Part shown: positions 1 through 52,149 of the stretch, in pieces | How positions within the stretch are numbered: the stretch's first letter is position 1 | How the letters are laid out: each line of letters opens with the position of its first letter | IMG/VR virus record: IMGVR_UViG_3300018432_000017 | Location: 1-52,149 of that record | Reading direction: 5' to 3' (one strand) | DNA length: 52,149 bases | DNA from: a virus | Notes under the pieces: generated by a model | Databases searched by the model: none | What the model was told of the DNA's origin: nothing | What the model saw: the letters and a program-made list of their open reading frames with translations, nothing else | Position numbers and translations under genes: made by a program

Positions 1-151
1 CGGTCCGGTCGGTCCATCTAGCGTTGGTCTTCATCCAGCCCTCAATGTTGGAGTCGTACATCTCCATGACCCCGCCCACGCCCGCGTCGAGCCGGGTATC
101 CAGCTGCCGGACTCCTTTTAGGAGGGGAGTCATATCGAGCTCAAACCCCAT
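1..151 (-). CDS. HK97 gp10-like head-tail/minor tail protein, N-terminal part
   Basis: The start codon ATG is at 151-149 and overlaps the stop of the preceding gene by one base (TGATG). Fifty codons are visible before the gene leaves the window. The readable N-terminus has a helical stretch followed by NARWTDRT, the form usually seen near the start of HK97 gp10-like tail-terminator or head-tail proteins (helix, then WTDRTGNAR). Its place straight after two connector genes fits that role. The C-terminal half is off the edge, so family membership rests on one motif and on gene order. Confidence 0.7.
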   Translation of the reverse strand, partial: MGFELDMTPLLKGVRQLDTRLDAGVGGVMEMYDSNIEGWMKTNARWTDRT

Positions 152-534
152 CAGGACTCCCCGAAGCGGGTAACCTGTGCGCGACGCTCATAGCCGTTGT
201 CCGGCAGGATCTCCGCGACTTCCCAGCGGATGCCGTGCGCGTCGGTCCAAGTGTCGTAGAGACCGATCGAAACGGTCGGCATCCCGAGGAGTTGGTATTC
301 AACCTTCCGCTGCGTGCCGTCGCTCGTTTTGACCGTGCCGGGCTGCGGGCCGTTGGAAGCGGACTGGTCGATGATCCGGAAGACCTGCGGGTCACGAGGG
401 GTGCCGTCGTACAGCCGCGTCCCGGTGCCGCTCTTGACACGGGTCCGGGGGATCAGGGTTAGGACCGTGGGGTTGGCAGCAATGAATGCAGAAGTGTTGA
501 GCTTCAGCGCCCGTAGCTCGTTGGCGTTCATCAC
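151..534 (-). CDS. Head-tail connector (head-closure or stopper-like) protein
   Basis: 127 residues, translated with a 4-nt ATGA overlap from the gene upstream. The protein is beta-rich with short strands (VEYQLLGMPTVSIGLYDTW, GIRWEVAEILPDNGYERRA) and no cysteine or membrane segment, as expected for a small neck protein. The order capsid, adaptor, this gene, gp10-like protein is the usual siphophage order, so head closure is inferred from position and size. No catalytic motif is visible. A second in-frame ATG follows directly and cannot be excluded as the start. Confidence 0.6.
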   Translation of the reverse strand: MMNANELRALKLNTSAFIAANPTVLTLIPRTRVKSGTGTRLYDGTPRDPQVFRIIDQSASNGPQPGTVKTSDGTQRKVEYQLLGMPTVSIGLYDTWTDAHGIRWEVAEILPDNGYERRAQVTRFGES

Positions 535-845
535 GGCCTCGTGAGCTTTACGACGCGGGTGCCGCGCGACGCAGCCGGCTCCTCGACTATCAGGCCGGCG
601 TGGTGCCTCGCCATTCCCAGAGCCTGCTCGTACATGTCGCCCATCTTCCGGGTCGACCCGCCCTCGGTGATGTCGACTAGCTCCGCAGCGCGGGCAGCCT
701 TCTCGGTCCAGATTTTGAAGGCGGTGGTGTTGAGGTTCCCGTCAGCGTCGAGCCGTTCCTTCAGGTGACTGTCGGTGTACGGCGCCGCGTCATCAGGCTC
801 CGCAACAATAAGCCGCAATTGAGCAACCGCTGCGTCAGTGGCCAT
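531..845 (-). CDS. Head-tail adaptor-like protein
   Basis: 104 residues, mostly helical. It begins with a segment predicting a helix bundle (VAQLRLIVAEPDDAAPYTD, then SHLKERLDADGNLN), which resembles the N-terminus of the gp6-like head-tail adaptor family, where a statement of the form 'ARLR.M...D...YTD..L...L' recurs in actinophages. It is the first gene after the hairpin that follows the capsid operon and is coupled to the connector downstream by ATGA. Assignment is by motif and synteny. Confidence 0.6.
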   Translation of the reverse strand: MATDAAVAQLRLIVAEPDDAAPYTDSHLKERLDADGNLNTTAFKIWTEKAARAAELVDITEGGSTRKMGDMYEQALGMARHHAGLIVEEPAASRGTRVVKLTRP

Positions 846-865
846 ACGATCCTCCTTTCAGGAAA

Positions 866-901
866 GCGCCAGGGAAACCCCTCACCGAATTTCCCTGGCG
901 C
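866..901 (-). terminator. Stem-loop after the capsid operon
   Basis: A perfect 12-bp inverted repeat (866-877 and 890-901) with a 12-nt loop lies between the stop at 918 and the start at 845. On the minus transcript the stem ends GGCGC and is followed by TTTCC, so it could be a weak intrinsic terminator that lowers connector expression relative to capsid, or an RNA-processing signal. No other gene-sized ORF is in the gap. Confidence 0.65.
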
Positions 902-917
902 CGCTCTCCCGCTGGTG

Positions 918-1214
918 TTACGCCTTCAGGTCGTCCTGTTCGAGCCGAGCGACCTTCTCAGGCTTGGTGCCGGCGACCGACAGCTGGCGCCGCTTGAGCT
1001 CTGTATCAAGCTCCTGCACGGTCCAGGTGCCGTAGTCTTCGGCTTCCTCTTCATCTTCCTCCGGACCGTCGTCGACAACCTCTTCGTCGTCGTCGTCCGA
1101 CTTCTCGGGGAAGCGCTCATCCATCTGCTTCACCCGGTCGTGCTCGCCCCGCATGTGCAGGTAAGCGCGGTCCTCATCGGACAGTCGCTTGTCAGAGGGA
1201 ACTTGGCGTGTCAT
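918..1214 (-). CDS. Acidic protein with C-terminal SAP-like motif
   Basis: 98 residues. The middle (about 38-62) is almost solid Asp/Glu; the last 35 residues (TWTVQELDTELKRRQL then a basic-acidic helix) match the helix-turn-helix spacing of SAP or Rho-N-like domains that bind nucleic acid. Similar small acidic SAP-like proteins sit directly after the major capsid gene in many actinophages and are usually listed as head-to-tail or hypothetical proteins. Role in the virion is unknown. Confidence 0.6.
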   Translation of the reverse strand: MTRQVPSDKRLSDEDRAYLHMRGEHDRVKQMDERFPEKSDDDDEEVVDDGPEEDEEEAEDYGTWTVQELDTELKRRQLSVAGTKPEKVARLEQDDLKA

Positions 1215-1225
1215 ATCAACCCTCC

Positions 1226-2380
1226 TTATGCCCAGGCGTAGGCGGCCGGAACGGCGTACGAAGCGCCGTTGAACATGATGGCCGCCGCACCGCGCGGGCC
1301 GATGCCCGACCCAAGACCCCGGATGTAGAAGGAGTCGATGAGCGGGTAATTCTGGTTGTTGCCCGGACGGAGAACGACTCCCCGCAGGCCGGGGTTGGCG
1401 TGCTCACGGATGCCGACGACATTGGTCGTGACGCCGTTCCCGCGAGTCGCAACCGCAACCATGTAGCCGGCCGGAATCTGGTTGTTGCCGATGAACATGT
1501 ACGGACCCCAGGACCCGATAACGTCCATAGAGGCCCAGGTGTTCGGCGGCAGCGAGCCCTGGAGGGTGTATCCCGGCGGCAGCTGGAACGTGAAGTTCTG
1601 GCCGGTCGTCGGGATGAAGTCGTACAACGAAACGACGGTGCTAGCGTCGTACGCCACGCCCCTCGTGTACCGGACGACGCTAGCGTCAGCGTCGTTCTTG
1701 TTCATGAGGATCATGATGTTGTAGCCGGCAGCCCGGTTGTAGCCGTGCTCCTCGACCAACCGCGCGACAGCAAGCACGTCGTTCGGGTCGAAGATCCACG
1801 CCTGCGTCGAGCCGGTGGCCGTGTAGTGCGTGTGGGTCGCTCCGTCGAAGGAGTTTCCGTTGTAGGTCGGAATGTACGACGTGTCGGCGTTGTAGAGCGC
1901 CGGAACGGTGTACTGGATCCCGTCCACGATCGTGGTGCGGTTCAAGTTGTTGAACAGCGCCCGCATCACCGACATGAACTGGAGCCGGTTGTCGGCCTCC
2001 AGCACGTTGTTCAGAACCGCGTCGAGCTGGCGCTGTGAAGCACCCTGGGTCTGCGAAGGCCCGCCCGCGAGGAACTGGAAGGTGTATGCCGCCCGAGTGT
2101 CGTACCACTCGAAGGGGTAAGCCCGCGCGGTCGGAGCCGGCATCGGCTTGATAGCCGAAGGAATGCCGTACTCGGAAGCCCGCTCGAAGTCCTCCGTGCC
2201 GGGCTGAACGATGTCCTCGATCACCGTAGGGGTGGTGAAGGAAAGGAGATCGATCAGCGGCTGGCGCTGCGCGTTGAACTCCGCGAGAGCCTGCTGGTAC
2301 TGGTTCCAGATAGCATTGAGGTCCTGTCCATCGCGGGTGCGAGTCAGGATATCCCCAGAAGCGTGATAACCCTTAGCCAT
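1226..2380 (-). CDS. Major capsid protein
   Basis: 384 residues. No single motif is diagnostic, but size, the strand-rich sequence with Tyr/Phe-rich segments (YPFEWYDTRAAYTFQFLAGG), the absence of membrane or catalytic signatures, and position after scaffold and decoration-like genes fit an HK97-fold capsid protein. The N-terminal 60 residues are helical and could act as the delta-domain or E-loop region. The C-terminus ends in a conserved-looking stretch with AAAIMFNGASYAVPAAY. A good GGAGGTG ribosome site precedes ATG at 2380. It is followed by a stem-loop after the next gene. Confidence 0.8.
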   Translation of the reverse strand: MAKGYHASGDILTRTRDGQDLNAIWNQYQQALAEFNAQRQPLIDLLSFTTPTVIEDIVQPGTEDFERASEYGIPSAIKPMPAPTARAYPFEWYDTRAAYTFQFLAGGPSQTQGASQRQLDAVLNNVLEADNRLQFMSVMRALFNNLNRTTIVDGIQYTVPALYNADTSYIPTYNGNSFDGATHTHYTATGSTQAWIFDPNDVLAVARLVEEHGYNRAAGYNIMILMNKNDADASVVRYTRGVAYDASTVVSLYDFIPTTGQNFTFQLPPGYTLQGSLPPNTWASMDVIGSWGPYMFIGNNQIPAGYMVAVATRGNGVTTNVVGIREHANPGLRGVVLRPGNNQNYPLIDSFYIRGLGSGIGPRGAAAIMFNGASYAVPAAYAWA

Positions 2381-2395
2381 GCGTTACACCTCCTC

Positions 2396-2782
2396 TTAAG
2401 CGGTAGCCGGGGGCACCCGGACGACCAGTCGACGGGCATTAGCAACGGTGATGCCGACGACAACCCCGGAGCCGGACGTGCTGTCGACGTTCCCGCCCGC
2501 GTGAGCGAAGGCCGGCGCGCCGAGCGTGAAGGCCGTGCCACTCGTCATGGTCGCGTCCTCGATCTCACCGGCGGTCATGACGTCGATGATCTCGTTGAGT
2601 CCCATGGGACGCACCGGAACGACCACACCGCTGACGGTCGTGGTGCCGGTAGCAAGGATCGCCTTGCCGGCGGAGTCGATCTCCACGGCGTAAATCTTGT
2701 CGATGTCCGCGAGGGAGATCGTGAAGCCCAGCGGAGCCCGGAAGCCGCCGCTATACGGGTCGTACTTGTCGATACGCGACAT
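2396..2782 (-). CDS. Probable capsid decoration or minor head protein
   Basis: 128 residues, rich in Gly, Thr, Ala and Val with beta-strand periodicity (GTTTVSGVVVPVRPMG, GSGVVVGITVANARR). It sits immediately upstream of the capsid gene and overlaps the preceding gene by one base. Such strand-rich 110-150 residue proteins beside the capsid gene are typically head-decoration proteins, but no family motif is recognisable. Structural role is inferred from place only. Confidence 0.5.
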   Translation of the reverse strand: MSRIDKYDPYSGGFRAPLGFTISLADIDKIYAVEIDSAGKAILATGTTTVSGVVVPVRPMGLNEIIDVMTAGEIEDATMTSGTAFTLGAPAFAHAGGNVDSTSGSGVVVGITVANARRLVVRVPPATA

Positions 2783-3132
2783 CAGCCAAACCTCGCTTCG
2801 GTCGGAAGTGGGCCGTAGACCTCGACGGTCAACGTAACCACTGCCGAGTAGGTCAGAGCCACGTCGACTGTCTGCGCTCCGTGGTAGTCACGGGAGACGA
2901 CAAACACGCGCTCCGAGGTCGCCGGAATCGCATAGGTAGTCTCGATCTGCGTTCCGCCCGACGTGGGCGTGTTGATGTTGACTGTCTGCGGCGCACCGGC
3001 GCCGTTGACAAACTTGATCATGTAGGTCTTACCGTGCCGCATTGGAATGGTGTCGCCACCAGCGTTTGCAGCCGTCTTGACCGGAGCCACACCGGTGCCG
3101 GTGCGTGGATCCTGTGGAGTCAGAACTGCCAT
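2782..3132 (-). CDS. Probable Ig-like head-associated protein
   Basis: 116 residues with an N-terminal Pro/Thr-rich segment and about seven predicted strands (TYMIKFVNGAG, PQTVNINTP, SERVFVVSR, TVDVALTYS, VVTLTVEVYG), the pattern of an immunoglobulin-like sandwich. Two such strand-rich genes in tandem (this one and 2396-2782) between scaffold and capsid suggest a two-component decoration layer. Function is inference. Confidence 0.5.
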   Translation of the reverse strand: MAVLTPQDPRTGTGVAPVKTAANAGGDTIPMRHGKTYMIKFVNGAGAPQTVNINTPTSGGTQIETTYAIPATSERVFVVSRDYHGAQTVDVALTYSAVVTLTVEVYGPLPTEARFG

Positions 3133-3153
3133 TCTCTACCCTCCTTCGCTCGC

Positions 3154-3792
3154 TTATGTGCCCGTCATTCGAGACCGGAGAGCAGGGATGCGAGTGGCCA
3201 TCTTCTTAAGGTCCGGCCCATCGTCTCCGCCCGACTTCCCGGCGGTGCCTGGCGTCCCGGTCGATCCCTTGGGCTTTTCCTTCTCGTCGGTCTCCGGCTT
3301 CAAGAGGTACGGGTCCGACTTGGCCAGGGCTTCAATAGCCGCGTCCAGTCCGGTAACCGTGCCGTCATCTTCGACCGTGACCTTGGAGAGATCTGCGAGC
3401 TTCAGGGCGGTTGCGGGGTTTTGCCATTTGTGCTTGTTGCTCTTGAAGAAGGCGAGTTCAAGTCGGGTCTGGTCTAGCTCCTGCTTGGTCTTCTCGGCGG
3501 CCTGGGCCGCTTCGTCCGCCTCACGTTGGAGCCGTTCCACTGCAGGCAGGTCCTTGTCGCGGATCTGCTTCAGTTCCTTCTCGAATTCATCGCGCCTCTT
3601 GTCGGCCGCACGGAGTTGCTCACGCAGTCGCTCGAAGTCTTCTCGGGCAACAGTTTCGGCCTTCGATCCCGCATCGCCGCTCTGGGCTTTCGGGTCTCCG
3701 GCTGTGCCTTCTCCGGTTCCCGTTCCGCTTTCCCCGGTGCCGCCCTGTGCACCTTCGTCGCCGCTCTGGGCGTCTGGATCGGTGTCGCTCAT
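3154..3792 (-). CDS. Capsid assembly scaffolding protein
   Basis: 212 residues. The N-terminal 45 residues are low-complexity Gly/Asp/Ser/Glu; residues about 48-115 form a long heptad-like coiled coil (REDFERLREQLRAADKR, ERLQREADEAAQAAEKT); the C-terminus is again Gly-rich and ends with a basic tail (ATRIPALRSR). This acidic, coiled-coil layout between MuF and capsid genes is the classic scaffold arrangement. No protease motif is present, so a separate or host protease would be needed if the scaffold is cleaved. Confidence 0.8.
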   Translation of the reverse strand: MSDTDPDAQSGDEGAQGGTGESGTGTGEGTAGDPKAQSGDAGSKAETVAREDFERLREQLRAADKRRDEFEKELKQIRDKDLPAVERLQREADEAAQAAEKTKQELDQTRLELAFFKSNKHKWQNPATALKLADLSKVTVEDDGTVTGLDAAIEALAKSDPYLLKPETDEKEKPKGSTGTPGTAGKSGGDDGPDLKKMATRIPALRSRMTGT

Positions 3793-3854
3793 GCTTCTTG
3801 GCTCCGTATCCTACTAGATCCTTATCGCACTACCTTATCCTGGGGATGCGGGAT

Positions 3855-4757
3855 CTAGCTTGGACCTGCGGAGCCTAGCCCTTTGCTGCGAAGATAGCCG
3901 TCATACCGCCCCGCTACAAGCGCATCGAGGAAGGCGTCCTCCTCGGGCGGAATGGGTGTAACGAAACAGAAGCAATGCGGGTGCGGCTTCCGGGGTACGT
4001 CCCGAACGTCATACACGCCGTCTCCGTCCCTCCCGCCCTTCGCAAACCGGTCACATAGATCCGGCTTCGGGTGCGAGCGGGAGAGGTGCCACTTCATCTG
4101 GTTGATCCAGGGCTTCTCATGCGCATTGTGAATCGAGGTTGCGTGATAGGCGTTGTTGATCTCGGTCCGTGCTAGCCTCATTGCGGCGTACCGGATCCCG
4201 CCCGGAGTGCTAGGCGAGAACCAGTCCCGCGCTTCGGCCGCAAACTCCCGCGCTGGGAGGCCCCGGAGGAGGGCGGAGTTGATCTTGTCCTCCAACCTCC
4301 CGTTCATCCATACCTCATTGCGGTAGATGCGTTCCGCGAGCGGGATCCGGCTCGACGTGACTCGCGTCTCCGCGAGCGCTAGCGTCTCCTCGCTCGCCCG
4401 CAGCGCCACGTCCCGAAGGGCCTTCGCTTCGTCTGTACGGCCTGCCGCTTCGAGGAGGGCGGTATCGACCGCGCTCCCCAGGACTATGGCCCTCTCGGCA
4501 GCTTCGAGCCGGCGGGCCTCGATGATCTTTCCCATACGCTTGAAGATGGCGGCCTGCTCCCGCAGGAGGTTCTTGCGAAGGGCTTGCAGCTGTTCCTCGC
4601 GGACAGCCGAGCCGATCCCCTGAATCTCCATACGGGCCAACATCTTGGTTACATCCGCAAGGGCGACTTTCAGCATTCGCAACACATCTCGGTCTGCGAG
4701 TCGCTGAACCCTCGCGTATCCCGATGACCATGCGGCCGGTTCGGGTACCGCGCCCAT
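3855..4757 (-). CDS. MuF-like minor capsid protein
   Basis: 300 residues, starting at ATG 4757 with a one-base overlap with the portal stop. Residues 1-150 are helical and coiled-coil-like; residues 160-270 carry the MuF core: LARTEINNAYHATS around 195-208 and the Cys/His cluster near the C-terminus (C235, H259, H261, C262, C264) of the form seen in phage MuF domains. MuF proteins sit in the head next to the portal and are often ejected or needed for infectivity. No toxin domain is fused to the C-terminus here. Confidence 0.85.
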   Translation of the reverse strand: MGAVPEPAAWSSGYARVQRLADRDVLRMLKVALADVTKMLARMEIQGIGSAVREEQLQALRKNLLREQAAIFKRMGKIIEARRLEAAERAIVLGSAVDTALLEAAGRTDEAKALRDVALRASEETLALAETRVTSSRIPLAERIYRNEVWMNGRLEDKINSALLRGLPAREFAAEARDWFSPSTPGGIRYAAMRLARTEINNAYHATSIHNAHEKPWINQMKWHLSRSHPKPDLCDRFAKGGRDGDGVYDVRDVPRKPHPHCFCFVTPIPPEEDAFLDALVAGRYDGYLRSKGLGSAGPS

Positions 4758-6307
4758 TAGAACTCAGCCGGTGCGCCTGCGGCCTCCTCTTCCAGTCTCG
4801 GCGCAACAGAATCCAGAAGGGTGGTCTGCTCAGAGGCCACCTGTGCCAGTGCGTCGGCCGGGATCTCATATCCCAGCTTCTCCTGGAGAATCTTCTGGGC
4901 AAATGAGATCGGGATAAGCTTCGCAGTCACCATGTCGATAACCTCCTTCAGAACAGCTGCCCGGTCAACCGGCAGCGGATCCCCGAATGTCCAGGTGAAT
5001 CCGAGCCCGGTCGCGGGAGTCGCTTCGAATGCCGGTAGCCACATGTTCACGATGTCGTAGAACATCTGGTCGAGCCGGCTCTTCAGCTCGCGTTCCTTCT
5101 CCTCGTTCTTGGAGAGCACCGGAGCCATCTGGATAGCGAGCGCAATCCCAGACTCCGCAACCTGAACGTCTACCCGCCCAACGGACACGTCGGACAAACC
5201 GGTCGTCTCGCGCGCCTTCCCTTCAAGGTAGGCGGAGTGGTCGAGTAGCGGCTGGATCGAGTCGACTCCCTGGACCCGGTTGAAGGTGTCCTCTGTAGAC
5301 TCTAGCTCGATCACCGAGGCCGGTGCCAGCACCCAGTTGTCCTCGGTGCCGTCGTCCCGCTTCGGCCGTCCTGAAGTTGTTACGTAGACGCCGATCCCGG
5401 TAAGGGTGATTGTGATGTCCTGATCGGAGGCAGTCTGGTGGACGCCGGCCAGTAGCGTCTCGATCCCCTGCAGCTCCGAGACTCCCCAGCGCAGCCCGCC
5501 CTCGCGGTTGTTGCGGAAGTGGTAGATGGGGATCTTCGTGATGACCGGCGGGAGCGGGAATCCAGTCGTGAGAGGAGACGCGGCGTAGGCGGACGGCACG
5601 CTCACCGGCTTCAGGTCGGTCGCGTCGAAGCCGTGCGCCGTCCGGTCGTCCCAGCCGTCCGGCTCGAAGAAGTCGAGCTTGGTGAAGATGGTGCCATTCT
5701 CCTGGATGACGTAGCTCTGCCGCATCGCGACATCTTCATCATCGTCGTTGGGCACGAGCGACACGAGGTAGGCCCCCAGGATCCGCTCAGCGTCCAGAGG
5801 GTCCTCAATCGGGAAGTACGTTGAGGGATCGATCTCGACTACCCGCAGCCGTTGCCCCGGCAGCTTCGTATCGTCCGCGAGGAGGTGGAAGCAGGCGTCG
5901 CCCCGGATCAGCATCCATCGCTTGATCGAGAGGATCTTGGTGAAGAACTCCTCCCGCGCCAGGAAGTCGTCCAGCAGCTTCTTCGTCGCACCGAGCGTTT
6001 CGAGGTCCGGAGCCGCAGTCGTCCCGTCCGGCATTGTGACCAGCGGGAGCGGGGTGATCTGGGGATCCCGCGCTAGGTAACGGTTTGTCGCCTCGATGAT
6101 CGTGCGGGCGGAGGGGATCAGCCGGCGCGACATTTCGTCGCCGGCATCGTTCCGCATTACCGCCAGGAATGCCTCTTCGACGTTCCGGAAGATGTCCCAG
6201 TACGTCCAGTAGGCAGCGACCCGTCGCTGGTCTAGCTGCGACTTGATGTGTCCGGGCAACGGTCGCGCCAGCTTGAGCGCGGTTGCATATGGGCTAACCG
6301 TAGCCAT
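4757..6307 (-). CDS. Portal protein
   Basis: 516 residues, the usual size for an SPP1 gp6-like portal. It is dominated by helices with a conserved-looking DQRRVAAYWTYWDIFRN start region, an ATNRYLARDP stretch and a long helical C-terminal third ending in a low-complexity acidic/Ala tail. It is one base from the terminase stop and fused by TAATG to MuF, the standard terminase-portal-MuF order. The portal forms the dodecameric DNA entry vertex. Confidence 0.9.
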   Translation of the reverse strand: MATVSPYATALKLARPLPGHIKSQLDQRRVAAYWTYWDIFRNVEEAFLAVMRNDAGDEMSRRLIPSARTIIEATNRYLARDPQITPLPLVTMPDGTTAAPDLETLGATKKLLDDFLAREEFFTKILSIKRWMLIRGDACFHLLADDTKLPGQRLRVVEIDPSTYFPIEDPLDAERILGAYLVSLVPNDDDEDVAMRQSYVIQENGTIFTKLDFFEPDGWDDRTAHGFDATDLKPVSVPSAYAASPLTTGFPLPPVITKIPIYHFRNNREGGLRWGVSELQGIETLLAGVHQTASDQDITITLTGIGVYVTTSGRPKRDDGTEDNWVLAPASVIELESTEDTFNRVQGVDSIQPLLDHSAYLEGKARETTGLSDVSVGRVDVQVAESGIALAIQMAPVLSKNEEKERELKSRLDQMFYDIVNMWLPAFEATPATGLGFTWTFGDPLPVDRAAVLKEVIDMVTAKLIPISFAQKILQEKLGYEIPADALAQVASEQTTLLDSVAPRLEEEAAGAPAEF

Positions 6308-6308
6308 C

Positions 6309-7841
6309 TTATCTCCTGGTCTCTGCCGTGGTCTGGGTGGCTCCTGCTTTGTCCCGGTAGGGACTCCCGAACAGGCCCGAGTAGAAGCGGCCTAGCGCTT
6401 CGGGAGCGTGATTGTCCTTGTCCAAAGGTTCCTCCGGAGCCGACCTCCCGCGCTCTCCGGCCTGCTCCGCCGTCTCCCGATATTTGTAGTCGTTCATCTC
6501 CCGGATCGTGTTGACGCACTTGGGATCTATGGTCAGGGAGGGCTTGCGCTCCGGGTGGTCGACCGGAAGCAGTAGCTTATCGCGCGGGATCCGGAGGCCC
6601 CTGCGTATCCACTCGATCCGGTCGTTGAGCGGGATAGATCCCTTGCCGTAGGCGCGTACCTTGAGGAGGCGGGAGAGGGATCGGCTCCGGTCCGGCTCCG
6701 CAGGGTCCGGGAAGAACATCCGCAGCGAGGAGGGGGCGAGGCCCCGCCCCTCGATCTCCCGCGCGGCTTCGTCGGTGTCCTTGTGCGTTTCGTAGTACTC
6801 ATCAAGGACGTGGACGTGCTTCCTATCAGGACTCACCTGGAGCAGCAGCCAGACGAAGGGGTTGGTGAAGCCGTAGTCAGCCGCCGCATAGGTCGCCCAA
6901 CCGGAGCGGAAGGGGTGCCGCTGCACATGAATCTCTTCATCGAAGTCCTTGAACACCCGCCCGACGTACTCGGTGAAGAGGGCTGCGACCTCCTGGTTGA
7001 ATAGCTCCTGGCTCTGGTCCAGGAACATCGACCAGATCTCCGGGTTGATGCCGGGAGGGTGGCCCTCCCAGTTGGGTAGCGTCCGCAGGAAGGCGAGCAT
7101 GTCGTCCAGCCTGTGCTTCCGTCGCGCCTCGATCGCCCGGTCCAGGAGGTCCGTGTCGACTCCTCCGGGGTAGACGTACGGGTTGACCCAGGCCGGCGCG
7201 CGCCACGAGGCCCAGTCCGGGCGGTGCCCGTCGAGCCCGATCATGTAGAGGTCGTAGAACCAGTTCTTGCCTTCGGGGGTCGACGTGAAGAGTGACCACC
7301 CCTCGAAGTCCGCCAGGGTGGGCCGAAGGTACTTGTGCCACACGGACATCTTGAGCTTGGCGGCTTCGGCGAGGATGACCCCTGAGAGACCTTCACCGAC
7401 CAGCGTCGCAGGGTACTTCGCGGACTTGGCGGTTATGATCAATCGCCTGCCGAACATAGAGAGCGTCATCTGACCGCCCTCCGGGTTGTTGTAGGACCCC
7501 GGTCGGTCTACGTCGAAGCCGAGTTCATGCACCCGGTTCCACAGGACACGGAACTCCTTTTCGCTGTCGGAGTACTCCGGCCCAACAATCCAGAACTCCC
7601 GCCGGATCGAGCGCGCTCGCATCTCGTCTAGCTCGCTCCACGCCCGGAAGACCTCGGGGATGAGCGTGTATCCGCCGATCTGCGACTTGCCCGCGCGTCG
7701 ACCGAGCGACACGACCTTGTTACGGACCGGGGAGAGGATGATGTCTCGCTGGATATCGTGTGGGGTCCAGTCCGACTTCTTCCAGATGGCCCGGTGGACA
7801 ACCGGCGGAGCGACCGGGGTCCGGATGAGCGCGGTGGTCAC
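6309..7841 (-). CDS. terL: Terminase large subunit
   Basis: 510 residues from a GTG start that overlaps the preceding stop (GTGA). The ATPase half has a Walker A of the GRRAGKS type (residues 47-53), an adenine-side WTPHDIQRD segment and a motif III FTSTPEGKNW (about 185-194). The expected Walker B reads GVILAEAAK (154-162), with Ala where Asp is usual. The nuclease half starts at AAADYGFTNP (about 319-328, D322) with FPDPAEPDRS and a C-terminal DKDNHAPEAL Asp cluster of the RNase H-like fold. It packages DNA into the prohead through the portal. Confidence 0.93.
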   Translation of the reverse strand: MTTALIRTPVAPPVVHRAIWKKSDWTPHDIQRDIILSPVRNKVVSLGRRAGKSQIGGYTLIPEVFRAWSELDEMRARSIRREFWIVGPEYSDSEKEFRVLWNRVHELGFDVDRPGSYNNPEGGQMTLSMFGRRLIITAKSAKYPATLVGEGLSGVILAEAAKLKMSVWHKYLRPTLADFEGWSLFTSTPEGKNWFYDLYMIGLDGHRPDWASWRAPAWVNPYVYPGGVDTDLLDRAIEARRKHRLDDMLAFLRTLPNWEGHPPGINPEIWSMFLDQSQELFNQEVAALFTEYVGRVFKDFDEEIHVQRHPFRSGWATYAAADYGFTNPFVWLLLQVSPDRKHVHVLDEYYETHKDTDEAAREIEGRGLAPSSLRMFFPDPAEPDRSRSLSRLLKVRAYGKGSIPLNDRIEWIRRGLRIPRDKLLLPVDHPERKPSLTIDPKCVNTIREMNDYKYRETAEQAGERGRSAPEEPLDKDNHAPEALGRFYSGLFGSPYRDKAGATQTTAETRR

Positions 7842-10800
7842 AACGTAACCGGGGTGATGTCGACGTTTAGAGCTCCAGCGTCGTCCAGCTCGACCAGCAG
7901 CGCTCCGGGGATCGACACGTCGATAGCGAGGGGCGGAGCTACATCAACCGTAGGCGCCTCTCCCGGCGTGAAGAGGTAGCCCACCCCTCCGGGCCACAGC
8001 GTCGTCCAGCTCCGGGTCTCCGTGAACAGCGCGGATTCGGTGGTTGCGTTGATCCGGGTCGACGGGAGCGCGAGCCCGCTTCCCCGCACGTTGTCGGCTA
8101 TCGAGGTCGCGACGACAACCAGCGAGTTGAGCGAGGTTGAGCCGAGAAGCAGCCTCCCGCCCCGCGAGTCTGTCGCTAGGGCCAGAACGGAGTCGACTCG
8201 CCCTCCGCTCAGGACGAGACCTCCGCGCGGCGTAGAGGCCAAACTAGCGGCTGAGCCGATCCGAGCCGAGCCGATCGAGGGAGCCGAGCCGCGCGGAGTC
8301 GAGCCGATCCCGAGCGTCGAGCCGGCGGAAGTCGAGCCCGGTAGCGGCCCAGCCGACCGCACGGAGTCCGCGAGATCGAAGGTGAGCGCAGAGCTGACCG
8401 AGGTAGACCCGAGCAGCGGCCCGACGCTTCGAGCGAGAGAGCCGAGATGGACGGTCCCAACGACTGCGACGCTGGAGACGCTGAGAACCGCTCCCCGGAC
8501 GCTATCCGATCGACCCGGTGCGGAGGTAACCCCCGAGGTCCCGACGATCGGCCCGGACGATCGGACGGAGTCAGAGACCGAGAAGGCGAGCGCGCTATCG
8601 ACCCGTCCCGCCCCGAGGAGAGGGCTTGCGCTTCGGGCCTGACTATCCTGGTTCGGTATGGAGGAGACCGACCCGGCACCAATCGTCGGAACGCTCCCGC
8701 GCTCGGAGTCAGCCCGACTCGATGCGGAGTTGGCGCCTGTGGAGCCGAGCAGCGGACCCGCGCTCCGGGCGAGGGATCCCGTTCCGGGCACGGCCGTGAC
8801 GGAGCCGGCTCCGGGAAACGGTCCCGTCGACCGGATCGAGTCGGCCCGCCCCGGCGAGGAGGTGACCGAGCCGGAGCCGATCGAGGGGCCTACTCCCGTC
8901 GAGCCGTCCGCGCGTCCGGCGCCGGAGTCAACCCTGGTCGTGCCGAGCAATGGTCCGACCGAGTAGGCATCATCATCGACTCCCGTAGCGGTCATCGAGA
9001 AGAAGGGGTTGCCCTCCTCGGGGGTCGTGTTGAGGATGCCAATCTGGTCAGCAGTTCCGGTGGAGGAAAGGTCGGTAACCGGTGTCGCTACATCGTCCTG
9101 ACCGAGTTCTATGAGGACGGTGGGATCAAGCGCTCCCCATGCAGAGAAAGCGGTTGACAGGGTTTCAAAGTCCCCATCCGACAGGACGGAATCCTCAACA
9201 AGACCGAGCTGGATTCGACCGTTGAGTTGCTCTCCTGTGCCGGTGCCCCAGCGACCGAGCCGGAGCTTTCCCGAGGAGGTAGGCGACCGGACATCGTTGA
9301 CTAGCTGGGTACCGTTCTGGTGCTCCCAGGTCGGCGTCCCATCCCACAGGAGTCGGTGCCAGCGCGGGATAGCGTTCCCGTTTGCCTTCGAGACGCCGAT
9401 GATCATCCACGTATTGGTGACGGGCGTGAAGGGGCAGACATCCGGGGTGCTTGTGGTCCCGAAGTCGATTGTGCTGCCGTACACCTCCAACCAGTAGCAG
9501 TTGTCGTTGGTCGCGTTGAGGGCGTGAATGATAGCGCCGTTGGCGAGGTCGTAGAAGTAGACCATGAAGGCCAGCGAGATCGGTCCGCCGTCAACGGCCG
9601 ACGCTCCGCCTGGGTTCAGGTCTATGTAGGAGTCGTTGTTGAAGCCTCTGGCAATCGGCCCAACGATATTCAGGTCGGAGTCGACCGGAGCAGAGGCGAC
9701 CGCAGGCCCCAGACCTCGGGCATTAGACCCCGTATTGGCCACTTCCGCAGCCCTGCCGGTACCGGGGCGGGGCACCACGGTCGATCGGGCGTCCGCCGTA
9801 GTCGACGCGGCAGAGGTAGCGCGAGCCGGCGAGACGATAGGGCCTATGGAGCGGAGGTCCGCCCCCGAGTTCACGACCGAGGTCACCGAGCCGGCGCCCG
9901 GTAGCGGACCGACCGGGGCCACGGAGGCTGTCCGAGAGGCGGAGGACGTTGCCGAAGTCGTTCCTAGAAGCGGAGCGCCCGATCGAACGTCCGCACCACT
10001 AGACACGACGCTAGACACCCCGGAAGTACCAGGGAGCGGTCCCGCGCTCCGGAAGGAGTCGGCTCGCGCCGCAGCAGAGGTGGCCGAGATACCGCGCCAG
10101 GCGCTGATCGCTGCCCGGACGTCAGAGGCGGAGTTGACAACGGAGGTGACCGGTATGGAGTTGATTTCCACCCGACCGTCGCGGATATCGTCCGCTACGT
10201 CGGTGCCGCCTGAGGATTCCCGGAGCCGGACAAAGGTGAACTCGCCGCAGGAGGTGGCGGCCTGGGACAAGGTGAGGCTGGGGGCAGTCGTCCCGCCCGA
10301 GCCGGCGGTGACTTCCGCATCCCACGAGGAAACACCCGTGTCGTTGCCGTCAGAGTTGAGACGACGGCTGCGCTGGGTGCGGGCGCCGAACGTGTAGCCG
10401 GTCATGGCGAGCGTTGCGGCGGTGAAGCTAGTCGTTACGTCGGTGTCGGCCGCATACCCGAAGGCGATCCAGTCTCCGGTCTCGACGGAGCTAGGCCACG
10501 TCCCGACGCTCGCCGCTACCGGGCTGGATCCGTGAGTCGTATCGGTGCCGGTAACAACGACCGGAGTATCCCAGCCGCCCGCGCTCTGCGCATAGACGGA
10601 CATGATGGCGGAGGTGGATCCGCCCCCGGTCGTGGCTACCGTGACGTTGCCGGTCTCGGATCCGTCGAGAAGCCGATACCAGACGCCCATACGGGTCGGT
10701 CCGGTGTCGACTCCCGAGGATCCGGTGCCGCCGGTGAAGTCTGCGATGTTCGTCCAGCCGGAGACAGTGGACCAGGTTGCTGTCTCCGGCTTTGTAACCG

Positions 10801-10918
10801 CGAAGATGAGGCCAATACGTCCGGCCGCTACCCCGACATAGGCAACGGTTGTCGAGGAGGTTCCCCGCGCAGCCGTTCCTACATCGACCCCGGTTGATGC
10901 GGAATGCGTGATGGCCAC
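7838..10918 (-). CDS. Large repeat-array protein with central LamG-like domain; putative tail fibre or virion appendage
   Basis: 1026 residues from a GTG start. Residues 1-240 are a strand-rich N-terminal domain like those of phage minor tail proteins. Residues about 284-418 and 648-965 are two arrays of a degenerate repeat of about 22 residues with a core like ADSVRSxGPLPGxxxVxS. Between them, residues about 420-600 look like a concanavalin/LamG-type lectin fold (ISLAFMVYFYDLANGAI, KLRLGRWGTGTGEQLNGRI). Residues 966-1026 form a short C-terminal domain. The stop overlaps the terL start. Carbohydrate binding is inferred from the lectin-like centre; an appendage gene inside the terminase operon is unusual. 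Confidence 0.7.
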   Translation of the reverse strand: MAITHSASTGVDVGTAARGTSSTTVAYVGVAAGRIGLIFAVTKPETATWSTVSGWTNIADFTGGTGSSGVDTGPTRMGVWYRLLDGSETGNVTVATTGGGSTSAIMSVYAQSAGGWDTPVVVTGTDTTHGSSPVAASVGTWPSSVETGDWIAFGYAADTDVTTSFTAATLAMTGYTFGARTQRSRRLNSDGNDTGVSSWDAEVTAGSGGTTAPSLTLSQAATSCGEFTFVRLRESSGGTDVADDIRDGRVEINSIPVTSVVNSASDVRAAISAWRGISATSAAARADSFRSAGPLPGTSGVSSVVSSGADVRSGAPLLGTTSATSSASRTASVAPVGPLPGAGSVTSVVNSGADLRSIGPIVSPARATSAASTTADARSTVVPRPGTGRAAEVANTGSNARGLGPAVASAPVDSDLNIVGPIARGFNNDSYIDLNPGGASAVDGGPISLAFMVYFYDLANGAIIHALNATNDNCYWLEVYGSTIDFGTTSTPDVCPFTPVTNTWMIIGVSKANGNAIPRWHRLLWDGTPTWEHQNGTQLVNDVRSPTSSGKLRLGRWGTGTGEQLNGRIQLGLVEDSVLSDGDFETLSTAFSAWGALDPTVLIELGQDDVATPVTDLSSTGTADQIGILNTTPEEGNPFFSMTATGVDDDAYSVGPLLGTTRVDSGAGRADGSTGVGPSIGSGSVTSSPGRADSIRSTGPFPGAGSVTAVPGTGSLARSAGPLLGSTGANSASSRADSERGSVPTIGAGSVSSIPNQDSQARSASPLLGAGRVDSALAFSVSDSVRSSGPIVGTSGVTSAPGRSDSVRGAVLSVSSVAVVGTVHLGSLARSVGPLLGSTSVSSALTFDLADSVRSAGPLPGSTSAGSTLGIGSTPRGSAPSIGSARIGSAASLASTPRGGLVLSGGRVDSVLALATDSRGGRLLLGSTSLNSLVVVATSIADNVRGSGLALPSTRINATTESALFTETRSWTTLWPGGVGYLFTPGEAPTVDVAPPLAIDVSIPGALLVELDDAGALNVDITPVTL
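8024..8977 (-). repeat. Coding repeat array 2 (about 14 units of about 22 codons)
   Basis: In-frame degenerate repeats within the 1026-residue protein; each unit carries R-S/G-x-GP-x-x-G followed by V-x-S and a short spacer. The DNA is correspondingly low complexity, with many GAGCCGA-type words on the plus strand. Unit boundaries are approximate because units vary from 20 to 24 residues. Confidence 0.75.
9665..10069 (-). repeat. Coding repeat array 1 (about 6 units of about 22 codons)
   Basis: The same protein-level repeat as the longer array, N-terminal to the LamG-like domain. Units such as RSAGPLPGTSGVSS and RSGAPLLGTTSATS are related to units in the second array, so the lectin-like domain appears inserted into, or flanked by, one expanding repeat. 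Confidence 0.7.
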
Positions 10919-10950
10919 TGCACATCAACCTTCCCAAATAGGAACGAGGT

Positions 10951-11586
10951 CTAGACGGGAATGTTGAACCAGGCGCCGTTGTCCGGGGTGACGACGTAGG
11001 ACCCGCCCCCGCCGGTCAGGTCCGAGCCATAGCTGATGTAGCCGATGAGCGGGTCGGTAGAGGAGGCACCGCCGGTGTCCACCCAGATCACGAGGTGCCG
11101 GAACGGGCCAGCGTCGAAGGGGGCCGACCATGTGGCTGCGTCGCCCAGGAGCCGCACCACGTTCGTCCCGACGCACGTCCAGGTCACGCCGCCGTCCGCG
11201 ACGGTCGTCCCGATCACGGTCGGCCACGTCGGAGCCGAGCCGCCCGAGGTGCCGGCGACCGAAGCGCGGTAGACGTAACCGTTACCGGCGGACGGCTTCC
11301 GGATATCACCCACAACGTACGCCGTAGAGACCGCATGGGTTTGCGCCCAGGAGTTGGCCGCCACTATCGCAACCGACTTGGTGCCGATCGTGGTCCCGTT
11401 GGCGGTGTAGCCGTTGGCGGTGCTCAGTTCATTTGTTGCATCATTGAAGTAGTCGTGCGTAGCGGCGTTGGGGGTGTACGTCGACGTGTGGGCGGTAACC
11501 CGAACGGTATCCGTGTCCCAGTCGATCTCCTTGTTGAGCATCTTCGCTACGGCATTGGCATACATATTGAGCTGAACAACAGCCAT
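10951..11586 (-). CDS. Virion-associated protein with carbohydrate-binding-like insert (hypothetical)
   Basis: 211 residues. The first 50 residues resemble the start of small actinophage structural proteins; the centre carries a module typical of phage tail appendages and chitinase-like binding repeats: AYVVGDIRKPSAGNGYVYR, then SGGSAPTWPT, then VADGGVTWTCVG. The C-terminus is Gly-rich and strand-like. It lies with the repeat/LamG gene and the BppU-like gene, suggesting that these three form one appendage. Binding specificity cannot be read. Confidence 0.6.
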   Translation of the reverse strand: MAVVQLNMYANAVAKMLNKEIDWDTDTVRVTAHTSTYTPNAATHDYFNDATNELSTANGYTANGTTIGTKSVAIVAANSWAQTHAVSTAYVVGDIRKPSAGNGYVYRASVAGTSGGSAPTWPTVIGTTVADGGVTWTCVGTNVVRLLGDAATWSAPFDAGPFRHLVIWVDTGGASSTDPLIGYISYGSDLTGGGGSYVVTPDNGAWFNIPV

Positions 11587-11619
11587 ATCATCTCACCCTT
11601 CGGTCATTTAGGTGCGATC

Positions 11620-11982
11620 TTACCGGGTGACCTCGGGGGTTACGTGGACGCGGCCCTGCATGATGCGGATGACGTCGTTGGCCGGCGAGAGGCTGGGATC
11701 GATCAGCTCCATGTCATAGAAGCCGTCGCCCCAGTTGTAGTTGACGGTCTCGGAGGCCGGGACGATGATCGTCACCCGCCCCGCAGTCGGGTTGATCGTG
11801 ATCATGCCGTTCTCGGTCGTGTAGGAGGCGAGCACAACCGCGTTGTCCCGCCAACGCCGGATCTGCATCCGGGCGGTACACCCGGTTAGGTCCTTGACGG
11901 CGCCGTTCTCCTTGACGTTCAAGGGTTGCTCGAAGCGGGAGCCCTGGTTGATCGTTAGGTCGGCTTCTAAGACGGTAATCAA
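11620..11982 (-). CDS. BppU N-terminus-like baseplate/appendage protein
   Basis: 120 residues. The start is TTG at 11982, which overlaps the previous stop (TTGA) and has a good upstream AAGGGG site. The sequence follows the pattern of the N-terminal domain of BppU-like baseplate proteins: a strand with the form ADLTINQGSRFEQPL, then DLTGCTARMQIRRW, then VTIIVPASET and FYDMELIDP. In such proteins the domain anchors an appendage to the baseplate. Family call is moderate; the neighbours support a structural role. Confidence 0.6.
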   Translation of the reverse strand: MITVLEADLTINQGSRFEQPLNVKENGAVKDLTGCTARMQIRRWRDNAVVLASYTTENGMITINPTAGRVTIIVPASETVNYNWGDGFYDMELIDPSLSPANDVIRIMQGRVHVTPEVTR

Positions 11983-12554
11983 GTCTGCTGCCCCTTATTC
12001 TGGAAGATGTCCTTGATGACGTCGATGTAGCCGGGATCCTTGATGTCGATCTCCTGCCCGCCCTTGATGCCTACGCGGTCCATCGCGGCGAGGATCGCCT
12101 TCAGCCGGTCCTTCGGCTCAGCGGTCTCGTCCAGACCGATCTTGATCAGCGCGCCGGTAAGGGCGTCCATAGCGGAGGCCATACGCTCCACCGCTGCCTT
12201 CTTGACCCGCGCTACCCCGCCCCCGTGCTTGAGGCAGACGGTCATACCCCTCATAGGCCACATGTGGCACGGGCGCATGATCCGTTTGCCGTTCTTGTCA
12301 ATGATGTAGTCGCCTTCGGGGTCACGGACGTATGCTCGCCCGTTACAGCGGCGACCCGGAGGCGGAACCTGCCATGGCGACTCCTCGGTATCTGAGTCGC
12401 CGTTCCATTGAAGCTTGGTCGGGAACGGAATGTCATCTAGCTCAGGGTCTATAACAATTTCATACAGACCTTGCTCCGAGTCAGCCATCCAGTCAATGAA
12501 TGCATCGTCGTGCTTGTAGTTGCCCTTCCCGCCCCGAGTGGAAGAAGTGGCCAT
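11979..12554 (-). CDS. Probable terminase small subunit with zinc-binding motif
   Basis: 191 residues. Residues about 70-115 carry Cys/His positions of a zinc knuckle: RRCNGRAYVRD, RPCHMW, then TVCLKHGGG. The Cys-x3-HGG ending followed by a helical segment is common in actinophage proteins annotated as small terminases or HGG-motif DNA-binding proteins. The C-terminal half is helical (SAMDALTGALIKIGLDE). It opens the terminase operon, supporting the call, but three appendage-like genes separate it from the large subunit. Confidence 0.55.
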   Translation of the reverse strand: MATSSTRGGKGNYKHDDAFIDWMADSEQGLYEIVIDPELDDIPFPTKLQWNGDSDTEESPWQVPPPGRRCNGRAYVRDPEGDYIIDKNGKRIMRPCHMWPMRGMTVCLKHGGGVARVKKAAVERMASAMDALTGALIKIGLDETAEPKDRLKAILAAMDRVGIKGGQEIDIKDPGYIDVIKDIFQNKGQQT

Positions 12555-12559
12555 GCCGC

Positions 12560-12928
12560 CTAGACTACTCGATCCGCACCGGAAACCTCGGGCTCCGGTG
12601 GAAGCCGCTTCCCGTTCTGCAGCAACAGGCTCTCGCTGATGCAGTAGTCCATCAGGTTCTTCACCGGGGCGGAGTCCGTGTACGGCGGAGCGCTCTCCAT
12701 GATGAGCCGAGACTTACCCCGCAGGTCCTCATACGCCGCCAGCATTCCGGCTAGGTAGTGCTTCCTCGCGTTCTCCTCCATAATTCCCTTGTTCTCCCTT
12801 GTCCGGTGGGGCGCACAGGTTACCCCGCTCCTATTGTGGCAGCGCTGGAGCGGCTTCGCTCCGCAGTCCTCGCATTCTACCGCGAGAGCGGCCCGCCCTA
12901 GCTCCGGAGTTGCCGATGCCCATCTCAT
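12560..12928 (-). CDS. Small zinc-finger protein, actinophage CxxCGA family
   Basis: 122 residues. The N-terminal 45 residues hold the family signature CEDCGAKPLQRC, a short spacer and CAPHRTR: two CxxC-like pairs with a final His-Arg, as seen in many small actinophage proteins of unknown function. The rest is helical. The start at ATG 12928 makes an ATGA with the preceding stop. A shorter member of the same family lies at 46772-46984. Nucleic-acid binding is likely but unproven. Confidence 0.65.
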   Translation of the reverse strand: MRWASATPELGRAALAVECEDCGAKPLQRCHNRSGVTCAPHRTRENKGIMEENARKHYLAGMLAAYEDLRGKSRLIMESAPPYTDSAPVKNLMDYCISESLLLQNGKRLPPEPEVSGADRVV

Positions 12929-13080
12929 CTCGGTGCCCGTATCCCGTCGTATTTGCCCGTGTACTTGTGCCGGAGGTAGTCGAGCGGAAGATCCTCATAC
13001 TGCCCCGTCTGGAAGTCAAGTCGCTTCACCTCGACTAGCTCGCCTTCCCGGAACACTGCTATGATGGTGGAGGTTCGCAT
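12925..13080 (-). CDS. Small protein of unknown function
   Basis: 51 residues starting at ATG 13080, which shares one base with the previous stop (TAATG) and is preceded by GGAGG. Longer upstream readings in this frame are antisense-like. Beta-hairpin pattern (STIIAVFREGELVEVKRL) followed by a Tyr-rich basic tail. No family recognised. Confidence 0.6.
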   Translation of the reverse strand: MRTSTIIAVFREGELVEVKRLDFQTGQYEDLPLDYLRHKYTGKYDGIRAPR

Positions 13081-13526
13081 TAGCAGTCCTCCGGCTCCTC
13101 TTGGATCGCCTCGAAGTCGACGCGGCCGTGGGAGTTGGTCCAGTCGAGCCGATCGTTGAGGGCGTTGATCTGATCCCCATCGAGCGGCGGCACCCCGAGG
13201 ATGACCGGCTCCTTGTAGGTGTTGAGCAGTTGCCAGAGGGTGATCGTGTCCGGGGATATGTCCCGCAGCTCCGTCAAAGTGAATGAGGTAACGGGGGTCT
13301 CCGAGATCACCGGGATATCGGTGGAGGTAAACGAGACCTTCGTCTGCTCGTCCACGACGCACTCCGTCGCGGGTTGGACGGTCACGATGTCCGGGTTGGC
13401 CCGGTCGTAGGAGACGAGAGCGATAGCGGCGGCCATCGTCGTCACCCCGCCGAAGAGAGCGAGCTTGCCCATAAATCCGTCGCTCCGGCGCCGGACGATA
13501 TTGCGCCTTGCATAGTGGTTGCCCAT
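13080..13526 (-). CDS. Membrane-anchored protein of unknown function
   Basis: 148 residues: a basic N-terminus (ARRNIVRRRSDGFMG), one hydrophobic segment at about 20-40, then a polar C-terminal domain of about 105 residues with two cysteines (one near 57, one terminal). Topology is probably N-in, C-out. The leader upstream contains a 15-bp perfect inverted repeat. It follows the LPXTG surface protein and could be part of the same envelope-directed set. No known domain seen. Confidence 0.65.
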   Translation of the reverse strand: MGNHYARRNIVRRRSDGFMGKLALFGGVTTMAAAIALVSYDRANPDIVTVQPATECVVDEQTKVSFTSTDIPVISETPVTSFTLTELRDISPDTITLWQLLNTYKEPVILGVPPLDGDQINALNDRLDWTNSHGRVDFEAIQEEPEDC

Positions 13527-13546
13527 TGAATACCTTTCGCATATGA

Positions 13547-13615
13547 AGAAGCCGGCTGCGTCCTCTTAGGATCCTGGGGGACACCCTTGGAGGGGGTTTC
13601 ACGCAGCCGGCTTCT
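13547..13615 (-). promoter_or_regulatory. Long inverted repeat in the leader of the membrane protein at 13526
   Basis: Perfect 15-bp inverted repeat (13547-13561 and 13601-13615) with a 39-nt loop, ending about 20 nt before ATG 13526. The transcript would fold into a strong stem just ahead of the ribosome site GAAAGG. There is no U-run, so regulation or processing of the mRNA is more likely than simple termination. Confidence 0.6.
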
Positions 13616-13665
13616 CGTCTTTCGATGATGTCAGTAAGCCCAGCCATTAGTCATTCATAGGCTGG

Positions 13666-13723
13666 CCCTCCTTCGGTTAGGCCCCTTACATGATCACCGG
13701 GATCGAGCCTACCCGAAGGAGGG
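13666..13723 (-). terminator. Stem-loop after the LPXTG surface protein
   Basis: Arms 13666-13682 and 13707-13723 pair over 17 bp with a single mismatch, beginning 9 nt after the stop codon of the surface protein gene. A second, shorter hairpin (CCAGCC/GGCTGG) follows at 13641-13665. No long U-run is visible. The strength and position suggest transcription of the surface protein is isolated from the membrane gene downstream. Confidence 0.65.
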
Positions 13724-13731
13724 TCCTGCCG

Positions 13732-14787
13732 CTAAGCGGTAAAGGTTGGACCCTGCTTGCGACGCCGAGCAATGATCATGGCGACGAAGCCGGCGCCCAC
13801 TAGCACCATGCCCAGACCGAGGAAGGTGAGGACGCCTCCCGCCCCGGTGACCGGCAGCGGGTCATCGTCGCCCGCACCAGAGCTGGTGTCGGTGTCGTTG
13901 CCGACCGGACGGACGATGATGCCGCCCGGAGTCGGGCTGGTGCTGGTCGAAGCCGAAGCCGTAGCGGTCGGAGACGAAGTTGCCGAAGCCGACACACTCG
14001 CGGTAGGAGTCACCGAAGCCGAAGCGGTAGGCGACACCGTAGCGGTGGCCGTTGGGGTAACGGTCGGAGTGACCGAAGCGCTCGCGGTCGGAGTCGCCGT
14101 GGGCGAACCGGTCGGAGTCGCTGCGGTCGTCCAGTTGTTCAGCTCGCACACCCTTGTCGACTGGAACCGAAGCTCATTGAGCCGGACCTCGACGTTGCGG
14201 TTGTAAGAGCCGAGACCGAAGCCGTAACCGGTCACCTGAGCTTCGGGGTAGAAGGCCCGAATCTCAGCGAGCGTCTTGTTGCCGGCGTAGCTCCCGCCCG
14301 CAGGCTCGTTGTCGGTCCACGGGGAGAGAGTCCGGGTTGCCCAGAACTTGCCCGCGTCCACATCCCACGTCGTTGTTGCGCCGGAAGGGTTTCCGCTCAC
14401 CTGGTAGTACGGCTCGAAGATCAGCACCGTGTCGTTCGTGCCATCGTCGTTGACGTCCAGGTACAGGTGATAGGAGGGGAGCGCGACCTCATTAGCGTTG
14501 CGAGGCAGCCGCTCAGTCTGGTAGGACAGCGTGGTCACGGCCGACAGCGCCACGTCCACATCGCTCGACCAACCGATCTGGTCGACATCCGCATTGCCGG
14601 TCGTCAGCTTCAGACCTCGGGTGACCAGAGTTGCGGTCGCCTCACCTTCGAGGTTGATGCCCGAGAGGTCGCGCCGCACAGTCGTGTCACAGCCTCCCGC
14701 TACCGCCGGATTGGTCGGAGAGAGGACGGCAAGGCCCAGAGCCGATACGGCTCCGATTCCCGCCAGAGCAATGGTACGTCTGAACAT
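13732..14787 (-). CDS. Secreted LPXTG (LPVTG) sortase-anchored surface protein
   Basis: 351 residues. An N-terminal Sec signal peptide (MFRRTIALAG then a hydrophobic core, likely cut after AVAGG or near residue 30) is followed by a globular domain (about 32-220) with CDTTVRRDLSGINLEG and beta-rich segments. Residues about 222-290 are Ser/Thr/Pro/Ala low complexity, the usual wall-spanning stalk. The C-terminus is a complete sorting signal: LPVTG at 311-315, a hydrophobic segment, and an RRRK tail. Such proteins are attached to peptidoglycan by host sortase. The gene is flanked by its own repeats upstream and a hairpin downstream. A role in altering the host surface is inferred. Confidence 0.88.
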   Translation of the reverse strand: MFRRTIALAGIGAVSALGLAVLSPTNPAVAGGCDTTVRRDLSGINLEGEATATLVTRGLKLTTGNADVDQIGWSSDVDVALSAVTTLSYQTERLPRNANEVALPSYHLYLDVNDDGTNDTVLIFEPYYQVSGNPSGATTTWDVDAGKFWATRTLSPWTDNEPAGGSYAGNKTLAEIRAFYPEAQVTGYGFGLGSYNRNVEVRLNELRFQSTRVCELNNWTTAATPTGSPTATPTASASVTPTVTPTATATVSPTASASVTPTASVSASATSSPTATASASTSTSPTPGGIIVRPVGNDTDTSSGAGDDDPLPVTGAGGVLTFLGLGMVLVGAGFVAMIIARRRKQGPTFTA

Positions 14788-15042
14788 TCTCTTCCCTTCG
14801 GTAACTTACATTGATGAGAGCCTAACCCGCTCATCTCTCTGTCGTGCCCGCCCTCTGCCCGTTGAACCCCAGAGGACACTCGGCAAGTGCAAGTCGCCAG
14901 CACGCTTCCCTTTGTTCGAGAGCCTAAGCCTCATCATCTCTCGTGCGCATCCCGCTTCCCGGCACCACCGAGCCGGGCAGCCCCAAGGAGTCGAATGGGC
15001 GCGACTCCCGAGGATCCGTCATTGATGCGTTCCCAGGCCCTT
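14788..15042 (-). promoter_or_regulatory. Non-coding control region before the LPXTG gene
   Basis: 255 bp with no convincing gene. It holds two related copies of a 26-29 nt block (14816-14844 and 14918-14943), both reading GAGAGCCTAA then TCATCTCTC on the plus strand, and two hairpins nearer 15042: 14958-14977 (6-bp stem, 8-nt loop) and 14987-15008 (7-bp stem, 8-nt loop). The hairpins could end transcription from the gene at 15043; the direct repeats could be operator-like. An AAGGGAAGAG ribosome site precedes ATG 14787. Confidence 0.55.
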
Positions 15043-15303
15043 CTAGTCGACGTACCTGACTTGCCCTCGCCCATATTCGTTCTCGGGCCAGTGCCAGGTG
15101 CCGGCATCCTTATGCTCCCCGAAAGTCACGTCCTGCTTGAAGGACAGGCCATTCGGGTAGAACACGCACAACCCAACCGCCGACGATGCCGTCCCCGAAG
15201 GGGCCTCCGTCACCCTGGCAGACGCGCAGACGCTCGGAAACTCGCCTCCCGGGGTGCCGTGGGTGACGTAGTGAACGTCAGACCCGACAGCCGGCTCAAC
15301 CAT
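15043..15303 (-). CDS. Small conserved actinophage protein (HYVTHGTP family)
   Basis: 86 residues. The pattern VHYVTHGTP, SVCASARVTE, AVGLCVFYPNGLSF, TWHWPEN is one I recognise from a widespread actinobacteriophage family of unknown function, in which a HGTP segment, two central cysteines and a W-H-W-P element recur. It starts at ATG 15303 with a TAATG overlap with the gene before. Probably soluble and cytoplasmic. Role unknown. Confidence 0.7.
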   Translation of the reverse strand: MVEPAVGSDVHYVTHGTPGGEFPSVCASARVTEAPSGTASSAVGLCVFYPNGLSFKQDVTFGEHKDAGTWHWPENEYGRGQVRYVD

Positions 15304-15485
15304 TACTTGCCGCCCGCAGCCGAGCCGCGTCCGCTGATGCCGTAGCCCTCGGTCGGCTGGCGAACCTCGCCGGTGCCGCTCTCTTCCCGGACGTCGTGCG
15401 CAACCCCGTCATAGTCCTTTTCGGTGCCCGGCTTGACGGCCCGACTTCCTTCGGGCTTGCCGTGTCCACTCTTGTCCTGTGCCAT
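15303..15485 (-). CDS. Small polar protein of unknown function
   Basis: 60 residues, almost entirely Gly, Lys, Glu, Asp and Ser, likely disordered (for example KPGTEKDYDGVAHD). ATG 15485 is preceded by a GGAAGGATTT site and the stop couples to the next gene by TAATG, which supports translation. No homology recognised. Confidence 0.55.
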   Translation of the reverse strand: MAQDKSGHGKPEGSRAVKPGTEKDYDGVAHDVREESGTGEVRQPTEGYGISGRGSAAGGK

Positions 15486-15545
15486 TGAAATCCTTCCCTT
15501 GCTTTCATTGGTCGACGTACCCTACCCGATCGAAAAGACTTGCCG

Positions 15546-15878
15546 CTAGCCGGTTGATCCCATCAGCATACCAGCCACGGTCATCAGACCGAAGATGGCT
15601 ACCGGCACCAGAACGACGTACCCGAGGATCAATCCCGCTACCGCTTGCGACTTGCCGCCGATGTTCCGTTCGTGAACCTCTTTCCAGGCAACGTGGCCGG
15701 CGACAACCGCGACGACCGACGGCACCACTAGACAGAAGAGGAACACCCCCGCAATCCCCGCCATAATCGACACCGTAGCAGCTGTCGAGGAGGGGGCCAC
15801 CGCTACCACCGGAACATACTGCTGCGGAGGCGGTGGCGGGTAATAGGAGGGCGGTTGCTGCTGCGGATCGAGGCTCAC
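15546..15878 (-). CDS. DUF4190-like membrane protein
   Basis: 110 residues from a GTG start inside a GTGA overlap. A Pro/Gln/Tyr-rich N-terminal tail (about 1-30) is followed by two hydrophobic segments (about 36-60 and 80-105) joined by AGHVAWKEVHERNIGGKSQ, which is the recognisable DUF4190 centre (A..G..AL..I..S.G...GK..A..G). These proteins are common in actinobacteria and their phages and are of unknown function. Confidence 0.7.
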   Translation of the reverse strand: MSLDPQQQPPSYYPPPPPQQYVPVVAVAPSSTAATVSIMAGIAGVFLFCLVVPSVVAVVAGHVAWKEVHERNIGGKSQAVAGLILGYVVLVPVAIFGLMTVAGMLMGSTG

Positions 15879-16042
15879 TGCAAGGGCTCCTTCAGGAGGC
15901 CGGCTTCCCGGAGCTTCCTGGCTACATGGACGGCGTGGGACCTACCCAACTCGCCCCAGCCGCAATGGCAACGCCGGATCTCGGATCTGGTGTGCGCTAT
16001 GAGAAGATGCGCAACGGCTTCGTTGATCTCCTCCTCGGTCAT
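15875..16042 (-). CDS. Small Cys/His protein of unknown function
   Basis: 55 residues; starts ATG at 16042 in an ATGA overlap with the gene upstream and ends in a GTGA overlap with the DUF4190 gene, so it fills the gap exactly. Sequence is helical with one CxC pair (RRCHCGW) and three His residues. Possibly metal-binding. Not assignable to a family. Confidence 0.6.
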   Translation of the reverse strand: MTEEEINEAVAHLLIAHTRSEIRRCHCGWGELGRSHAVHVARKLREAGLLKEPLQ

Positions 16043-16308
16043 TGCACCTTCCTTGCCGGAACGTGATTGTGGTCCGGGAGCTTCATCTTGTCCAGGTTGC
16101 GATCCTGCCAGGATGCAATCTCGGCAATCGCCTTGATCACCTCCAGAGCCTGGCTCCGAATGCCTGCGTCAAAGCACGCCTCCCGGTACGCAATCAGCGC
16201 GTGGAGCGCGAGCCGATCCTGCGCCTTGATCGTAAATACCGGCATCGGGTCCTTATCAATCTCCAGCATCCGGTCGCCGTTCTCCGGCTCGCCTTCAGTT
16301 AGCGCCAT
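16039..16308 (-). CDS. Small helical protein of unknown function
   Basis: 89 residues. ATG 16308 is chosen because GGGAGGGCACG precedes it; longer readings in this frame are the antisense-like shadow of the neighbour. The protein is helical (DRLALHALIAYREACFDAG, QALEVIKAIAEIASW) with a basic tail. It overlaps the upstream gene by 14 nt and couples downstream by ATGA. No family recognised. Confidence 0.55.
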   Translation of the reverse strand: MALTEGEPENGDRMLEIDKDPMPVFTIKAQDRLALHALIAYREACFDAGIRSQALEVIKAIAEIASWQDRNLDKMKLPDHNHVPARKVQ

Positions 16309-16870
16309 CGTGCCCTCCCGGCTTGAGTGAATCGATTGCCTGGGCCTTGAAGTCGGCCGTGTCTTCCCGCCAACGAGTCGACTCCGGACCCGTCTTGCTG
16401 TGCCGGATTCGAAGATGCGCCACGAGCGCATCGTCTCCGGGGTTGACTTCGAGGTCCAGCAGCTCCATACAGAGATCCCGGAAGCGGTCGGCCGATTCGC
16501 TGGCGATCTGGTACGCGCCACAGACTTCCGCATACTGCTTCTCGCGGTCGGTCTTCTCATTGATGAGACGCTTGAGCATTCCCTCCTTCCGCTCGACATC
16601 CTCGCGGAGGTCCCGGAATGCGTCGTCTAGCTTCTCGCGGTTCGCCTGGAGCTTGTCCATCAGCACCCGGACCTTCGTCACACCCTCATGCAGAAGCGCA
16701 TTCTCCTTCTTCAGCCGGATGTTCTCGGCGTTGAGGCGCATAATGGCTTCGGTCTTGCGGCGGGCCGCTTCGTTGTCGGCTTCGATGCGCTCCTCCGGAA
16801 TCACGGCGGGGTGCTTCGGGTGACCGGGGAACTCGGCTCCGGTGCAGGAGTCTCCAGCGGGGCAGGTCAC
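16295..16870 (-). CDS. Coiled-coil protein with N-terminal CPAG motif
   Basis: 191 residues. Residues about 28-110 are a long charged coiled coil (ARRKTEAIMRLNAENIRLKK, ERKEGMLKRLINEKTDREK). The N-terminus has C-P-A-G-D-S-C, a short Cys pair common in phage proteins. A structural or regulatory role is possible but nothing specific can be read. Start ATG 16870 overlaps the preceding stop by 4 nt. Confidence 0.55.
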   Translation of the reverse strand: MTCPAGDSCTGAEFPGHPKHPAVIPEERIEADNEAARRKTEAIMRLNAENIRLKKENALLHEGVTKVRVLMDKLQANREKLDDAFRDLREDVERKEGMLKRLINEKTDREKQYAEVCGAYQIASESADRFRDLCMELLDLEVNPGDDALVAHLRIRHSKTGPESTRWREDTADFKAQAIDSLKPGGHDGAN

Positions 16871-17460
16871 AGCTTGATCCGAACGCCGTTGGAGAAAGCC
16901 GAGTCATGGAGCTGGAGGTGCGTCAGCTTCGTGCCCTTCGGCACGTCGAAGATGAGCTTGCCCTTCGTGACGTTACCGGGGTTGACTGTGGACAGGATGA
17001 ACCAGTCCTCACCCTCCGGCGCGTAGATCGCAGCCTCATCGTCCGGAGCGAACTCCGAGGTGCCCGCCCAGGCTTTCTGGTTGAAGGACATGAAGTCCTG
17101 CGGGTCCTTTCCGATGTTTCTCACTTCGAGCGGGAAGATGCAGAAGGTGCCCTGTGCGCTCTCGCCGAAGTCCTTTGAGCCGACGCGGGTCTTTGAGCAG
17201 TCAACCTTGCCGACCTTGAACTCAAACTGCCCGTCGCGCGGCGTCTCCGGCTTCTCGGTCACCGGCGCGTTGGCGGCCTTGTTCAGGGCCTTCGCGCTCT
17301 CGGTCGTCTCGACGGTAGGCCGAAGGTCGGCCGGCTCCTTCTTCTCTCCCGAGAGCGCGAAGAATCCGCAGCAGGCCAGGAATAGCAGCAGGATGGCCGC
17401 GCCGATGAGGTAGGGAACCTTGCTCTTCTTCTTGGGGTAGATTGGTCCGGGGTATGTCAT
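16867..17460 (-). CDS. Membrane-anchored DUF4352-like protein
   Basis: 197 residues: basic N-terminal tail (PKKKSKVPY), one hydrophobic segment (about 17-38, LIGAAILLLFLACCGFFAL), a linker, then a beta-sandwich region (about 78-197) with FPLEVRNIGKDPQDF and FDVPKGTKLTHLQLHDS, the signature layout of DUF4352/telomere-binding-like Ig domains found in extracellular actinobacterial proteins. The domain would face outside. It is likely envelope-located; function unknown. Confidence 0.7.
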   Translation of the reverse strand: MTYPGPIYPKKKSKVPYLIGAAILLLFLACCGFFALSGEKKEPADLRPTVETTESAKALNKAANAPVTEKPETPRDGQFEFKVGKVDCSKTRVGSKDFGESAQGTFCIFPLEVRNIGKDPQDFMSFNQKAWAGTSEFAPDDEAAIYAPEGEDWFILSTVNPGNVTKGKLIFDVPKGTKLTHLQLHDSAFSNGVRIKL

Positions 17461-17840
17461 CTTCTCTTCTCCTCAACCCATTTTCTGATGTCCAGAACGA
17501 CGTTCCTTGGTGGTACGATGATCCTCTTGCCTGTCGAGGTATGCCCGATATGCTCGCCGGTTACGTCCGCTGCGGTCCCGCCCAGACAGCCTCGACAGTT
17601 GTCCGTATAGAGCCGACCGTGGGAGCAGCGCGCGGTACCGAGCAGAAGACCGCGCCACTTGTGGTCCTCTCGGGCGTCGCGCTCCTCGCCGGAGAGCTTC
17701 TGCACGATATGAACGTGGTCGGCCTCCTTGGGCACCCGCCCCGGCTCCGGAGCGCGAGGAATGCTGTCGATCCGGACCTTCCCCGAAGTCTCGCACTCCA
17801 TCCAGACCCATCCGCAGATCTGAACCTTCCACGGCGTCAT
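17457..17840 (-). CDS. Cysteine-containing protein of unknown function
   Basis: 127 residues with the start placed at ATG 17840 because it forms an ATGA overlap with the small gene upstream; an in-frame GTG at 17855 behind GAGGAGGGGAA is a rival. Cysteines at ICGW, MECET and the cluster RCSHGRLYTDNCRGC suggest zinc binding. The C-terminus is basic and helical. Coupled to the DUF4352 gene. No HNH signature is present. Confidence 0.55.
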   Translation of the reverse strand: MTPWKVQICGWVWMECETSGKVRIDSIPRAPEPGRVPKEADHVHIVQKLSGEERDAREDHKWRGLLLGTARCSHGRLYTDNCRGCLGGTAADVTGEHIGHTSTGKRIIVPPRNVVLDIRKWVEEKRR

Positions 17841-18016
17841 GTCGTATCCCGGCACTTCCCCTCCTCTACTAAGTCGCATCGCCGGCAGGCTCTGTACTTG
17901 ACATTTCGTAGCTTACGGTCTGTTGAGAGTTGCCCGTAAGGGGGAGTCGACAGAGCAAATCTCGCATCACCACAGGAGCATAGGACCCGGAAGGCCCATA
18001 GCCACTCTCTACCCAT
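17837..18016 (-). CDS. Small zinc-ribbon-like protein
   Basis: 59 residues, with start TAATG-coupled to the gene upstream and stop ATGA-coupled to the one downstream, so the frame is well supported despite its length. Cysteines: CSC near residue 14, CRRC near 45, and one more near 55, consistent with a single metal site. Basic central region. No known family. Confidence 0.6.
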   Translation of the reverse strand: MGREWLWAFRVLCSCGDARFALSTPPYGQLSTDRKLRNVKYRACRRCDLVEEGKCRDTT

Positions 18017-18471
18017 TATGCCCTCTTGGGATCCTTGTCCTTTGGGTCGACGGGTATATCATCATCCGGAACGGCCGGCGGGTCCTCAGGTTGTTCTACG
18101 GGCTCCTTCGGGCGCTCTTGCGTCGCCTTGTCCTTCAGGACCGGAGTGCCGTCCTTCCGGGTGAGGCCGGCGCCCATAGGGATCATATCCGGCACCATGT
18201 ACACGTACAGCGCCTCAGGCCCGACATCAGGTATCGAGAAGAGGTATGTTGCGTCGTCCGGAAGTTCTCCGCCGAGCCGGCGCGCGATAAGGTTGACGGG
18301 GATGCGGTCCCGTCCTTCATTCGCCTCCGCCACTATCTTGATGGCCAGGCCGTCCCGCGCTCCCGAGATGATCGGACCGGACAGCAGCAACATGCTCGTT
18401 CCAGGGGTAACCGTGTGCTCTTCAAGGGTCTTCACTTCTTGCCCTTCGTCGGTGCTACGTAAGCGGTACAC
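18016..18471 (-). CDS. Protein of unknown function with acidic Pro-rich tail
   Basis: 151 residues from a GTG at 18471; an in-frame GTG at 18435, preceded by GAAGGGCAAGAA, is at least as good a start and would remove 12 residues. The N-terminal two thirds look like a folded alpha/beta domain (MLLLSGPIISGARDGLAI); the last 40 residues are Pro/Asp/Lys-rich and disordered. No catalytic motif recognised. Confidence 0.5.
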   Translation of the reverse strand: MYRLRSTDEGQEVKTLEEHTVTPGTSMLLLSGPIISGARDGLAIKIVAEANEGRDRIPVNLIARRLGGELPDDATYLFSIPDVGPEALYVYMVPDMIPMGAGLTRKDGTPVLKDKATQERPKEPVEQPEDPPAVPDDDIPVDPKDKDPKRA

Positions 18472-18489
18472 GGGCAGAAGGCGCAGCCC

Positions 18490-18744
18490 TTATCCTCGTT
18501 GTGAGAGGTCTCCCGATGCCCGCAGAGGCCCCGTCTCGTCTCCCTCTGGCACCTCTTCGGCGGACCCATTCTCGTCACGCAGCAACTCCTCGATAGTGCT
18601 TCGGTAGAAGCGTCGGTGCCCGCCCGGCGTACGGAGGCATCTCATCTTTCCCGCAAGGGCCCAACGAGTCACGGTCTTCGGGTCGACCCGGAACATTCTA
18701 GCGACCTCGCCGGGAGTCAGCAGCGGATCATCATTCGTTACCAC
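18490..18744 (-). CDS. BldC-like MerR-family transcription regulator or excisionase-like HTH
   Basis: 84 residues from a GTG start overlapping the gene upstream by 7 nt. Residues 8-58 read LLTPGEVARMFRVDPKTVTR and WALAGKMRCLRTPGGHRRFY: the winged-helix pattern of Streptomyces BldC (LLTP.EVA..FRVDPKTVTRWA.AGKL....TLGGHRR). The C-terminal 25 residues are acidic and disordered. BldC homologues bind DNA cooperatively and repress sporulation genes in actinomycetes; small phage members can also be directionality factors. No effector domain. A regulatory role is sure in kind, uncertain in target. Confidence 0.85.
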   Translation of the reverse strand: MVTNDDPLLTPGEVARMFRVDPKTVTRWALAGKMRCLRTPGGHRRFYRSTIEELLRDENGSAEEVPEGDETGPLRASGDLSQRG

Positions 18745-19256
18745 ACTTCCCCCAACTCTATGCTCCGATAGAAGAGGTCTCCGGGAGTCACGTCCTGCGG
18801 TAGGCGCCCGTCATCAAACAGGTGGTACCCCGCGTAGTTGCACAGTGCGAAGTCGACCAACTGTGAGCAGATCATGTGCCCGCTATCGCTGATGTACTTC
18901 CGCAGCATCGGCGTAGGCACCCCGAGATGTACCGCCGACAACGAGAGGTAGTCCAGGAAGGAGTACGGCGTGCCCTGGAGGTCTCGGGCTCCCTCGACAA
19001 GATGCGAGATCTGCCACGGGTCCAAAGGCAAGCGAGCATAGGCAAAGCCCGTACCGAGACGACCGTTGAGCGGTCGGATCCTTGCCCCTCCGGGCATCGC
19101 CTCGATAACCTCATCGTTGTCCAGCACTAGGTAGGCGTGCTCATAGCGGCAAGCGTCGTCCAGAATCGCCATACCGTACCGAGCGACCTTCCCGCCCGCG
19201 CCCTTGATCTTGCAGAAGCCGATGTCCCCAGCCTCTGGTCGGGTATGCTCGCTCAC
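18738..19256 (-). CDS. YiiX/NlpC-P60-like permuted papain-fold protein
   Basis: 172 residues from GTG 19256, which makes a GTGA overlap and has GAGGAGAGCAA upstream; the longer reading from 19304 is less likely. The order of motifs fits the permuted NlpC/P60 (YiiX, DUF830-like) fold: GDIGFCKI near the N-terminus, EHAYLVLDNDEVIEAM with the likely catalytic His, TPYSFLDYLSLS, and GHMICSQLVDFAL with the likely nucleophile Cys followed by a TPGDLF motif. Such enzymes cleave amide or ester bonds in lipids or peptides. Substrate unknown; position next to membrane proteins is suggestive only. Confidence 0.75.
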   Translation of the reverse strand: MSEHTRPEAGDIGFCKIKGAGGKVARYGMAILDDACRYEHAYLVLDNDEVIEAMPGGARIRPLNGRLGTGFAYARLPLDPWQISHLVEGARDLQGTPYSFLDYLSLSAVHLGVPTPMLRKYISDSGHMICSQLVDFALCNYAGYHLFDDGRLPQDVTPGDLFYRSIELGEVW

Positions 19257-19510
19257 TTGCTCTCCTCGCACCAGCAGGGCTTGACTAGACAACACTTCTC
19301 GCACAGGACGTAGCGCTCTCGGCGGATCAGGTTCCCGTCTCCGTCGCGGATCTCCTCGACGGACACTCCTAGCTCATCGTCGCCTTCCTCGCAGCATTCA
19401 TATCCGCCCTGGCCATCAGCGCGGATTGCTGCGGGCGGATCAAACTGAATGTCGCACCGGGAGCACGTGCCTTCGTACCGGGCATTGAACCAATTCCCCG
19501 GCTCAGCCAT
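19253..19510 (-). CDS. Small Cys-rich (zinc-ribbon) protein
   Basis: 85 residues from ATG 19510 (longer in-frame readings overlap the membrane gene). Four cysteine groups: CSRC, ECCEE, CEKCC and CWC, eleven residues apart or more, consistent with two zinc sites. Acidic middle (EEGDDELGVSVEEIRDGDG). The two knuckles flank the centre. DNA, RNA or protein binding is possible; family unknown. Confidence 0.6.
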   Translation of the reverse strand: MAEPGNWFNARYEGTCSRCDIQFDPPAAIRADGQGGYECCEEGDDELGVSVEEIRDGDGNLIRRERYVLCEKCCLVKPCWCEESK

Positions 19511-20003
19511 TGCTTGCTCGGATATAGGCTCTCGACGCGGTAGCGGAAGGTATGCCCCAAGTCGGGTAGATAGTCGTGTCGCATCGAATGCCGTCTCCAT
19601 ATACATGACAGCATTTCGCGCTGCCCTCGCTATACGGGACCCAACGATGTTCATGCGCTTCAACAATTAGCTCCGTTCCGTCTTCCCGCCCTAGGACCGA
19701 GAGGTTCGGTCGCGCGTCTCCCCAAAACCCGTACGCCGCTTCGGCCGGAGCCTTCAGGTGTCCCAGCTCCCAGCGCGCGGTCTCAATGCTCTCATCGTTT
19801 GGATCGACATAGACCCGTGCGAGCGCTTCGGCCTCCTCCTCCTTGACCCGCCCCTCGACGTACAGCAGCGCTCCCGCAAACAGCGCGAAGAGTATGACTA
19901 CAAGCCATTCCCCAGCGAGAAGCCCCAAGATAGCGACCGACGCAGCAACAATAGCTCCGACCCGGATGCCCTTGGGGCTTCGTGCCCATTCCAGTAGTTC
20001 CAT
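19503..20003 (-). CDS. Membrane protein with soluble C-terminal domain
   Basis: 166 residues. Two hydrophobic helices at about 14-50 (GAIVAASVAILGLLAGEWLV and VILFALFAGALLY) are followed by EGRVKEEEAEALARVY and a soluble C-terminal domain of 110 residues with one Cys pair (KCCHVYGDGIRCD). Hairpin-type membrane protein with a cytoplasmic C-terminus by the positive-inside rule. No family recognised. Confidence 0.6.
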   Translation of the reverse strand: MELLEWARSPKGIRVGAIVAASVAILGLLAGEWLVVILFALFAGALLYVEGRVKEEEAEALARVYVDPNDESIETARWELGHLKAPAEAAYGFWGDARPNLSVLGREDGTELIVEAHEHRWVPYSEGSAKCCHVYGDGIRCDTTIYPTWGIPSATASRAYIRASNG

Positions 20004-20056
20004 GCTGTTTCTCCCTTCCGCCTCCTTTCAATCCTCGCGTCCGATTCGAGTTGCCG

Positions 20057-20443
20057 CTAGTCGAGCTTCAGATCCGTGACCTTCTCCTCAACAGCGTCAA
20101 GAGCCCTATTGGCGTAGTCCAGCACCCACTGCGGGATCTGGGCCTCCGGAGTCATCAGCATCCCCCGGACGTAGTACGTGTTGTGAAGTTGTTGGCTCCC
20201 AGGCTTTCCGCTTGTGAGCACCCGCATCCCCCGAAGGTCCGCGACAAGGTCCGTCACCTCCGCCGGATAACCCGGATACTTGCTGACCTTGACGGTGATC
20301 CTCAAGCTGTCCGGGAGTAGCTGAATCGGGTTGTCGGTCAGCCGGTAACGGAGCTTCGGGATGGGGGTGAAGTGTTGTGGCTCAACGGCGTACTCCAGCT
20401 CAACGGTGATCCGGTGACCCCGGAACTCGATGTGCCCGCTCAT
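20057..20443 (-). CDS. Protein of unknown function
   Basis: 128 residues; N-terminal beta-rich half (HIEFRGHRITVELEYAV, SLRITVKVSKYPGYPAEV) and a C-terminal helix (WVLDYANRALDAVEEKVTDL). No cysteine or hydrophobic segment. Overlaps the gene before by 4 nt. Likely a soluble small-domain protein; nothing recognisable. Confidence 0.5.
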   Translation of the reverse strand: MSGHIEFRGHRITVELEYAVEPQHFTPIPKLRYRLTDNPIQLLPDSLRITVKVSKYPGYPAEVTDLVADLRGMRVLTSGKPGSQQLHNTYYVRGMLMTPEAQIPQWVLDYANRALDAVEEKVTDLKLD

Positions 20444-20679
20444 AGTGGATTCCTCGTGATCGGTACGTCGGTCGGCCAGCCGTCCGGAGCGGTCTTCGCG
20501 AAGCCAGCGAGCCGCTTCAGATTCTGCTCGATCTGGTCCCGTACCTTGTTGAGCTTCAGGTGATCCTCCGCAACCCGCCAGATGAACTTGTCCGCCCAGT
20601 CGTCCGCGTCCGCCAACTCCTCGCCGTAGACGTCACGAGCGAAGTTGCGTATGAGGTCCAGGTCGTCGCACTTCCTCAT
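20440..20679 (-). CDS. Small helical protein of unknown function
   Basis: 79 residues from ATG 20679 (the frame is open upstream, but that part is the antisense-like shadow of the next gene and 20679 makes an ATGA with it). Helical throughout (DDWADKFIWRVAEDHLKLNK, DQIEQNLKRLAGF). No motif. Confidence 0.55.
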   Translation of the reverse strand: MRKCDDLDLIRNFARDVYGEELADADDWADKFIWRVAEDHLKLNKVRDQIEQNLKRLAGFAKTAPDGWPTDVPITRNPL

Positions 20680-21293
20680 TCCGGTTGCCCCTCTGGGAGT
20701 CCGTAGAAGGCCGTGCCCGTCTGCTGCTTCTCGGAGACCTCCGCGACCTCGGTCGGCCAGCCGGCTAGCTCCTGAATGCCGATAGTCGGGCCGTGAGCGC
20801 ACCGGAAGGACATCGAATGCTGGTTCTGCACCTTGCAGATCTCGCCGCAGTCGGAGAACTCCTCTGGGTCGTACGCCGCGTCAGCGTCGGAAACGTGCCC
20901 CGTTTCGCCGGAGAGGGTGCGGACGGTATTCCCGGCAGTCCGGGACAGGCTAAGCCCTTCCGCAGCCGTAGCGGGCTTCTCGGGCAGTCCTTCCCGCAGC
21001 AGCTGATCGAAGATCCGCAGCAGATGGATCCGGCGGTTGCGCGGTAGCTCACCCCAGACGACCGGAGCGGCGAGGTTCGACCGGGCGCCGTGCTGAACGG
21101 CGAACTCCTCATAGAGGTCGTGAAAGCGCTGGGCCCACTTCTCCGCCGGATCGATGGTCCTCCCGGAAACCCTTGCCTCGGGCTCGGTCGGAACGAGGGA
21201 GGCGAGATGGATTGCTGCTTCCGCAACCGCCGTCGCTCCCCAGGCGACCCCCAGAGTCCGTAGCGCGGTCTCCAAGCGCGGGTCATTCCGCAT
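20676..21293 (-). CDS. Helical protein of unknown function
   Basis: 205 residues from ATG 21293, chosen because GAGGAGGCCAAGA precedes it. Contains two cysteines in the C-terminal half (DCGEICKVQ, RCAHG). Arg-rich helical middle. Overlaps the gene upstream by 11 nt. No family recognised; Cys/His positions could bind one metal. Confidence 0.5.
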   Translation of the reverse strand: MRNDPRLETALRTLGVAWGATAVAEAAIHLASLVPTEPEARVSGRTIDPAEKWAQRFHDLYEEFAVQHGARSNLAAPVVWGELPRNRRIHLLRIFDQLLREGLPEKPATAAEGLSLSRTAGNTVRTLSGETGHVSDADAAYDPEEFSDCGEICKVQNQHSMSFRCAHGPTIGIQELAGWPTEVAEVSEKQQTGTAFYGLPEGQPE

Positions 21294-21705
21294 TCTTGGC
21301 CTCCTCATCGGTCTCGTCCCGCACGACCCAGGTGTGCTCGTCAAAGGTCTCCCCGGCCACCAGAGGATTCTCGCCGGTGTCGGTGTTGCCCATCCGGCCG
21401 TAGAAGTGAGAGAGCTGAGCAGCGAGCATCTGGTTGTCCATCTTGACGGCCTGAAGCTCCGCCTGCTGCTCGCCGTACCGGATCGACAGATCCTCCAGCT
21501 GCGCTCGGACCGAAGCGCGGGCAAGCCCCAGCTCCTCCCGAATCTTGTTCATGAGGGCTTCACCGATGGCCTTGGCGCGGGTGCTCTCGAAGACTCCCGC
21601 CCCGGAAAGGTTCTCCCAACACGTCGAAGCGGCGCCCAGGGACGTGAACACGGCCTCCTCAAGACTCTCCTCGGGAGGCAGCTGAAAAACATTGGGGTTA
21701 GTCAT
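21283..21705 (-). CDS. Coiled-coil protein of unknown function
   Basis: 140 residues. An acidic start, then a central coiled coil (MNKIREELGLARASVRAQLE, IRYGEQQAELQAVKMDNQM) and an acidic C-terminus (RDETDEEAKNAE). Typical of small phage helical proteins; no domain known. Stop is 11 nt inside the next gene. Confidence 0.5.
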   Translation of the reverse strand: MTNPNVFQLPPEESLEEAVFTSLGAASTCWENLSGAGVFESTRAKAIGEALMNKIREELGLARASVRAQLEDLSIRYGEQQAELQAVKMDNQMLAAQLSHFYGRMGNTDTGENPLVAGETFDEHTWVVRDETDEEAKNAE

Positions 21706-21953
21706 ACGTCGGATCCTTCCGTCTCGGCTTCGTTGCCGCTAGCAGACCGCTCTCGGAGGATTGCGGCCGATACGTGGTTGGCTATCGCTGCCCGAGCGAC
21801 CCGCTCCCAGCGCTCCTGCATTTCGTCGTTGAGGTCAGACCACTGCGGGGCGAAGGCGGTAGCGAGCCCTCCGGTATTCACCCACATTGAGTACGCGGCC
21901 TGCCCCGGCGTCAATCCGCCGGTTGACCGTCCGGACTCTTGAACATCTCCCAT
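21702..21953 (-). CDS. Small conserved-type helical protein
   Basis: 83 residues with helical core (PQWSDLNDEMQERWERVAR) and an acidic tail. The QAAY-x-MW-x-N...W-x-D-L...W-x-R-V-A pattern recurs in small actinophage proteins of unknown function. ATG 21953 follows GAGGCAATTCCT. Overlaps the previous gene by 43 nt. Confidence 0.5.
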   Translation of the reverse strand: MGDVQESGRSTGGLTPGQAAYSMWVNTGGLATAFAPQWSDLNDEMQERWERVARAAIANHVSAAILRERSASGNEAETEGSDV

Positions 21954-22138
21954 AGGAATTGCCTCGCCATATCCTCGTGTGTCCGCTTGTCATTCTCCGA
22001 CTCCGGCGCGATGACGCCTTGCTCATCGAGCCATTCCCCGTACATGATTAGCAATGCCTCGGTAGTCAAGAGTGCCACCCGTCCCTCAGTATCGAGCGCG
22101 ATGCTCGCATAGTCCGGGATGACGTTACGGGACTCCAT
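21911..22138 (-). CDS. Small protein of unknown function
   Basis: 75 residues, mostly helical (TEALLIMYGEWLDEQGV, THEDMARQFLWEMFKSP). ATG 22138 overlaps the preceding stop by one base (TAATG-like arrangement). Overlaps the downstream gene by 43 nt in another frame. No family recognised. Confidence 0.5.
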   Translation of the reverse strand: MESRNVIPDYASIALDTEGRVALLTTEALLIMYGEWLDEQGVIAPESENDKRTHEDMARQFLWEMFKSPDGQPAD

Positions 22139-22395
22139 CAGAAGGCGCCATAGGGACGTGCTTGTTTGAGTGCAGCGATCGAGCGTGCTACAGGGTCGGC
22201 CGGCGGAGGCGGTACATCGGCCTTGTTCAGTGCCGACCCGAAGAACAACCGAAGCTGTGTAATGACCGCCCCTTGGTATTCCTCCTCATCCTCCGGGTCC
22301 GGCTTGGTCTCCCGCATGAACTCGCGCGCCTCTTCATCGGTTACCTGGGACGTGAAGATGAAGAGGGTCTGGGTAACCGAATCATCAATCTTCAC
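22138..22395 (-). CDS. Small acidic protein of unknown function
   Basis: 85 residues: start MKIDDSVTQTLFIFTSQV, then a strongly acidic stretch (KPDPEDEEEYQGAV) and a Pro-rich linker (PPPPADP). Coupled to its neighbours by short overlaps (4 nt and 1 nt). No domain recognised. Confidence 0.5.
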   Translation of the reverse strand: MKIDDSVTQTLFIFTSQVTDEEAREFMRETKPDPEDEEEYQGAVITQLRLFFGSALNKADVPPPPADPVARSIAALKQARPYGAF

Positions 22396-22718
22396 AATGC
22401 CGCCTCCGACCGGTCGCTGATCTCGTCATAGATGAGGTTGGCCCCCACGGCCATCGCGCCGGAAGCGTCGAGCAGCTGTTGCGGCTTTGCCTTCTCCAGC
22501 ATCTCCTTTACCCGCTCCTCATCCTGGCTCGCCATAGCGAGGAACAGCATATGGATCCACTCGTCGTTCGTGGGGAGGTTGATAACCGCTCGAAGGTCGG
22601 CCGCAATCTCCGCCCCGGACCAACTCTCGGATCCGTCCTCATAGTCCTGTGCCAGCTCCAGGACCCGCGCAATCTTCTTGTCGAGGGCCTGAGGCTTCCG
22701 GCGAAAGCGAGTAAGCAT
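22392..22718 (-). CDS. Helical protein of unknown function
   Basis: 108 residues with charged helices (DKKIARVLELAQDYEDG, DEERVKEMLEKAKPQQLL) and a Trp-rich centre (ESWSGAEIAADL, NDEWIHMLFLAM). Coupled by ATGA and a one-base overlap to its neighbours. Function unknown. Confidence 0.5.
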   Translation of the reverse strand: MLTRFRRKPQALDKKIARVLELAQDYEDGSESWSGAEIAADLRAVINLPTNDEWIHMLFLAMASQDEERVKEMLEKAKPQQLLDASGAMAVGANLIYDEISDRSEAAL

Positions 22719-23113
22719 CAGGCCGCCTTCAGGAAGTAGGAGATGCGGAAGCCGAGCGCGCGCTCCAGGGTCGCCGTGGACACGAGTTCATCGTCCGTCA
22801 GATCGAGCGTCTTCCGTAGCACCAGCAACTCAGCCGGCACCGGGTCCTTTGCCTCAGGCCGGCTCCTCTGGAAGCCGTACTGCCCCCGCACCGTAGATGG
22901 AATGTCCTCGTACATGATCGCCTGCCCGTTCTGCAAGCGCTCGCCTAGGGCGTGATAGAGCTTTGTCCAACCCGCCTCCGTCTCCTCGCGGTAGGTCTCC
23001 TGCTCTTGCTCCCACTTCTCCAGCTTCGCAAGATATTGGTTGTTGTACGCGACCTTGCGCGCCTCAATCTCCTCATCTACGAACTTGATTAGGTCGGCTC
23101 TTCTGAGCTTCAT
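22718..23113 (-). CDS. Coiled-coil protein of unknown function
   Basis: 131 residues from ATG 23113, preceded by an AAGGAGAGG site; the longer frame is a shadow. N-terminal coiled coil (LIKFVDEEIEARKVAYNNQ, EKWEQEQETYREETEAGW), then a C-terminal helical region with LRKTLDLTDDELVSTAT. Similar helical proteins sit in phage early regions but no assignment is possible. Confidence 0.5.
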   Translation of the reverse strand: MKLRRADLIKFVDEEIEARKVAYNNQYLAKLEKWEQEQETYREETEAGWTKLYHALGERLQNGQAIMYEDIPSTVRGQYGFQRSRPEAKDPVPAELLVLRKTLDLTDDELVSTATLERALGFRISYFLKAA

Positions 23114-23435
23114 GTCGCCTCTCCTTGTGAGGGTCCTCAAAGAGCGGATATCCGCCCCAGACCCATTGCCCATCCGGATACCGGCTCGCCGCAATGCGGT
23201 AGCGGTAGCCCCAATGCCGGTTCTCCCACTGCCAATTCATGTGAGCAACCGCTGCCTTGAAGCTACCGGCGAGCGGAGTTGCGGGTAAGTCCTCCTCCGA
23301 GCCGACTTCTCCGCTCATGCCGCCCGCCCTACGAGGCGGAGGCGCCAGGTACCCCGGAAGCACCACCCCCGACACGCTCGGAGCCGTAGTCGCCCCGTCC
23401 CTCGCCTCTCTGGCCGCCCAGTAGTGCTTAGTCAC
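23073..23435 (-). CDS. Protein of unknown function with Trp-rich segment
   Basis: 120 residues; the C-terminal half is unusually Trp/Tyr-rich (MNWQWENRHWGYRYRIA, DGQWVWGGYPLFEDP) and ends in a basic tail. The N-terminal 60 residues are Pro/Gly/Ala-rich. Overlaps the next gene by 41 nt. Function not assignable. Confidence 0.45.
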   Translation of the reverse strand: MTKHYWAAREARDGATTAPSVSGVVLPGYLAPPPRRAGGMSGEVGSEEDLPATPLAGSFKAAVAHMNWQWENRHWGYRYRIAASRYPDGQWVWGGYPLFEDPHKERRHEAQKSRPNQVRR

Positions 23436-23701
23436 GTCGTGCCCCGAGCAGTTGAAGCGTCCCTCCAGACCCGAGGCGCACGCCGGCTCTCCGGATCGAG
23501 CCCAACCGTCAACGGGTCCGACTCCGGGTCAGCCGGGTTGGTCGCATACACCTCGGTCAACTGCAGCCCTTGCTCGCCTTGGTCGAAAATGCGCTCCTTC
23601 CGGTTCGATTCATCAATGAGTCCACCACCGCCGGAGTACTCTCCATGCCCGTCCGGAACCTTTGAATAGCCCATAACAGACAACATCCCTTCAGTGCGCA
23701 C
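23432..23701 (-). CDS. Small protein of unknown function
   Basis: 89 residues from GTG 23701, or 80 from ATG 23674 (MGYSKVPDG) where an AAGGG site lies 13 nt upstream. Gly-rich centre (GHGEYSGGGGLIDESN), polar, no cysteine. ATGA overlap with the downstream gene. Function unknown. Confidence 0.45.
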   Translation of the reverse strand: MRTEGMLSVMGYSKVPDGHGEYSGGGGLIDESNRKERIFDQGEQGLQLTEVYATNPADPESDPLTVGLDPESRRAPRVWRDASTARGTT

Positions 23702-23724
23702 AAACCGTACGGTCGTACGGCTAG

Positions 23725-23973
23725 TTACTTGCTATCGCCCTTCGAGCTTATCGCCTCCGCGATGGCATTCATCGCCTCCGCTACGGACTCCAGAGAGCCG
23801 GCAATGGAAGCCGATCCCTCTCGGACAGCTGTCGCCAAATCATCGTCTCCAGCAGCGAGCTTCATCGCCAGATACTCAAGACCTCCCGGTGCATCGGCAC
23901 CGCCGTGCGCAATCGATCGGATTGCTCGAATCAGATTGTCAAACTCATCAGAAGTAAACGCCTTAGTCATCAT
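23725..23973 (-). CDS. Small helical protein of unknown function
   Basis: 82 residues, Ala/Ser-rich helices (DEFDNLIRAIRSIAHGG, SLESVAEAMNAIAEAISSK). A clean AAAGGGAT site precedes ATG 23973. It is the first gene after the iteron-bearing gap, so it heads a new transcription unit. No family recognised. Confidence 0.6.
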   Translation of the reverse strand: MMTKAFTSDEFDNLIRAIRSIAHGGADAPGGLEYLAMKLAAGDDDLATAVREGSASIAGSLESVAEAMNAIAEAISSKGDSK

Positions 23974-24277
23974 AGATCCCTTTCTATCAGGAAGATCGCC
24001 TTACCTTATGTGTTCGGCCGGTGTCACGGGTGCGCGCGCTCGCCCGCGCGAGGAGCGTATAGCAAAAGCGCGCTACCAGGTAAAACATCCAGCATAGAGC
24101 CGAAAAATAATAGAAGTAATAAATATTAAGGTAATAGGGTAAGGATTCTTAATGATACTACTCTCTACCACTTCAAACACTCCTTACCCTATCGAGATCT
24201 GGAGGGTTACTTTGGGTAAGTAAGGTAAGGCGCCTCGAATCGCCTTACCTTACGAAGGTAATGTGCAAATCAGGACA
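23974..24277. other. AT-rich iteron region, candidate replication origin
   Basis: 304 bp without a gene. It carries three 12-bp copies of CGCCTTACCTTA (23997-24008 and 24241-24252 direct; 24221-24232 inverted), at least five AAGGTAA heptamers counting both strands, and related GGGTAAG words. Two perfect inverted repeats: 13 bp at 24220-24232/24241-24253 with an 8-nt loop, and 12 bp at 24134-24145/24181-24192. Between them, 24097-24180 is far more AT-rich than the genome around it, like an unwinding element. A GC-rich palindrome-like stretch lies near 24031-24052. It directly follows the primase-helicase gene. It may also carry the promoter of the gene at 23973. Confidence 0.65.
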
Positions 24278-26812
24278 TTACGGGACGAAAGTTTTGGCCT
24301 CCGAGGACAGTCCTATGCCCCTCCTCCCCTTGACCGTTTTGCCGTCGACCCACTTGGCTTTCTCCTCGAAGCCGAGTCCGGAGAGGAAGCGTCCGAGCTT
24401 CCGTGAGCCGAACCGGTCATCAACCTTCACCCCCTGGAACCGACACCACCCCTCAAAGGCAGCGCGCAGATCCGCCGAAGGAGTCCACTCCCCGGCATCG
24501 ATAACGCACCAGTCGCTAACAAACTGATCGAAGTCGGAGGCCCCCGCCCGGAAGCGAGAGAGCGCGGAGAAGGCGCCGGGAGGCGGTAGAAGCTCCTTGC
24601 CTCCCCTACCCTGCGCGTACGCCTCCCAGCCCGCGAGAGCCCACGCTAGGACCCCGGAAAGCACATCCGGATCCGACCGCATGAACGTTAGGAAGTCCGG
24701 GTCAATCACTCCAATCGGTACGTCCCACGGCACAACCCGGATCCGGCGCCAGAAAGCAGAGTCGGCCTGCTCGATCGTCGGGACCGCATTGGTCACGAGC
24801 CACGGCGTGAACTGCGGGTGGTAATCCGGATAGTCGTCCGCAGCCATACGTCGCACCGTAAGCGTCCCGCCTCCGGTCAGCCGCTTAGCCTGATCGGCGT
24901 GGAGGTGCCAGGAGGAGGACGCTTCCTCCGCGTACACAAACCGCTTCGGGATCACCTTCAGCAAGTCCGGGCGGGCCTGGTCATTCTGATTGTCGCGGAA
25001 GATGGTTAGGTTGGTAGCTCCCGCGTAGTCCCCGAGCGCAGCGCCCAGGATCTCCATGAATGTCGTCTTGCCGGTAGAGGTCGGCCCGAAGCAGACCGCA
25101 AACAACCGGGCAGAGTTTCCGCCCCGGAGTGAGTACCCGATCAGCATCTGTAGCCATAGCCGTACCTCGGGATCCGGCTGTGCCGACTCGATGAACGACT
25201 CCCATTCCGGAGAAGAGGCCCCCGGTACATAGAGGCCACCAGTCGACAGCGTTAGGTACTGCTCGGGGATCGAGGGCTTGACCGCTACCCCCGAAGGCGA
25301 CAGCTCAATCACCGACCGACCGGACCGCAGCAGCTCCGAACGGGAATCAAACCATGTCGGCTCGACGGTTATCCCTGACCCGGCCTGCGCGGAGGATATG
25401 GCCGCATCCGTGTTGCCCTTCTTGAGGGTGGATTTGATGAAGGCTAGAAACTCCTTCTTCTGCTTCTCATCCTCGATGAACTCGGCTTCCCGCTTCATAT
25501 CAGCCGTAACTGCCCAGAAGCGGCGCCGGATCTCCCCGGCAGCGGAGGTGTCCCGGACCCAACCGTATTTGTTGGAGTCCCAGTACATCCACCGACCCTT
25601 TGAGCCGTAGTCTACATACTTGACGACTCCCATATTTGCCCGGAGGAGTCGCATTGCGTTGCCGTAATCATCCCGCGAGAAGTCAAAATGTCCCGAGCCA
25701 CTTGATCCATTACCATCGGTCGCAATCCACGATTCTTGTTCCCCCGCACCCTCCAGTCCCCCGCTATGTTGTCCTTTCGAATCGCCTCCCGCATCATCTC
25801 CGTTGCCTCCGGAGTGAGCGAATAGAGCACAGAGGTCTTCATCTTTCGGCTTCCCTTCCGCTACAACCTTCGCAACCCCGCGAAGGACGATCCTTTGCCA
25901 TTCGCCGGAGGCCTGCCGCTCATCCGAGCGTCGAGCTACCGCGACCATGAACGGCTTCCGTAGCTCCGCAAGAGCTTTCACGACCCCGGTATGCCCTGCC
26001 TGCGCATCTCCGATCAGCGCCCAGGCGCCATCGCGCCCAGAGTCGTGCGAACCTCCGTCATCTCCCGCGAGCCGTACCGCCTGAGACCATTTGGTCAGAG
26101 TCGACCGCATAGCCGAACACATATCCGGTCCGCCACGGGCCTTAAGCCACCGGAGCCCAGCCTTTGGAGTTATGTCCGCAGACTCGTGTCCTACCCACTC
26201 CCGCCCCGAGGTGAGCCCTTCAACCCATGCCGGCGCGAGCGCGGGAAGCTCCGCCACTCCAGGGAACTCCTCGACAGGCCCAGAAGCGTCGTCAGTCCGC
26301 CACCACTTGTACTCCTCTCCGGTGTCCGGGTGGACGGAGGGTGAGACAATTGCATACCGGTGATCCCACCGGATTAGCTCGATCCCTCCGCCGAACCGAG
26401 AGCGAAGGTCTCCGGGCCACGCTAGGCCCTCCGGTACCGTGAATAGGCGGATGCCGGAGCCGTCCGTCCGGGCGGAGCTGTACCAGGTGTCCGGCAGCTT
26501 CCCCCAGGCTTCCTCCGCAGCGCGAAGCGTCTCCCGCCCCGCCTTCGTCCCGTACATGTCGATATCGAGACCAAGGACGTTGCGCGGCATTCGAAGCGCG
26601 ATGTTGCCGCTAGCCGAAGCCCAGACCATATTGCCAGCGTTTGCCCTGCCCTTCGCGCTCAACAGCCGCTTGAGCGTCAACTCATCAACATATGCGCCAT
26701 TTGCTCCCGTGAAACCGTCCGGGGGCGGATCCTTCTCCCGAGACGGCAGAGGGATAGGACTCCAACCCTCCGCGTGGTAAGCGCGGGCAGCGGCGCTGTA
26801 TGGGCCCGTCAC
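24278..26812 (-). CDS. Bifunctional primase-polymerase / SF3 (D5-like) helicase
   Basis: 844 residues. The N-terminal third is an archaeo-eukaryotic prim-pol domain: GWSPIPLP near the start, LGLDIDMYG with the paired catalytic Asp (about 93-99), and SGIRLF with IELIRWDHRYAIVSPS. The C-terminal half is a superfamily 3 D5/P4-type helicase: Walker A GPTSTGKT, Walker B RFVYAEEA, sensor WLVTNAVP and Arg finger WRRIRV. It would make primers and unwind DNA at the fork or at the adjacent iteron region. The stop lies about 25 nt from the first iteron hairpin; the start makes an ATGA with the small ribbon-helix-helix gene. Confidence 0.92.
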   Translation of the reverse strand: MTGPYSAAARAYHAEGWSPIPLPSREKDPPPDGFTGANGAYVDELTLKRLLSAKGRANAGNMVWASASGNIALRMPRNVLGLDIDMYGTKAGRETLRAAEEAWGKLPDTWYSSARTDGSGIRLFTVPEGLAWPGDLRSRFGGGIELIRWDHRYAIVSPSVHPDTGEEYKWWRTDDASGPVEEFPGVAELPALAPAWVEGLTSGREWVGHESADITPKAGLRWLKARGGPDMCSAMRSTLTKWSQAVRLAGDDGGSHDSGRDGAWALIGDAQAGHTGVVKALAELRKPFMVAVARRSDERQASGEWQRIVLRGVAKVVAEGKPKDEDLCALFAHSGGNGDDAGGDSKGQHSGGLEGAGEQESWIATDGNGSSGSGHFDFSRDDYGNAMRLLRANMGVVKYVDYGSKGRWMYWDSNKYGWVRDTSAAGEIRRRFWAVTADMKREAEFIEDEKQKKEFLAFIKSTLKKGNTDAAISSAQAGSGITVEPTWFDSRSELLRSGRSVIELSPSGVAVKPSIPEQYLTLSTGGLYVPGASSPEWESFIESAQPDPEVRLWLQMLIGYSLRGGNSARLFAVCFGPTSTGKTTFMEILGAALGDYAGATNLTIFRDNQNDQARPDLLKVIPKRFVYAEEASSSWHLHADQAKRLTGGGTLTVRRMAADDYPDYHPQFTPWLVTNAVPTIEQADSAFWRRIRVVPWDVPIGVIDPDFLTFMRSDPDVLSGVLAWALAGWEAYAQGRGGKELLPPPGAFSALSRFRAGASDFDQFVSDWCVIDAGEWTPSADLRAAFEGWCRFQGVKVDDRFGSRKLGRFLSGLGFEEKAKWVDGKTVKGRRGIGLSSEAKTFVP

Positions 26813-26988
26813 TTCCGCCCACGGCGACGGAAGTAGGACTCCACGATCATTTCCCGGACTACGACGGCAATCTCAACCTCTTGGAGCTCCGCCTGCGCTT
26901 CTATGTAGTGCGCAACCTCATCGGGCACAGCACTTTGCACTTTAGGCCCAATTCTGGGCCTGCCAATGCCAACCGTATCCACACCCAT
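26809..26988 (-). CDS. Ribbon-helix-helix (CopG/Arc-like) DNA-binding protein
   Basis: 59 residues from ATG 26988, chosen because of an AAAAAGGAGCGAC site in front; the longer frame has no support. Basic ribbon (RPRIGPKVQSAVP) then a helix-turn-helix pair (DEVAHYIEAQAELQEVE, VVVREMIVESYF) ending RRRGRK: the usual RHH layout. ATGA-coupled to the primase-helicase, so a role at the nearby iterons or in operon control is plausible but inferred. Confidence 0.65.
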   Translation of the reverse strand: MGVDTVGIGRPRIGPKVQSAVPDEVAHYIEAQAELQEVEIAVVVREMIVESYFRRRGRK

Positions 26989-27022
26989 TGTGTCGCTCCT
27001 TTTTCCGATCGAGGCTAGAACT

Positions 27023-27262
27023 CTACTCCCTAAGATCGAAAATGTGGCGCGGATCGTCTGCCCATCCGAAGCAATTAACACACTGCGTAGCGATGTTGCG
27101 GTCAGGGTCATACCTATGCCGGAACCATGAGGCTTCCGCAGCCCGGTCGGAGTCGAGCCGGCGCTTGTTCTCCTCCTCCTCGCTAGTCGGTCTCGGACCT
27201 GGTGTTAGCGAGGTGAGCCTCTTTGTGCCGCCGTAGATATGTGATTGCATGGGATAGGGCAT
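27023..27262 (-). CDS. Small zinc-binding-like protein
   Basis: 79 residues from ATG 27262, with an AAAGGAGC site about 11 nt upstream; a later ATG (27250) is a rival. The first 27 codons overlap the end of the resolvase gene. Ends with the pattern TQCVNCFGWADDPRH, the Cys-x2-Cys-x-GW form found in small actinophage proteins. Basic/acidic middle. Nucleic-acid or metal binding is likely; function unknown. Confidence 0.55.
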   Translation of the reverse strand: MPYPMQSHIYGGTKRLTSLTPGPRPTSEEEENKRRLDSDRAAEASWFRHRYDPDRNIATQCVNCFGWADDPRHIFDLRE

Positions 27263-27785
27263 TGCGGGCGTGCTCCTTTCCTGACAAAGGATTCCAGAAG
27301 CCCCAACGCCGAAGCCTGTCATCGGTTACAGACTTGAGACCGAGCGATGAGCTCTGGGGCGGGACTAGCTGACCCTTCCGCCCGGCGAGGAACATGCGAT
27401 CCTCGAAGCGGGCGGAGAGACGGACCGGAGCCAGTAGCTCCCGCCCCATCGAGAACTTGCGGAGGATGAAATCCTCATACCCTACAAGGGTGTCATCGTC
27501 CCAGGCTTCTACAAGTGACATCATCGAGCCGGCCTGCAGCTCCTCGGGGCCTTCGAATTGCCCAGCGGACCAGCCGGCGAGGTTGTCCAGGATCTTCAGG
27601 TCCGGCTCTTCCATCGCCTCCTTCCAGATGCTCATTACGGCCCAGCCAGTCTCGCCTCCGGGGTCGAACCAGATCGTGGTGACTACCGGCTCTGTCTCGG
27701 GTAGTGAGAAAGCCTCCGGGGAGATGGGAGAGAGCTTCCGGGACTTGACCTTGACAGGTTCAGCAAAGTCGAGTTCCGCGTCCAC
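27183..27785 (-). CDS. RuvC-like Holliday junction resolvase
   Basis: 200 residues from GTG 27785. The RNase H-like fold of RuvC is suggested by an acidic strand (VTTIWFDPGGETGWAVM, Asp in the first strand), a second acidic position (LVGYEDFIL) and the C-terminal KEHARNALSHAITYL helix that normally carries the final acidic or His residue. This divergent RuvC group recurs in actinophage replication modules. It would resolve branched intermediates before packaging. Family confidence is moderate because the C-terminal motif lacks a clear DxxD. Confidence 0.7.
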   Translation of the reverse strand: MDAELDFAEPVKVKSRKLSPISPEAFSLPETEPVVTTIWFDPGGETGWAVMSIWKEAMEEPDLKILDNLAGWSAGQFEGPEELQAGSMMSLVEAWDDDTLVGYEDFILRKFSMGRELLAPVRLSARFEDRMFLAGRKGQLVPPQSSSLGLKSVTDDRLRRWGFWNPLSGKEHARNALSHAITYLRRHKEAHLANTRSETD

Positions 27786-28163
27786 TTATGTCCCGTCCGT
27801 ACGCTCGGTGAAGTCCAGGTAACGGTGCGCATGAAGCCGGGCGAAAGCTGCTCGACCCTCCTCGGTATCAAACTCCCAGAAGGAAGACTCCGCCCCCAGC
27901 TCCTTACACACTTCGCACCGGGCGAGGTAGGAGATGTGGTACAGGCCGAAGCGATAGAGTGCGATCTGGAACCGGTGGGAGGGATCCTTCTCCATGTGCT
28001 CCAGCAACGTCTCTAGCTCGGAGAGGAAGCGCTTGACATTGTCGTCCGCCCCGGCGGTAGGGAGCGCTCCGACAACCGACAGCCCCCACCGGGTCATCGG
28101 CTCGCCTAGCTTCTCCGCCATCTCATCAACGCTGATCTGGGTATAGACCCTCTGTTCAGGCAT
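27786..28163 (-). CDS. Protein of unknown function
   Basis: 125 residues from ATG 28163 (an in-frame TTG at 28172 would add three). Helical, with the pair CEVC separated by two residues (LARCEVCKELG) and charged helices (DNVKRFLSELETLLEHMEK). It lies between the resolvase gene and two small membrane genes. Not assignable. Confidence 0.55.
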   Translation of the reverse strand: MPEQRVYTQISVDEMAEKLGEPMTRWGLSVVGALPTAGADDNVKRFLSELETLLEHMEKDPSHRFQIALYRFGLYHISYLARCEVCKELGAESSFWEFDTEEGRAAFARLHAHRYLDFTERTDGT

Positions 28164-28302
28164 AGCAGACAACTCCCACTAGTAGTGCGAATATAGATAG
28201 CAAAGCGGCCCAAACGAGGAAGGCAGCGCCGATCGAGACCGCACGCTGCCAACCCTCGTTGTACGGGGAGCTAAGCTCCGTAATCCTCTTGATCTTCTTC
28301 AT
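28156..28302 (-). CDS. Small single-pass membrane protein
   Basis: 48 residues: basic, polar N-terminus (MKKIKRITELSSPYNEGWQ) then one hydrophobic helix (SIGAAFLVWAALLSIFALLV). Overlaps the gene upstream by 32 nt and the one downstream by 8 nt, so it exactly bridges them. Topology N-in, C-out by the positive-inside rule. Function unknown. Confidence 0.6.
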   Translation of the reverse strand: MKKIKRITELSSPYNEGWQRAVSIGAAFLVWAALLSIFALLVGVVCYA

Positions 28303-28477
28303 GCTCGACAATCGCTCGATTCCACAAGATGCAGAAGACTAGCGCGGTAACCGCCGAGCCCAACGCCGCGATAGCAGCGAGCCACGAGGGCCATAGAGCG
28401 AATAGGATCTGTGATGCGCCGGTGAGGCCCAGGAATAGCAGCACCCACCGCATCCAGAACCGCGCGCGCGAGCTCAT
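28271..28477 (-). CDS. Small two-pass membrane protein
   Basis: 68 residues with two hydrophobic segments (MRWVLLFLGLTGASQILFA, LAAIAALGSAVTALVFCIL) and an acidic C-terminus (EHEEDQEDYGA). ATGA-coupled to thyX. Two small membrane proteins next to the nucleotide genes are unexplained; possible roles include membrane targeting of replication or superinfection control. Confidence 0.6.
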   Translation of the reverse strand: MSSRARFWMRWVLLFLGLTGASQILFALWPSWLAAIAALGSAVTALVFCILWNRAIVEHEEDQEDYGA

Positions 28478-29544
28478 TGCTTGCCGATCCTGTTACGGGG
28501 CGAGGGGAGGAAGACCCGGTTGCTCTGCTTAGCCCACGGGAACGCGCACTGCTCCTCGACGTTCTCCCAGCCCTGGAACGTGCACTTCCGCTCCTTCGAG
28601 CCGAGCCCTCCGCACACCGTACAGTCGACTAGGGCGATGTCCGGCTCAACCGGAGTCGGGTCCTCCGGGCTGTACGCCACGCCGTCGTAATAGAGCTTCC
28701 CGGAGCCGGCGCAACTCCAACACAGGGCGCCCTTCTCGCAGCTGATCTTGACGTACGGCTCCAGGAAGGGGTGCGCCGCAAGCAAAGCGGACCGCATCGC
28801 GCGGGCAGCGGCCACCATCTCCCACTGGAACATCGAGCAGCCCCGGTAGGCGAACATGGCGATGAACTCGCGGATCGAGTACTCGCACAGAATGTAGTTG
28901 GTGGTGCCCTCCGGCAAGATATAGCGAGCGTCCTGATAGGAGATCCCCGCATCGCACGCCGCCTTGTATGCGGCCCATGACGCCTTCAGGGCCTCCTTCC
29001 AGAGGTGCATAACCCGGTGCTCCCATAGGTCCGGGTCGTCCTCCGTCGCGAGGATCGACATAGGCCAGCGCTGGTTCGGCCGGTCTCCGTACCACGTAGC
29101 CCGCTGGGACTGCTGGTGGAAAGCCGCGCGCCGGGACCGGACTAGCTGGTGCGTGAGGACGCGAGAGGCGCCTATGACCTCGAACACAATCACCTGCGAT
29201 TCCAGTGCCGTCTGGAGCCCTCCCTTGAACATCTCCTCCGGGTCGGTCGCCTCCTCGGGCTCGTTCGGGTTGACGCCGTTGGTAGCGCGAATCGCCCGGC
29301 GGAGAGTCTTCGAGAGCTGCGCCTCATCGACCCCCTGGACCAGGCTCACCTCCAGGTTGTCCGCTCCGAAGTCGACGCGGCCCGTGTCGTACGGAGAGAC
29401 GTGCCCGCCCCCGTTGCGATCGTGGTTGTTGAAAGCCTTGTCGGCAAACAGAAGCTGCTCGCTGACCATGCTGCGCGAGAAGATCACCGACTCCGGCATG
29501 TCCCGGTACGGCGCTGCTCCCCGGTGCGCATGGAGCCAATTCAT
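28474..29544 (-). CDS. thyX: Flavin-dependent thymidylate synthase ThyX
   Basis: 356 residues from ATG 29544, which sits eight bases after GAGGG; an ATG at 29553 would add three. The ThyX core is evident: VIFEV-type strand, HQLVRSRRAAFHQQSQRATWY (signature R-x-R-x7-S with Ser in place of the usual His), and a C-terminal AYRGCSMFQWEMVAAARAM helix. It converts dUMP to dTMP using folate and FAD. The last 75 residues add Cys pairs CWSCAGSGK and DCTVCGGLGSKERKC, like the DnaJ CxxCxGxG knuckle, an extension not needed for ThyX catalysis. It supports DNA synthesis. Confidence 0.88.
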   Translation of the reverse strand: MNWLHAHRGAAPYRDMPESVIFSRSMVSEQLLFADKAFNNHDRNGGGHVSPYDTGRVDFGADNLEVSLVQGVDEAQLSKTLRRAIRATNGVNPNEPEEATDPEEMFKGGLQTALESQVIVFEVIGASRVLTHQLVRSRRAAFHQQSQRATWYGDRPNQRWPMSILATEDDPDLWEHRVMHLWKEALKASWAAYKAACDAGISYQDARYILPEGTTNYILCEYSIREFIAMFAYRGCSMFQWEMVAAARAMRSALLAAHPFLEPYVKISCEKGALCWSCAGSGKLYYDGVAYSPEDPTPVEPDIALVDCTVCGGLGSKERKCTFQGWENVEEQCAFPWAKQSNRVFLPSPRNRIGKQ

Positions 29545-29729
29545 GTTGGCCATCCCTCAATACCTTCCAGTTGGTTTGCTACTATGAGACCGATGGCACT
29601 TACTGTCCAGGCAAACTCGCCTAGCTCATCCCCATCATCCGACTGAACCCCGCACATCGTAAGCGCTACGGCCCAGGACCCCGCAGAGGCGACGACGCAT
29701 CTAGCCCACACCGCCGCGAGCCCTCTCAC
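29541..29729 (-). CDS. Small membrane protein
   Basis: 62 residues from GTG 29729, which makes a GTGA overlap with the small gene upstream. Hydrophobic N-terminal half (LAAVWARCVVASAGSWAVAL) and a second, weaker hydrophobic stretch (VSAIGLIVANQL). Overlaps the ThyX start by a few bases. No family recognised. Confidence 0.5.
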   Translation of the reverse strand: MRGLAAVWARCVVASAGSWAVALTMCGVQSDDGDELGEFAWTVSAIGLIVANQLEGIEGWPT

Positions 29730-29896
29730 TTCGAGGCCGGCTCAGTCTTAGGGGCGGGAACGGGAGCCGGGACTACGGGGTTGACTAGCGAGCACTTGCA
29801 GATATGTTGGGCAAGGGCAACGGCGCCCCACTGGGTGTTGGCCGTAACAAACTCCTTGCAGCCCGAGCACTTCAGGAATGCGACCCTCTCAATCAT
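29726..29896 (-). CDS. Small zinc-ribbon-like protein
   Basis: 56 residues from ATG 29896. One CxxC pair at LKCSGCKEF and a second at HICKCSLV, spaced 21 residues, consistent with one zinc site; the tail is Pro/Val/Ala-rich (VVPAPVPAPKTEPASK). Overlaps the gene upstream by 8 nt and that downstream by 4 nt. Function unknown. Confidence 0.6.
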   Translation of the reverse strand: MIERVAFLKCSGCKEFVTANTQWGAVALAQHICKCSLVNPVVPAPVPAPKTEPASK

Positions 29897-30197
29897 GAGT
29901 CAGGCCCTCCTCGTTGACAAAAGGGCAGTCGCCCAGACCGAGCAACCGGGGGCAGTGCGTGCTTACGTGGCGTAGCAACCGGTCCAGCGACTCGCGCTGC
30001 CGGGCAACCCTCTGGTCGGCGTCCGTCTGGAACTTCGCGCCGATGATCCGGCCGACAACCATAAACTTCTCGCCCGCCCCGCGCTGGGCTCGCTCGACGT
30101 TAAGAGCCCATCCGGTCGTCTTGTTGTCCTTCGTGCCGATGATCTCCAGAATCTCGTTCGGTTCCGGCACGTACAGGGCTTCCCGATTGACGGACAT
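29889..30197 (-). CDS. Protein of unknown function
   Basis: 102 residues from ATG 30197, preceded by GAGAGGAGTCC; a GTG at 30215 would add six. Alpha/beta start (EILEIIGTKDNKTTGWALNV), basic middle, and one Cys near the C-terminus. Stop is within the zinc-ribbon gene downstream. No motif. Confidence 0.55.
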   Translation of the reverse strand: MSVNREALYVPEPNEILEIIGTKDNKTTGWALNVERAQRGAGEKFMVVGRIIGAKFQTDADQRVARQRESLDRLLRHVSTHCPRLLGLGDCPFVNEEGLTHD

Positions 30198-30332
30198 CCG
30201 GGACTCCTCTCTCACTCGCTGCGATCTGATTTACGCGCTCTCGGGCCGCTATGACCCATCCCTCTACCACGATATCTCCTTCCCGCCGCAAGCCTAGTTT
30301 ACGATCGGGAACTGCCGCTACAGGCATATTTC
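30198..30332 (-). other. Short intergenic stretch after dnaE
   Basis: 135 bp. A GGAAGGAGATATC site precedes an in-frame GTG near 30275 and ATG near 30327, but the reading would overlap the next gene by about 98 nt and looks like a shadow. I list it as non-coding with that reservation. Confidence 0.4.
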
Positions 30333-33300
30333 CTACTCCGGGTTGATAACAAACATTTGCTGGACGTACAGGCTCGCACCGAAGCCGCCCTTGCTCTTCC
30401 TGGCCTCGACGTACAGCACGTCCGTCCCGAGCCGCAGCCTCTCGATAGCGGCCTTGAACTTCGGGTAGTTGAACCGGGTGACCCGCACGTACACATCTTC
30501 ATCCCCGTCGTCCTTGCAGTGGATGACGCAGGAGGTGGGGAGGTCCGGCCGGTCAATCGACGCGCGGATCTCCTCGACGCTCTTGCCGGACCGAGCCCGC
30601 TCATCCTCGAAGATGTCCTTGTACTCCTTCCGCCCCGGCACGCCCATCCAGCGGAGCGAGGTTCCGCCCTCGGCTTCAAGGATCCCGTCAGAGTTCATAT
30701 CCGGCATAGGCAACGGGATCTCGCCGCTACGGATCGACTTCCGGACCTCCGCGAGCGCGTTGGCAATCTTGTCGACCCCAAACGGGTCCTCCGCCTCCGC
30801 GAAGGTCCGAAAGCTCTGGATCGTCTTGGAGCCGATGCCCCGGACCTCCAACAGATCCTCGAAGCCCTTAATCGGCTTCTCCCGTGCGTGCGCCACGATC
30901 CTGTCCGCAGTTACCGCTCCGACCCCCGGCACCTGTAGCCAACCGGCTAGCACACTTCCCTCGGGTGTTACCGACCAGTCCGCCTCCGACCGCGCTGGAT
31001 CGAGCGGGATGACCGAGATCCCGTGCCGACCCGCGTCCTTCAGCAGAGCGTGCAGTGTCGCCTCCGAGTTGGCCCCTCCGCTCGCGTTCCGGAGCGCAGC
31101 GGCGTAGAACGGGGCGGGGTGATAGACCTTGAACCACATGCACCAGAAGGCGATCATTGAGTACGACACGCAGTGCGCAACGTTGAAGGCATAGGTAGCG
31201 GCGGTCACGAGCCGGCCCCAGATCTTGTGGGCGGTGTCCCGGTCGATCCCGTGGAGTCGAGCCGCCCCCGCAGCGAAGCTATCCGCGCTCTCGTTGAACT
31301 TAGCCTCACCGAGCTTCTTGGAGATGATCTTCCGGATCTCGTGGACCTCTTCGACCGGGAGCCCTCCGATGATCTCCAGGATCTTAAGGATCTGCTCCTG
31401 GTAGATGATCTCGCCGTTGGTCGCCTTCGTTAGCTCATCAATGATCGGATGGAAATGCTTCTTCTCCGCCCGGCCAAACTTGACGTTGATGTAGTCGCCG
31501 GTGGTGCCCGAGAAGAGGGGTCCGGGGCGGGACATCGCATTCACCGCCGCCAGCTCCATGAAGTCGTTCGGCTTGACGTCCCGGTTCACGAGCCGCGTTG
31601 CGCGACCCTCCCACTGGAAGACGCCGATGACGTCGTTGCGGCGGAAGGCTTCCATCACCTTCTCGTCGTCCATCTTGATCCGGTAGAGGTCTTCCAGGGT
31701 AAGGCCGGCGAGGTCCAGTGCCGCCCCGAGCATCTCCATAGTCGAGAGCCCGAGGAAGTCCACCTTCAGCAACCCAAGGTACTCCGCGTCATACTTGTCA
31801 ACGGCGACAACGGTTACCGGGTGCCCGCGCACCTCCTTCGCATACGAGGCAGTGATCTCATCCAGGTGCGCATTCGTCACCACGAGGCCGGCGGCGTGGA
31901 CATTGAGGCCCCGGTAGTCACCTTCGAGGTCCGCAGCCTTCCAGAGGGCGGGATACCGCTCGAACACGTCCTTCACTACGGGGAACATCTCGACGGTATC
32001 GGCTAGCGTGAAGTCAGCGCGGGAGTCTCCGCCCGAGCGCTCGATGAGCATGCCCTTGACGGTCTCCGCCTCAAACTTTGGGACCTCGTGGACCCGCGCT
32101 ACGTCATCAATCGAGTTCCGCCCCCGGTACCGGACGTAGTTGGCGAGGTTGCCGACCGAGCCGGCGCCGTACCGCCCTTCGAGGAAGGTCCGAATCTCAT
32201 GCCGGCGGTTGGACGCGAAGTCGAGATCGATATCAGGGATATCCGTACGGGTCGGATCGATGAACCGCTCGAAGTACATGAGCGGGTATTCCATAGGATC
32301 GATCTCGGTGATGCGCAACAGATAGCACACGAGCGAGGCCGCAGCCGAACCTCGGGCGGGACCCACCAGCACGCCCGCCTCCTTCGCGAAGCGGGTTGCG
32401 TCCGCCGTCATGACGAAGTAGTCGATGAAGTCCTTTGCCTTGATATCACCCATCTCCCGGTCGATCCGGTCCTTGTACTCCGCTGCGTGCTTGACCATTC
32501 GCTGGTTGCCCTGCCGGACCCGGTAGCTCCACCCCTCCCGCATCCACGCCCAGATCAGCTCCTCCGAGGTCGCCCCAGGCATTACCTGCTCGACTGGGAA
32601 CCGCAGCAGCTCCGCCTTCGGGAGGATCACGTTACACCGGTCGGCAATCTCTACCGTCGAGCGAGCCGCCTCCCGCGCTCCGGCTAGGGAAAGTCCGGTG
32701 GCGCGTAGTCGATCGATAACCAGGCGGTCAGAGGTCGGGTGAGTGAGCCGGATGTCATACTCCCACCCCTCCATCTGTCGGGCGACGGTATTATTGCCCC
32801 GGTGCGCCGCATGTAGGATGACCTGAATTTCGTTGTCATTGGGTTGAGGATAATGAACATCTGCCGTCGCGGCAAGCGGAATCCCCAGGCGCGCTCCCAT
32901 ATCTTCAAAGGCCGGGTTGAGCGTCCGGGTGCGCTCCAACTCGGGGAACATCTGCGTTTCGAGATAGAAGCGGTCACCGAAGATGCTCTTGAACTGCGAG
33001 GCCACGCGCTCGGCGCGACGGAGAGAGGCTTCCTCCTCTGGGATCGTCTTACCGCCCAGCAGCGAGCATGACAGCATTGAGTCGGCACACCCAGAGAGAA
33101 CCACCAACCCTTCGCTGTGATCCCGAAGCATTGCCCCGTCAACCGTTGGCCAGTAATAGAACTTCTCCGCCCAGCTACGGCTGACAATCCGGTTGAGGTT
33201 CGCATACCCCTCCTGGTTCTCCGCGAGGATGGTGAGGTGGAACTTCCTCTGGGTTTTCGGCTCCGGCTGAAAGTAGGCTTCAAGCCCGAAGAGAGGTTTG

Positions 33301-33476
33301 ATGCCGACCTTCCGGCAAGCCTTCTCGTGTTGAGGGTGCGACGAGACATTCCCGTGCTCCGTAACCGCTTGCGCCGTCATGCCAAGCTCGGCACTCCTCA
33401 GCGCGTGCTTGTAAGGAGTGCCGTGCCCGTCTCCGAATGAAAACGTGGTGTGGTGATGTATCGATACGTACTTGAT
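30333..33476 (-). CDS. dnaE: DNA polymerase III alpha subunit (DnaE-type replicative polymerase)
   Basis: 1047 residues if the start is the ATC at 33476; 1015 from the first ATG at 33380. The PHP domain motif IHHHTTFSFGDG lies upstream of that ATG and in frame, so the protein almost certainly starts earlier. Catalytic motifs: GPARGSAAASLVCYLL (about 370-387) and PDIDLDF (about 414-420), then KVDFLGLSTMEML, the third acidic strand. Near the C-terminus a helix-hairpin-helix (VPGVGAVTADRIVAH, VRGIGSKTIQSF) and an OB-fold-like tail follow. It should copy the phage genome. Start codon discussed as a finding. Confidence 0.93.
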   Translation of the reverse strand: MKYVSIHHHTTFSFGDGHGTPYKHALRSAELGMTAQAVTEHGNVSSHPQHEKACRKVGIKPLFGLEAYFQPEPKTQRKFHLTILAENQEGYANLNRIVSRSWAEKFYYWPTVDGAMLRDHSEGLVVLSGCADSMLSCSLLGGKTIPEEEASLRRAERVASQFKSIFGDRFYLETQMFPELERTRTLNPAFEDMGARLGIPLAATADVHYPQPNDNEIQVILHAAHRGNNTVARQMEGWEYDIRLTHPTSDRLVIDRLRATGLSLAGAREAARSTVEIADRCNVILPKAELLRFPVEQVMPGATSEELIWAWMREGWSYRVRQGNQRMVKHAAEYKDRIDREMGDIKAKDFIDYFVMTADATRFAKEAGVLVGPARGSAAASLVCYLLRITEIDPMEYPLMYFERFIDPTRTDIPDIDLDFASNRRHEIRTFLEGRYGAGSVGNLANYVRYRGRNSIDDVARVHEVPKFEAETVKGMLIERSGGDSRADFTLADTVEMFPVVKDVFERYPALWKAADLEGDYRGLNVHAAGLVVTNAHLDEITASYAKEVRGHPVTVVAVDKYDAEYLGLLKVDFLGLSTMEMLGAALDLAGLTLEDLYRIKMDDEKVMEAFRRNDVIGVFQWEGRATRLVNRDVKPNDFMELAAVNAMSRPGPLFSGTTGDYINVKFGRAEKKHFHPIIDELTKATNGEIIYQEQILKILEIIGGLPVEEVHEIRKIISKKLGEAKFNESADSFAAGAARLHGIDRDTAHKIWGRLVTAATYAFNVAHCVSYSMIAFWCMWFKVYHPAPFYAAALRNASGGANSEATLHALLKDAGRHGISVIPLDPARSEADWSVTPEGSVLAGWLQVPGVGAVTADRIVAHAREKPIKGFEDLLEVRGIGSKTIQSFRTFAEAEDPFGVDKIANALAEVRKSIRSGEIPLPMPDMNSDGILEAEGGTSLRWMGVPGRKEYKDIFEDERARSGKSVEEIRASIDRPDLPTSCVIHCKDDGDEDVYVRVTRFNYPKFKAAIERLRLGTDVLYVEARKSKGGFGASLYVQQMFVINPE

Positions 33477-33509
33477 GGTTATCGCCTCCGGTCGGGAAGC
33501 CTACTGCCT

Positions 33510-33707
33510 TCAGAACTCGAAGTGTCGCCTAAAGATGATCCAGTGGCAGCCCTTGTCGGTATTGATCCAAATGCCATTGATCTTCCAGGGGCGAGTTTGT
33601 CCCTTCAGAACCGCGCGACCCTTCCTCTCAGCAAAGCTGAAGCCGATCCCCTTACGGAGCATGAAGTACGGCTTGCCATTCGGCATGACCTCGTGCGTGA
33701 TCTTCAC
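33510..33707 (-). CDS. Small basic protein of unknown function
   Basis: 65 residues, beta-rich and basic (FSFAERKGRAVLKGQ, WIIFRRHFEF). ATGA-coupled to the LuxR-type gene. Its stop and an in-frame TAG at 33501-33503 close the frame ahead of dnaE, which defines how far upstream dnaE can start. Function unknown. Confidence 0.6.
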   Translation of the reverse strand: MKITHEVMPNGKPYFMLRKGIGFSFAERKGRAVLKGQTRPWKINGIWINTDKGCHWIIFRRHFEF

Positions 33708-33904
33708 TCAATCCAGCCTCTCCGGAGCGCGAGCGCTACCGCAGCCGTCCGGCTCTGCAGGTGGTGCTTCATCATGAACTTCCGGAGGTGCGTCTTGACC
33801 GTGTCGGCAACAACGAACATCTTCCGGGCCGTTTGCTCGGTGGACAGTCCGTCCGCTAAATGCTGCAGGACCATCTTTTGCTGCTCGGTAATCTCAGGGT
33901 TCAC
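33704..33904 (-). CDS. LuxR/GerE-type helix-turn-helix protein
   Basis: 66 residues from GTG 33904 in a GTGA overlap. The whole protein is one GerE-like DNA-binding domain: LTEQQ-like start, LADGLSTEQTARKMFVVADT, then VKTHLRKFMMKHHLQSRTAA. It lacks any sensory or receiver domain, so it would act as a stand-alone transcription factor or as a partner of a host factor. Target unknown; position just before dnaE suggests early-gene control. Confidence 0.8.
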   Translation of the reverse strand: MNPEITEQQKMVLQHLADGLSTEQTARKMFVVADTVKTHLRKFMMKHHLQSRTAAVALALRRGWIE

Positions 33905-34368
33905 CTAACTCCCTCCGCAGTGTCTAGGGTGATGTCGCCGCAGTTCTCCTCGGTGACCTCCGGCAGCGCCGAGACCGAGCCGGGGTTGACGTCCTTAAGC
34001 TCCATCTCCACGGGAGCGGACTTCCGCGATATCTCCTGCAGTCCAGTGCTATCGGTCGGGACCACGGTAACCTCGACAACGGTTGTAAGCTCCTGGATGA
34101 CGGAGCCGTTGTCGCCGGCCTTCCAGACGGAGAAGGCGCATGTCTGCTTGTTGTTGCCGAAGGGCCAGAGCCAGAAGGCGGCGTGCACCTTGATGACGCC
34201 GACAGCCGCAAAGCCGTTGTCCTGCAACACCTTCCGGGGATCAAAGGGCGTGCTGTCGCTACCGGAGTCGGATCCGGAGTCAGACCCGAAGTTGCCGGAG
34301 TCCGGGTCGGTGCCGCAGCCCGTCAGAACGAGGGTGAGCACGAGAGCGGTGGTGAGCTTGCGGATCAT
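33901..34368 (-). CDS. Lipoprotein of unknown function
   Basis: 155 residues with a type II signal: basic start, hydrophobic core (ALVLTLVLTGC) and a lipobox with the lipidated Cys at about residue 18. Next comes a Gly/Ser/Asp repeat linker (SGSDSGSDS). The C-terminal 110 residues are a globular domain with two Cys (TCAFSVW, ENCGDI), perhaps disulfide-linked. It would be anchored on the outer face of the host membrane. Possible immunity or receptor-modifying role, unproven. Confidence 0.75.
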   Translation of the reverse strand: MIRKLTTALVLTLVLTGCGTDPDSGNFGSDSGSDSGSDSTPFDPRKVLQDNGFAAVGVIKVHAAFWLWPFGNNKQTCAFSVWKAGDNGSVIQELTTVVEVTVVPTDSTGLQEISRKSAPVEMELKDVNPGSVSALPEVTEENCGDITLDTAEGVR

Positions 34369-34664
34369 TCGAATCTCCTCAGATATTCTGCAACGGCTAG
34401 TTCGGTCTTGATCATGTTGGAGCAGCGCGCTACCTCGGAGATCCAGAATCCCCGTAGCGCCACGAGGTCGGAGAGCCGGAAGTCATGCTCAACGTCCTTC
34501 CGGAGCTTCATCGGGTCCGGCTCCCGCGCTACGTGCGTCGCATGGATCCGGTTCCACTCAGCGTCCGCCTTCTCCGCCCGTTCGTTGGCGTAGCGCATCC
34601 GGCTCCGAAGCTTCTGGATTATGCCCGGTGTGATCTTTCCGGGCCGTTCATCCTCGGGTTTCAC
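34365..34664 (-). CDS. Small helical protein of unknown function
   Basis: 99 residues from GTG 34664 (GTGA overlap with the UDG stop). Strongly charged helices (RSRMRYANERAEKADAEW, EVARCSNMIKTELAVAEYL). Coupled to the lipoprotein by ATGA. No known domain. Confidence 0.55.
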   Translation of the reverse strand: MKPEDERPGKITPGIIQKLRSRMRYANERAEKADAEWNRIHATHVAREPDPMKLRKDVEHDFRLSDLVALRGFWISEVARCSNMIKTELAVAEYLRRFE

Positions 34665-35350
34665 AGCAATCCCTCCTGTTGCAGCTCCTCGATCCGCTTG
34701 CCCATCTCTTCCCAGTGCCGCTCCATAGCCGGCTGGAAACTCGGGTTGCGGAGCCCGTAGGCCGGGTGGTACTGGTGGCATATGAAGGTCTTGCCCCGCA
34801 ACGGGTATACGTCACCCCGGTTAGGGAGCGTTCCCCAGCCGCCTAGCGTCCTGCCGGCGACCGAGCCCACGGCGATGATCAGCCTAGGCTTCCCGCACAA
34901 CCTCCATTCCTCTCGCAGCCACCGCGCGGCCCATAGCTCATCCGCTGACGTCGGAGTCCTATGCGGACGCGGCAGGTACTTGATCGTGTTGGTCAGGAAC
35001 ACATTCGGTAGGTGCTGAATCTCCGCCTCTCCCGCCTCCACGTCCGGGGGTACGGAGACCTCCCGCCGAGCGTACAGACCGGCGAGCGCCATCAGTTGAG
35101 ACAGGACATGACCGGACGGACCGATGAACGGCTCCCGCTTCAGCTCCTCCTGCGCGCCCGGAGCCTCCCCTACGACCATCGCGAGCGGGTCGGTAGAGTT
35201 GCCGATCCCCGGAACCAGCTTCGCTCCTAGCTCCCGGTACCGCGCCCACTCTCCGCACACGTCCATCTGGTCGTAGAAGTCGTCCAGATCCTCAGCTTTC
35301 ACCGGAGTGTCGAAGCGCGGTCGGGTGTCGTCCGCTCCCCGGAAGGCCAT
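34661..35350 (-). CDS. Uracil-DNA glycosylase superfamily protein (family 4/5-like)
   Basis: 229 residues from ATG 35350, preceded by GAGGGTTTTGAG. Motif 1 GEAPGAQEELKREPF with FIGPSG (residues 61-80), the LTNTIKYLP strand, and a C-terminal HQYHPAYGLRN are the family 4/5 signature. A complete set of four Fe-S cysteines is not evident, so family 4 is not certain. It would remove uracil from DNA, a fit with a phage that makes its own dTMP and polymerase. Confidence 0.85.
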   Translation of the reverse strand: MAFRGADDTRPRFDTPVKAEDLDDFYDQMDVCGEWARYRELGAKLVPGIGNSTDPLAMVVGEAPGAQEELKREPFIGPSGHVLSQLMALAGLYARREVSVPPDVEAGEAEIQHLPNVFLTNTIKYLPRPHRTPTSADELWAARWLREEWRLCGKPRLIIAVGSVAGRTLGGWGTLPNRGDVYPLRGKTFICHQYHPAYGLRNPSFQPAMERHWEEMGKRIEELQQEGLL

Positions 35351-35351
35351 C

Positions 35352-35816
35352 TCAAAACCCTCCCTCTGTTCCGTCGTCCATCGGTAGGCGGATCGGCTCG
35401 TGGATCGAGGCGCCCTTAGGCTGAGCGCACATCGGACCGGCGCCATCGCCCAGGATCCCGGTGCACAGCGCTCCATACCCGACAAACGGGTGCCTCTTCC
35501 CGACGATCTTCCGGCTTCCCACGGGAGTTCCCGAGAGATCCGGTCCATACTCAGCGTCCCAGTCGACTATCGCGAGGAGAGCATGGCCGACGATCTCTAG
35601 CAGTATTGTCCGGGGATCCTCGCGCATCGCGACATTCGTACCGTCCCACAGGATCGGCTTGAGCTTCGAGACCTTCTTGTGAAGGCCGTGGAACTCCGCC
35701 CGGATACCTAGCTCGCGCACCTCCGGATACTCCGCGTTCCAGGCGAGGAAGCGGCTCTTGAACTCCGGTAGCAGGTTGTCGAAGATGTAGGTAAGCTCTT
35801 CATCCCGCTTGCCCAT
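35352..35816 (-). CDS. Protein of unknown function, possible nucleotide-modification-associated
   Basis: 154 residues from ATG 35816, with a GGAGGTTTG site; a TTG at 35822 would add two. The LHKKVSKLKPILW segment and the helix EDPRTILLEIVGHALLAIVD faintly recall DUF1599-like proteins linked to nucleotide modification, but the match is too weak to name. Lies between the HAD nucleotidase and UDG. Confidence 0.5.
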   Translation of the reverse strand: MGKRDEELTYIFDNLLPEFKSRFLAWNAEYPEVRELGIRAEFHGLHKKVSKLKPILWDGTNVAMREDPRTILLEIVGHALLAIVDWDAEYGPDLSGTPVGSRKIVGKRHPFVGYGALCTGILGDGAGPMCAQPKGASIHEPIRLPMDDGTEGGF

Positions 35817-36447
35817 TTTCAAACCTCCAGGTCAGGATCGACTCCGCCGCAAACAGCCACATATGGCTTGCGTCCTTGACTCTCATGAATCCGGTCGTAT
35901 GTTGATTGTAGGGCTGATCCCGAATTGCGACTAGCGGGAAGTACTTGTTAGCTTCTAGACACATCTCGGGAAGGTCATCGATCACCCCGGCGACCCGCGA
36001 GCCGGCCTGCCGGTGCAGCTCCTTGTACTTGTCATCCCCGAACAGCAACCCATCCGGCTCGATTCCCGCCCGGCGCAGACACTCCCGCGTGTCCGGGTCG
36101 ATGTTGTCTAGCCGGAGGTAGGGGCGGGTGGTACACAACCACAGCTCCGCCCCTACCGTCTTCACGTTGTCGGCAAACCGTTTGATACCCGGATACATCG
36201 GCATCCACCGCTTGTTCCCGCCCTGCCGGAAGGCTAGCTTGCACTCGCGGTACGCCTCCTGCGTAACCCCCATGAACTTCCACAGAGGCTGACCGGGGTT
36301 GATCTGGTCGGCCGGCGGCATCTCCTTCCCCATGAACTTCCGCGCGAAGTCGAGAAAGTGCGAGTGGTAGTCGCCCAGGGTGCCGTCGATATCGCATGCA
36401 ATGATGGGGATCCCCTCCCCGTTGGTCTTAACCACGGGGATTCGCAA
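35800..36447 (-). CDS. HAD-superfamily 5'-nucleotidase / nucleotide phosphatase
   Basis: 215 residues from TTG 36447, or 211 from GTG 36435. Motif I is CDIDGTLGDYHSHF (the two Asp of the HAD fold), motif II LWLCTTRPYL, motif III Lys before motif IV GVIDDLPEMC. This order matches the deoxynucleotidase NT5C and HAD polynucleotide phosphatase branches. Substrate cannot be told; dNMP salvage or DNA-end repair is likely given ThyX and UDG nearby. Confidence 0.75.
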   Translation of the reverse strand: MRIPVVKTNGEGIPIIACDIDGTLGDYHSHFLDFARKFMGKEMPPADQINPGQPLWKFMGVTQEAYRECKLAFRQGGNKRWMPMYPGIKRFADNVKTVGAELWLCTTRPYLRLDNIDPDTRECLRRAGIEPDGLLFGDDKYKELHRQAGSRVAGVIDDLPEMCLEANKYFPLVAIRDQPYNQHTTGFMRVKDASHMWLFAAESILTWRFENGQAG

Positions 36448-37252
36448 TCAGCTCCGCCTTGTTGTAGGCGTGGTGCGATAGCTCGCCTTTCTCCCACGAG
36501 CCGTACCGCCCGGCAAAGGCGATCCACGGCATATCCCCGTAGCAGTCGCAGCTGTGGCCGGTCGGCTTGAAGACCTCCGCGACTCCGGGGATGGGAGGCT
36601 TGCTCTGGAATGGCCACTCAACGGTAGCATGCTCGAATACCCGCGACGCTCGATACCACGAGGGGTACTCCTCCCCATTGCAGATTACTCCCGCCTGCCC
36701 GACCTCGGGCGGGACCGGCGCCCACTGGTCGCGGTCGGAAGCATCTCCGATCGCCCAGACAGCCTGCGAGTGGAAGGTGTGCCGCTCCAGGCTTTTGCAG
36801 ACGATCGAGCGCGGGATAGTGCTGATGACAACGTCAAACTCATCTGCGATGCTATCGATGTCCCCCGACTTCACCTCCATGTTGTAGACCAGATTCTGAT
36901 ACCGGTTCCATGCATCGTCATATGCCTTCCGGATATCAAAGGCCTGGTGGTATCCCTGGAGAACAGAGGGGGAGACCTCCAGCCGCTCTCCGCCCCCGTA
37001 GACCTTCTCGCGGTACTGGTCGACCGTTCCCCGCAGCGAGTACTTGACGACGGTGCCGTGTGCGGCGAGACCGGGGATAGGGGCGTGGAGATACTGGGCG
37101 CCGTACATGTGGCTCTTGCGCTTCTTCGAGATGACCTCGACTACCTTGACCCCGTTGCTCGCTAAGGCGTGCGCGGCGAACATTCCGGCAGGACCACAGC
37201 CGAGTACGGCGGCACTCCTAGGAGGCTTCGCGGACCCGAAAGACAGCTTCAC
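36428..37252 (-). CDS. FAD/NAD(P)-binding Rossmann-fold protein
   Basis: 274 residues from GTG 37252 (GTGA overlap). The N-terminal dinucleotide fold VLGCGPAGMFAAHALASNG has the GxGxxG form and the Ala/Gly spacing of FAD-binding oxidoreductases. A second strand-helix segment (DEFDVVISTIPRSI) is typical of NAD(P)-oxidoreductase or amine-oxidase-like proteins, and two Cys (SCDCYG) lie near the C-terminus. Actinophages often carry this protein beside nucleotide genes, with unknown substrate. It overlaps the HAD gene by about 20 nt. Confidence 0.7.
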   Translation of the reverse strand: MKLSFGSAKPPRSAAVLGCGPAGMFAAHALASNGVKVVEVISKKRKSHMYGAQYLHAPIPGLAAHGTVVKYSLRGTVDQYREKVYGGGERLEVSPSVLQGYHQAFDIRKAYDDAWNRYQNLVYNMEVKSGDIDSIADEFDVVISTIPRSIVCKSLERHTFHSQAVWAIGDASDRDQWAPVPPEVGQAGVICNGEEYPSWYRASRVFEHATVEWPFQSKPPIPGVAEVFKPTGHSCDCYGDMPWIAFAGRYGSWEKGELSHHAYNKAELIANPRG

Positions 37253-37443
37253 GCCGACACCTTCCCGATCGCCTGCGGGTGACCGTTCCACTCCGCCTTG
37301 AGCTTCTTGATCTGCGAGCCGAAGCCGGCGGTAACCCGAAGCCTCGCGTACAGCGGCACGTCGTTGAGGAACTCTTGAACCTCCTCGATAGTCATGCCGT
37401 CCTTCGGATCTACCGCCGAATACTCCTTCGAGACTGTGCTCAT
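37249..37443 (-). CDS. Small protein of unknown function
   Basis: 64 residues. Acidic N-terminal half (MTIEEVQEFLNDVPLYARL) then a basic end. Coupled by GTGA and ATGA overlaps to both neighbours, so it is translated as part of the operon. Function unknown. Confidence 0.55.
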   Translation of the reverse strand: MSTVSKEYSAVDPKDGMTIEEVQEFLNDVPLYARLRVTAGFGSQIKKLKAEWNGHPQAIGKVSA

Positions 37444-37973
37444 TCTCCTCGCTCCTTCCAGCGCTCAACAGCGCGCTTCCGGACGGCGTTGATGTCCGGC
37501 TTGCCGGGGTTGTCGAATACCGCGAGCGCGAAGGCGAGGCCCTGCGCCTGATACTTGTCGTTCAGCTGCGGATTCCCGCCCATGAGTCGATCCATGATCG
37601 AGTCCATTTCGGACCACACACGATCGTAAATTGAAGCGCCGGAGTGCCGGGGCGGGTTGAGTGCGGCCTCCGTTACCCGCTCGCCTCCCTTCGCTGCGGA
37701 CCTTGCCATGTCCTCGGTCACGTATACCCCGAGCACGGTCGCGTCGTTCTCTTCCTGGACTAGCCACACCGATGCCATTGGCTCCCACCATTCCTCGCTC
37801 GATACCTCGGGCTCTCCGGCGTGCCGGTGCCCGCAATTCGTCTTGTGAAGGTGCGTGTGATAGACCTCCCACACCTCCGGACCCGCAGCGAGACGTTGCT
37901 GCTTATCGGGCCATGTCATCTCATTGTATCCGTGAACCCCCATAAGGTGGTCCATTAGCTCTCGCTGCTTCAT
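37440..37973 (-). CDS. Protein of unknown function with His-rich segment
   Basis: 177 residues from ATG 37973, preceded by GGAGGGTG. The stretch YHTHLHKTNCGHRHAGE holds five His and one Cys, possibly a metal site. The middle is a strand-rich segment (ATVLGVYVTEDMA) and the C-terminus is helical and basic (NAVRKRAVERWKE). No family recognised; the His cluster is its most distinctive feature. Confidence 0.5.
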   Translation of the reverse strand: MKQRELMDHLMGVHGYNEMTWPDKQQRLAAGPEVWEVYHTHLHKTNCGHRHAGEPEVSSEEWWEPMASVWLVQEENDATVLGVYVTEDMARSAAKGGERVTEAALNPPRHSGASIYDRVWSEMDSIMDRLMGGNPQLNDKYQAQGLAFALAVFDNPGKPDINAVRKRAVERWKERGE

Positions 37974-38040
37974 CACCCTCCAATAAAGGAAGGGGAAGCG
38001 CCGCAACACTTCCCCTCCCATCCCACACCCCGAGTAATGC

Positions 38041-38616
38041 CTAGAAGGGTGGCTCCTCATCGTAATCGGAGCCGGCGGTGTCCGTCACTTCTTCATCCTC
38101 ATCTTCATCCGGCTCGGGCTCCGGCTCGACGGGGGCAGCGTTCGGAGGCGGCCAGTATCCGCCGATCTCCAGTCGCGGAGCACCGTTGTAGGACCCCATC
38201 ACGAGGGAAGCCTGGACGTACTGCTTGCCGGTGTGCTTCCACTTGCCGATCGAGACGATGTTGCCCTTGTCGGTGCCGTCGTCCTTGGTGCGGTCGATAA
38301 AGTCGGATCCCTTGACCCCGATGGCGTCCAGGAACGGAGCGAGCCGGAAAGCGCTGCTCTCGCCTACCGGGATGAAGTCGGTGATGAAGTATCCCTTGTA
38401 CTTCTGGTCATCCGGCCGCGTCTTCCGGGGAATCAGCTCCAGCCCGACCATCAGCTGCGGGTTGTTGTTGCTGCTCATCCTCCGCCGGAGAATGTTGATC
38501 TTCCAGGCATACATGCCGGGCACGGGCATCGGCCCGTCGTACGGCTTGAAGTTGCCCCTCTCGGCGTTGTCGATTGCATCGGCGGAGACGTTCCCGCCCC
38601 ATGTGACCTTAGCCAC
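38041..38616 (-). CDS. SSB-like single-strand-binding protein
   Basis: 191 residues. An N-terminal beta-rich domain (about 1-145), without an obvious OB motif but with the alternating basic/aromatic pattern of phage ssDNA-binding proteins (KVTWGGNVSADAID, MYAWKINILRRRM, VSIGKWKHTGKQYVQ), is followed by a 45-residue acidic Pro-rich tail ending EEPPF. That end is the SSB-Ct type (acidic then Pro-Phe) used to recruit partners. It precedes the RecA-like gene, so it likely coats ssDNA for it. Homology is inferred, not shown. Confidence 0.65.
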   Translation of the reverse strand: MAKVTWGGNVSADAIDNAERGNFKPYDGPMPVPGMYAWKINILRRRMSSNNNPQLMVGLELIPRKTRPDDQKYKGYFITDFIPVGESSAFRLAPFLDAIGVKGSDFIDRTKDDGTDKGNIVSIGKWKHTGKQYVQASLVMGSYNGAPRLEIGGYWPPPNAAPVEPEPEPDEDEDEEVTDTAGSDYDEEPPF

Positions 38617-39517
38617 GCGCTGTCGCCTTCTTCCCTGTTGTTACGCGGCGAGGAGGTGCTGCCGCTGGTTCATCGGACTCTATGATTTTCATGACTTCCT
38701 GCATGTTGGTGTCGTCCAGCACGCGAGGAAGCCGGTTGAATTGGTCCTTCGCGAAGTAGTGTGTATCCGACTTCGGGTCTACCGCCTCCGAGAAGAGGAT
38801 GCGCCGAACCTTACGCTTCGGCTCGCCTTCCGCCCCGGCGACCATCCTGGGCCGCATGAACCCTACCACGTGCATCAGCCCGGACACGTAGTTGGACAGC
38901 TCTCCGTCCTTCTTCTGGAAGGCCGGCATCACCTGCCGGTCGCCTTCATCATTGTCCATCCGCATAGCGTGCGCGGTAACAAGAACGTTGACCGGGAGGT
39001 CCACGAGTCGAGCGATGAACGACCGCAGGAAGTTCTGCGTGTTGAAGTAGTCAGGCTTGTCCGGGAGGTTACGGTGCGTCCGCTTCTCCGGATTCTGGTC
39101 GAAGGCTTCCGCCGCATAGCCGAGCCGGACCTTTGTCTCCAGCGTTGTCGCGCCTTCGAGGATGACCCACTGGTACTTCGAGGCCCCTCCCGCCTCCAGG
39201 TACTCGGCTGCCGCTAGGGCGGTTGCGGAGTCGCGGACCTCCCGGACTAGCCTCTTGCCTACCGGCACGCCTAGCGTCGTTCTCGCAGCCGAAATATAGC
39301 CTGGCTCGCAGGCAAGGATCAGCGAGTTGGGGCAGGTACCCGCGAGCACGGTCTTGCCGCACCCGCTATCCCCGTATACCATGATGTTCGAGTGCTCAGA
39401 CTCTCCGTCTAGCTCGCGGATAGCGCTCTCGAAGTCGGAGACCGTAACCACGTCCCGTTCGGTCGCGACTCCTCGACGCCCAGCCGCCGCAGCACTTCCG
39501 GTAACAGCTGCTCTCAT
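38609..39517 (-). CDS. RecA-like ATPase (Sak4-type single-strand annealing recombinase)
   Basis: 302 residues. Walker A VYGDSGCGKT at about 47-56, then the strand of the RecA fold with Walker B YQWVILEGAT, and a conserved helix region (LPVNVLVTAHAMRMDN) like the RecA/Sak4 QxH-like loop. C-terminal 40 residues are polar (DEPAAAPPRRVTTGK). Sak4 proteins anneal single strands with help of an SSB, which here is the gene just downstream. ATG 39517 follows AAGGGGTCAA. Confidence 0.8.
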   Translation of the reverse strand: MRAAVTGSAAAAGRRGVATERDVVTVSDFESAIRELDGESEHSNIMVYGDSGCGKTVLAGTCPNSLILACEPGYISAARTTLGVPVGKRLVREVRDSATALAAAEYLEAGGASKYQWVILEGATTLETKVRLGYAAEAFDQNPEKRTHRNLPDKPDYFNTQNFLRSFIARLVDLPVNVLVTAHAMRMDNDEGDRQVMPAFQKKDGELSNYVSGLMHVVGFMRPRMVAGAEGEPKRKVRRILFSEAVDPKSDTHYFAKDQFNRLPRVLDDTNMQEVMKIIESDEPAAAPPRRVTTGKKATARG

Positions 39518-39564
39518 TTGACCCCTTCCTTTCCGCCTATTCTTCCCCTGGTCGAGAGTTGCCG

Positions 39565-40590
39565 CTAGCCGATCTCAAACGTCCCCGGCTCCTCCGCCGT
39601 CTTTCGGTGATCGGCATAGGGATCCTGGACGCGGTAGGCGACCTCTTTGTACGCCTGCCAGTCTCCGCCCTGCTCGTGCAGCATGCACATCTCATAGAAG
39701 TCGCACCGGCTACACGAGGTGTGGGTGGTCTTGGTAACGGGCAGCTCCCCGGTGCGCACCATCTCCATGATAGCCGCGTCCTTCTGGATCCGGTTGAGCT
39801 GCGAGCGCTGCTCGTGCCGGATGCGAACAACCGGATGCCTGACTAGCAAAGGCTTCGGCTGGACCTTCGAGCGGGAACCGTCCTTGTTCAGACAGTACCC
39901 CTGCGCGTCGACCGGGCGGGGATCCGGCACCCCCTTGCGGATGAAGTTGTACATAATGCCGCGCAACGATTCCTTGGCCGTTATGAGGCCGGCTTTGCGC
40001 AGCGAGGTCGTCATGACCGCCCAGTAGGATCCGGCCTGCTCGTCTAGCGGAAGGTGCTTCGTCTGTACCGCCTTCGCGGTCTTGTGCTCTCCCAGCCAGA
40101 GCGTGCCCGCGTCGAGATCCCGGTACACGAGGTCCGCTGTGCCGACGTAATCGCACAGGATAGCGCGGGAAGCCTCGCCCCACCACTCCGGGAAGGGAAT
40201 CTTGAAGCTGAAGGTCTGCTCCGGGGCGATAACCGACCAGCGCGGATCGATCCCATAGTGCTGGACGTAGGTCTCTAGCAGTACCGTGCCCATGGTGCGC
40301 ATATCGACGTACTTGGCAACCTCTTCCTCGGTCGCATCATCCGTCTTCATCATGCGCAATTCGTCGGTCGCGAGTGTCGTGAAGGTCTCGGCGGGGTGCG
40401 GTCCGCGCTTCAGGCCGGGACCGCTATACCAATTGGCGAGAGCAATATGGACAAGCTCTCCGAACCACAGCGCGTCACTCGCGCGTCCTTTGGGCTTCAA
40501 CCCTTGTCGATAACCCCACCACCAGGCCTGCGGGCAACGCTGAAACAGCCGGCGCTCGGAGGTCCGGATCCGGGGAATGCGTTCCGTCAC
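39565..40590 (-). CDS. PD-(D/E)XK nuclease, RecB/Cas4-like
   Basis: 341 residues from GTG 40590 (AAGGGAAGCGC upstream). The catalytic core is DYVGTADLVYR ... LWLGEHKTAKA, the Asp...Glu-x-Lys set of the PD-(D/E)XK fold. The Cys at RCPQAWWWGYRQG (about 19) and CSRCDFYEMC near the C-terminus match the four-Cys iron-sulfur layout of AddB/Cas4-like nucleases. An exonuclease feeding the annealase next to it is the likely role. The upstream gene's hairpin separates it from its neighbour. Confidence 0.8.
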   Translation of the reverse strand: MTERIPRIRTSERRLFQRCPQAWWWGYRQGLKPKGRASDALWFGELVHIALANWYSGPGLKRGPHPAETFTTLATDELRMMKTDDATEEEVAKYVDMRTMGTVLLETYVQHYGIDPRWSVIAPEQTFSFKIPFPEWWGEASRAILCDYVGTADLVYRDLDAGTLWLGEHKTAKAVQTKHLPLDEQAGSYWAVMTTSLRKAGLITAKESLRGIMYNFIRKGVPDPRPVDAQGYCLNKDGSRSKVQPKPLLVRHPVVRIRHEQRSQLNRIQKDAAIMEMVRTGELPVTKTTHTSCSRCDFYEMCMLHEQGGDWQAYKEVAYRVQDPYADHRKTAEEPGTFEIG

Positions 40591-40611
40591 GCGCTTCCCT
40601 TCCCAGAGGTT

Positions 40612-40674
40612 TGAAAAGAAACGAGGGGGTGCCGGTGTAAATCCACCGGGATTAGGTTTGACCCCACCCCCTCG
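40612..40674 (-). terminator. Intrinsic terminator after the basic-tail gene
   Basis: Arms 40622-40631 and 40665-40674 (CGAGGGGGTG / CACCCCCTCG) pair perfectly over 10 bp, with a second internal pairing (CCGGTG/CACCGG region), and the minus transcript then reads TTTCTTTTC. This looks like a rho-independent terminator in the gap before the nuclease gene. Confidence 0.75.
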
Positions 40675-40687
40675 CCCAGCCGGCGAC

Positions 40688-41140
40688 CTAGAAAGGCGCC
40701 TCTTCCTCGGTTGCCGGAGCCGCAGCGCGCTTGCCGACGCGCTTCGCAACCTTCTTCGGCGAGACGGGAGCCGGGGCCTCCTCGACTTCCTCGCCATCCT
40801 CCTCAGCCGCTTCCTCCGCGACCTTGGCAGCCTTCTTGGTGGTCTTGGGGGCAGCCTTCTTCGCGACCTTCTTCGGAGCGGCCTCCTTGGCCTCCTCCGC
40901 AGCAGCCTCAGCCGCCGTCTTCCGCTCCGCCCGGAGCGCCCGGTTGGCCTCGCTGGCCTGGAAGTCCATGATCAGGACCTTGCTGAGACGCACGCCGAGC
41001 CGGAAGGCCTGCTTGGCCTTGGCCGTCGCAAATTCCAGCTCGCAGACCTCTTCCAGCCAGTCCGCGAACAGCTCCTGGACCGGAGTCTCTGGGCGGTTGA
41101 CGTAGCTCGTGAATTCCTTGGGCTCTGCCGACTTCGGCAC
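40688..41140 (-). CDS. Basic-tail DNA-binding-like protein with acidic C-terminus
   Basis: 150 residues from GTG 41140 with a strong GAGGAG site. N-terminal helical region (about 1-70) then a Lys/Ala/Pro-rich tail like histone H1 (APKKVAKKAAPKTTKKAAK), a Glu/Asp stretch, a second basic repeat (KKVAKRVGKRAAAP) and the terminal EEEAPF. The last five residues mimic the SSB C-terminal peptide and the SSB-like protein here. It could condense DNA or bind a common partner. Precise family unknown. Confidence 0.65.
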   Translation of the reverse strand: MPKSAEPKEFTSYVNRPETPVQELFADWLEEVCELEFATAKAKQAFRLGVRLSKVLIMDFQASEANRALRAERKTAAEAAAEEAKEAAPKKVAKKAAPKTTKKAAKVAEEAAEEDGEEVEEAPAPVSPKKVAKRVGKRAAAPATEEEAPF

Positions 41141-41218
41141 GTTCTACTCCTCTTGCTAGGTGATTGGATCAACGTATGGATCGATCGTACTTGGAGGCGG
41201 ACATCTGCCGAAAGCAGG

Positions 41219-41389
41219 CTACCGACGAAGAACAACCCTCGTTAGGATGGTGCCTTTGCGGGCTCTCGCCTCTTCCCGCCCCAGGGCGTCAAATTCCTCG
41301 ATCTTCTGCTGCCGGCCACGCTCCTGCCGCACTCCCATCCAGAATGCAAATGGGACCGCCAATGCGATCGCAAACAGGACAATGACCAT
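41219..41389 (-). CDS. Small membrane protein
   Basis: 56 residues: a hydrophobic segment at the start (VIVLFAIALAVPFAFWMG) and a basic tail (RQERGRQQKIEEFDALGREE). ATG 41389 shares a base with the SNF2 stop (TAATG). Likely N-out/C-in. Function unknown. Confidence 0.55.
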   Translation of the reverse strand: MVIVLFAIALAVPFAFWMGVRQERGRQQKIEEFDALGREEARARKGTILTRVVLRR

Positions 41390-43332
41390 TACTTCCCGCC
41401 CCGAGAAGACAGCTCCAGAACTCGACGTGAGAACTCTACTCCACGACGCTCATCCAGCAGCCGGCGTCCATCAGCCCCGCGCTCGGCGTAGACTGCTGCC
41501 CTTCCGACCTCGACGGTATCGAGCGATCGGAGGTAGTAATACCGACAGGGGCGGGGATTGCTCACGCGGTGAATCCGGTCTTCCACCTGGCTCATGGTGT
41601 CCGGGTCGGACTCATCAAGAAACACCATATCGCTAGCGGTATCGATTGTGATGGCGACGCCTCCGGCCTTGATTGACAGCAGCATCACGCCGGGTCCGCC
41701 AGGAGCGTTGAAGGCATCCAGGATGGCCGTCCGGCCGCGTCCGGGGGTCTTCCCCGTGATCGAGCATGTGCCGATATGGTTTAGGTTCAAGCCCTTCTCG
41801 AACAGCTCCAGCAGTTGCCGGGAGCGGGACGCTACAACCACCTTACCGGTCGGGTCGTCCGGATACCCCATCTCCTCCAGGAACTGCATGAGCCACTCAT
41901 ACTTGTTGCTAGGCATGGCCGGCACGAACTCTCCGCGCTCCATCCGCCCGGCGGAGGAGGCGAATTGCGAGAGTCGGGTAATCTCCGCAAGGTGCCCGAT
42001 GGCGTCGAGCGTCCCGCCCTCGATCCGGACCGCGCTGTCCAGACGCATCGCTTCATAGTTCTTGGCCTGCTGCGGAAGCATAGGCAGCCAGACTCCCACC
42101 GGAGAGTCGAGCTCTGAGTCCAGCGGAGTGCCGACGTAGCTCTTGGGCGGGAGGTCTTTCGCTACCTCCTGCTTGACTCGCCGGAGGACGAGACTGCTCA
42201 CGCTATCCCACAGCATCGGCTCCCGGTCCGCCCGCAGCTTCTCGATCGTGAACGGGGAGAACCTGTTGCCGGTCTCCCAGTAGGTGCCGGCCCACCGCCA
42301 GAAGCCTCCAAACTTCTTCGGCTCCAGCCAGTTGAGCGTTCCCCAGAGCTGGTGCGGCCGACCGCGTAGGGGAGTGCCCGAGATAGCCACCCGTAGACCA
42401 CCCTCGCGCAGCGCTAGAAGCTCTAGACCGTTCCGGGTCTGGGTAGGGGTGCCCGACTTCCGGATAAGGGCCTCGTGGCTCTCGTCCACGACGACGGCTC
42501 CCCACTTCTCCCAGAAGAGTTCATCGTGGGTCGGCTGGTCGATCTTCTTCGTGGAGGAGTCCTTCTCGTGCCCGCAGTCAAGGTAGTCGATCGGCTTCTT
42601 GGTGAACGTCGTCTTGTCCCCGCACTCGGCGCACCGGAAGAAGCTCTTGACCCGCACCATCTCGACGTTGATGATCAGGAAGGTCTTAGCGAGCGCCAAC
42701 TTCATGAACGGCTCACGTGAGGAAAGCGCTTTCTGCTGAAGGTTCCGGAAGGCGCTGAATGTCTTCTGCCGCGCGGCCTTGCCGTCCGGGAAGGTGACCG
42801 CCTTGGCGCCAGGAATCCATCGCTCGATCTCCCGGCGCCAGACGCTCTCCGTCGCGACCTTCGGGCAGATGACCAGGTATGGCCCGTCCACATCCGACTC
42901 TATGATGCCGGCTAGCACCTGTAGCGTCTTGCCTAAGCCTGGCTCATCTGCGATCAGTACCGATCGACCGTCCGCCACGAATCTGGCGCCTACGGCTTGA
43001 TAAGGACGCTTAGACATTGCCTCGAAGAGAGCCGGCGCCTCTGCCGGGAGCCGGGACAGGGTTGCCTCGGTCGCGGACGCCAGCACCGTCATTTCGTCGC
43101 GCGCCTTCCTCTCGGCGCGGTACCAGTCAGCGAGGGGGCGGGAGATCTGGAGGTCAGAGCCGAACCGCTCCCGCAGGAGCAGGCACGTGTCGATGGACAA
43201 CGGGCAGCTCCAGTGCGGCCCATTCGACTCCGAGAAGTTGGAGCCCGCAATCCATCGGTCCATCCCGGCAATGTTGTAGTCCGACCGGACCCAGATCCGG
43301 TTCCATCGCTCGTTCAACTCCGCCGAGATCAT
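41389..43332 (-). CDS. SNF2-family DNA helicase/translocase
   Basis: 647 residues. Helicase motif I DEPGLGKT (about 128-135), Ia YLVICPKVATESVW, II DESH, III SGTPLRG, V/VI GVMLLSIKAGGVAITI and QVEDRIHRVSNP: the Swi2/Snf2 ATPase set. Between motifs I and II a zinc-like insertion with FRCAECGDKTTF and CGHEK. DNA translocase that could drive replication or recombination. Leading residues 1-95 are a separate N-terminal domain of unknown role. Confidence 0.9.
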   Translation of the reverse strand: MISAELNERWNRIWVRSDYNIAGMDRWIAGSNFSESNGPHWSCPLSIDTCLLLRERFGSDLQISRPLADWYRAERKARDEMTVLASATEATLSRLPAEAPALFEAMSKRPYQAVGARFVADGRSVLIADEPGLGKTLQVLAGIIESDVDGPYLVICPKVATESVWRREIERWIPGAKAVTFPDGKAARQKTFSAFRNLQQKALSSREPFMKLALAKTFLIINVEMVRVKSFFRCAECGDKTTFTKKPIDYLDCGHEKDSSTKKIDQPTHDELFWEKWGAVVVDESHEALIRKSGTPTQTRNGLELLALREGGLRVAISGTPLRGRPHQLWGTLNWLEPKKFGGFWRWAGTYWETGNRFSPFTIEKLRADREPMLWDSVSSLVLRRVKQEVAKDLPPKSYVGTPLDSELDSPVGVWLPMLPQQAKNYEAMRLDSAVRIEGGTLDAIGHLAEITRLSQFASSAGRMERGEFVPAMPSNKYEWLMQFLEEMGYPDDPTGKVVVASRSRQLLELFEKGLNLNHIGTCSITGKTPGRGRTAILDAFNAPGGPGVMLLSIKAGGVAITIDTASDMVFLDESDPDTMSQVEDRIHRVSNPRPCRYYYLRSLDTVEVGRAAVYAERGADGRRLLDERRGVEFSRRVLELSSRGGK

Positions 43333-43345
43333 CCCGCCCCTCCTT

Positions 43346-43705
43346 CTACTTCGCTGTCAAGCAGGTGACGGTAACTCCGTCACCCTTGTTGGAGGTCTCG
43401 GAGACAGTCTTCCGCTTGTCCTTCCCCTCCACTAGCTCGATCTCGCAGTCAATCGGGCCGCTACCTCGCCGCGTCGCCTCGACTTCGAGCCGGCTCGCCT
43501 TCGTGAGATTGATCTTGAAGAGGTACGGGAGCGCGGTGTTGTTGACCTTCTGGTACTCCTTCCGGTCGACTTCAACAACTACGTCCGCGCGTCCGTCCTT
43601 CCCCATGCCGGTTACGATTACCGCCCAGCGGGGCGGAGCCTCGCACTCCTCCATCGTCCCCATCACGAGCGCGAGCGTCAGACCCGCAGCGATAACTCTC
43701 TTCAC
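43346..43705 (-). CDS. MmpS-like secreted protein
   Basis: 119 residues from GTG 43705 with GGAGAAGG upstream. Signal peptide (KRVIAAGLTLALVMG) followed by a beta-sandwich that reads like the MmpS family: WAVIVTGMGKDGRADVVVE, TALPYLFKINL, LEVEATRRGSGPIDCEIEL, and a final VTVTC, giving two Cys that may form a disulfide. MmpS proteins are mycobacterial export accessories; phage copies have unknown roles. It would be outside the membrane. Confidence 0.7.
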   Translation of the reverse strand: MKRVIAAGLTLALVMGTMEECEAPPRWAVIVTGMGKDGRADVVVEVDRKEYQKVNNTALPYLFKINLTKASRLEVEATRRGSGPIDCEIELVEGKDKRKTVSETSNKGDGVTVTCLTAK

Positions 43706-43791
43706 AGAACCTTCTCCAATATGCCGATGATGAAGCCGGTCAGTAGTGCCGACGCCATCACTGTTCCCCAGAACCACTTCTCATTTGTCAT
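43702..43791 (-). CDS. 29-residue membrane microprotein
   Basis: 29 residues: MTNEKWFWG, then one hydrophobic stretch (VMASALLTGFIIGI) and LEKVL. Its start makes an ATGA with the LAGLIDADG gene stop, and its stop makes a GTGA with the MmpS-like start, so two overlaps support it. Single-pass membrane peptide; function unknown. Confidence 0.55.
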   Translation of the reverse strand: MTNEKWFWGTVMASALLTGFIIGILEKVL

Positions 43792-44267
43792 GCCAACTCC
43801 TCGGGTAGCTCGGGCATTTCCCAGCCCAGCTCCATCATAGATTTACAGACCTTCTTTCCAGGCCCTCGACCGGCCCAATACGGATCATCCAGAATGTGGT
43901 CATACTTTGATCCTTCAGAGAGGAATGCATAGACATTCCATAGCACTACGTAGCATCTAACCGCTGACAGGGTTATGCGCCCTGAATTTCTGGGCTGGTA
44001 TGCAACATGGATATGAGCTTCGGGACAATGGTCGACACAACCCCTTCGCATTCTTTCCTCTGTATGGGGAGGGGTCAACTGATCCCGCCGAACCGGCTCT
44101 GCTCCCGTCAGAGAAGATATCCGATCCATCAGGGACTTTTTATCATTCTTCATAGAAATTGCCAGTCTGTATGAAACTCTTCCGTTGCCATTTTTGTGAG
44201 TGTATGTACTGGATGACGAATCAATCACCCCCGCTAGCCATGCGAGGTCGGTCTCTTTGATTGCCAT
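43788..44267 (-). CDS. LAGLIDADG-like protein, probably catalytically degenerate
   Basis: 159 residues from ATG 44267 with GAGAGGCAAT upstream. The N-terminal DLAWLAGVIDSSSS matches the LAGLIDADG motif helix of homing endonucleases, but the position of the acidic residue (usually D-G or E-G after ID) is Ser. The rest contains RVSYRLAISMKND and a Cys/His stretch (RRGCVDHCPEAHIH). A free-standing homing endonuclease relic or a DNA-binding protein derived from one is likely; cleavage is doubtful. Confidence 0.65.
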   Translation of the reverse strand: MAIKETDLAWLAGVIDSSSSTYTHKNGNGRVSYRLAISMKNDKKSLMDRISSLTGAEPVRRDQLTPPHTEERMRRGCVDHCPEAHIHVAYQPRNSGRITLSAVRCYVVLWNVYAFLSEGSKYDHILDDPYWAGRGPGKKVCKSMMELGWEMPELPEELA

Positions 44268-44280
44268 TGCATTGCCTCTC

Positions 44281-44433
44281 CTAGCGAGGGTTGCACTCGT
44301 GCTCGACGTCTGTGTCAATCTGATTGGATCCGTGTGGTCCGAAGTAGACCGCGTCCACGAGCACTCCGTCCCGCTCGATAACCGGCAGCCCGCACCCATT
44401 GCAGGGAATCCATTCTGTGAGGATGTTGTCCAT
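44281..44433 (-). CDS. Small zinc-ribbon protein
   Basis: 50 residues from ATG 44433. One CxxC (IPCNGCGLPVIERDG) and a final Cys (EHECNPR); the residues between are acidic and Tyr/Phe-containing. The ribosome site is close to the start (AGGAA). Lies in the gap before the LAGLIDADG gene. Function unknown. Confidence 0.55.
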   Translation of the reverse strand: MDNILTEWIPCNGCGLPVIERDGVLVDAVYFGPHGSNQIDTDVEHECNPR

Positions 44434-44524
44434 TTCCTACCAATCCGATAGGGTGAAGGTGCCGAGTAGGATCGCAATGCCGGCGATCGTGGTGAGCGTG
44501 AAGTCGAATAAGCGAGCCGTCCAG

Positions 44525-45301
44525 TCAGGCTCCGGCCTTCTTCTTCGCCCTCTGCTTGCCGCCGCCCTTGGTGAAGAGGGTCGCGCCGGATACCGATGTG
44601 AGGTTGGATAGACGGAATGCGCGATAGCCGTTCTGCCGGCAGCATACCTTAACGAGTCGGGCAGCGGGATCGTCTGTGAAGACAATTTCGATACGGCGAG
44701 GGTCCTCTGGTAGATATGCCGTCTCGCTGCGCTCTGATAGACGGTTGTCCCATTCAACCGTCGTTCCAGCAAGGGCATCTGCGATTTCTGCATCGGTGGC
44801 CTCTACAATATCGAATGGCAATTTGACAGTCTTGGGCTTAAGGGCACGCGGCTTGAAGGCTTTGTTGGTGGCGACCTTCTCCTTACGCTTCGCACCTTCC
44901 TCGGGCGGGAGGGCGGCCTGCTGCCGAGCAGCACTCGCGTTCCGGAGCTTGATTGTCCACTCATCCACGCCGTACGTCGGCATCGGGTTGACGGTCATCG
45001 CGCCGTTGGTCCACGAGATCCAAATGGTCTCGTTCCCGCGCTTTGCGGTGACCTCGACAACCCCGCCCTCGAAAGGCTTTGCGGTGGCTTCCCAGCCGTG
45101 GCCCTCGACGTACGCGACGAAAGCTGCCGCCTTCCCCGCCGAGCGTGGCTCTCCCGTGATTTCCTGGGCTACCCTGAGGGCTTCCCTGGCTCCCTCGATC
45201 TCGCCGCTACGGGGCGGTAGAGGGGTGCGCTGCGCGTGCTTGTTCCGCTTCTCGGTCGCTGCGGCCCGGAGACCGTACTTGGACGCGGTGGTGGTTCCCA
45301 T
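44525..45301 (-). CDS. Protein of unknown function with basic C-terminus
   Basis: 258 residues. The N-terminal half has RSAGKAAAFVAYVEGHGW and a strand-rich segment (GVVEVTAKRGNETIWISW), resembling phage proteins that bind nucleic acid through a small beta domain. The middle is basic and Pro/Lys-rich (KPRALKPKTVKLPF); the C-terminus is again basic (GGGKQRAKKKAGA). A UUCG hairpin separates it from the gene upstream, so it depends on readthrough or a weak promoter. No catalytic motif recognised. Confidence 0.5.
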   Translation of the reverse strand: MGTTTASKYGLRAAATEKRNKHAQRTPLPPRSGEIEGAREALRVAQEITGEPRSAGKAAAFVAYVEGHGWEATAKPFEGGVVEVTAKRGNETIWISWTNGAMTVNPMPTYGVDEWTIKLRNASAARQQAALPPEEGAKRKEKVATNKAFKPRALKPKTVKLPFDIVEATDAEIADALAGTTVEWDNRLSERSETAYLPEDPRRIEIVFTDDPAARLVKVCCRQNGYRAFRLSNLTSVSGATLFTKGGGKQRAKKKAGA

Positions 45302-45333
45302 CTCGATCTTTTCCCTTCCCGAGGAAATGAAGT

Positions 45334-45355
45334 GCCCCCTCCCGAAGGAGGGGGC
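45334..45355 (-). terminator. UUCG-tetraloop hairpin
   Basis: 9-bp stem GCCCCCTCC/GGAGGGGGC with a TTCG loop when read on the minus strand, a very stable tetraloop hairpin. It sits after the stop at 45363. A weak T-rich tail follows (ACTTCATTTCC). Intrinsic terminator or attenuator between two genes. Confidence 0.7.
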
Positions 45356-45362
45356 GAACTCG

Positions 45363-46034
45363 CTACGCCTTGCGGGCGAGGTACGGAGCGAGGGTCCGAA
45401 GAAGCTCCGAGACGTTCCGGACCTTCCGGTTGGTCTTCCCCTCGATCTTGAGGTTGGTGTCGTTGAAGAGGTAGTGACCGTCGAGCGTCCAGGAGAGCCG
45501 GAAACTTACGTCTCCCGCGTTGGTCAGCTCCAGCACTACCCGGTCCTTCTCGCTCTTGTCGATCCGGGTGGCGTACCGGGCGGCCAGCTTCTCGCTCACC
45601 AGCATCGCCTTGGCCTCGCCTGCGGCCCGAGCCGGGACGTTCCGGACGAGACCGGAGCGGGAGGTGCCCTTGCGGACGGTGTAGGGCTTCGCGGTCGTGT
45701 CTAGCTCCGGGCGGCAGACCCAGCAGGAGTCGGTCACGGTGTTCTTCGCGAGGTCTTCCTGGTGGGACTTGATCGCGGCGGTGATCGTCGGGCGGGTCCG
45801 CTCATTGCGGCTCAGCTTGATGCGAAGCTCGTTGGCGAAGTTCTTCAGGTCCGCGATCTTGGCGGCCTCGAAGTCGAATGCCTCGATCTTGTTCAGCCGG
45901 TCGTGGTCATCATCGTTGTGAGTGTTTTCCCAGCCGGCCAATTCGTAGCAGCCGTTGCACAGCTCGATCGCCTTCGCGTCGTCCGAGCCGATGGGGCGAA
46001 CTTCGCAGATCCGGCACTTCGTGTTCTTCGACAT
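45363..46034 (-). CDS. Zinc-knuckle protein of unknown function
   Basis: 223 residues. Cys pairs CRICEV and LCNGC near the N-terminus and SCWVC in the middle suggest two zinc sites. The C-terminal half is basic and strand-rich (VVLELTNAGDVSFRLSWTLDG). Preceded by one of the repeated promoter cassettes and an AGGGAGACGGAA site. Function not assignable. Confidence 0.55.
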   Translation of the reverse strand: MSKNTKCRICEVRPIGSDDAKAIELCNGCYELAGWENTHNDDDHDRLNKIEAFDFEAAKIADLKNFANELRIKLSRNERTRPTITAAIKSHQEDLAKNTVTDSCWVCRPELDTTAKPYTVRKGTSRSGLVRNVPARAAGEAKAMLVSEKLAARYATRIDKSEKDRVVLELTNAGDVSFRLSWTLDGHYLFNDTNLKIEGKTNRKVRNVSELLRTLAPYLARKA

Positions 46035-46076
46035 TTCCGTCTCCCTCTTCGGTGGCGCTTCCTCTTCCCAAGGAGA

Positions 46077-46105
46077 ACGTTACCGCATGACTTTACGATC
46101 CGGAA
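46077..46105 (-). promoter_or_regulatory. Promoter cassette before the gene at 46034
   Basis: Minus-strand -35-like TTCCGG at 46105-46100, 17-bp spacer, -10-like TAACGT at 46082-46077. About 43 bp before the start codon. One of four cassettes with the same spacing. Confidence 0.6.
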
Positions 46106-46111
46106 GTACCT

Positions 46112-46291
46112 TCAGCAGAAAATCTTGAACTCTTTGGGAATCGCACCGTGGCGACCGCAGTAGAAGTGCGGAAGCTCTCCGAGATCATCCGAGACGAAGA
46201 CGGGATTTTCGGCGGTAGCCCAGGCCCCGCACTGGTCACAAACGGCCGGGTGCTCGCACTCCTCCGGGTTGCCGGCGCAGGCGTGGATCAC
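46112..46291 (-). CDS. Small zinc-rich protein (paralogue of 46485-46685)
   Basis: 59 residues from GTG 46291 (GTGA overlap). Cys: ACAGNPEECEHPAVCDQC, YCGRHG and a terminal FC, enough for two zinc sites. The first 30 residues align by eye with those of the gene at 46485-46685 (C-x-GN-x-x-EC-x-x-PA-x-C-x-x-C). Third gene of a three-gene unit, ending just upstream of the next cassette. Confidence 0.6.
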   Translation of the reverse strand: MIHACAGNPEECEHPAVCDQCGAWATAENPVFVSDDLGELPHFYCGRHGAIPKEFKIFC

Positions 46292-46488
46292 AGCACTCCC
46301 GCCCTCTCAACAGTAACCCGGAAGATCAGACCATCACTCATCTCGATCGCGAAGGACCCGTTCCGGACCACGCCGACCTCCTGGGCCCAGTCCTCGTGGT
46401 CCGAGCCGATCTCCAGGCCGTTCTCCTCGCCCTCGATCCCCCGGTTGATGGCTCGCTGGATCTGGAGCGCGATATCCTGCTTGGTCAC
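46288..46488 (-). CDS. Small protein of unknown function
   Basis: 66 residues from GTG 46488 in a GTGA overlap. Helical start (DIALQIQRAINRGIEGEE), strand-rich second half (FAIEMSDGLIFRVTVERA). Placed between two paralogous zinc proteins; the triplet looks like one operon. Confidence 0.55.
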   Translation of the reverse strand: MTKQDIALQIQRAINRGIEGEENGLEIGSDHEDWAQEVGVVRNGSFAIEMSDGLIFRVTVERAGVL

Positions 46489-46685
46489 GACTGGACCTCC
46501 GTCATCCAACTCATCACAAATTCCCCAAGACCGGGAGTCTTCTCGATACAGCCCCAGCAGATGGAGTAGAGGTCTTCCCCTTCCCTCCAAGCAAAGACTG
46601 GCATCCACTCAGCAGCCACAAACTCGCAGTTCTCGCAACGGGCGGGATTTTCGCACTCCCGGACATTCCCTACGCAGCGGTGCAT
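46485..46685 (-). CDS. Small zinc-rich protein
   Basis: 66 residues. CVGNVRECENPARCENC near the start and CWGC later give a probable two-zinc fold; Trp-rich C-terminus. First gene of a short unit under the cassette at 46724-46752. Function unknown; related to the gene at 46112-46291. Confidence 0.6.
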   Translation of the reverse strand: MHRCVGNVRECENPARCENCEFVAAEWMPVFAWREGEDLYSICWGCIEKTPGLGEFVMSWMTEVQS

Positions 46686-46723
46686 CTCGATCTCCTTCGG
46701 TCACGCGGGGCCTTCCGAGGACA

Positions 46724-46752
46724 ACGTTACGGCAATAGTTGCCGATCGTAAA
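46724..46752 (-). promoter_or_regulatory. Promoter cassette before the gene at 46685
   Basis: -35-like TTTACG at 46752-46747, 17-bp spacer, -10-like TAACGT at 46729-46724; about 39 bp before the start. Same spacing as the cassettes at 46077, 48708 and 49588. Confidence 0.6.
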
Positions 46753-46771
46753 GTCTTTCAGCAAAAGGATC

Positions 46772-46984
46772 TTACCGACCCTCGTGGGTGCTGGAGATCG
46801 GGAGCCGGACCAGCGCCTGCCGCCCCCTCTTCCTCCTCGGGAGCGGGTAGAGGATGCTGCCGGAAGGCGAGTCGATCCTGACGACCGGAGGAGTCTTCCG
46901 GCACAGCGCTCCCGGTCGCGCACCGCACCGGTCGCACGCGCGCTGCTCCACGGCTTCCCGCTTCTCCACCAGCGTCTTCGGCAT
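46772..46984 (-). CDS. Small zinc-finger protein, CxxCGA family
   Basis: 70 residues. CDRCGARPGALCRKTPPVV is the same Cys-x2-CGA-x-P-x3-C signature as in the protein at 12560-12928. The C-terminus is basic. Site GGGAGACGGAAATG at the start, shared with other genes here. Unknown function. Confidence 0.65.
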   Translation of the reverse strand: MPKTLVEKREAVEQRACDRCGARPGALCRKTPPVVRIDSPSGSILYPLPRRKRGRQALVRLPISSTHEGR

Positions 46985-47017
46985 TTCCGTCTCCCTTGTT
47001 GAGGCTTCCCGCCCCGG

Positions 47018-47023
47018 ACGTTA
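47018..47023 (-). promoter_or_regulatory. -10-like TAACGT before the gene at 46984
   Basis: The minus strand reads CTGCCGTAACGT, as in the other cassettes, but the usual -35 position falls in the terminator stem of the gene upstream and reads TAGCGC. A compact terminator-promoter unit or a weaker promoter. Confidence 0.45.
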
Positions 47024-47029
47024 CGGCAG

Positions 47030-47055
47030 AAAAACCGGGAGCGCTAGGCTCCCGG
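47030..47055 (-). terminator. Intrinsic terminator after the DUF2637-like gene
   Basis: 8-bp stem CCGGGAGC/GCTCCCGG with a short loop and five U residues on the minus transcript (CCCGGTTTTT). Lies between the stop at 47070 and the next gene's promoter-like -10. Confidence 0.75.
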
Positions 47056-47069
47056 CTCTCCAAGTTCTG

Positions 47070-47507
47070 CTAGACCGCTGCGAGCTTCCGAGCCGGCTTC
47101 GAGGCTGCGGGCTTCCGGGTGCGGGTCCGGCGCGCCGGGACGGGAGCGGGCTTCGTGAAGACGGCGGTGGCTACGTACATGAGAGCGTCCACGATGATCG
47201 GGAGGAGGTGGGCCGTAACGGTGTCCTCGCCGGCCATCGTCGCTACGTGAACCATGTGCCAGTAGCTCGCCCAGGCCGCTACTCCGGCAATCGCTACGAT
47301 CGCGATCTTGACCAGGGGGTACTTCGGGGCGTGCTGGAGGAGGTGGAGCGCGAGGAGTAGTGCGATGGCCGGCCAGGCCGCTACGACCCGCCCTAGCGCG
47401 GTGTGATCGGCACTAATGGCATTCGCTGCAATCGAGACCGCGCCGCAAAGCGCCATCGTCAGGCCGGCAATCCTCTTGGTCGACTTCGCTGCGTTCCTGG
47501 TAGCCAT
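47070..47507 (-). CDS. DUF2637/SpdB-like membrane protein
   Basis: 145 residues with three to four hydrophobic segments (about 14-32, 39-59, 66-85 and 98-118), including the recognisable ASYWHMVHVATMAGEDTVTAH then LLPIIVDALMY; the (A)SY-x-H-M ... LLP-x-x-VD-x-LMY pattern belongs to DUF2637, a family that includes SpdB proteins encoded on actinomycete plasmids. The C-terminus is a basic tail rich in Arg/Lys. SpdB proteins help plasmid spread between hyphae; a phage copy could affect host membranes. Function inferred. Confidence 0.7.
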   Translation of the reverse strand: MATRNAAKSTKRIAGLTMALCGAVSIAANAISADHTALGRVVAAWPAIALLLALHLLQHAPKYPLVKIAIVAIAGVAAWASYWHMVHVATMAGEDTVTAHLLPIIVDALMYVATAVFTKPAPVPARRTRTRKPAASKPARKLAAV

Positions 47508-47544
47508 TTCCGTCTCCTTTGTTGTCGTTTCCTTCCCGACTCCA

Positions 47545-47550
47545 AAGTTA
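47545..47550 (-). promoter_or_regulatory. -10-like TAACTT before the DUF2637 gene
   Basis: Minus strand reads TGCGATAACTTT, a variant of TGCCGTAACGT seen in the other cassettes. No clear -35 at 17 bp; listed as a weaker member. Confidence 0.4.
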
Positions 47551-47606
47551 TCGCATTGCGCACTGAATGGCTACAAATGCAATGAACAAATTCTAGAAAT
47601 GGGTTG

Positions 47607-47651
47607 GCCCGGAAGCGAGGCAGGGATTTAACCAGTGCCTCGCCACCGGGC
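47607..47651 (-). ncRNA. Nested stem-loop in the 163-bp gap between the DUF2786 and DUF2637 genes
   Basis: Outer stem GCCCGG/CCGGGC and inner stem GCGAGGCA/TGCCTCGC with a 13-nt loop, giving a 14-bp imperfect helix. It follows the stop at 47671, with a further short hairpin (TTCCCGACTACTCGGGAA) around 47664-47681. The loop holds GGTTAAATCC, which resembles a T-loop, but acceptor and anticodon stems are missing, so this is not a tRNA. Terminator or structured element. Confidence 0.5.
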
Positions 47652-47670
47652 GCCCACCTTACGTTCCCGA

Positions 47671-48669
47671 CTACTCGGGAAGTCCCTTTGTTGCTTCCTC
47701 GCCGCGCTGGATGATAACGTCCTTAGCGGCCTCCCTGCCCGTGGCCCGCCCTAGGCGAGCGGCGGTGCCGTAAAGCTGTCGGTGCATCTTGTCGCGCTCC
47801 GACTTCGTCAATTCCCGAGTACGGTGCTGGCGGCACTTGTATCCGCTGTCCGGCCGGCAAAGGCGGCAATCTTCCTTCTCTTCCTCCGGCTCCGGGGTGG
47901 CTTCCTCGGGCGGGAACCTCTCTGTGAAAGCCGCGTCGACTCGCTCCTGCCGACCGTGAAGGACGAGACCTCCGCCCTGGGAGCGGGCCGCGTCGCGGGA
48001 GAGGCGGAGCCGGTGGGCTAGTTCGTTGGCAAATCCCTCCGCGTACGCTTCGCGATAGTTGCCGGCGACTAACTCCCGCCCTACGACTGTGGGCGTCTCG
48101 TTACGCCGCGCGCACTCTTTCTTGTAGAGGGCGGTAACCTTCTGCGGCCCGTTGCCGTTGTCGGTCCCCCACAGGATCTTCGCGATAGCGTGCCGGGTGA
48201 ATCCCGCGCTCCGGTAGTTGTAGACGTTCTCGGCTTCGGAGAGGCCGGGGTCAACCTTCGGCTCCAGCTTCGAGATCATCACGAGCCGACCGGCGTTGTG
48301 AAGGAACTCGGCGTATCGGATATCGGACGCATAGCCGACCGTATCGGCCAGAATGTCGTAAAGCCCGTTCCCCTTGTATTCGTACTTGATCTGGCTTCGG
48401 AGCCCGCAGTGCCGGGCAATGTAGTTCCAGATGGCGCTGTGCCAGCCGTAGAACTCCGAGGAGGTCTCTCCGACCACAACCCTCTTCCAGATCGGCAGGA
48501 TGCCGGTCGGGTCCTCCGCGATCAGCATCGACTCCTCGATGCGGTACTGCATCATCAAGGATTCCGCCTTATCGCGGAAGGTCTGAGCCTCCTCGGGGGT
48601 AGCGGCCGGATCGTCGGCCATCGCGATCAGCTTCTGGATCTTGTCCATCATCCGGTCGATCTTGTTCAT
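47671..48669 (-). CDS. DUF2786 protein
   Basis: 332 residues. N-terminal DUF2786 signature: DRMMDKIQKLIAMADDPAAT and EEAQTFRDKAESLMMQYRIE. The centre has a domain with SSEFYGWHSAIWNYIARHCG; the C-terminus holds Cys pairs DCRLCRPDSGYKCRQHR, a zinc-like site. DUF2786 proteins are common in actinobacteria and their phages; function unknown. A promoter cassette and a GAGGGAGACGGAA site precede it. Confidence 0.75.
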   Translation of the reverse strand: MNKIDRMMDKIQKLIAMADDPAATPEEAQTFRDKAESLMMQYRIEESMLIAEDPTGILPIWKRVVVGETSSEFYGWHSAIWNYIARHCGLRSQIKYEYKGNGLYDILADTVGYASDIRYAEFLHNAGRLVMISKLEPKVDPGLSEAENVYNYRSAGFTRHAIAKILWGTDNGNGPQKVTALYKKECARRNETPTVVGRELVAGNYREAYAEGFANELAHRLRLSRDAARSQGGGLVLHGRQERVDAAFTERFPPEEATPEPEEEKEDCRLCRPDSGYKCRQHRTRELTKSERDKMHRQLYGTAARLGRATGREAAKDVIIQRGEEATKGLPE

Positions 48670-48707
48670 TTCCGTCTCCCTCTGGCGCCTGTTGCTTCCC
48701 GCCCCTG

Positions 48708-48736
48708 ACGTTACGGCAAGTCTTCTCGATCCGGAA
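48708..48736 (-). promoter_or_regulatory. Promoter cassette before the DUF2786 gene
   Basis: -35-like TTCCGG at 48736-48731, 17-bp spacer, -10-like TAACGT at 48713-48708; about 39 bp before the start codon. Identical to the 46077 cassette at about 24 of 30 positions. Confidence 0.65.
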
Positions 48737-48754
48737 GTGGCTATGGTGAAAAAG

Positions 48755-49360
48755 TCAGCGCCAGTTCTCCCGCCCGCTACAGATCGGCCCCATGGACTGC
48801 TCGATCGACTTCTCGTTGCTCAGCTCCCGCCCGCAGCGGATGCACTGGCCGTAGAGGGCTCCGAACTCCTTGGCCTCCTCGAAGGTGAGCTGCCACTCGG
48901 GCTGGAGCCGGTAGATGAGTCCGGGGCGGTAGTCCCACTCCAGCTTCTTCCCGCCGATCTCGACTCCGACCTTGGCGAAGAGGCGGGTGCGGTCCTGGTT
49001 CCATTGGACCTTGTAGAGGGTGTTCAGCTCCCGGTCGTAGTAGATCCCGTCGCGGGAGACCTTGATCTCACTGCCCCGGCGCTTCTCCGGCTGCTTCTGC
49101 GGGTATGGCTTGTAACGGTCGATGAACTTTCGGGCGACGGAGAGGTCAAACTCTTCCCCAGAGGATAGCGCTTTCCCCATGAGGTCCAACAGGTCTCGAT
49201 CTTCCGGCTTGAACACGCGCGTCTCGATGAGGATCCTGATCAGATTCTTCATCGGCTCGGTCGCGAGCATCTGCGGGTCGAAGGATCGTGGGGTGCCTCC
49301 GCTGTAGCAGTTCCGGACCTCTGCGACACTGGCGTGGATGTGACCCTTTCCGCACCTCAT
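48755..49360 (-). CDS. DUF6011-like zinc protein
   Basis: 201 residues from ATG 49360 (ATGA overlap). The C-terminus QCIRCGRELSNEKSIEQS then MGPICSGREN is the DUF6011 element (CxxCGRxL...GPxC), seen in actinophage proteins of unknown function. The middle is helical and basic. The N-terminus has a further Cys (MRCGKGHIHAS, RNCYSGG). Zinc-binding nucleic-acid protein is a fair guess. Confidence 0.65.
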   Translation of the reverse strand: MRCGKGHIHASVAEVRNCYSGGTPRSFDPQMLATEPMKNLIRILIETRVFKPEDRDLLDLMGKALSSGEEFDLSVARKFIDRYKPYPQKQPEKRRGSEIKVSRDGIYYDRELNTLYKVQWNQDRTRLFAKVGVEIGGKKLEWDYRPGLIYRLQPEWQLTFEEAKEFGALYGQCIRCGRELSNEKSIEQSMGPICSGRENWR

Positions 49361-49551
49361 GCCAACTCCATCCCGGCATCGATTCCGCAACCGCCATGGG
49401 CATAGACGTTCTCGCTGGTGCGCGTGTCCCAGAACTCACCCATCTCGGAGTCGGCTTTGTCGCCGCAGATCTGGCACTCGTTCTCGTCGTACGGGCGGAT
49501 CGTGACCGTGATCTCTTCCGCTCGCGTCCGGCGAACTATCCGTGGAGGCAT
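49357..49551 (-). CDS. Small zinc-ribbon-like protein
   Basis: 64 residues: basic N-terminus (PRIVRRTRAEEI) then CQICGDKAD and a later GGCGID, forming one CxxC ... C site. Starts a new unit at ATG 49551 with GGAAGGGGTCC upstream and the cassette at 49588-49616. Function unknown. Confidence 0.6.
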   Translation of the reverse strand: MPPRIVRRTRAEEITVTIRPYDENECQICGDKADSEMGEFWDTRTSENVYAHGGCGIDAGMELA

Positions 49552-49587
49552 CTGGACCCCTTCCCAAGGGCTCGTGGTTCACCAGTG

Positions 49588-49616
49588 ACTCTAGCCCACG
49601 CCTTCCCGATCGTAAA
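49588..49616 (-). promoter_or_regulatory. Promoter cassette before the gene at 49551
   Basis: -35-like TTTACG at 49616-49611, 17-bp spacer, -10-like TAGAGT at 49593-49588; about 37 bp before the start codon. The -35 and first spacer bases (ATCGG) match the 46724 cassette. Confidence 0.6.
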
Positions 49617-49638
49617 GGCCCGAATGCAGAAACACTGC

Positions 49639-49666
49639 GACCCCCGGACTCAAGGTCGCGGGGGCC
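49639..49666 (-). terminator. Stem-loop after the lysis cassette
   Basis: Stem CCCCCG/CGGGGG (plus a wobble extension) with a 12-nt loop, after the stop at 49760. The minus transcript continues TCGCAGTGTTTCTGC. The rest of the 208-bp gap holds the cassette at 49588-49616. Confidence 0.55.
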
Positions 49667-49759
49667 ACAGCGGGGAAGGGATCGGCGCGTAACCGACCGA
49701 GCGAGAGGACGGAAAACCCTCAGCTCTGGACCGAGCTTACCCCTCCCAGAGAAATGCCG

Positions 49760-50149
49760 CTATACGGCCGGAACGGCGTCATCTGTCGTGACCTTGTTCC
49801 CAAGGACTCCGGTCTGAAGCGCTGAGCCGACCGGGGATACCTGCTGCCGGGTCAGGTAGGCCACAATGCCGACCACCGCCAGCTGCAAGGTGCCGATCTT
49901 CTCCTGGGAGAAGTCGAGCCCGTACGTCGAGAGGAGAGCCGCACCGGTCGTGATCACCGTCGTGAATACGGCCGGCGCAACCGGTCGGACGGCCATCGCC
50001 GTGATCACGCCGAAGCCGGCGGCCAGAACCGCGACGATCGCTCCGGAGTTCTCTGCCGTGAGCTTGTCCCAGCCGAATGTCACAAGGAACGCGAGCACTC
50101 CCGAGATCCCCTGGAGAGCCAAGGTCGGCTCCCTACCGAAAATCTTCAT
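49760..50149 (-). CDS. Holin-like membrane protein
   Basis: 129 residues with three or so hydrophobic stretches (GISGVLAFLVTFGWDKL, AIVAVLAAGFGVITAMAV, FTTVITTGAALLSTYG, LQLAVVGIVAYL) and a short charged tail, the size and layout of class I-II phage holins. Directly downstream of the endolysin. Good AAAGGAGTAAGG site. Holin function is inferred from location. Confidence 0.65.
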   Translation of the reverse strand: MKIFGREPTLALQGISGVLAFLVTFGWDKLTAENSGAIVAVLAAGFGVITAMAVRPVAPAVFTTVITTGAALLSTYGLDFSQEKIGTLQLAVVGIVAYLTRQQVSPVGSALQTGVLGNKVTTDDAVPAV

Positions 50150-50164
50150 TGCCTTACTCCTTTG

Positions 50165-50392
50165 TTAGCAGCCTAGGTCTTTCCGGAGCTGCGCCATATC
50201 AGCCGCAATCTCCAATCCGGTAGGTGTAGTCGGAGGAGTCGAGTTGTAGGTGTCGTCGAGCGTCACAACGATGCCGCACCAGCTCTTAGCGGACTCCCGC
50301 GCGTAATGCACGGAGAGCTGGAATGATGCCAGCGATAGGAGAAGCGATGTCATAAAAGCCGCTACCAACGCATACCAGAACTTGTGCGGCAT
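50165..50392 (-). CDS. Small single-pass membrane protein (lysis cassette)
   Basis: 75 residues from ATG 50392 (AAGTCCTGGAG upstream; longer in-frame readings overlap the neighbour). One hydrophobic segment (WYALVAAFMTSLLLSLASF), then a polar extracytoplasmic tail with two Cys (SWCGIVVTL, DLGC). Signal-anchor protein; a spanin-like or antiholin role is possible but unproven. Confidence 0.6.
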   Translation of the reverse strand: MPHKFWYALVAAFMTSLLLSLASFQLSVHYARESAKSWCGIVVTLDDTYNSTPPTTPTGLEIAADMAQLRKDLGC

Positions 50393-50408
50393 CTTCAGCT
50401 CCAGGACT

Positions 50409-50675
50409 TTACGCACTCGATGACGGTGATTGTTCCTGCGGCGAGGAAGGCTGCTGCTGAGAGCGGGATTGCGAATCGGCGCTGGTATGTCCCGCGCCAA
50501 CCGCCCCCTTCAACTGCCAGATCCCGATGACGCCTGGGACCCCCACTAGTGTTGTGTACACCAGCAGAAGGGCCTCGCTGACCTTCCCTGTGGCCTCCTG
50601 GTGCACGATGCCGCCGAGCCCCACCATGACGCACAACACGTCCCTGGCTATTACGATCCAGCGCTCCAGCCTCAC
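50409..50675 (-). CDS. Second small membrane protein of the lysis cassette (holin candidate)
   Basis: 88 residues from GTG 50675. Two hydrophobic stretches (IVIARDVLCVMVGLGGIV, ALLLVYTTLVGVPGVIGIW) and a Gln/Ser/Pro-rich disordered tail. Actinophage holins are often two-TM proteins with such tails, so this or the 129-residue protein is the holin. The ribosome site is weak. Confidence 0.6.
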   Translation of the reverse strand: MRLERWIVIARDVLCVMVGLGGIVHQEATGKVSEALLLVYTTLVGVPGVIGIWQLKGAVGAGHTSADSQSRSQQQPSSPQEQSPSSSA

Positions 50676-50695
50676 TCATGCCCGTCCGATCCCGA

Positions 50696-51736
50696 TCACG
50701 AAAGCCGGGTGATTCGAGCCCAGCGCTCCGGACCGATTGCTGTCATCAATGCATCCCGCAGCTCCTCATCCGACCCAACGGTAAGCGCGTTGACCACTTC
50801 CTGCGCTACACGGGGCGGGAGGCCTGCGAGCCCAACGCTAATGGCCGAAAGGCCCGTCGTTACGGTCTCCTTCAGCCCGACCAGATCGGCACCTGTCTCG
50901 CCGGTCGTAGTGCGGACCTTCTGAATCTCGGCCAGAAGCTTGATCCGGGAGACTCCGGCCACGGTGCCGGCGACTCCGGCCGGAGTAGTCCCGTCCAGGA
51001 CCATCGCCTTGATGTCCCGCCCGAGGTTGTCGATGGCGGCCATGACCGCTGCCGGGCTCCAGTACTGGTTGGCCTGATCCACCCGGTCTCTCGGGGCGGG
51101 AACAATGCCGTCGATCTCCCAAACCCTCCGAGCAATCTTGTCGATTTCATCCGGTGTTAAAGGCACGTCCTCCTCCAAGCTCTCCCGCCACTGGGCTACA
51201 GACCAGCCGTAAAGGACTGTCAGCAACGCCCACATTGCGAGCGGGTCGCCGCACTTATTGCGCAGGAATGACAAGTGGAGGTGCCAGAGGTGAGACGAGT
51301 CGGAGGTTACTGCCTCCTCTTTGTACTCATTCCAGCCTTCAACCACATGGTCATCATCATCTTGCCCGTAGAACTCGAACAACACCAGGTCTAGCCGGGG
51401 GTCGCTCGCATTCTTCGCGGATGCCATTAGGCGAGACGTGTACTTGTCGATTGTCTTGTAGTTTCCGGCTTGAGCGTCCGGGAATGTCAGATCAATCGCG
51501 CTGCTGTACGTCTTCCACCACGGACCCGATTTGTTCGGTGCATCCCGCACCGAGTAGTTGCCGGGCCACTTATTGTTGTTCGTGTCGCCGTCGTTGTGAA
51601 AGCCCGACTTGTTTGCGTAGGTTCCGCCTAGCAATACGTTTGTTTCAAACAAGTCGAACTTCCGCCAGAACCAGTAAACGGCCTGGGTCGTCTTCGCGTA
51701 CGGGCACGGACCGAATTCATAGATATCAATTATCAA
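50696..51736 (-). CDS. Endolysin-like peptidase (M15-type, inferred)
   Basis: 346 residues from TTG 51736, because the perfect GGAGGTGA site lies about 6 nt ahead; a GTG at 51745 would add three. The N-terminal 165 residues hold FHNDGDTNNN, SSAIDLTFPD and SHLWHLHLSF, which resemble the His...Asp...WH ligands of D-Ala-D-Ala carboxypeptidase (M15)-fold zinc peptidases. Residues about 168-230 contain LTPDEIDKIARRVWEID and NQYWSPAAVMAAIDNL, a C-terminal arrangement common in actinophage lysins. Likely cleaves peptidoglycan. Zinc ligands are read by eye only. Confidence 0.7.
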   Translation of the reverse strand: MIIDIYEFGPCPYAKTTQAVYWFWRKFDLFETNVLLGGTYANKSGFHNDGDTNNNKWPGNYSVRDAPNKSGPWWKTYSSAIDLTFPDAQAGNYKTIDKYTSRLMASAKNASDPRLDLVLFEFYGQDDDDHVVEGWNEYKEEAVTSDSSHLWHLHLSFLRNKCGDPLAMWALLTVLYGWSVAQWRESLEEDVPLTPDEIDKIARRVWEIDGIVPAPRDRVDQANQYWSPAAVMAAIDNLGRDIKAMVLDGTTPAGVAGTVAGVSRIKLLAEIQKVRTTTGETGADLVGLKETVTTGLSAISVGLAGLPPRVAQEVVNALTVGSDEELRDALMTAIGPERWARITRLS

Positions 51737-51763
51737 TTGGTTCACCTCCCTTCTACCGGGAGT

Positions 51764-52149
51764 CTAAGCCAATCGAGTAGCGATCATCGTGCTCCCCTTC
51801 TTCATGGTGAAGCTGTTCACCCCCGAGGTATTCTGCGCATAGCGGAGGGTGATGTTTCCCGCCGTGCCTCCGACGAAGATACAGGCCGTCATGTGGAAGG
51901 AGTTGGTGGCCGCTGTACCCGTGCCGCCTATGGTGAAAGTGTTGTCGCTCAGCACTGTCGAGTCCGCAGAGGGCGGGACTACAAGAGCGGATGTGTTGTA
52001 GCCTATGTAGCCCCATGGAGCCTGCGTGCCGGCGGGGAAGTTGATTGCCAGCTTGCCGTCCTCCGTAGTGCCGGAGCTGATCCGGAGGTCCCACTGAACC
52101 TGCCATACCTGGCTGGCCAGGACCGGGAAGAAGAGGTTAGAGTCTGACA
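51764..52149 (-). CDS. Minor tail protein, C-terminal part
   Basis: 128 codons open from the right edge to the stop at 51764, with no start inside the window. Beta-rich, with FPVLASQVWQVQWDLRISSG and an end with FTMKKGSTMIATRLA, the kind of tail end seen in actinophage minor tail or receptor-binding proteins just before the endolysin. A Gly/Thr/Ala-rich trimer-like strand pattern (NTFTIGGTGTAATNSFHM). It marks where the tail module enters the window. Confidence 0.65.
   Translation of the reverse strand, partial: SDSNLFFPVLASQVWQVQWDLRISSGTTEDGKLAINFPAGTQAPWGYIGYNTSALVVPPSADSTVLSDNTFTIGGTGTAATNSFHMTACIFVGGTAGNITLRYAQNTSGVNSFTMKKGSTMIATRLA

Follow-up and report, generated by a model that had tools for sequence, protein, structure and literature searches.

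The window analysed here, 52,149 bases long, is an entire IMG/VR virus record, and the whole scored gene tiling of this record is carried by the minus strand. According to a PHROGs scan the left part encodes a major head protein, a head morphogenesis protein, a portal and the terminase large subunit, while PHROGs and Pfam matches place a DnaE-like polymerase, ThyX, a uracil-DNA-glycosylase-like protein, a Sak4-like protein, an exonuclease and a helicase in the right part. The non-coding gap under study begins at the base following the stop codon of a prim-pol/helicase gene and extends over 304 bp to the start of an 82-aa ORF (Table 1). Because all genes are on the minus strand, the GC skew tracks transcription and cannot decide the position of an origin; the minimum of the cumulative skew, which had been suggested as a check, falls at the right end of the window, formally against an origin at the gap but uninformative for the reason given.

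Table 1 Features at the prim-pol locus and elsewhere in the window.
Feature	Position	Strand	Basis or remark
Terminase large subunit	6309-7841		~16 kb from gap
82-aa ORF, downstream of gap	23725..23973	-	family scans, model
Non-coding gap, candidate replication origin	23974..24277	-	prim-pol stop to next ORF start
Iteron 1, CGCCTTACCTTA, far-side copy	23997..24008	+	exact match
GC-rich palindrome, 82-aa-gene side	24027..24046		repeat search
Weak box copy (GTTTTACCTGGTAGCGCGC)	24068..24086	-	matrix score 8.1, rank 11 in window
AT-rich core, presumed unwinding element	24103..24162		22% GC, lowest-GC 60 bp of record
TAAGGTAA half-site within AT core	24127..24134	+	motif search and repeat search
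Second inverted repeat	arms 24134-24150, 24176-24192		17 nt, 88%; contains GGTAAGG/CCTTACC variants
Possible second degenerate box copy (CTACCACTTCAAACA)	24165..24179	+	80% match to 24073-24087; missed by matrix
Inverted repeat of iterons 2 and 3	24220-24232/24241-24253		13 bp perfect, 8-nt loop
Iteron 2, CGCCTTACCTTA	24221..24232	-	exact match
Iteron 3, CGCCTTACCTTA	24241..24252	+	exact match
AAGGTAA half-site closest to prim-pol stop	24255..24261	+	exact match
Prim-pol/helicase, proposed initiator, 844 aa	24278..26812	-	Pfam Prim-Pol, D5_N, DUF5906 above cut-off
C-terminal winged-helix-like domain, proposed iteron reader	24308..24508	-	residues 769-835, AlphaFold2
DnaE-like DNA polymerase III alpha, presumed elongating polymerase	30333..33380	-	family matches

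The original prediction placed three 12-mers, five AAGGTAA heptamers, two long inverted repeats and an AT-rich core within these 304 bp of a GC-rich genome, and it is clear from exact-match counts and repeat searches that all of them are there. Beyond the three gap copies no exact copy of CGCCTTACCTTA occurs in the 52-kb record, in line with the original prediction, and allowing up to two mismatches gave 9 matches against a shuffle mean of 2.07. All five AAGGTAA copies of the window lie inside the gap (shuffle mean 1.15), and the shorter GGTAA/TTACC core is found nine times there, compared with a maximum of three among 2563 other 304-bp windows. The inverted repeats were recovered at 24220-24253 and 24134-24192; the former forms in the DNA fold (z -3.6), and the gap as a whole folds better than shuffled sequences both as RNA (z -4.4) and as DNA (z -3.6). 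Its GC content is 0.467 vs 0.62 for the record, whose lowest-GC 100-bp window starts inside the gap at 24078 (0.31). The AT core has the repeat cluster on one side, and on the other side one 12-mer and a half-site. By eye, GC-rich palindromes resembling the one on the 82-aa-gene side were also seen in four loci of the survey described below (L018-L020 and L024).

Blind repeat scoring fails to single out the gap, and it is the specific GGTAA motif that does so. On a repeated-7-mer score the gap is matched by 17 of 510 other 400-bp segments of the window, and on an 8-mer score over 304 bp by 24 of 1025 others, the top ones being located in ORFs around 8.05 and 13.75-14.05 kb. The 351-aa ORF at 13732-14787 (minus strand), which has a PHROG of unknown function as its sole PHROG match, contains internal coding repeats with 8-mers such as CTCCGACC and CGAAGCCG occurring up to five times per 304 bp. 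The 1026-aa ORF at 7838-10918 (minus strand), which adjoins the terminase gene and gave no match in the PHROGs scan, has a 70% GC stretch and repeats near 8.05-8.5 kb. The inverted iteron pair also occurs, in exact form, in three other viral contigs, in none of them near a detectable prim-pol, and these occurrences were taken as chance; a longer exact string gave no match in other viral contigs. An Rfam scan near the gap returned one sub-threshold chance match, and no tRNA was found.

The prim-pol/helicase begins with a PF09250 Prim-Pol domain (residues 9-184, 68.5 bits vs a cut-off of 22.8) and also scores 139.8 bits with the P4-family model TIGR01613 of NCBIfam (cut-off 108.7). The C-terminal 345 residues were modelled with AlphaFold2 from an alignment of 31 sequences (pLDDT 91), and the model ends in a strand-helix-helix-strand-strand unit, at residues 769-835 of the full-length protein, which we read as a putative winged helix. 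The protein combines Prim-Pol and SF3/D5 helicase domains with a winged helix predicted at the C-terminus. When the model was compared with known structures by VIA-align, ASFV PrimPol gave a Z of 24.9, vaccinia D5 a Z of 23.4, and the SaPI5 primase-helicase (7ola) a Z of 23.2 with an rmsd of 3.2 over 305 aligned positions, covering model residues 1-345. The small neighbour on the other side of the gap had been described as a ribbon-helix-helix protein, a reading that was dropped because the 82-aa ORF has no match in Pfam, PHROGs or NCBIfam and its model is all-helical with low confidence (pLDDT 56); a single-sequence scan of viral contigs gave no relatives of it either. Since no ribbon-helix-helix signature is seen in this neighbour, the protein binding the gap repeats is likely the C-terminal domain of the prim-pol itself. 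The 89-aa ORF at 23432-23701 (minus strand) has relatives with 42% identity in L018 and L019, again on the downstream side of the prim-pol gap, and the neighbourhood is therefore partly kept.

For comparison with related loci, neither a single-sequence scan of viral contigs with the prim-pol nor megablast of 16 kb against phages gave relatives. With tblastn the prim-pol matched 948 phage records from INPHARED, all with less than 60% identity, and in 141 of them one place alone accounted for 80% or more of the query. A scan with 12 aligned prim-pols kept 80 loci of 265, from which 28 partial matches were dropped; the 52 loci used, together with 13 annotated records and the window, gave 66 proteins, or 51 after removal of those at least 95% identical. 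Within 400 bp 3' of the stop codon the repeat coverage was beyond all 200 shuffles in 29 of the 51 non-redundant loci (window included), and 25 of the 51 also beat every other segment of their own locus. By eye, the repeats 3' of the gene differ between Wojtek, Madi, Onyinye, ParvusTarda, Rumi, DrLupo and Konstantine. Many distantly related phages share the layout with different repeat letters.

The repeats were not significant in the other 22 loci. Among these are loci of the Zierdtviridae type, in which hardly any space separates the prim-pol from the next gene, and four loci with much longer reading frames (L052, L055, L074 and L075). The Butterscotch gap showed no repeats at the 8-mer level, and GuyFagieri and P69 have just a short GC-rich gap with a hairpin. 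Two Zierdtviridae loci (L007 5253-5341 and L012 5069-5150) carry a GC-rich hairpin, not repeats, between the prim-pol and convergent lysis genes. An iteron origin, should the Zierdtviridae relatives use one, has to be sited away from the gap 3' of the prim-pol gene.

The relation between repeats and protein could be followed in Gordonia phages. When the Rumi gene with its gap was used as a query, 24 Gordonia records were found, of which seven matched over at least 80%, 13 matched only the first ~1,100 bases, which correspond to the primase half of the gene, and four matched less. The DNA of Rumi and ParvusTarda is 92.6% identical up to mid-gene and 90.6% identical again after a divergent stretch, and the stretch that cannot be aligned comprises the helicase, the C-terminus, the gap and one small gene. 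Ten of the 24 records were compared as Lambovirus phages (45 pairs, with the Wojtek gap cut to 400 bp), and four helicase/C-terminal alleles were found to pair with four repeat types. Fourteen of the 45 pairs combine a primase half of at least 87% identity with helicase and C-terminal parts of no more than 36%, and their Jaccard index of repeated 6-mers is 0.00. The 10 pairs with a C-terminal identity of at least 97% have indices of 0.43-1.00, and the remaining 35 pairs 0-0.25. In these ten phages the repeat type goes with the helicase/C-terminal half and not with the primase half. Such joint switching is what would be predicted of an initiator that reads its own repeats through its C-terminal half, and simple linkage would predict the same, since the helicase half adjoins the gap and one recombination could move both without a functional link. 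Wojtek, Jalebi and NovaSharks (L006 5189-5891, L098 and L099) have a different primase half, 42-45% identical to the others, and a repeat type of their own.

A second conserved element, the box CWGGT(CA/AG), was counted within 550 bp 3' of the gene. The 29 repeat-positive loci have 54 copies, where the remainder of these loci would lead one to expect 8.5, and the other 22 loci have seven, against an expectation of 9.1. Columns outside the box core are conserved as well (A/T at -6 to -4, C/G at -1 and G at +9), and because the matrix sites were picked by their core, independent evidence resides in these flanking columns only. Two or more copies are present in 21 loci, and in 16 of these the outermost copies flank the AT minimum; by eye a CWGGT-type box persists through the four Lambovirus repeat types. 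Since the box is constant while the iterons switch, its reader would be something that does not switch. We tentatively suggest, at somewhat less than even confidence, that a widespread type of prim-pol-phage origin could consist of a swappable “address” cassette of iterons and helicase/C-terminal half plus a near-constant AAACCGCAGGTCAGAG-like box, often in two copies ~150 bp apart around the AT core, which may be read by the non-switching Prim-Pol domain (primer start) or by a host factor. In the window, scored with a matrix built without it, the best gap match was weak, at rank 11 in the record, and the box is not claimed for the window.

Collectively, these data make it highly probable, as far as can be judged from sequence, that the gap is the replication origin of the phage and that the prim-pol/helicase encoded alongside uses it. 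It is best read as a self-recognised iteron origin of the SaPI/PICI/P4 type in a tailed phage, and the originally proposed origin gained support from the same layout, with other repeats, 3' of homologous genes and from repeats that track the helicase/C-terminal half. In such an origin the C-terminal winged-helix domain of the prim-pol/helicase would bind the TAAGGTAAGGCG iterons flanking the AT core, the SF3/D5 helicase ring would assemble at the iterons and melt the 22%-GC core, the N-terminal Prim-Pol domain would prime the opened strands, and the DnaE-type polymerase of the phage would presumably extend the primers.

A co-oriented ORF starts immediately after the gap, whose inverted repeats would suit a dimeric regulator, so that the repeats might instead be operators, bound by a repressor or activator, next to a promoter driving the 82-aa ORF and the genes leftward of it. 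We consider this unlikely, since a search limited to sigma-70-like promoters found none (shuffle mean 0.5), since in relatives the repeats go with the prim-pol upstream of them and differ when its C-terminal half differs, and since in Onyinye, Butterscotch and DrLupo the record ends with the gap, no gene being annotated beyond it. That same terminal position, shared by several relatives, would fit a packaging (cos/pac) or partition (parS) site; the terminase large subunit gene is ~16 kb away, however, the equivalent gap is internal to the record in Lambovirus and Madi, and no ParA or ParB match was obtained among 30 ORFs scanned against PHROGs, which leaves this explanation with hardly any probability.

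That the hairpins are transcription terminators or mRNA-processing structures of the prim-pol transcript would agree with the favourable RNA fold of the 304 bp (z -4.4), yet it seems very improbable. A terminator scan confirmed that, as originally stated, the iteron hairpins are not followed by a U-run, and no intrinsic terminator in the sense of a GC-rich hairpin with a T-run was found at them. The one terminator-like match (24104-24088, minus strand; chance mean 0.4) lies away from the iteron hairpins, and termination would leave unexplained both the AT core and the third iteron, 212 bp off.

The origin reading can be compared with several known systems. In SaPIs the origin follows the helicase gene immediately, and the C-terminal domain of the helicase recognises it (available text of PMC7581432); PICI/SaPI origins have two iteron sets around an AT-rich region 3' of the initiator gene (available text of PMC6092414). 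As in SaPI5, SaPIbov1 and EcCICFT073, the gap is situated immediately 3' of the initiator gene, whose product has an SF3/D5 helicase and, judged by its predicted fold, a C-terminal dsDNA-binding domain; the entire modelled half matches the 7ola fold of SaPI5. The primase half differs in being a Pfam Prim-Pol, and the far-side iteron set (12-mer plus half-site) is thinner than the two full sets of PICIs in the text cited. The record also differs from an island in having its own terminase, portal, major head protein and DnaE polymerase, and because of these structural genes the gap is classed as working like a PICI origin and not as a PICI.

In P4, a winged-helix domain binds the origin repeats and the alpha protein has a Toprim primase (available text of PMC4234260, citing earlier work). 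The helicase region here is P4-like by TIGR01613, whereas the primase is an archaeo-eukaryotic Prim-Pol in place of Toprim. PMC4234260 also describes orf904 of pRN1 as Prim-Pol, SF3 helicase and winged helix, with an essential origin 3' of the gene that is a ~100-nt stem-loop without iterons; our protein likewise joins Prim-Pol and SF3 helicase, with the inferred origin 3' of its gene, but iterons and shorter hairpins take the place of the single stem-loop. The C-terminal domain of SCCmec Cch2 binds direct repeats beside its own gene, a putative origin (available text of PMC7581432), in a system that differs by a separate primase-polymerase, CCPol-MP, and by having no phage context. Extrachromosomal mycobacterial prophages have RepA/RNA origins, some tightly linked to the initiator gene (available text of PMC7157519, whose main text does not contain the word “primase”); these are actinobacteriophage origins too, but serve prophage plasmid maintenance.

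The gap thus belongs to a known kind of origin. Three aspects are new as far as a partial literature search tells: a tailed phage whose initiator is a Prim-Pol carries it, cassettes are swapped, and the box stays constant. A prim-pol-linked origin in actinobacteriophages was not described in the literature covered by that search. The S. thermophilus Sfi21 origin was left out of the system comparison. If the reading is right, one could find the origin in many such phage genomes by looking immediately past the 3' end of the prim-pol gene, tailed phages would share a layout that has been reported as a peculiarity of phage satellites, and a plasmid assay would be a direct test of the origin. The Lambovirus cassette swaps provide natural chimaeras for asking which protein half reads the repeats. 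In one surveyed locus (L087 6365-6764) the repeats are very dense, with CTGTTCA present 12 times in 400 bp as TGTGAACAG, which we take to look like the P4 type I repeat.

Follow-up and report, generated by a model that had tools for sequence, protein, structure and literature searches.

A predicted AUC start codon in the dnaE gene of a phage metagenomic contig

Where does translation of a phage polymerase gene begin when its conserved 5′ end contains no ATG, GTG or TTG? This question is raised by a single IMG/VR virus record, a metagenomic contig of 52,149 bases that was analysed in its whole length and is here called the window.

The dnaE reading frame and its 5′ end

The window encodes a DnaE-like DNA polymerase III alpha (30333–33476, on the minus strand, as are all the window features discussed below) of 1,047 amino acids if begun at the ATC at 33476, with PHP, Pol3 alpha, finger and HhH domains. 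Pfam models PF02811, PF07733 and PF17657 matched its PHP, Pol III alpha and finger domains in that order, and the helix-hairpin-helix is also present. Read from the ATC, the product is about 50% identical over its full length to the DnaE proteins of Mycobacterium, Nocardia and Streptomyces phages, and a full-length alignment with four phage DnaE proteins supports its assignment to the actinophage type. The product is also related to solved bacterial DnaE, and the bacterial genomes that we searched gave remote DnaE only. Judged by its sequence, the predicted gene product is a complete DnaE of the actinophage type.

The dnaE frame is open from an in-frame TAG (33503–33501) to the stop at 30333. 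A second in-frame stop, the TGA at 33512–33510, terminates an upstream ORF of 65 amino acids (33510–33707) that shares the dnaE frame and has no Pfam match. A further ORF of 66 amino acids, two genes upstream of dnaE (33704–33904), matches the LuxR-family DNA-binding domain (GerE, PF00196). Across the junction the minus strand reads 5′-TTC TGA AGG CAG TAG GCT TCC CGA CCG GAG GCG ATA ACC ATC AAG TAC GTA TCG ATA CAT CAC CAC ACC ACG TTT. No ATG, GTG or TTG occurs in any frame of this strand between the upstream stop and 33385, where an out-of-frame TTG is the first such codon. The first in-frame canonical codon is the ATG at 33380–33378 (Met33), 32 codons downstream of the ATC, and the ORF list begins dnaE there. 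The candidate initiation codon, ATC at 33476–33474, is preceded at a distance of 8 nt by a predicted Shine–Dalgarno sequence, GGAGG (33489–33485). An ATA at 33482–33480, only 2 nt after the GGAGG, is a less likely near-cognate start, and another in-frame ATA, at 33461–33459, is dnaE codon 6. Other near-cognates, a CTG at 33401 and ACG codons, all lie past the HxH motif.

Codons 2–32 (33381–33473) carry PHP motif 1 (H7-x-H9, D16). Compared with the nearest relative, L013, they are 71% identical, whereas identity over the remainder of the protein is 67%, and they differ at 8, 8 and 20 sites at codon positions 1, 2 and 3, respectively, with 15 synonymous codon changes; six other relatives gave a similar pattern. 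Because these codons are conserved to the same degree as the remainder of the protein and differ mostly at third positions, they appear to be translated, and on this comparison they are under protein-level selection. Such conservation would not, however, reveal a recent loss of the start codon. H7, H9, D16, H41, E66, H80, C130, D206 and H208 align with the nine PHP metal-site residues of Taq DnaE; all nine are present, and all are invariant in the alignment with the four phage DnaE proteins. Three of them, H7, H9 and D16, are encoded upstream of the ATG at 33380, so a start at that ATG would break the PHP metal site. The preliminary description of this DNA had reported that dnaE lacks an in-frame ATG, GTG or TTG ahead of 33380 and that the 32 preceding codons encode the opening of the PHP domain; both claims were borne out, and its coordinates for the ATC, ATA and TAG, together with the 8-nt spacing of the GGAGG, proved correct on re-reading.

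Start codons of relatives and initiation signals

We compared the window with about 90 related loci and annotated phages. Start codons were tallied in the 94 loci that were not cut by a contig end, and 92 relatives had a readable N-terminus. In the alignment the ATC sits precisely where the relatives have their start codon: 79 of the 94 have a canonical codon in it (ATG in 62, GTG in 15 and TTG in 2), and 12 further loci have one up to four codons upstream. All 92 readable relatives have a canonical start at the column or within about four codons upstream of it, and none has an AUN codon alone. In Mycobacterium phages Leopard (L112) and Aikoy (L113), the ATG is in the frame of the broken 5′ segment of dnaE. 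One locus, L062 (5989–6003), shows ATC at the start column, but four codons before it, downstream of a Leopard-type HNH gene, stands an ATG in the same frame. The nearest relative, L013 (67% amino-acid and about 71% DNA identity), has GTG at the column. A canonical start at the conserved N-terminus is thus usual for actinophage DnaE, although it does not define the family, and the window has ATC in its place. We rejected a conserved non-canonical dnaE start, given the canonical starts of the 92 relatives. An exact search of IMG/VR with the start region found no near-identical strain, although records very near the window may be missing from that search. The match of the ATC with the relatives' start column takes the observation beyond chance.

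Shine–Dalgarno strength was scored as pairing with the 3′ end of 16S rRNA over positions −18 to −3. The score was −10.8 kcal/mol before the ATC, −5.4 before the ATA at 33482 and −6.4 before the ATG at 33380. Among the relatives the median was −6.0, and only 7 of 92 equalled or exceeded the strength of −10.8, four of these being copies of one cassette. The ATC therefore has a strong Shine–Dalgarno sequence at normal spacing. We found no special RNA structure at the start, where folding was unremarkable (z = −0.27). The window contains no tRNA genes, which ruled out an unusual initiator tRNA encoded by the phage. Among the other window genes with relatives we found no second non-canonical start, so the odd start is not a habit of this phage; the minus-strand 'upstream homology' that we inspected as a possible sign of phage-wide odd starts was either the shadow of an overlapping gene or a trivial extension.

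A start position at the ATC is well supported, since the ATC aligns with the relatives' starts, codons 2–32 are constrained and the Shine–Dalgarno sequence is strong. Ribosomes would start dnaE at AUC 33476–33474, which would be decoded by initiator tRNA as fMet to give MKYVSIHHHTTFSFGDG..., and the strong GGAGG 8 nt upstream would enable initiation at this codon, probably at an efficiency well below that of AUG. The position of the ATC, the reading frame, the conservation of codons 2–32 and the predicted Shine–Dalgarno strength are direct observations. A genuine ATC that serves ribosomes as their starting point is the best-supported reading of this sequence, and we consider it fairly probable.

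The other readings differ in what they make of the base and of the sequence around it. The real phage may have a canonical start, with one wrong or minority base at 33476–33474 in the contig, and to this we assign a lesser but appreciable probability. All relatives start canonically at the column or close to it, including the GTG of the 67%-identical L013, ATC is a single substitution away from ATG, and one IMG/VR contig is the sole record of the AUC. Against an error, dnaE and the other window genes with relatives are unbroken, with no frameshift noticed, and the consensus looks accurate; a random error that happened to hit the start codon of one of about 70 genes is improbable, and the unusually strong Shine–Dalgarno sequence fits a real weak codon. 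The preliminary description had offered an AUC start and a misread base side by side. Its AUC position is now backed by alignment, constraint and Shine–Dalgarno strength, and the misread base keeps a minority share.

If the base is real but the start has been lost, translation could begin at the ATG at 33380 and yield a DnaE without the first PHP strand. An AGGAG lies about 13 nt before this ATG, and in Gordonia phages Ranch, Patos and Xenia2 and Mycobacterium phages Leopard and Aikoy dnaE is broken after codons 10–14 and the annotated starts omit the HxH motif. We nevertheless regard this as unlikely: the shortened protein would lack H7, H9 and D16, a third of the metal site, even though codons 2–32 are fully conserved, the Shine–Dalgarno sequence there is weaker and its spacing too long, and only 63 of 87 relatives have an ATG at the Met33 position, which makes it no conserved start. 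Production of DnaE by read-through of the TGA and TAG from the 65-amino-acid ORF, or by frameshifting or bypassing, would draw on the shared frame. It is very improbable given two stops within four codons, no fusion of this ORF to dnaE seen in a relative, the lack of a canonical start nearby in any frame, a strong Shine–Dalgarno sequence directly before the ATC and unremarkable RNA folding. We attach just as little weight to initiation at the ATA at 33482. AUA starts do exist in bacteria, as in infC and ccpN of S. aureus (PMC13009471), but this ATA lies only 2 nt from the GGAGG and it is the ATC that occupies the relatives' start column.

As for what an AUC start might do, the preliminary description suggested that it limits polymerase output; a regulatory role has no comparative support because the codon is not conserved, and regulation is speculative. 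In one such scheme the AUC would be a selected throttle, in which an IF3-sensitive AUN codon combined with a strong Shine–Dalgarno sequence makes polymerase output track the state of the host translation machinery; we think this improbable.

Interrupted and split dnaE genes in related phages

In at least four lineages among the related phages, dnaE is interrupted after codons 10–16 by a short insert that usually opens with an in-frame stop codon. The insert is TAGCC in Leopard (L112:967–1010; between ...CAC TCT and ACT TTC), TGAAC in Aikoy (L113:975–1025; between ...TCC TAT and GGC GAT), TAGGTGGCC in Gordonia phages Ranch, Xenia2 and Patos (L108:2803–2860, L109 and L110; between ...TTC TCC and TAC GG) and TAGGCAG in the IMG/VR locus L084 (6000–6060; between ...TTC CAA and GAC GGT). 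L037 is also among the loci with an interrupted 5′ end. In the short relative L007 (2378–2700), dnaE carries two additional bases following HHHS as well as an intein-like insert near residue 765, and upstream of it is a small HNH-like ORF that has no Pfam match. Directly upstream of dnaE in Leopard, Aikoy and the Gordonia group is a gene that matches Pfam HNH endonuclease families, with a score under the curated cut-off in the case of Leopard. In these phages the 5′ segment of dnaE differs from that of a sister phage (Onyinye, Zany) by synonymous recoding, and the stop codon comes directly after it. The association of HNH genes with breaks is not absolute, because in L051, L062 and L063 a Leopard-like HNH gene precedes a dnaE that is intact. 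A self-splicing intron was rejected as the cause of the breaks, as no Rfam match was found.

The broken genes resemble the cassette of phage T4 gene 60, in which a homing endonuclease accompanies an untranslated, ribosome-bypassed insert with a stop codon beside the take-off codon (review PMC5009743). As an alternative to a bypass-like cassette, the phages with broken dnaE may make DnaE without the first PHP strand.

The gene is also divided elsewhere. In about 27 of the 89 loci, the PHP part (ending at about residue 295) lies in a different ORF from the polymerase part or is separated from it by an insert (L005, L006, L047, L048, L051, L053–L057, L060, L062–L069, L073, L077, L079, L081, L083, L084, L086 and L088). 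The split falls at the domain boundary, at residues of about 287–311, often with a small gene between the parts. Apart from the 5′ interruptions, this split and the intein-like insert of L007, no breaks of the dnaE frame were seen among the 89 loci.

Comparison with known start codons

If real, the codon described here would be a rare natural AUC start, and one in a phage replicative polymerase. Gene callers restricted to ATG, GTG and TTG, as was the ORF list used here, would drop the first 32 residues along with the first PHP metal-binding motif, and the enzyme would then be misdescribed as lacking that motif. The dnaE start would also be a cheap test case of how far a strong Shine–Dalgarno sequence rescues a third-position mismatch in actinobacteria.

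Bacteria very rarely use AUC as a natural start codon. Initiation at AUC is low but measurable, and a related codon, AUU, starts infC of E. coli. Our search of the literature for phage AUC or ATC starts found nothing relevant. Initiation in E. coli, relative to AUG, is 58% for GUG, 30% for UUG and less than 1% for CUG (quoted in PMC11497404). In Staphylococcus aureus, genes that naturally start at AUU or AUA (AUA in infC, AUU in cvfC1 and AUA in ccpN) have extended Shine–Dalgarno sequences, and these starts yield about 10% of the expression obtained with AUG (PMC13009471).

In its domains, its N-terminus and its identity of about 50%, the window's DnaE is like those of Streptomyces phage Rooney, Mycobacterium phage KandZ, Nocardia phage P3.1 and Gordonia and Microbacterium phages, which differ in having ATG, GTG or TTG at the window's ATC column or a few codons away. 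With the AUN starts of bacteria it shares a third-position mismatch to the initiator anticodon, a coding gene and a strong Shine–Dalgarno sequence, and it too is an intact gene with no ATG, GTG or TTG at a conserved N-terminus. The bacterial AUN codons, however, are conserved and were shown experimentally, whereas the phage AUC is read from one contig, is not conserved among relatives and stands in a replicative polymerase gene. Taken with these likenesses and differences, the dnaE start is a probable further case of the known AUN start codons.
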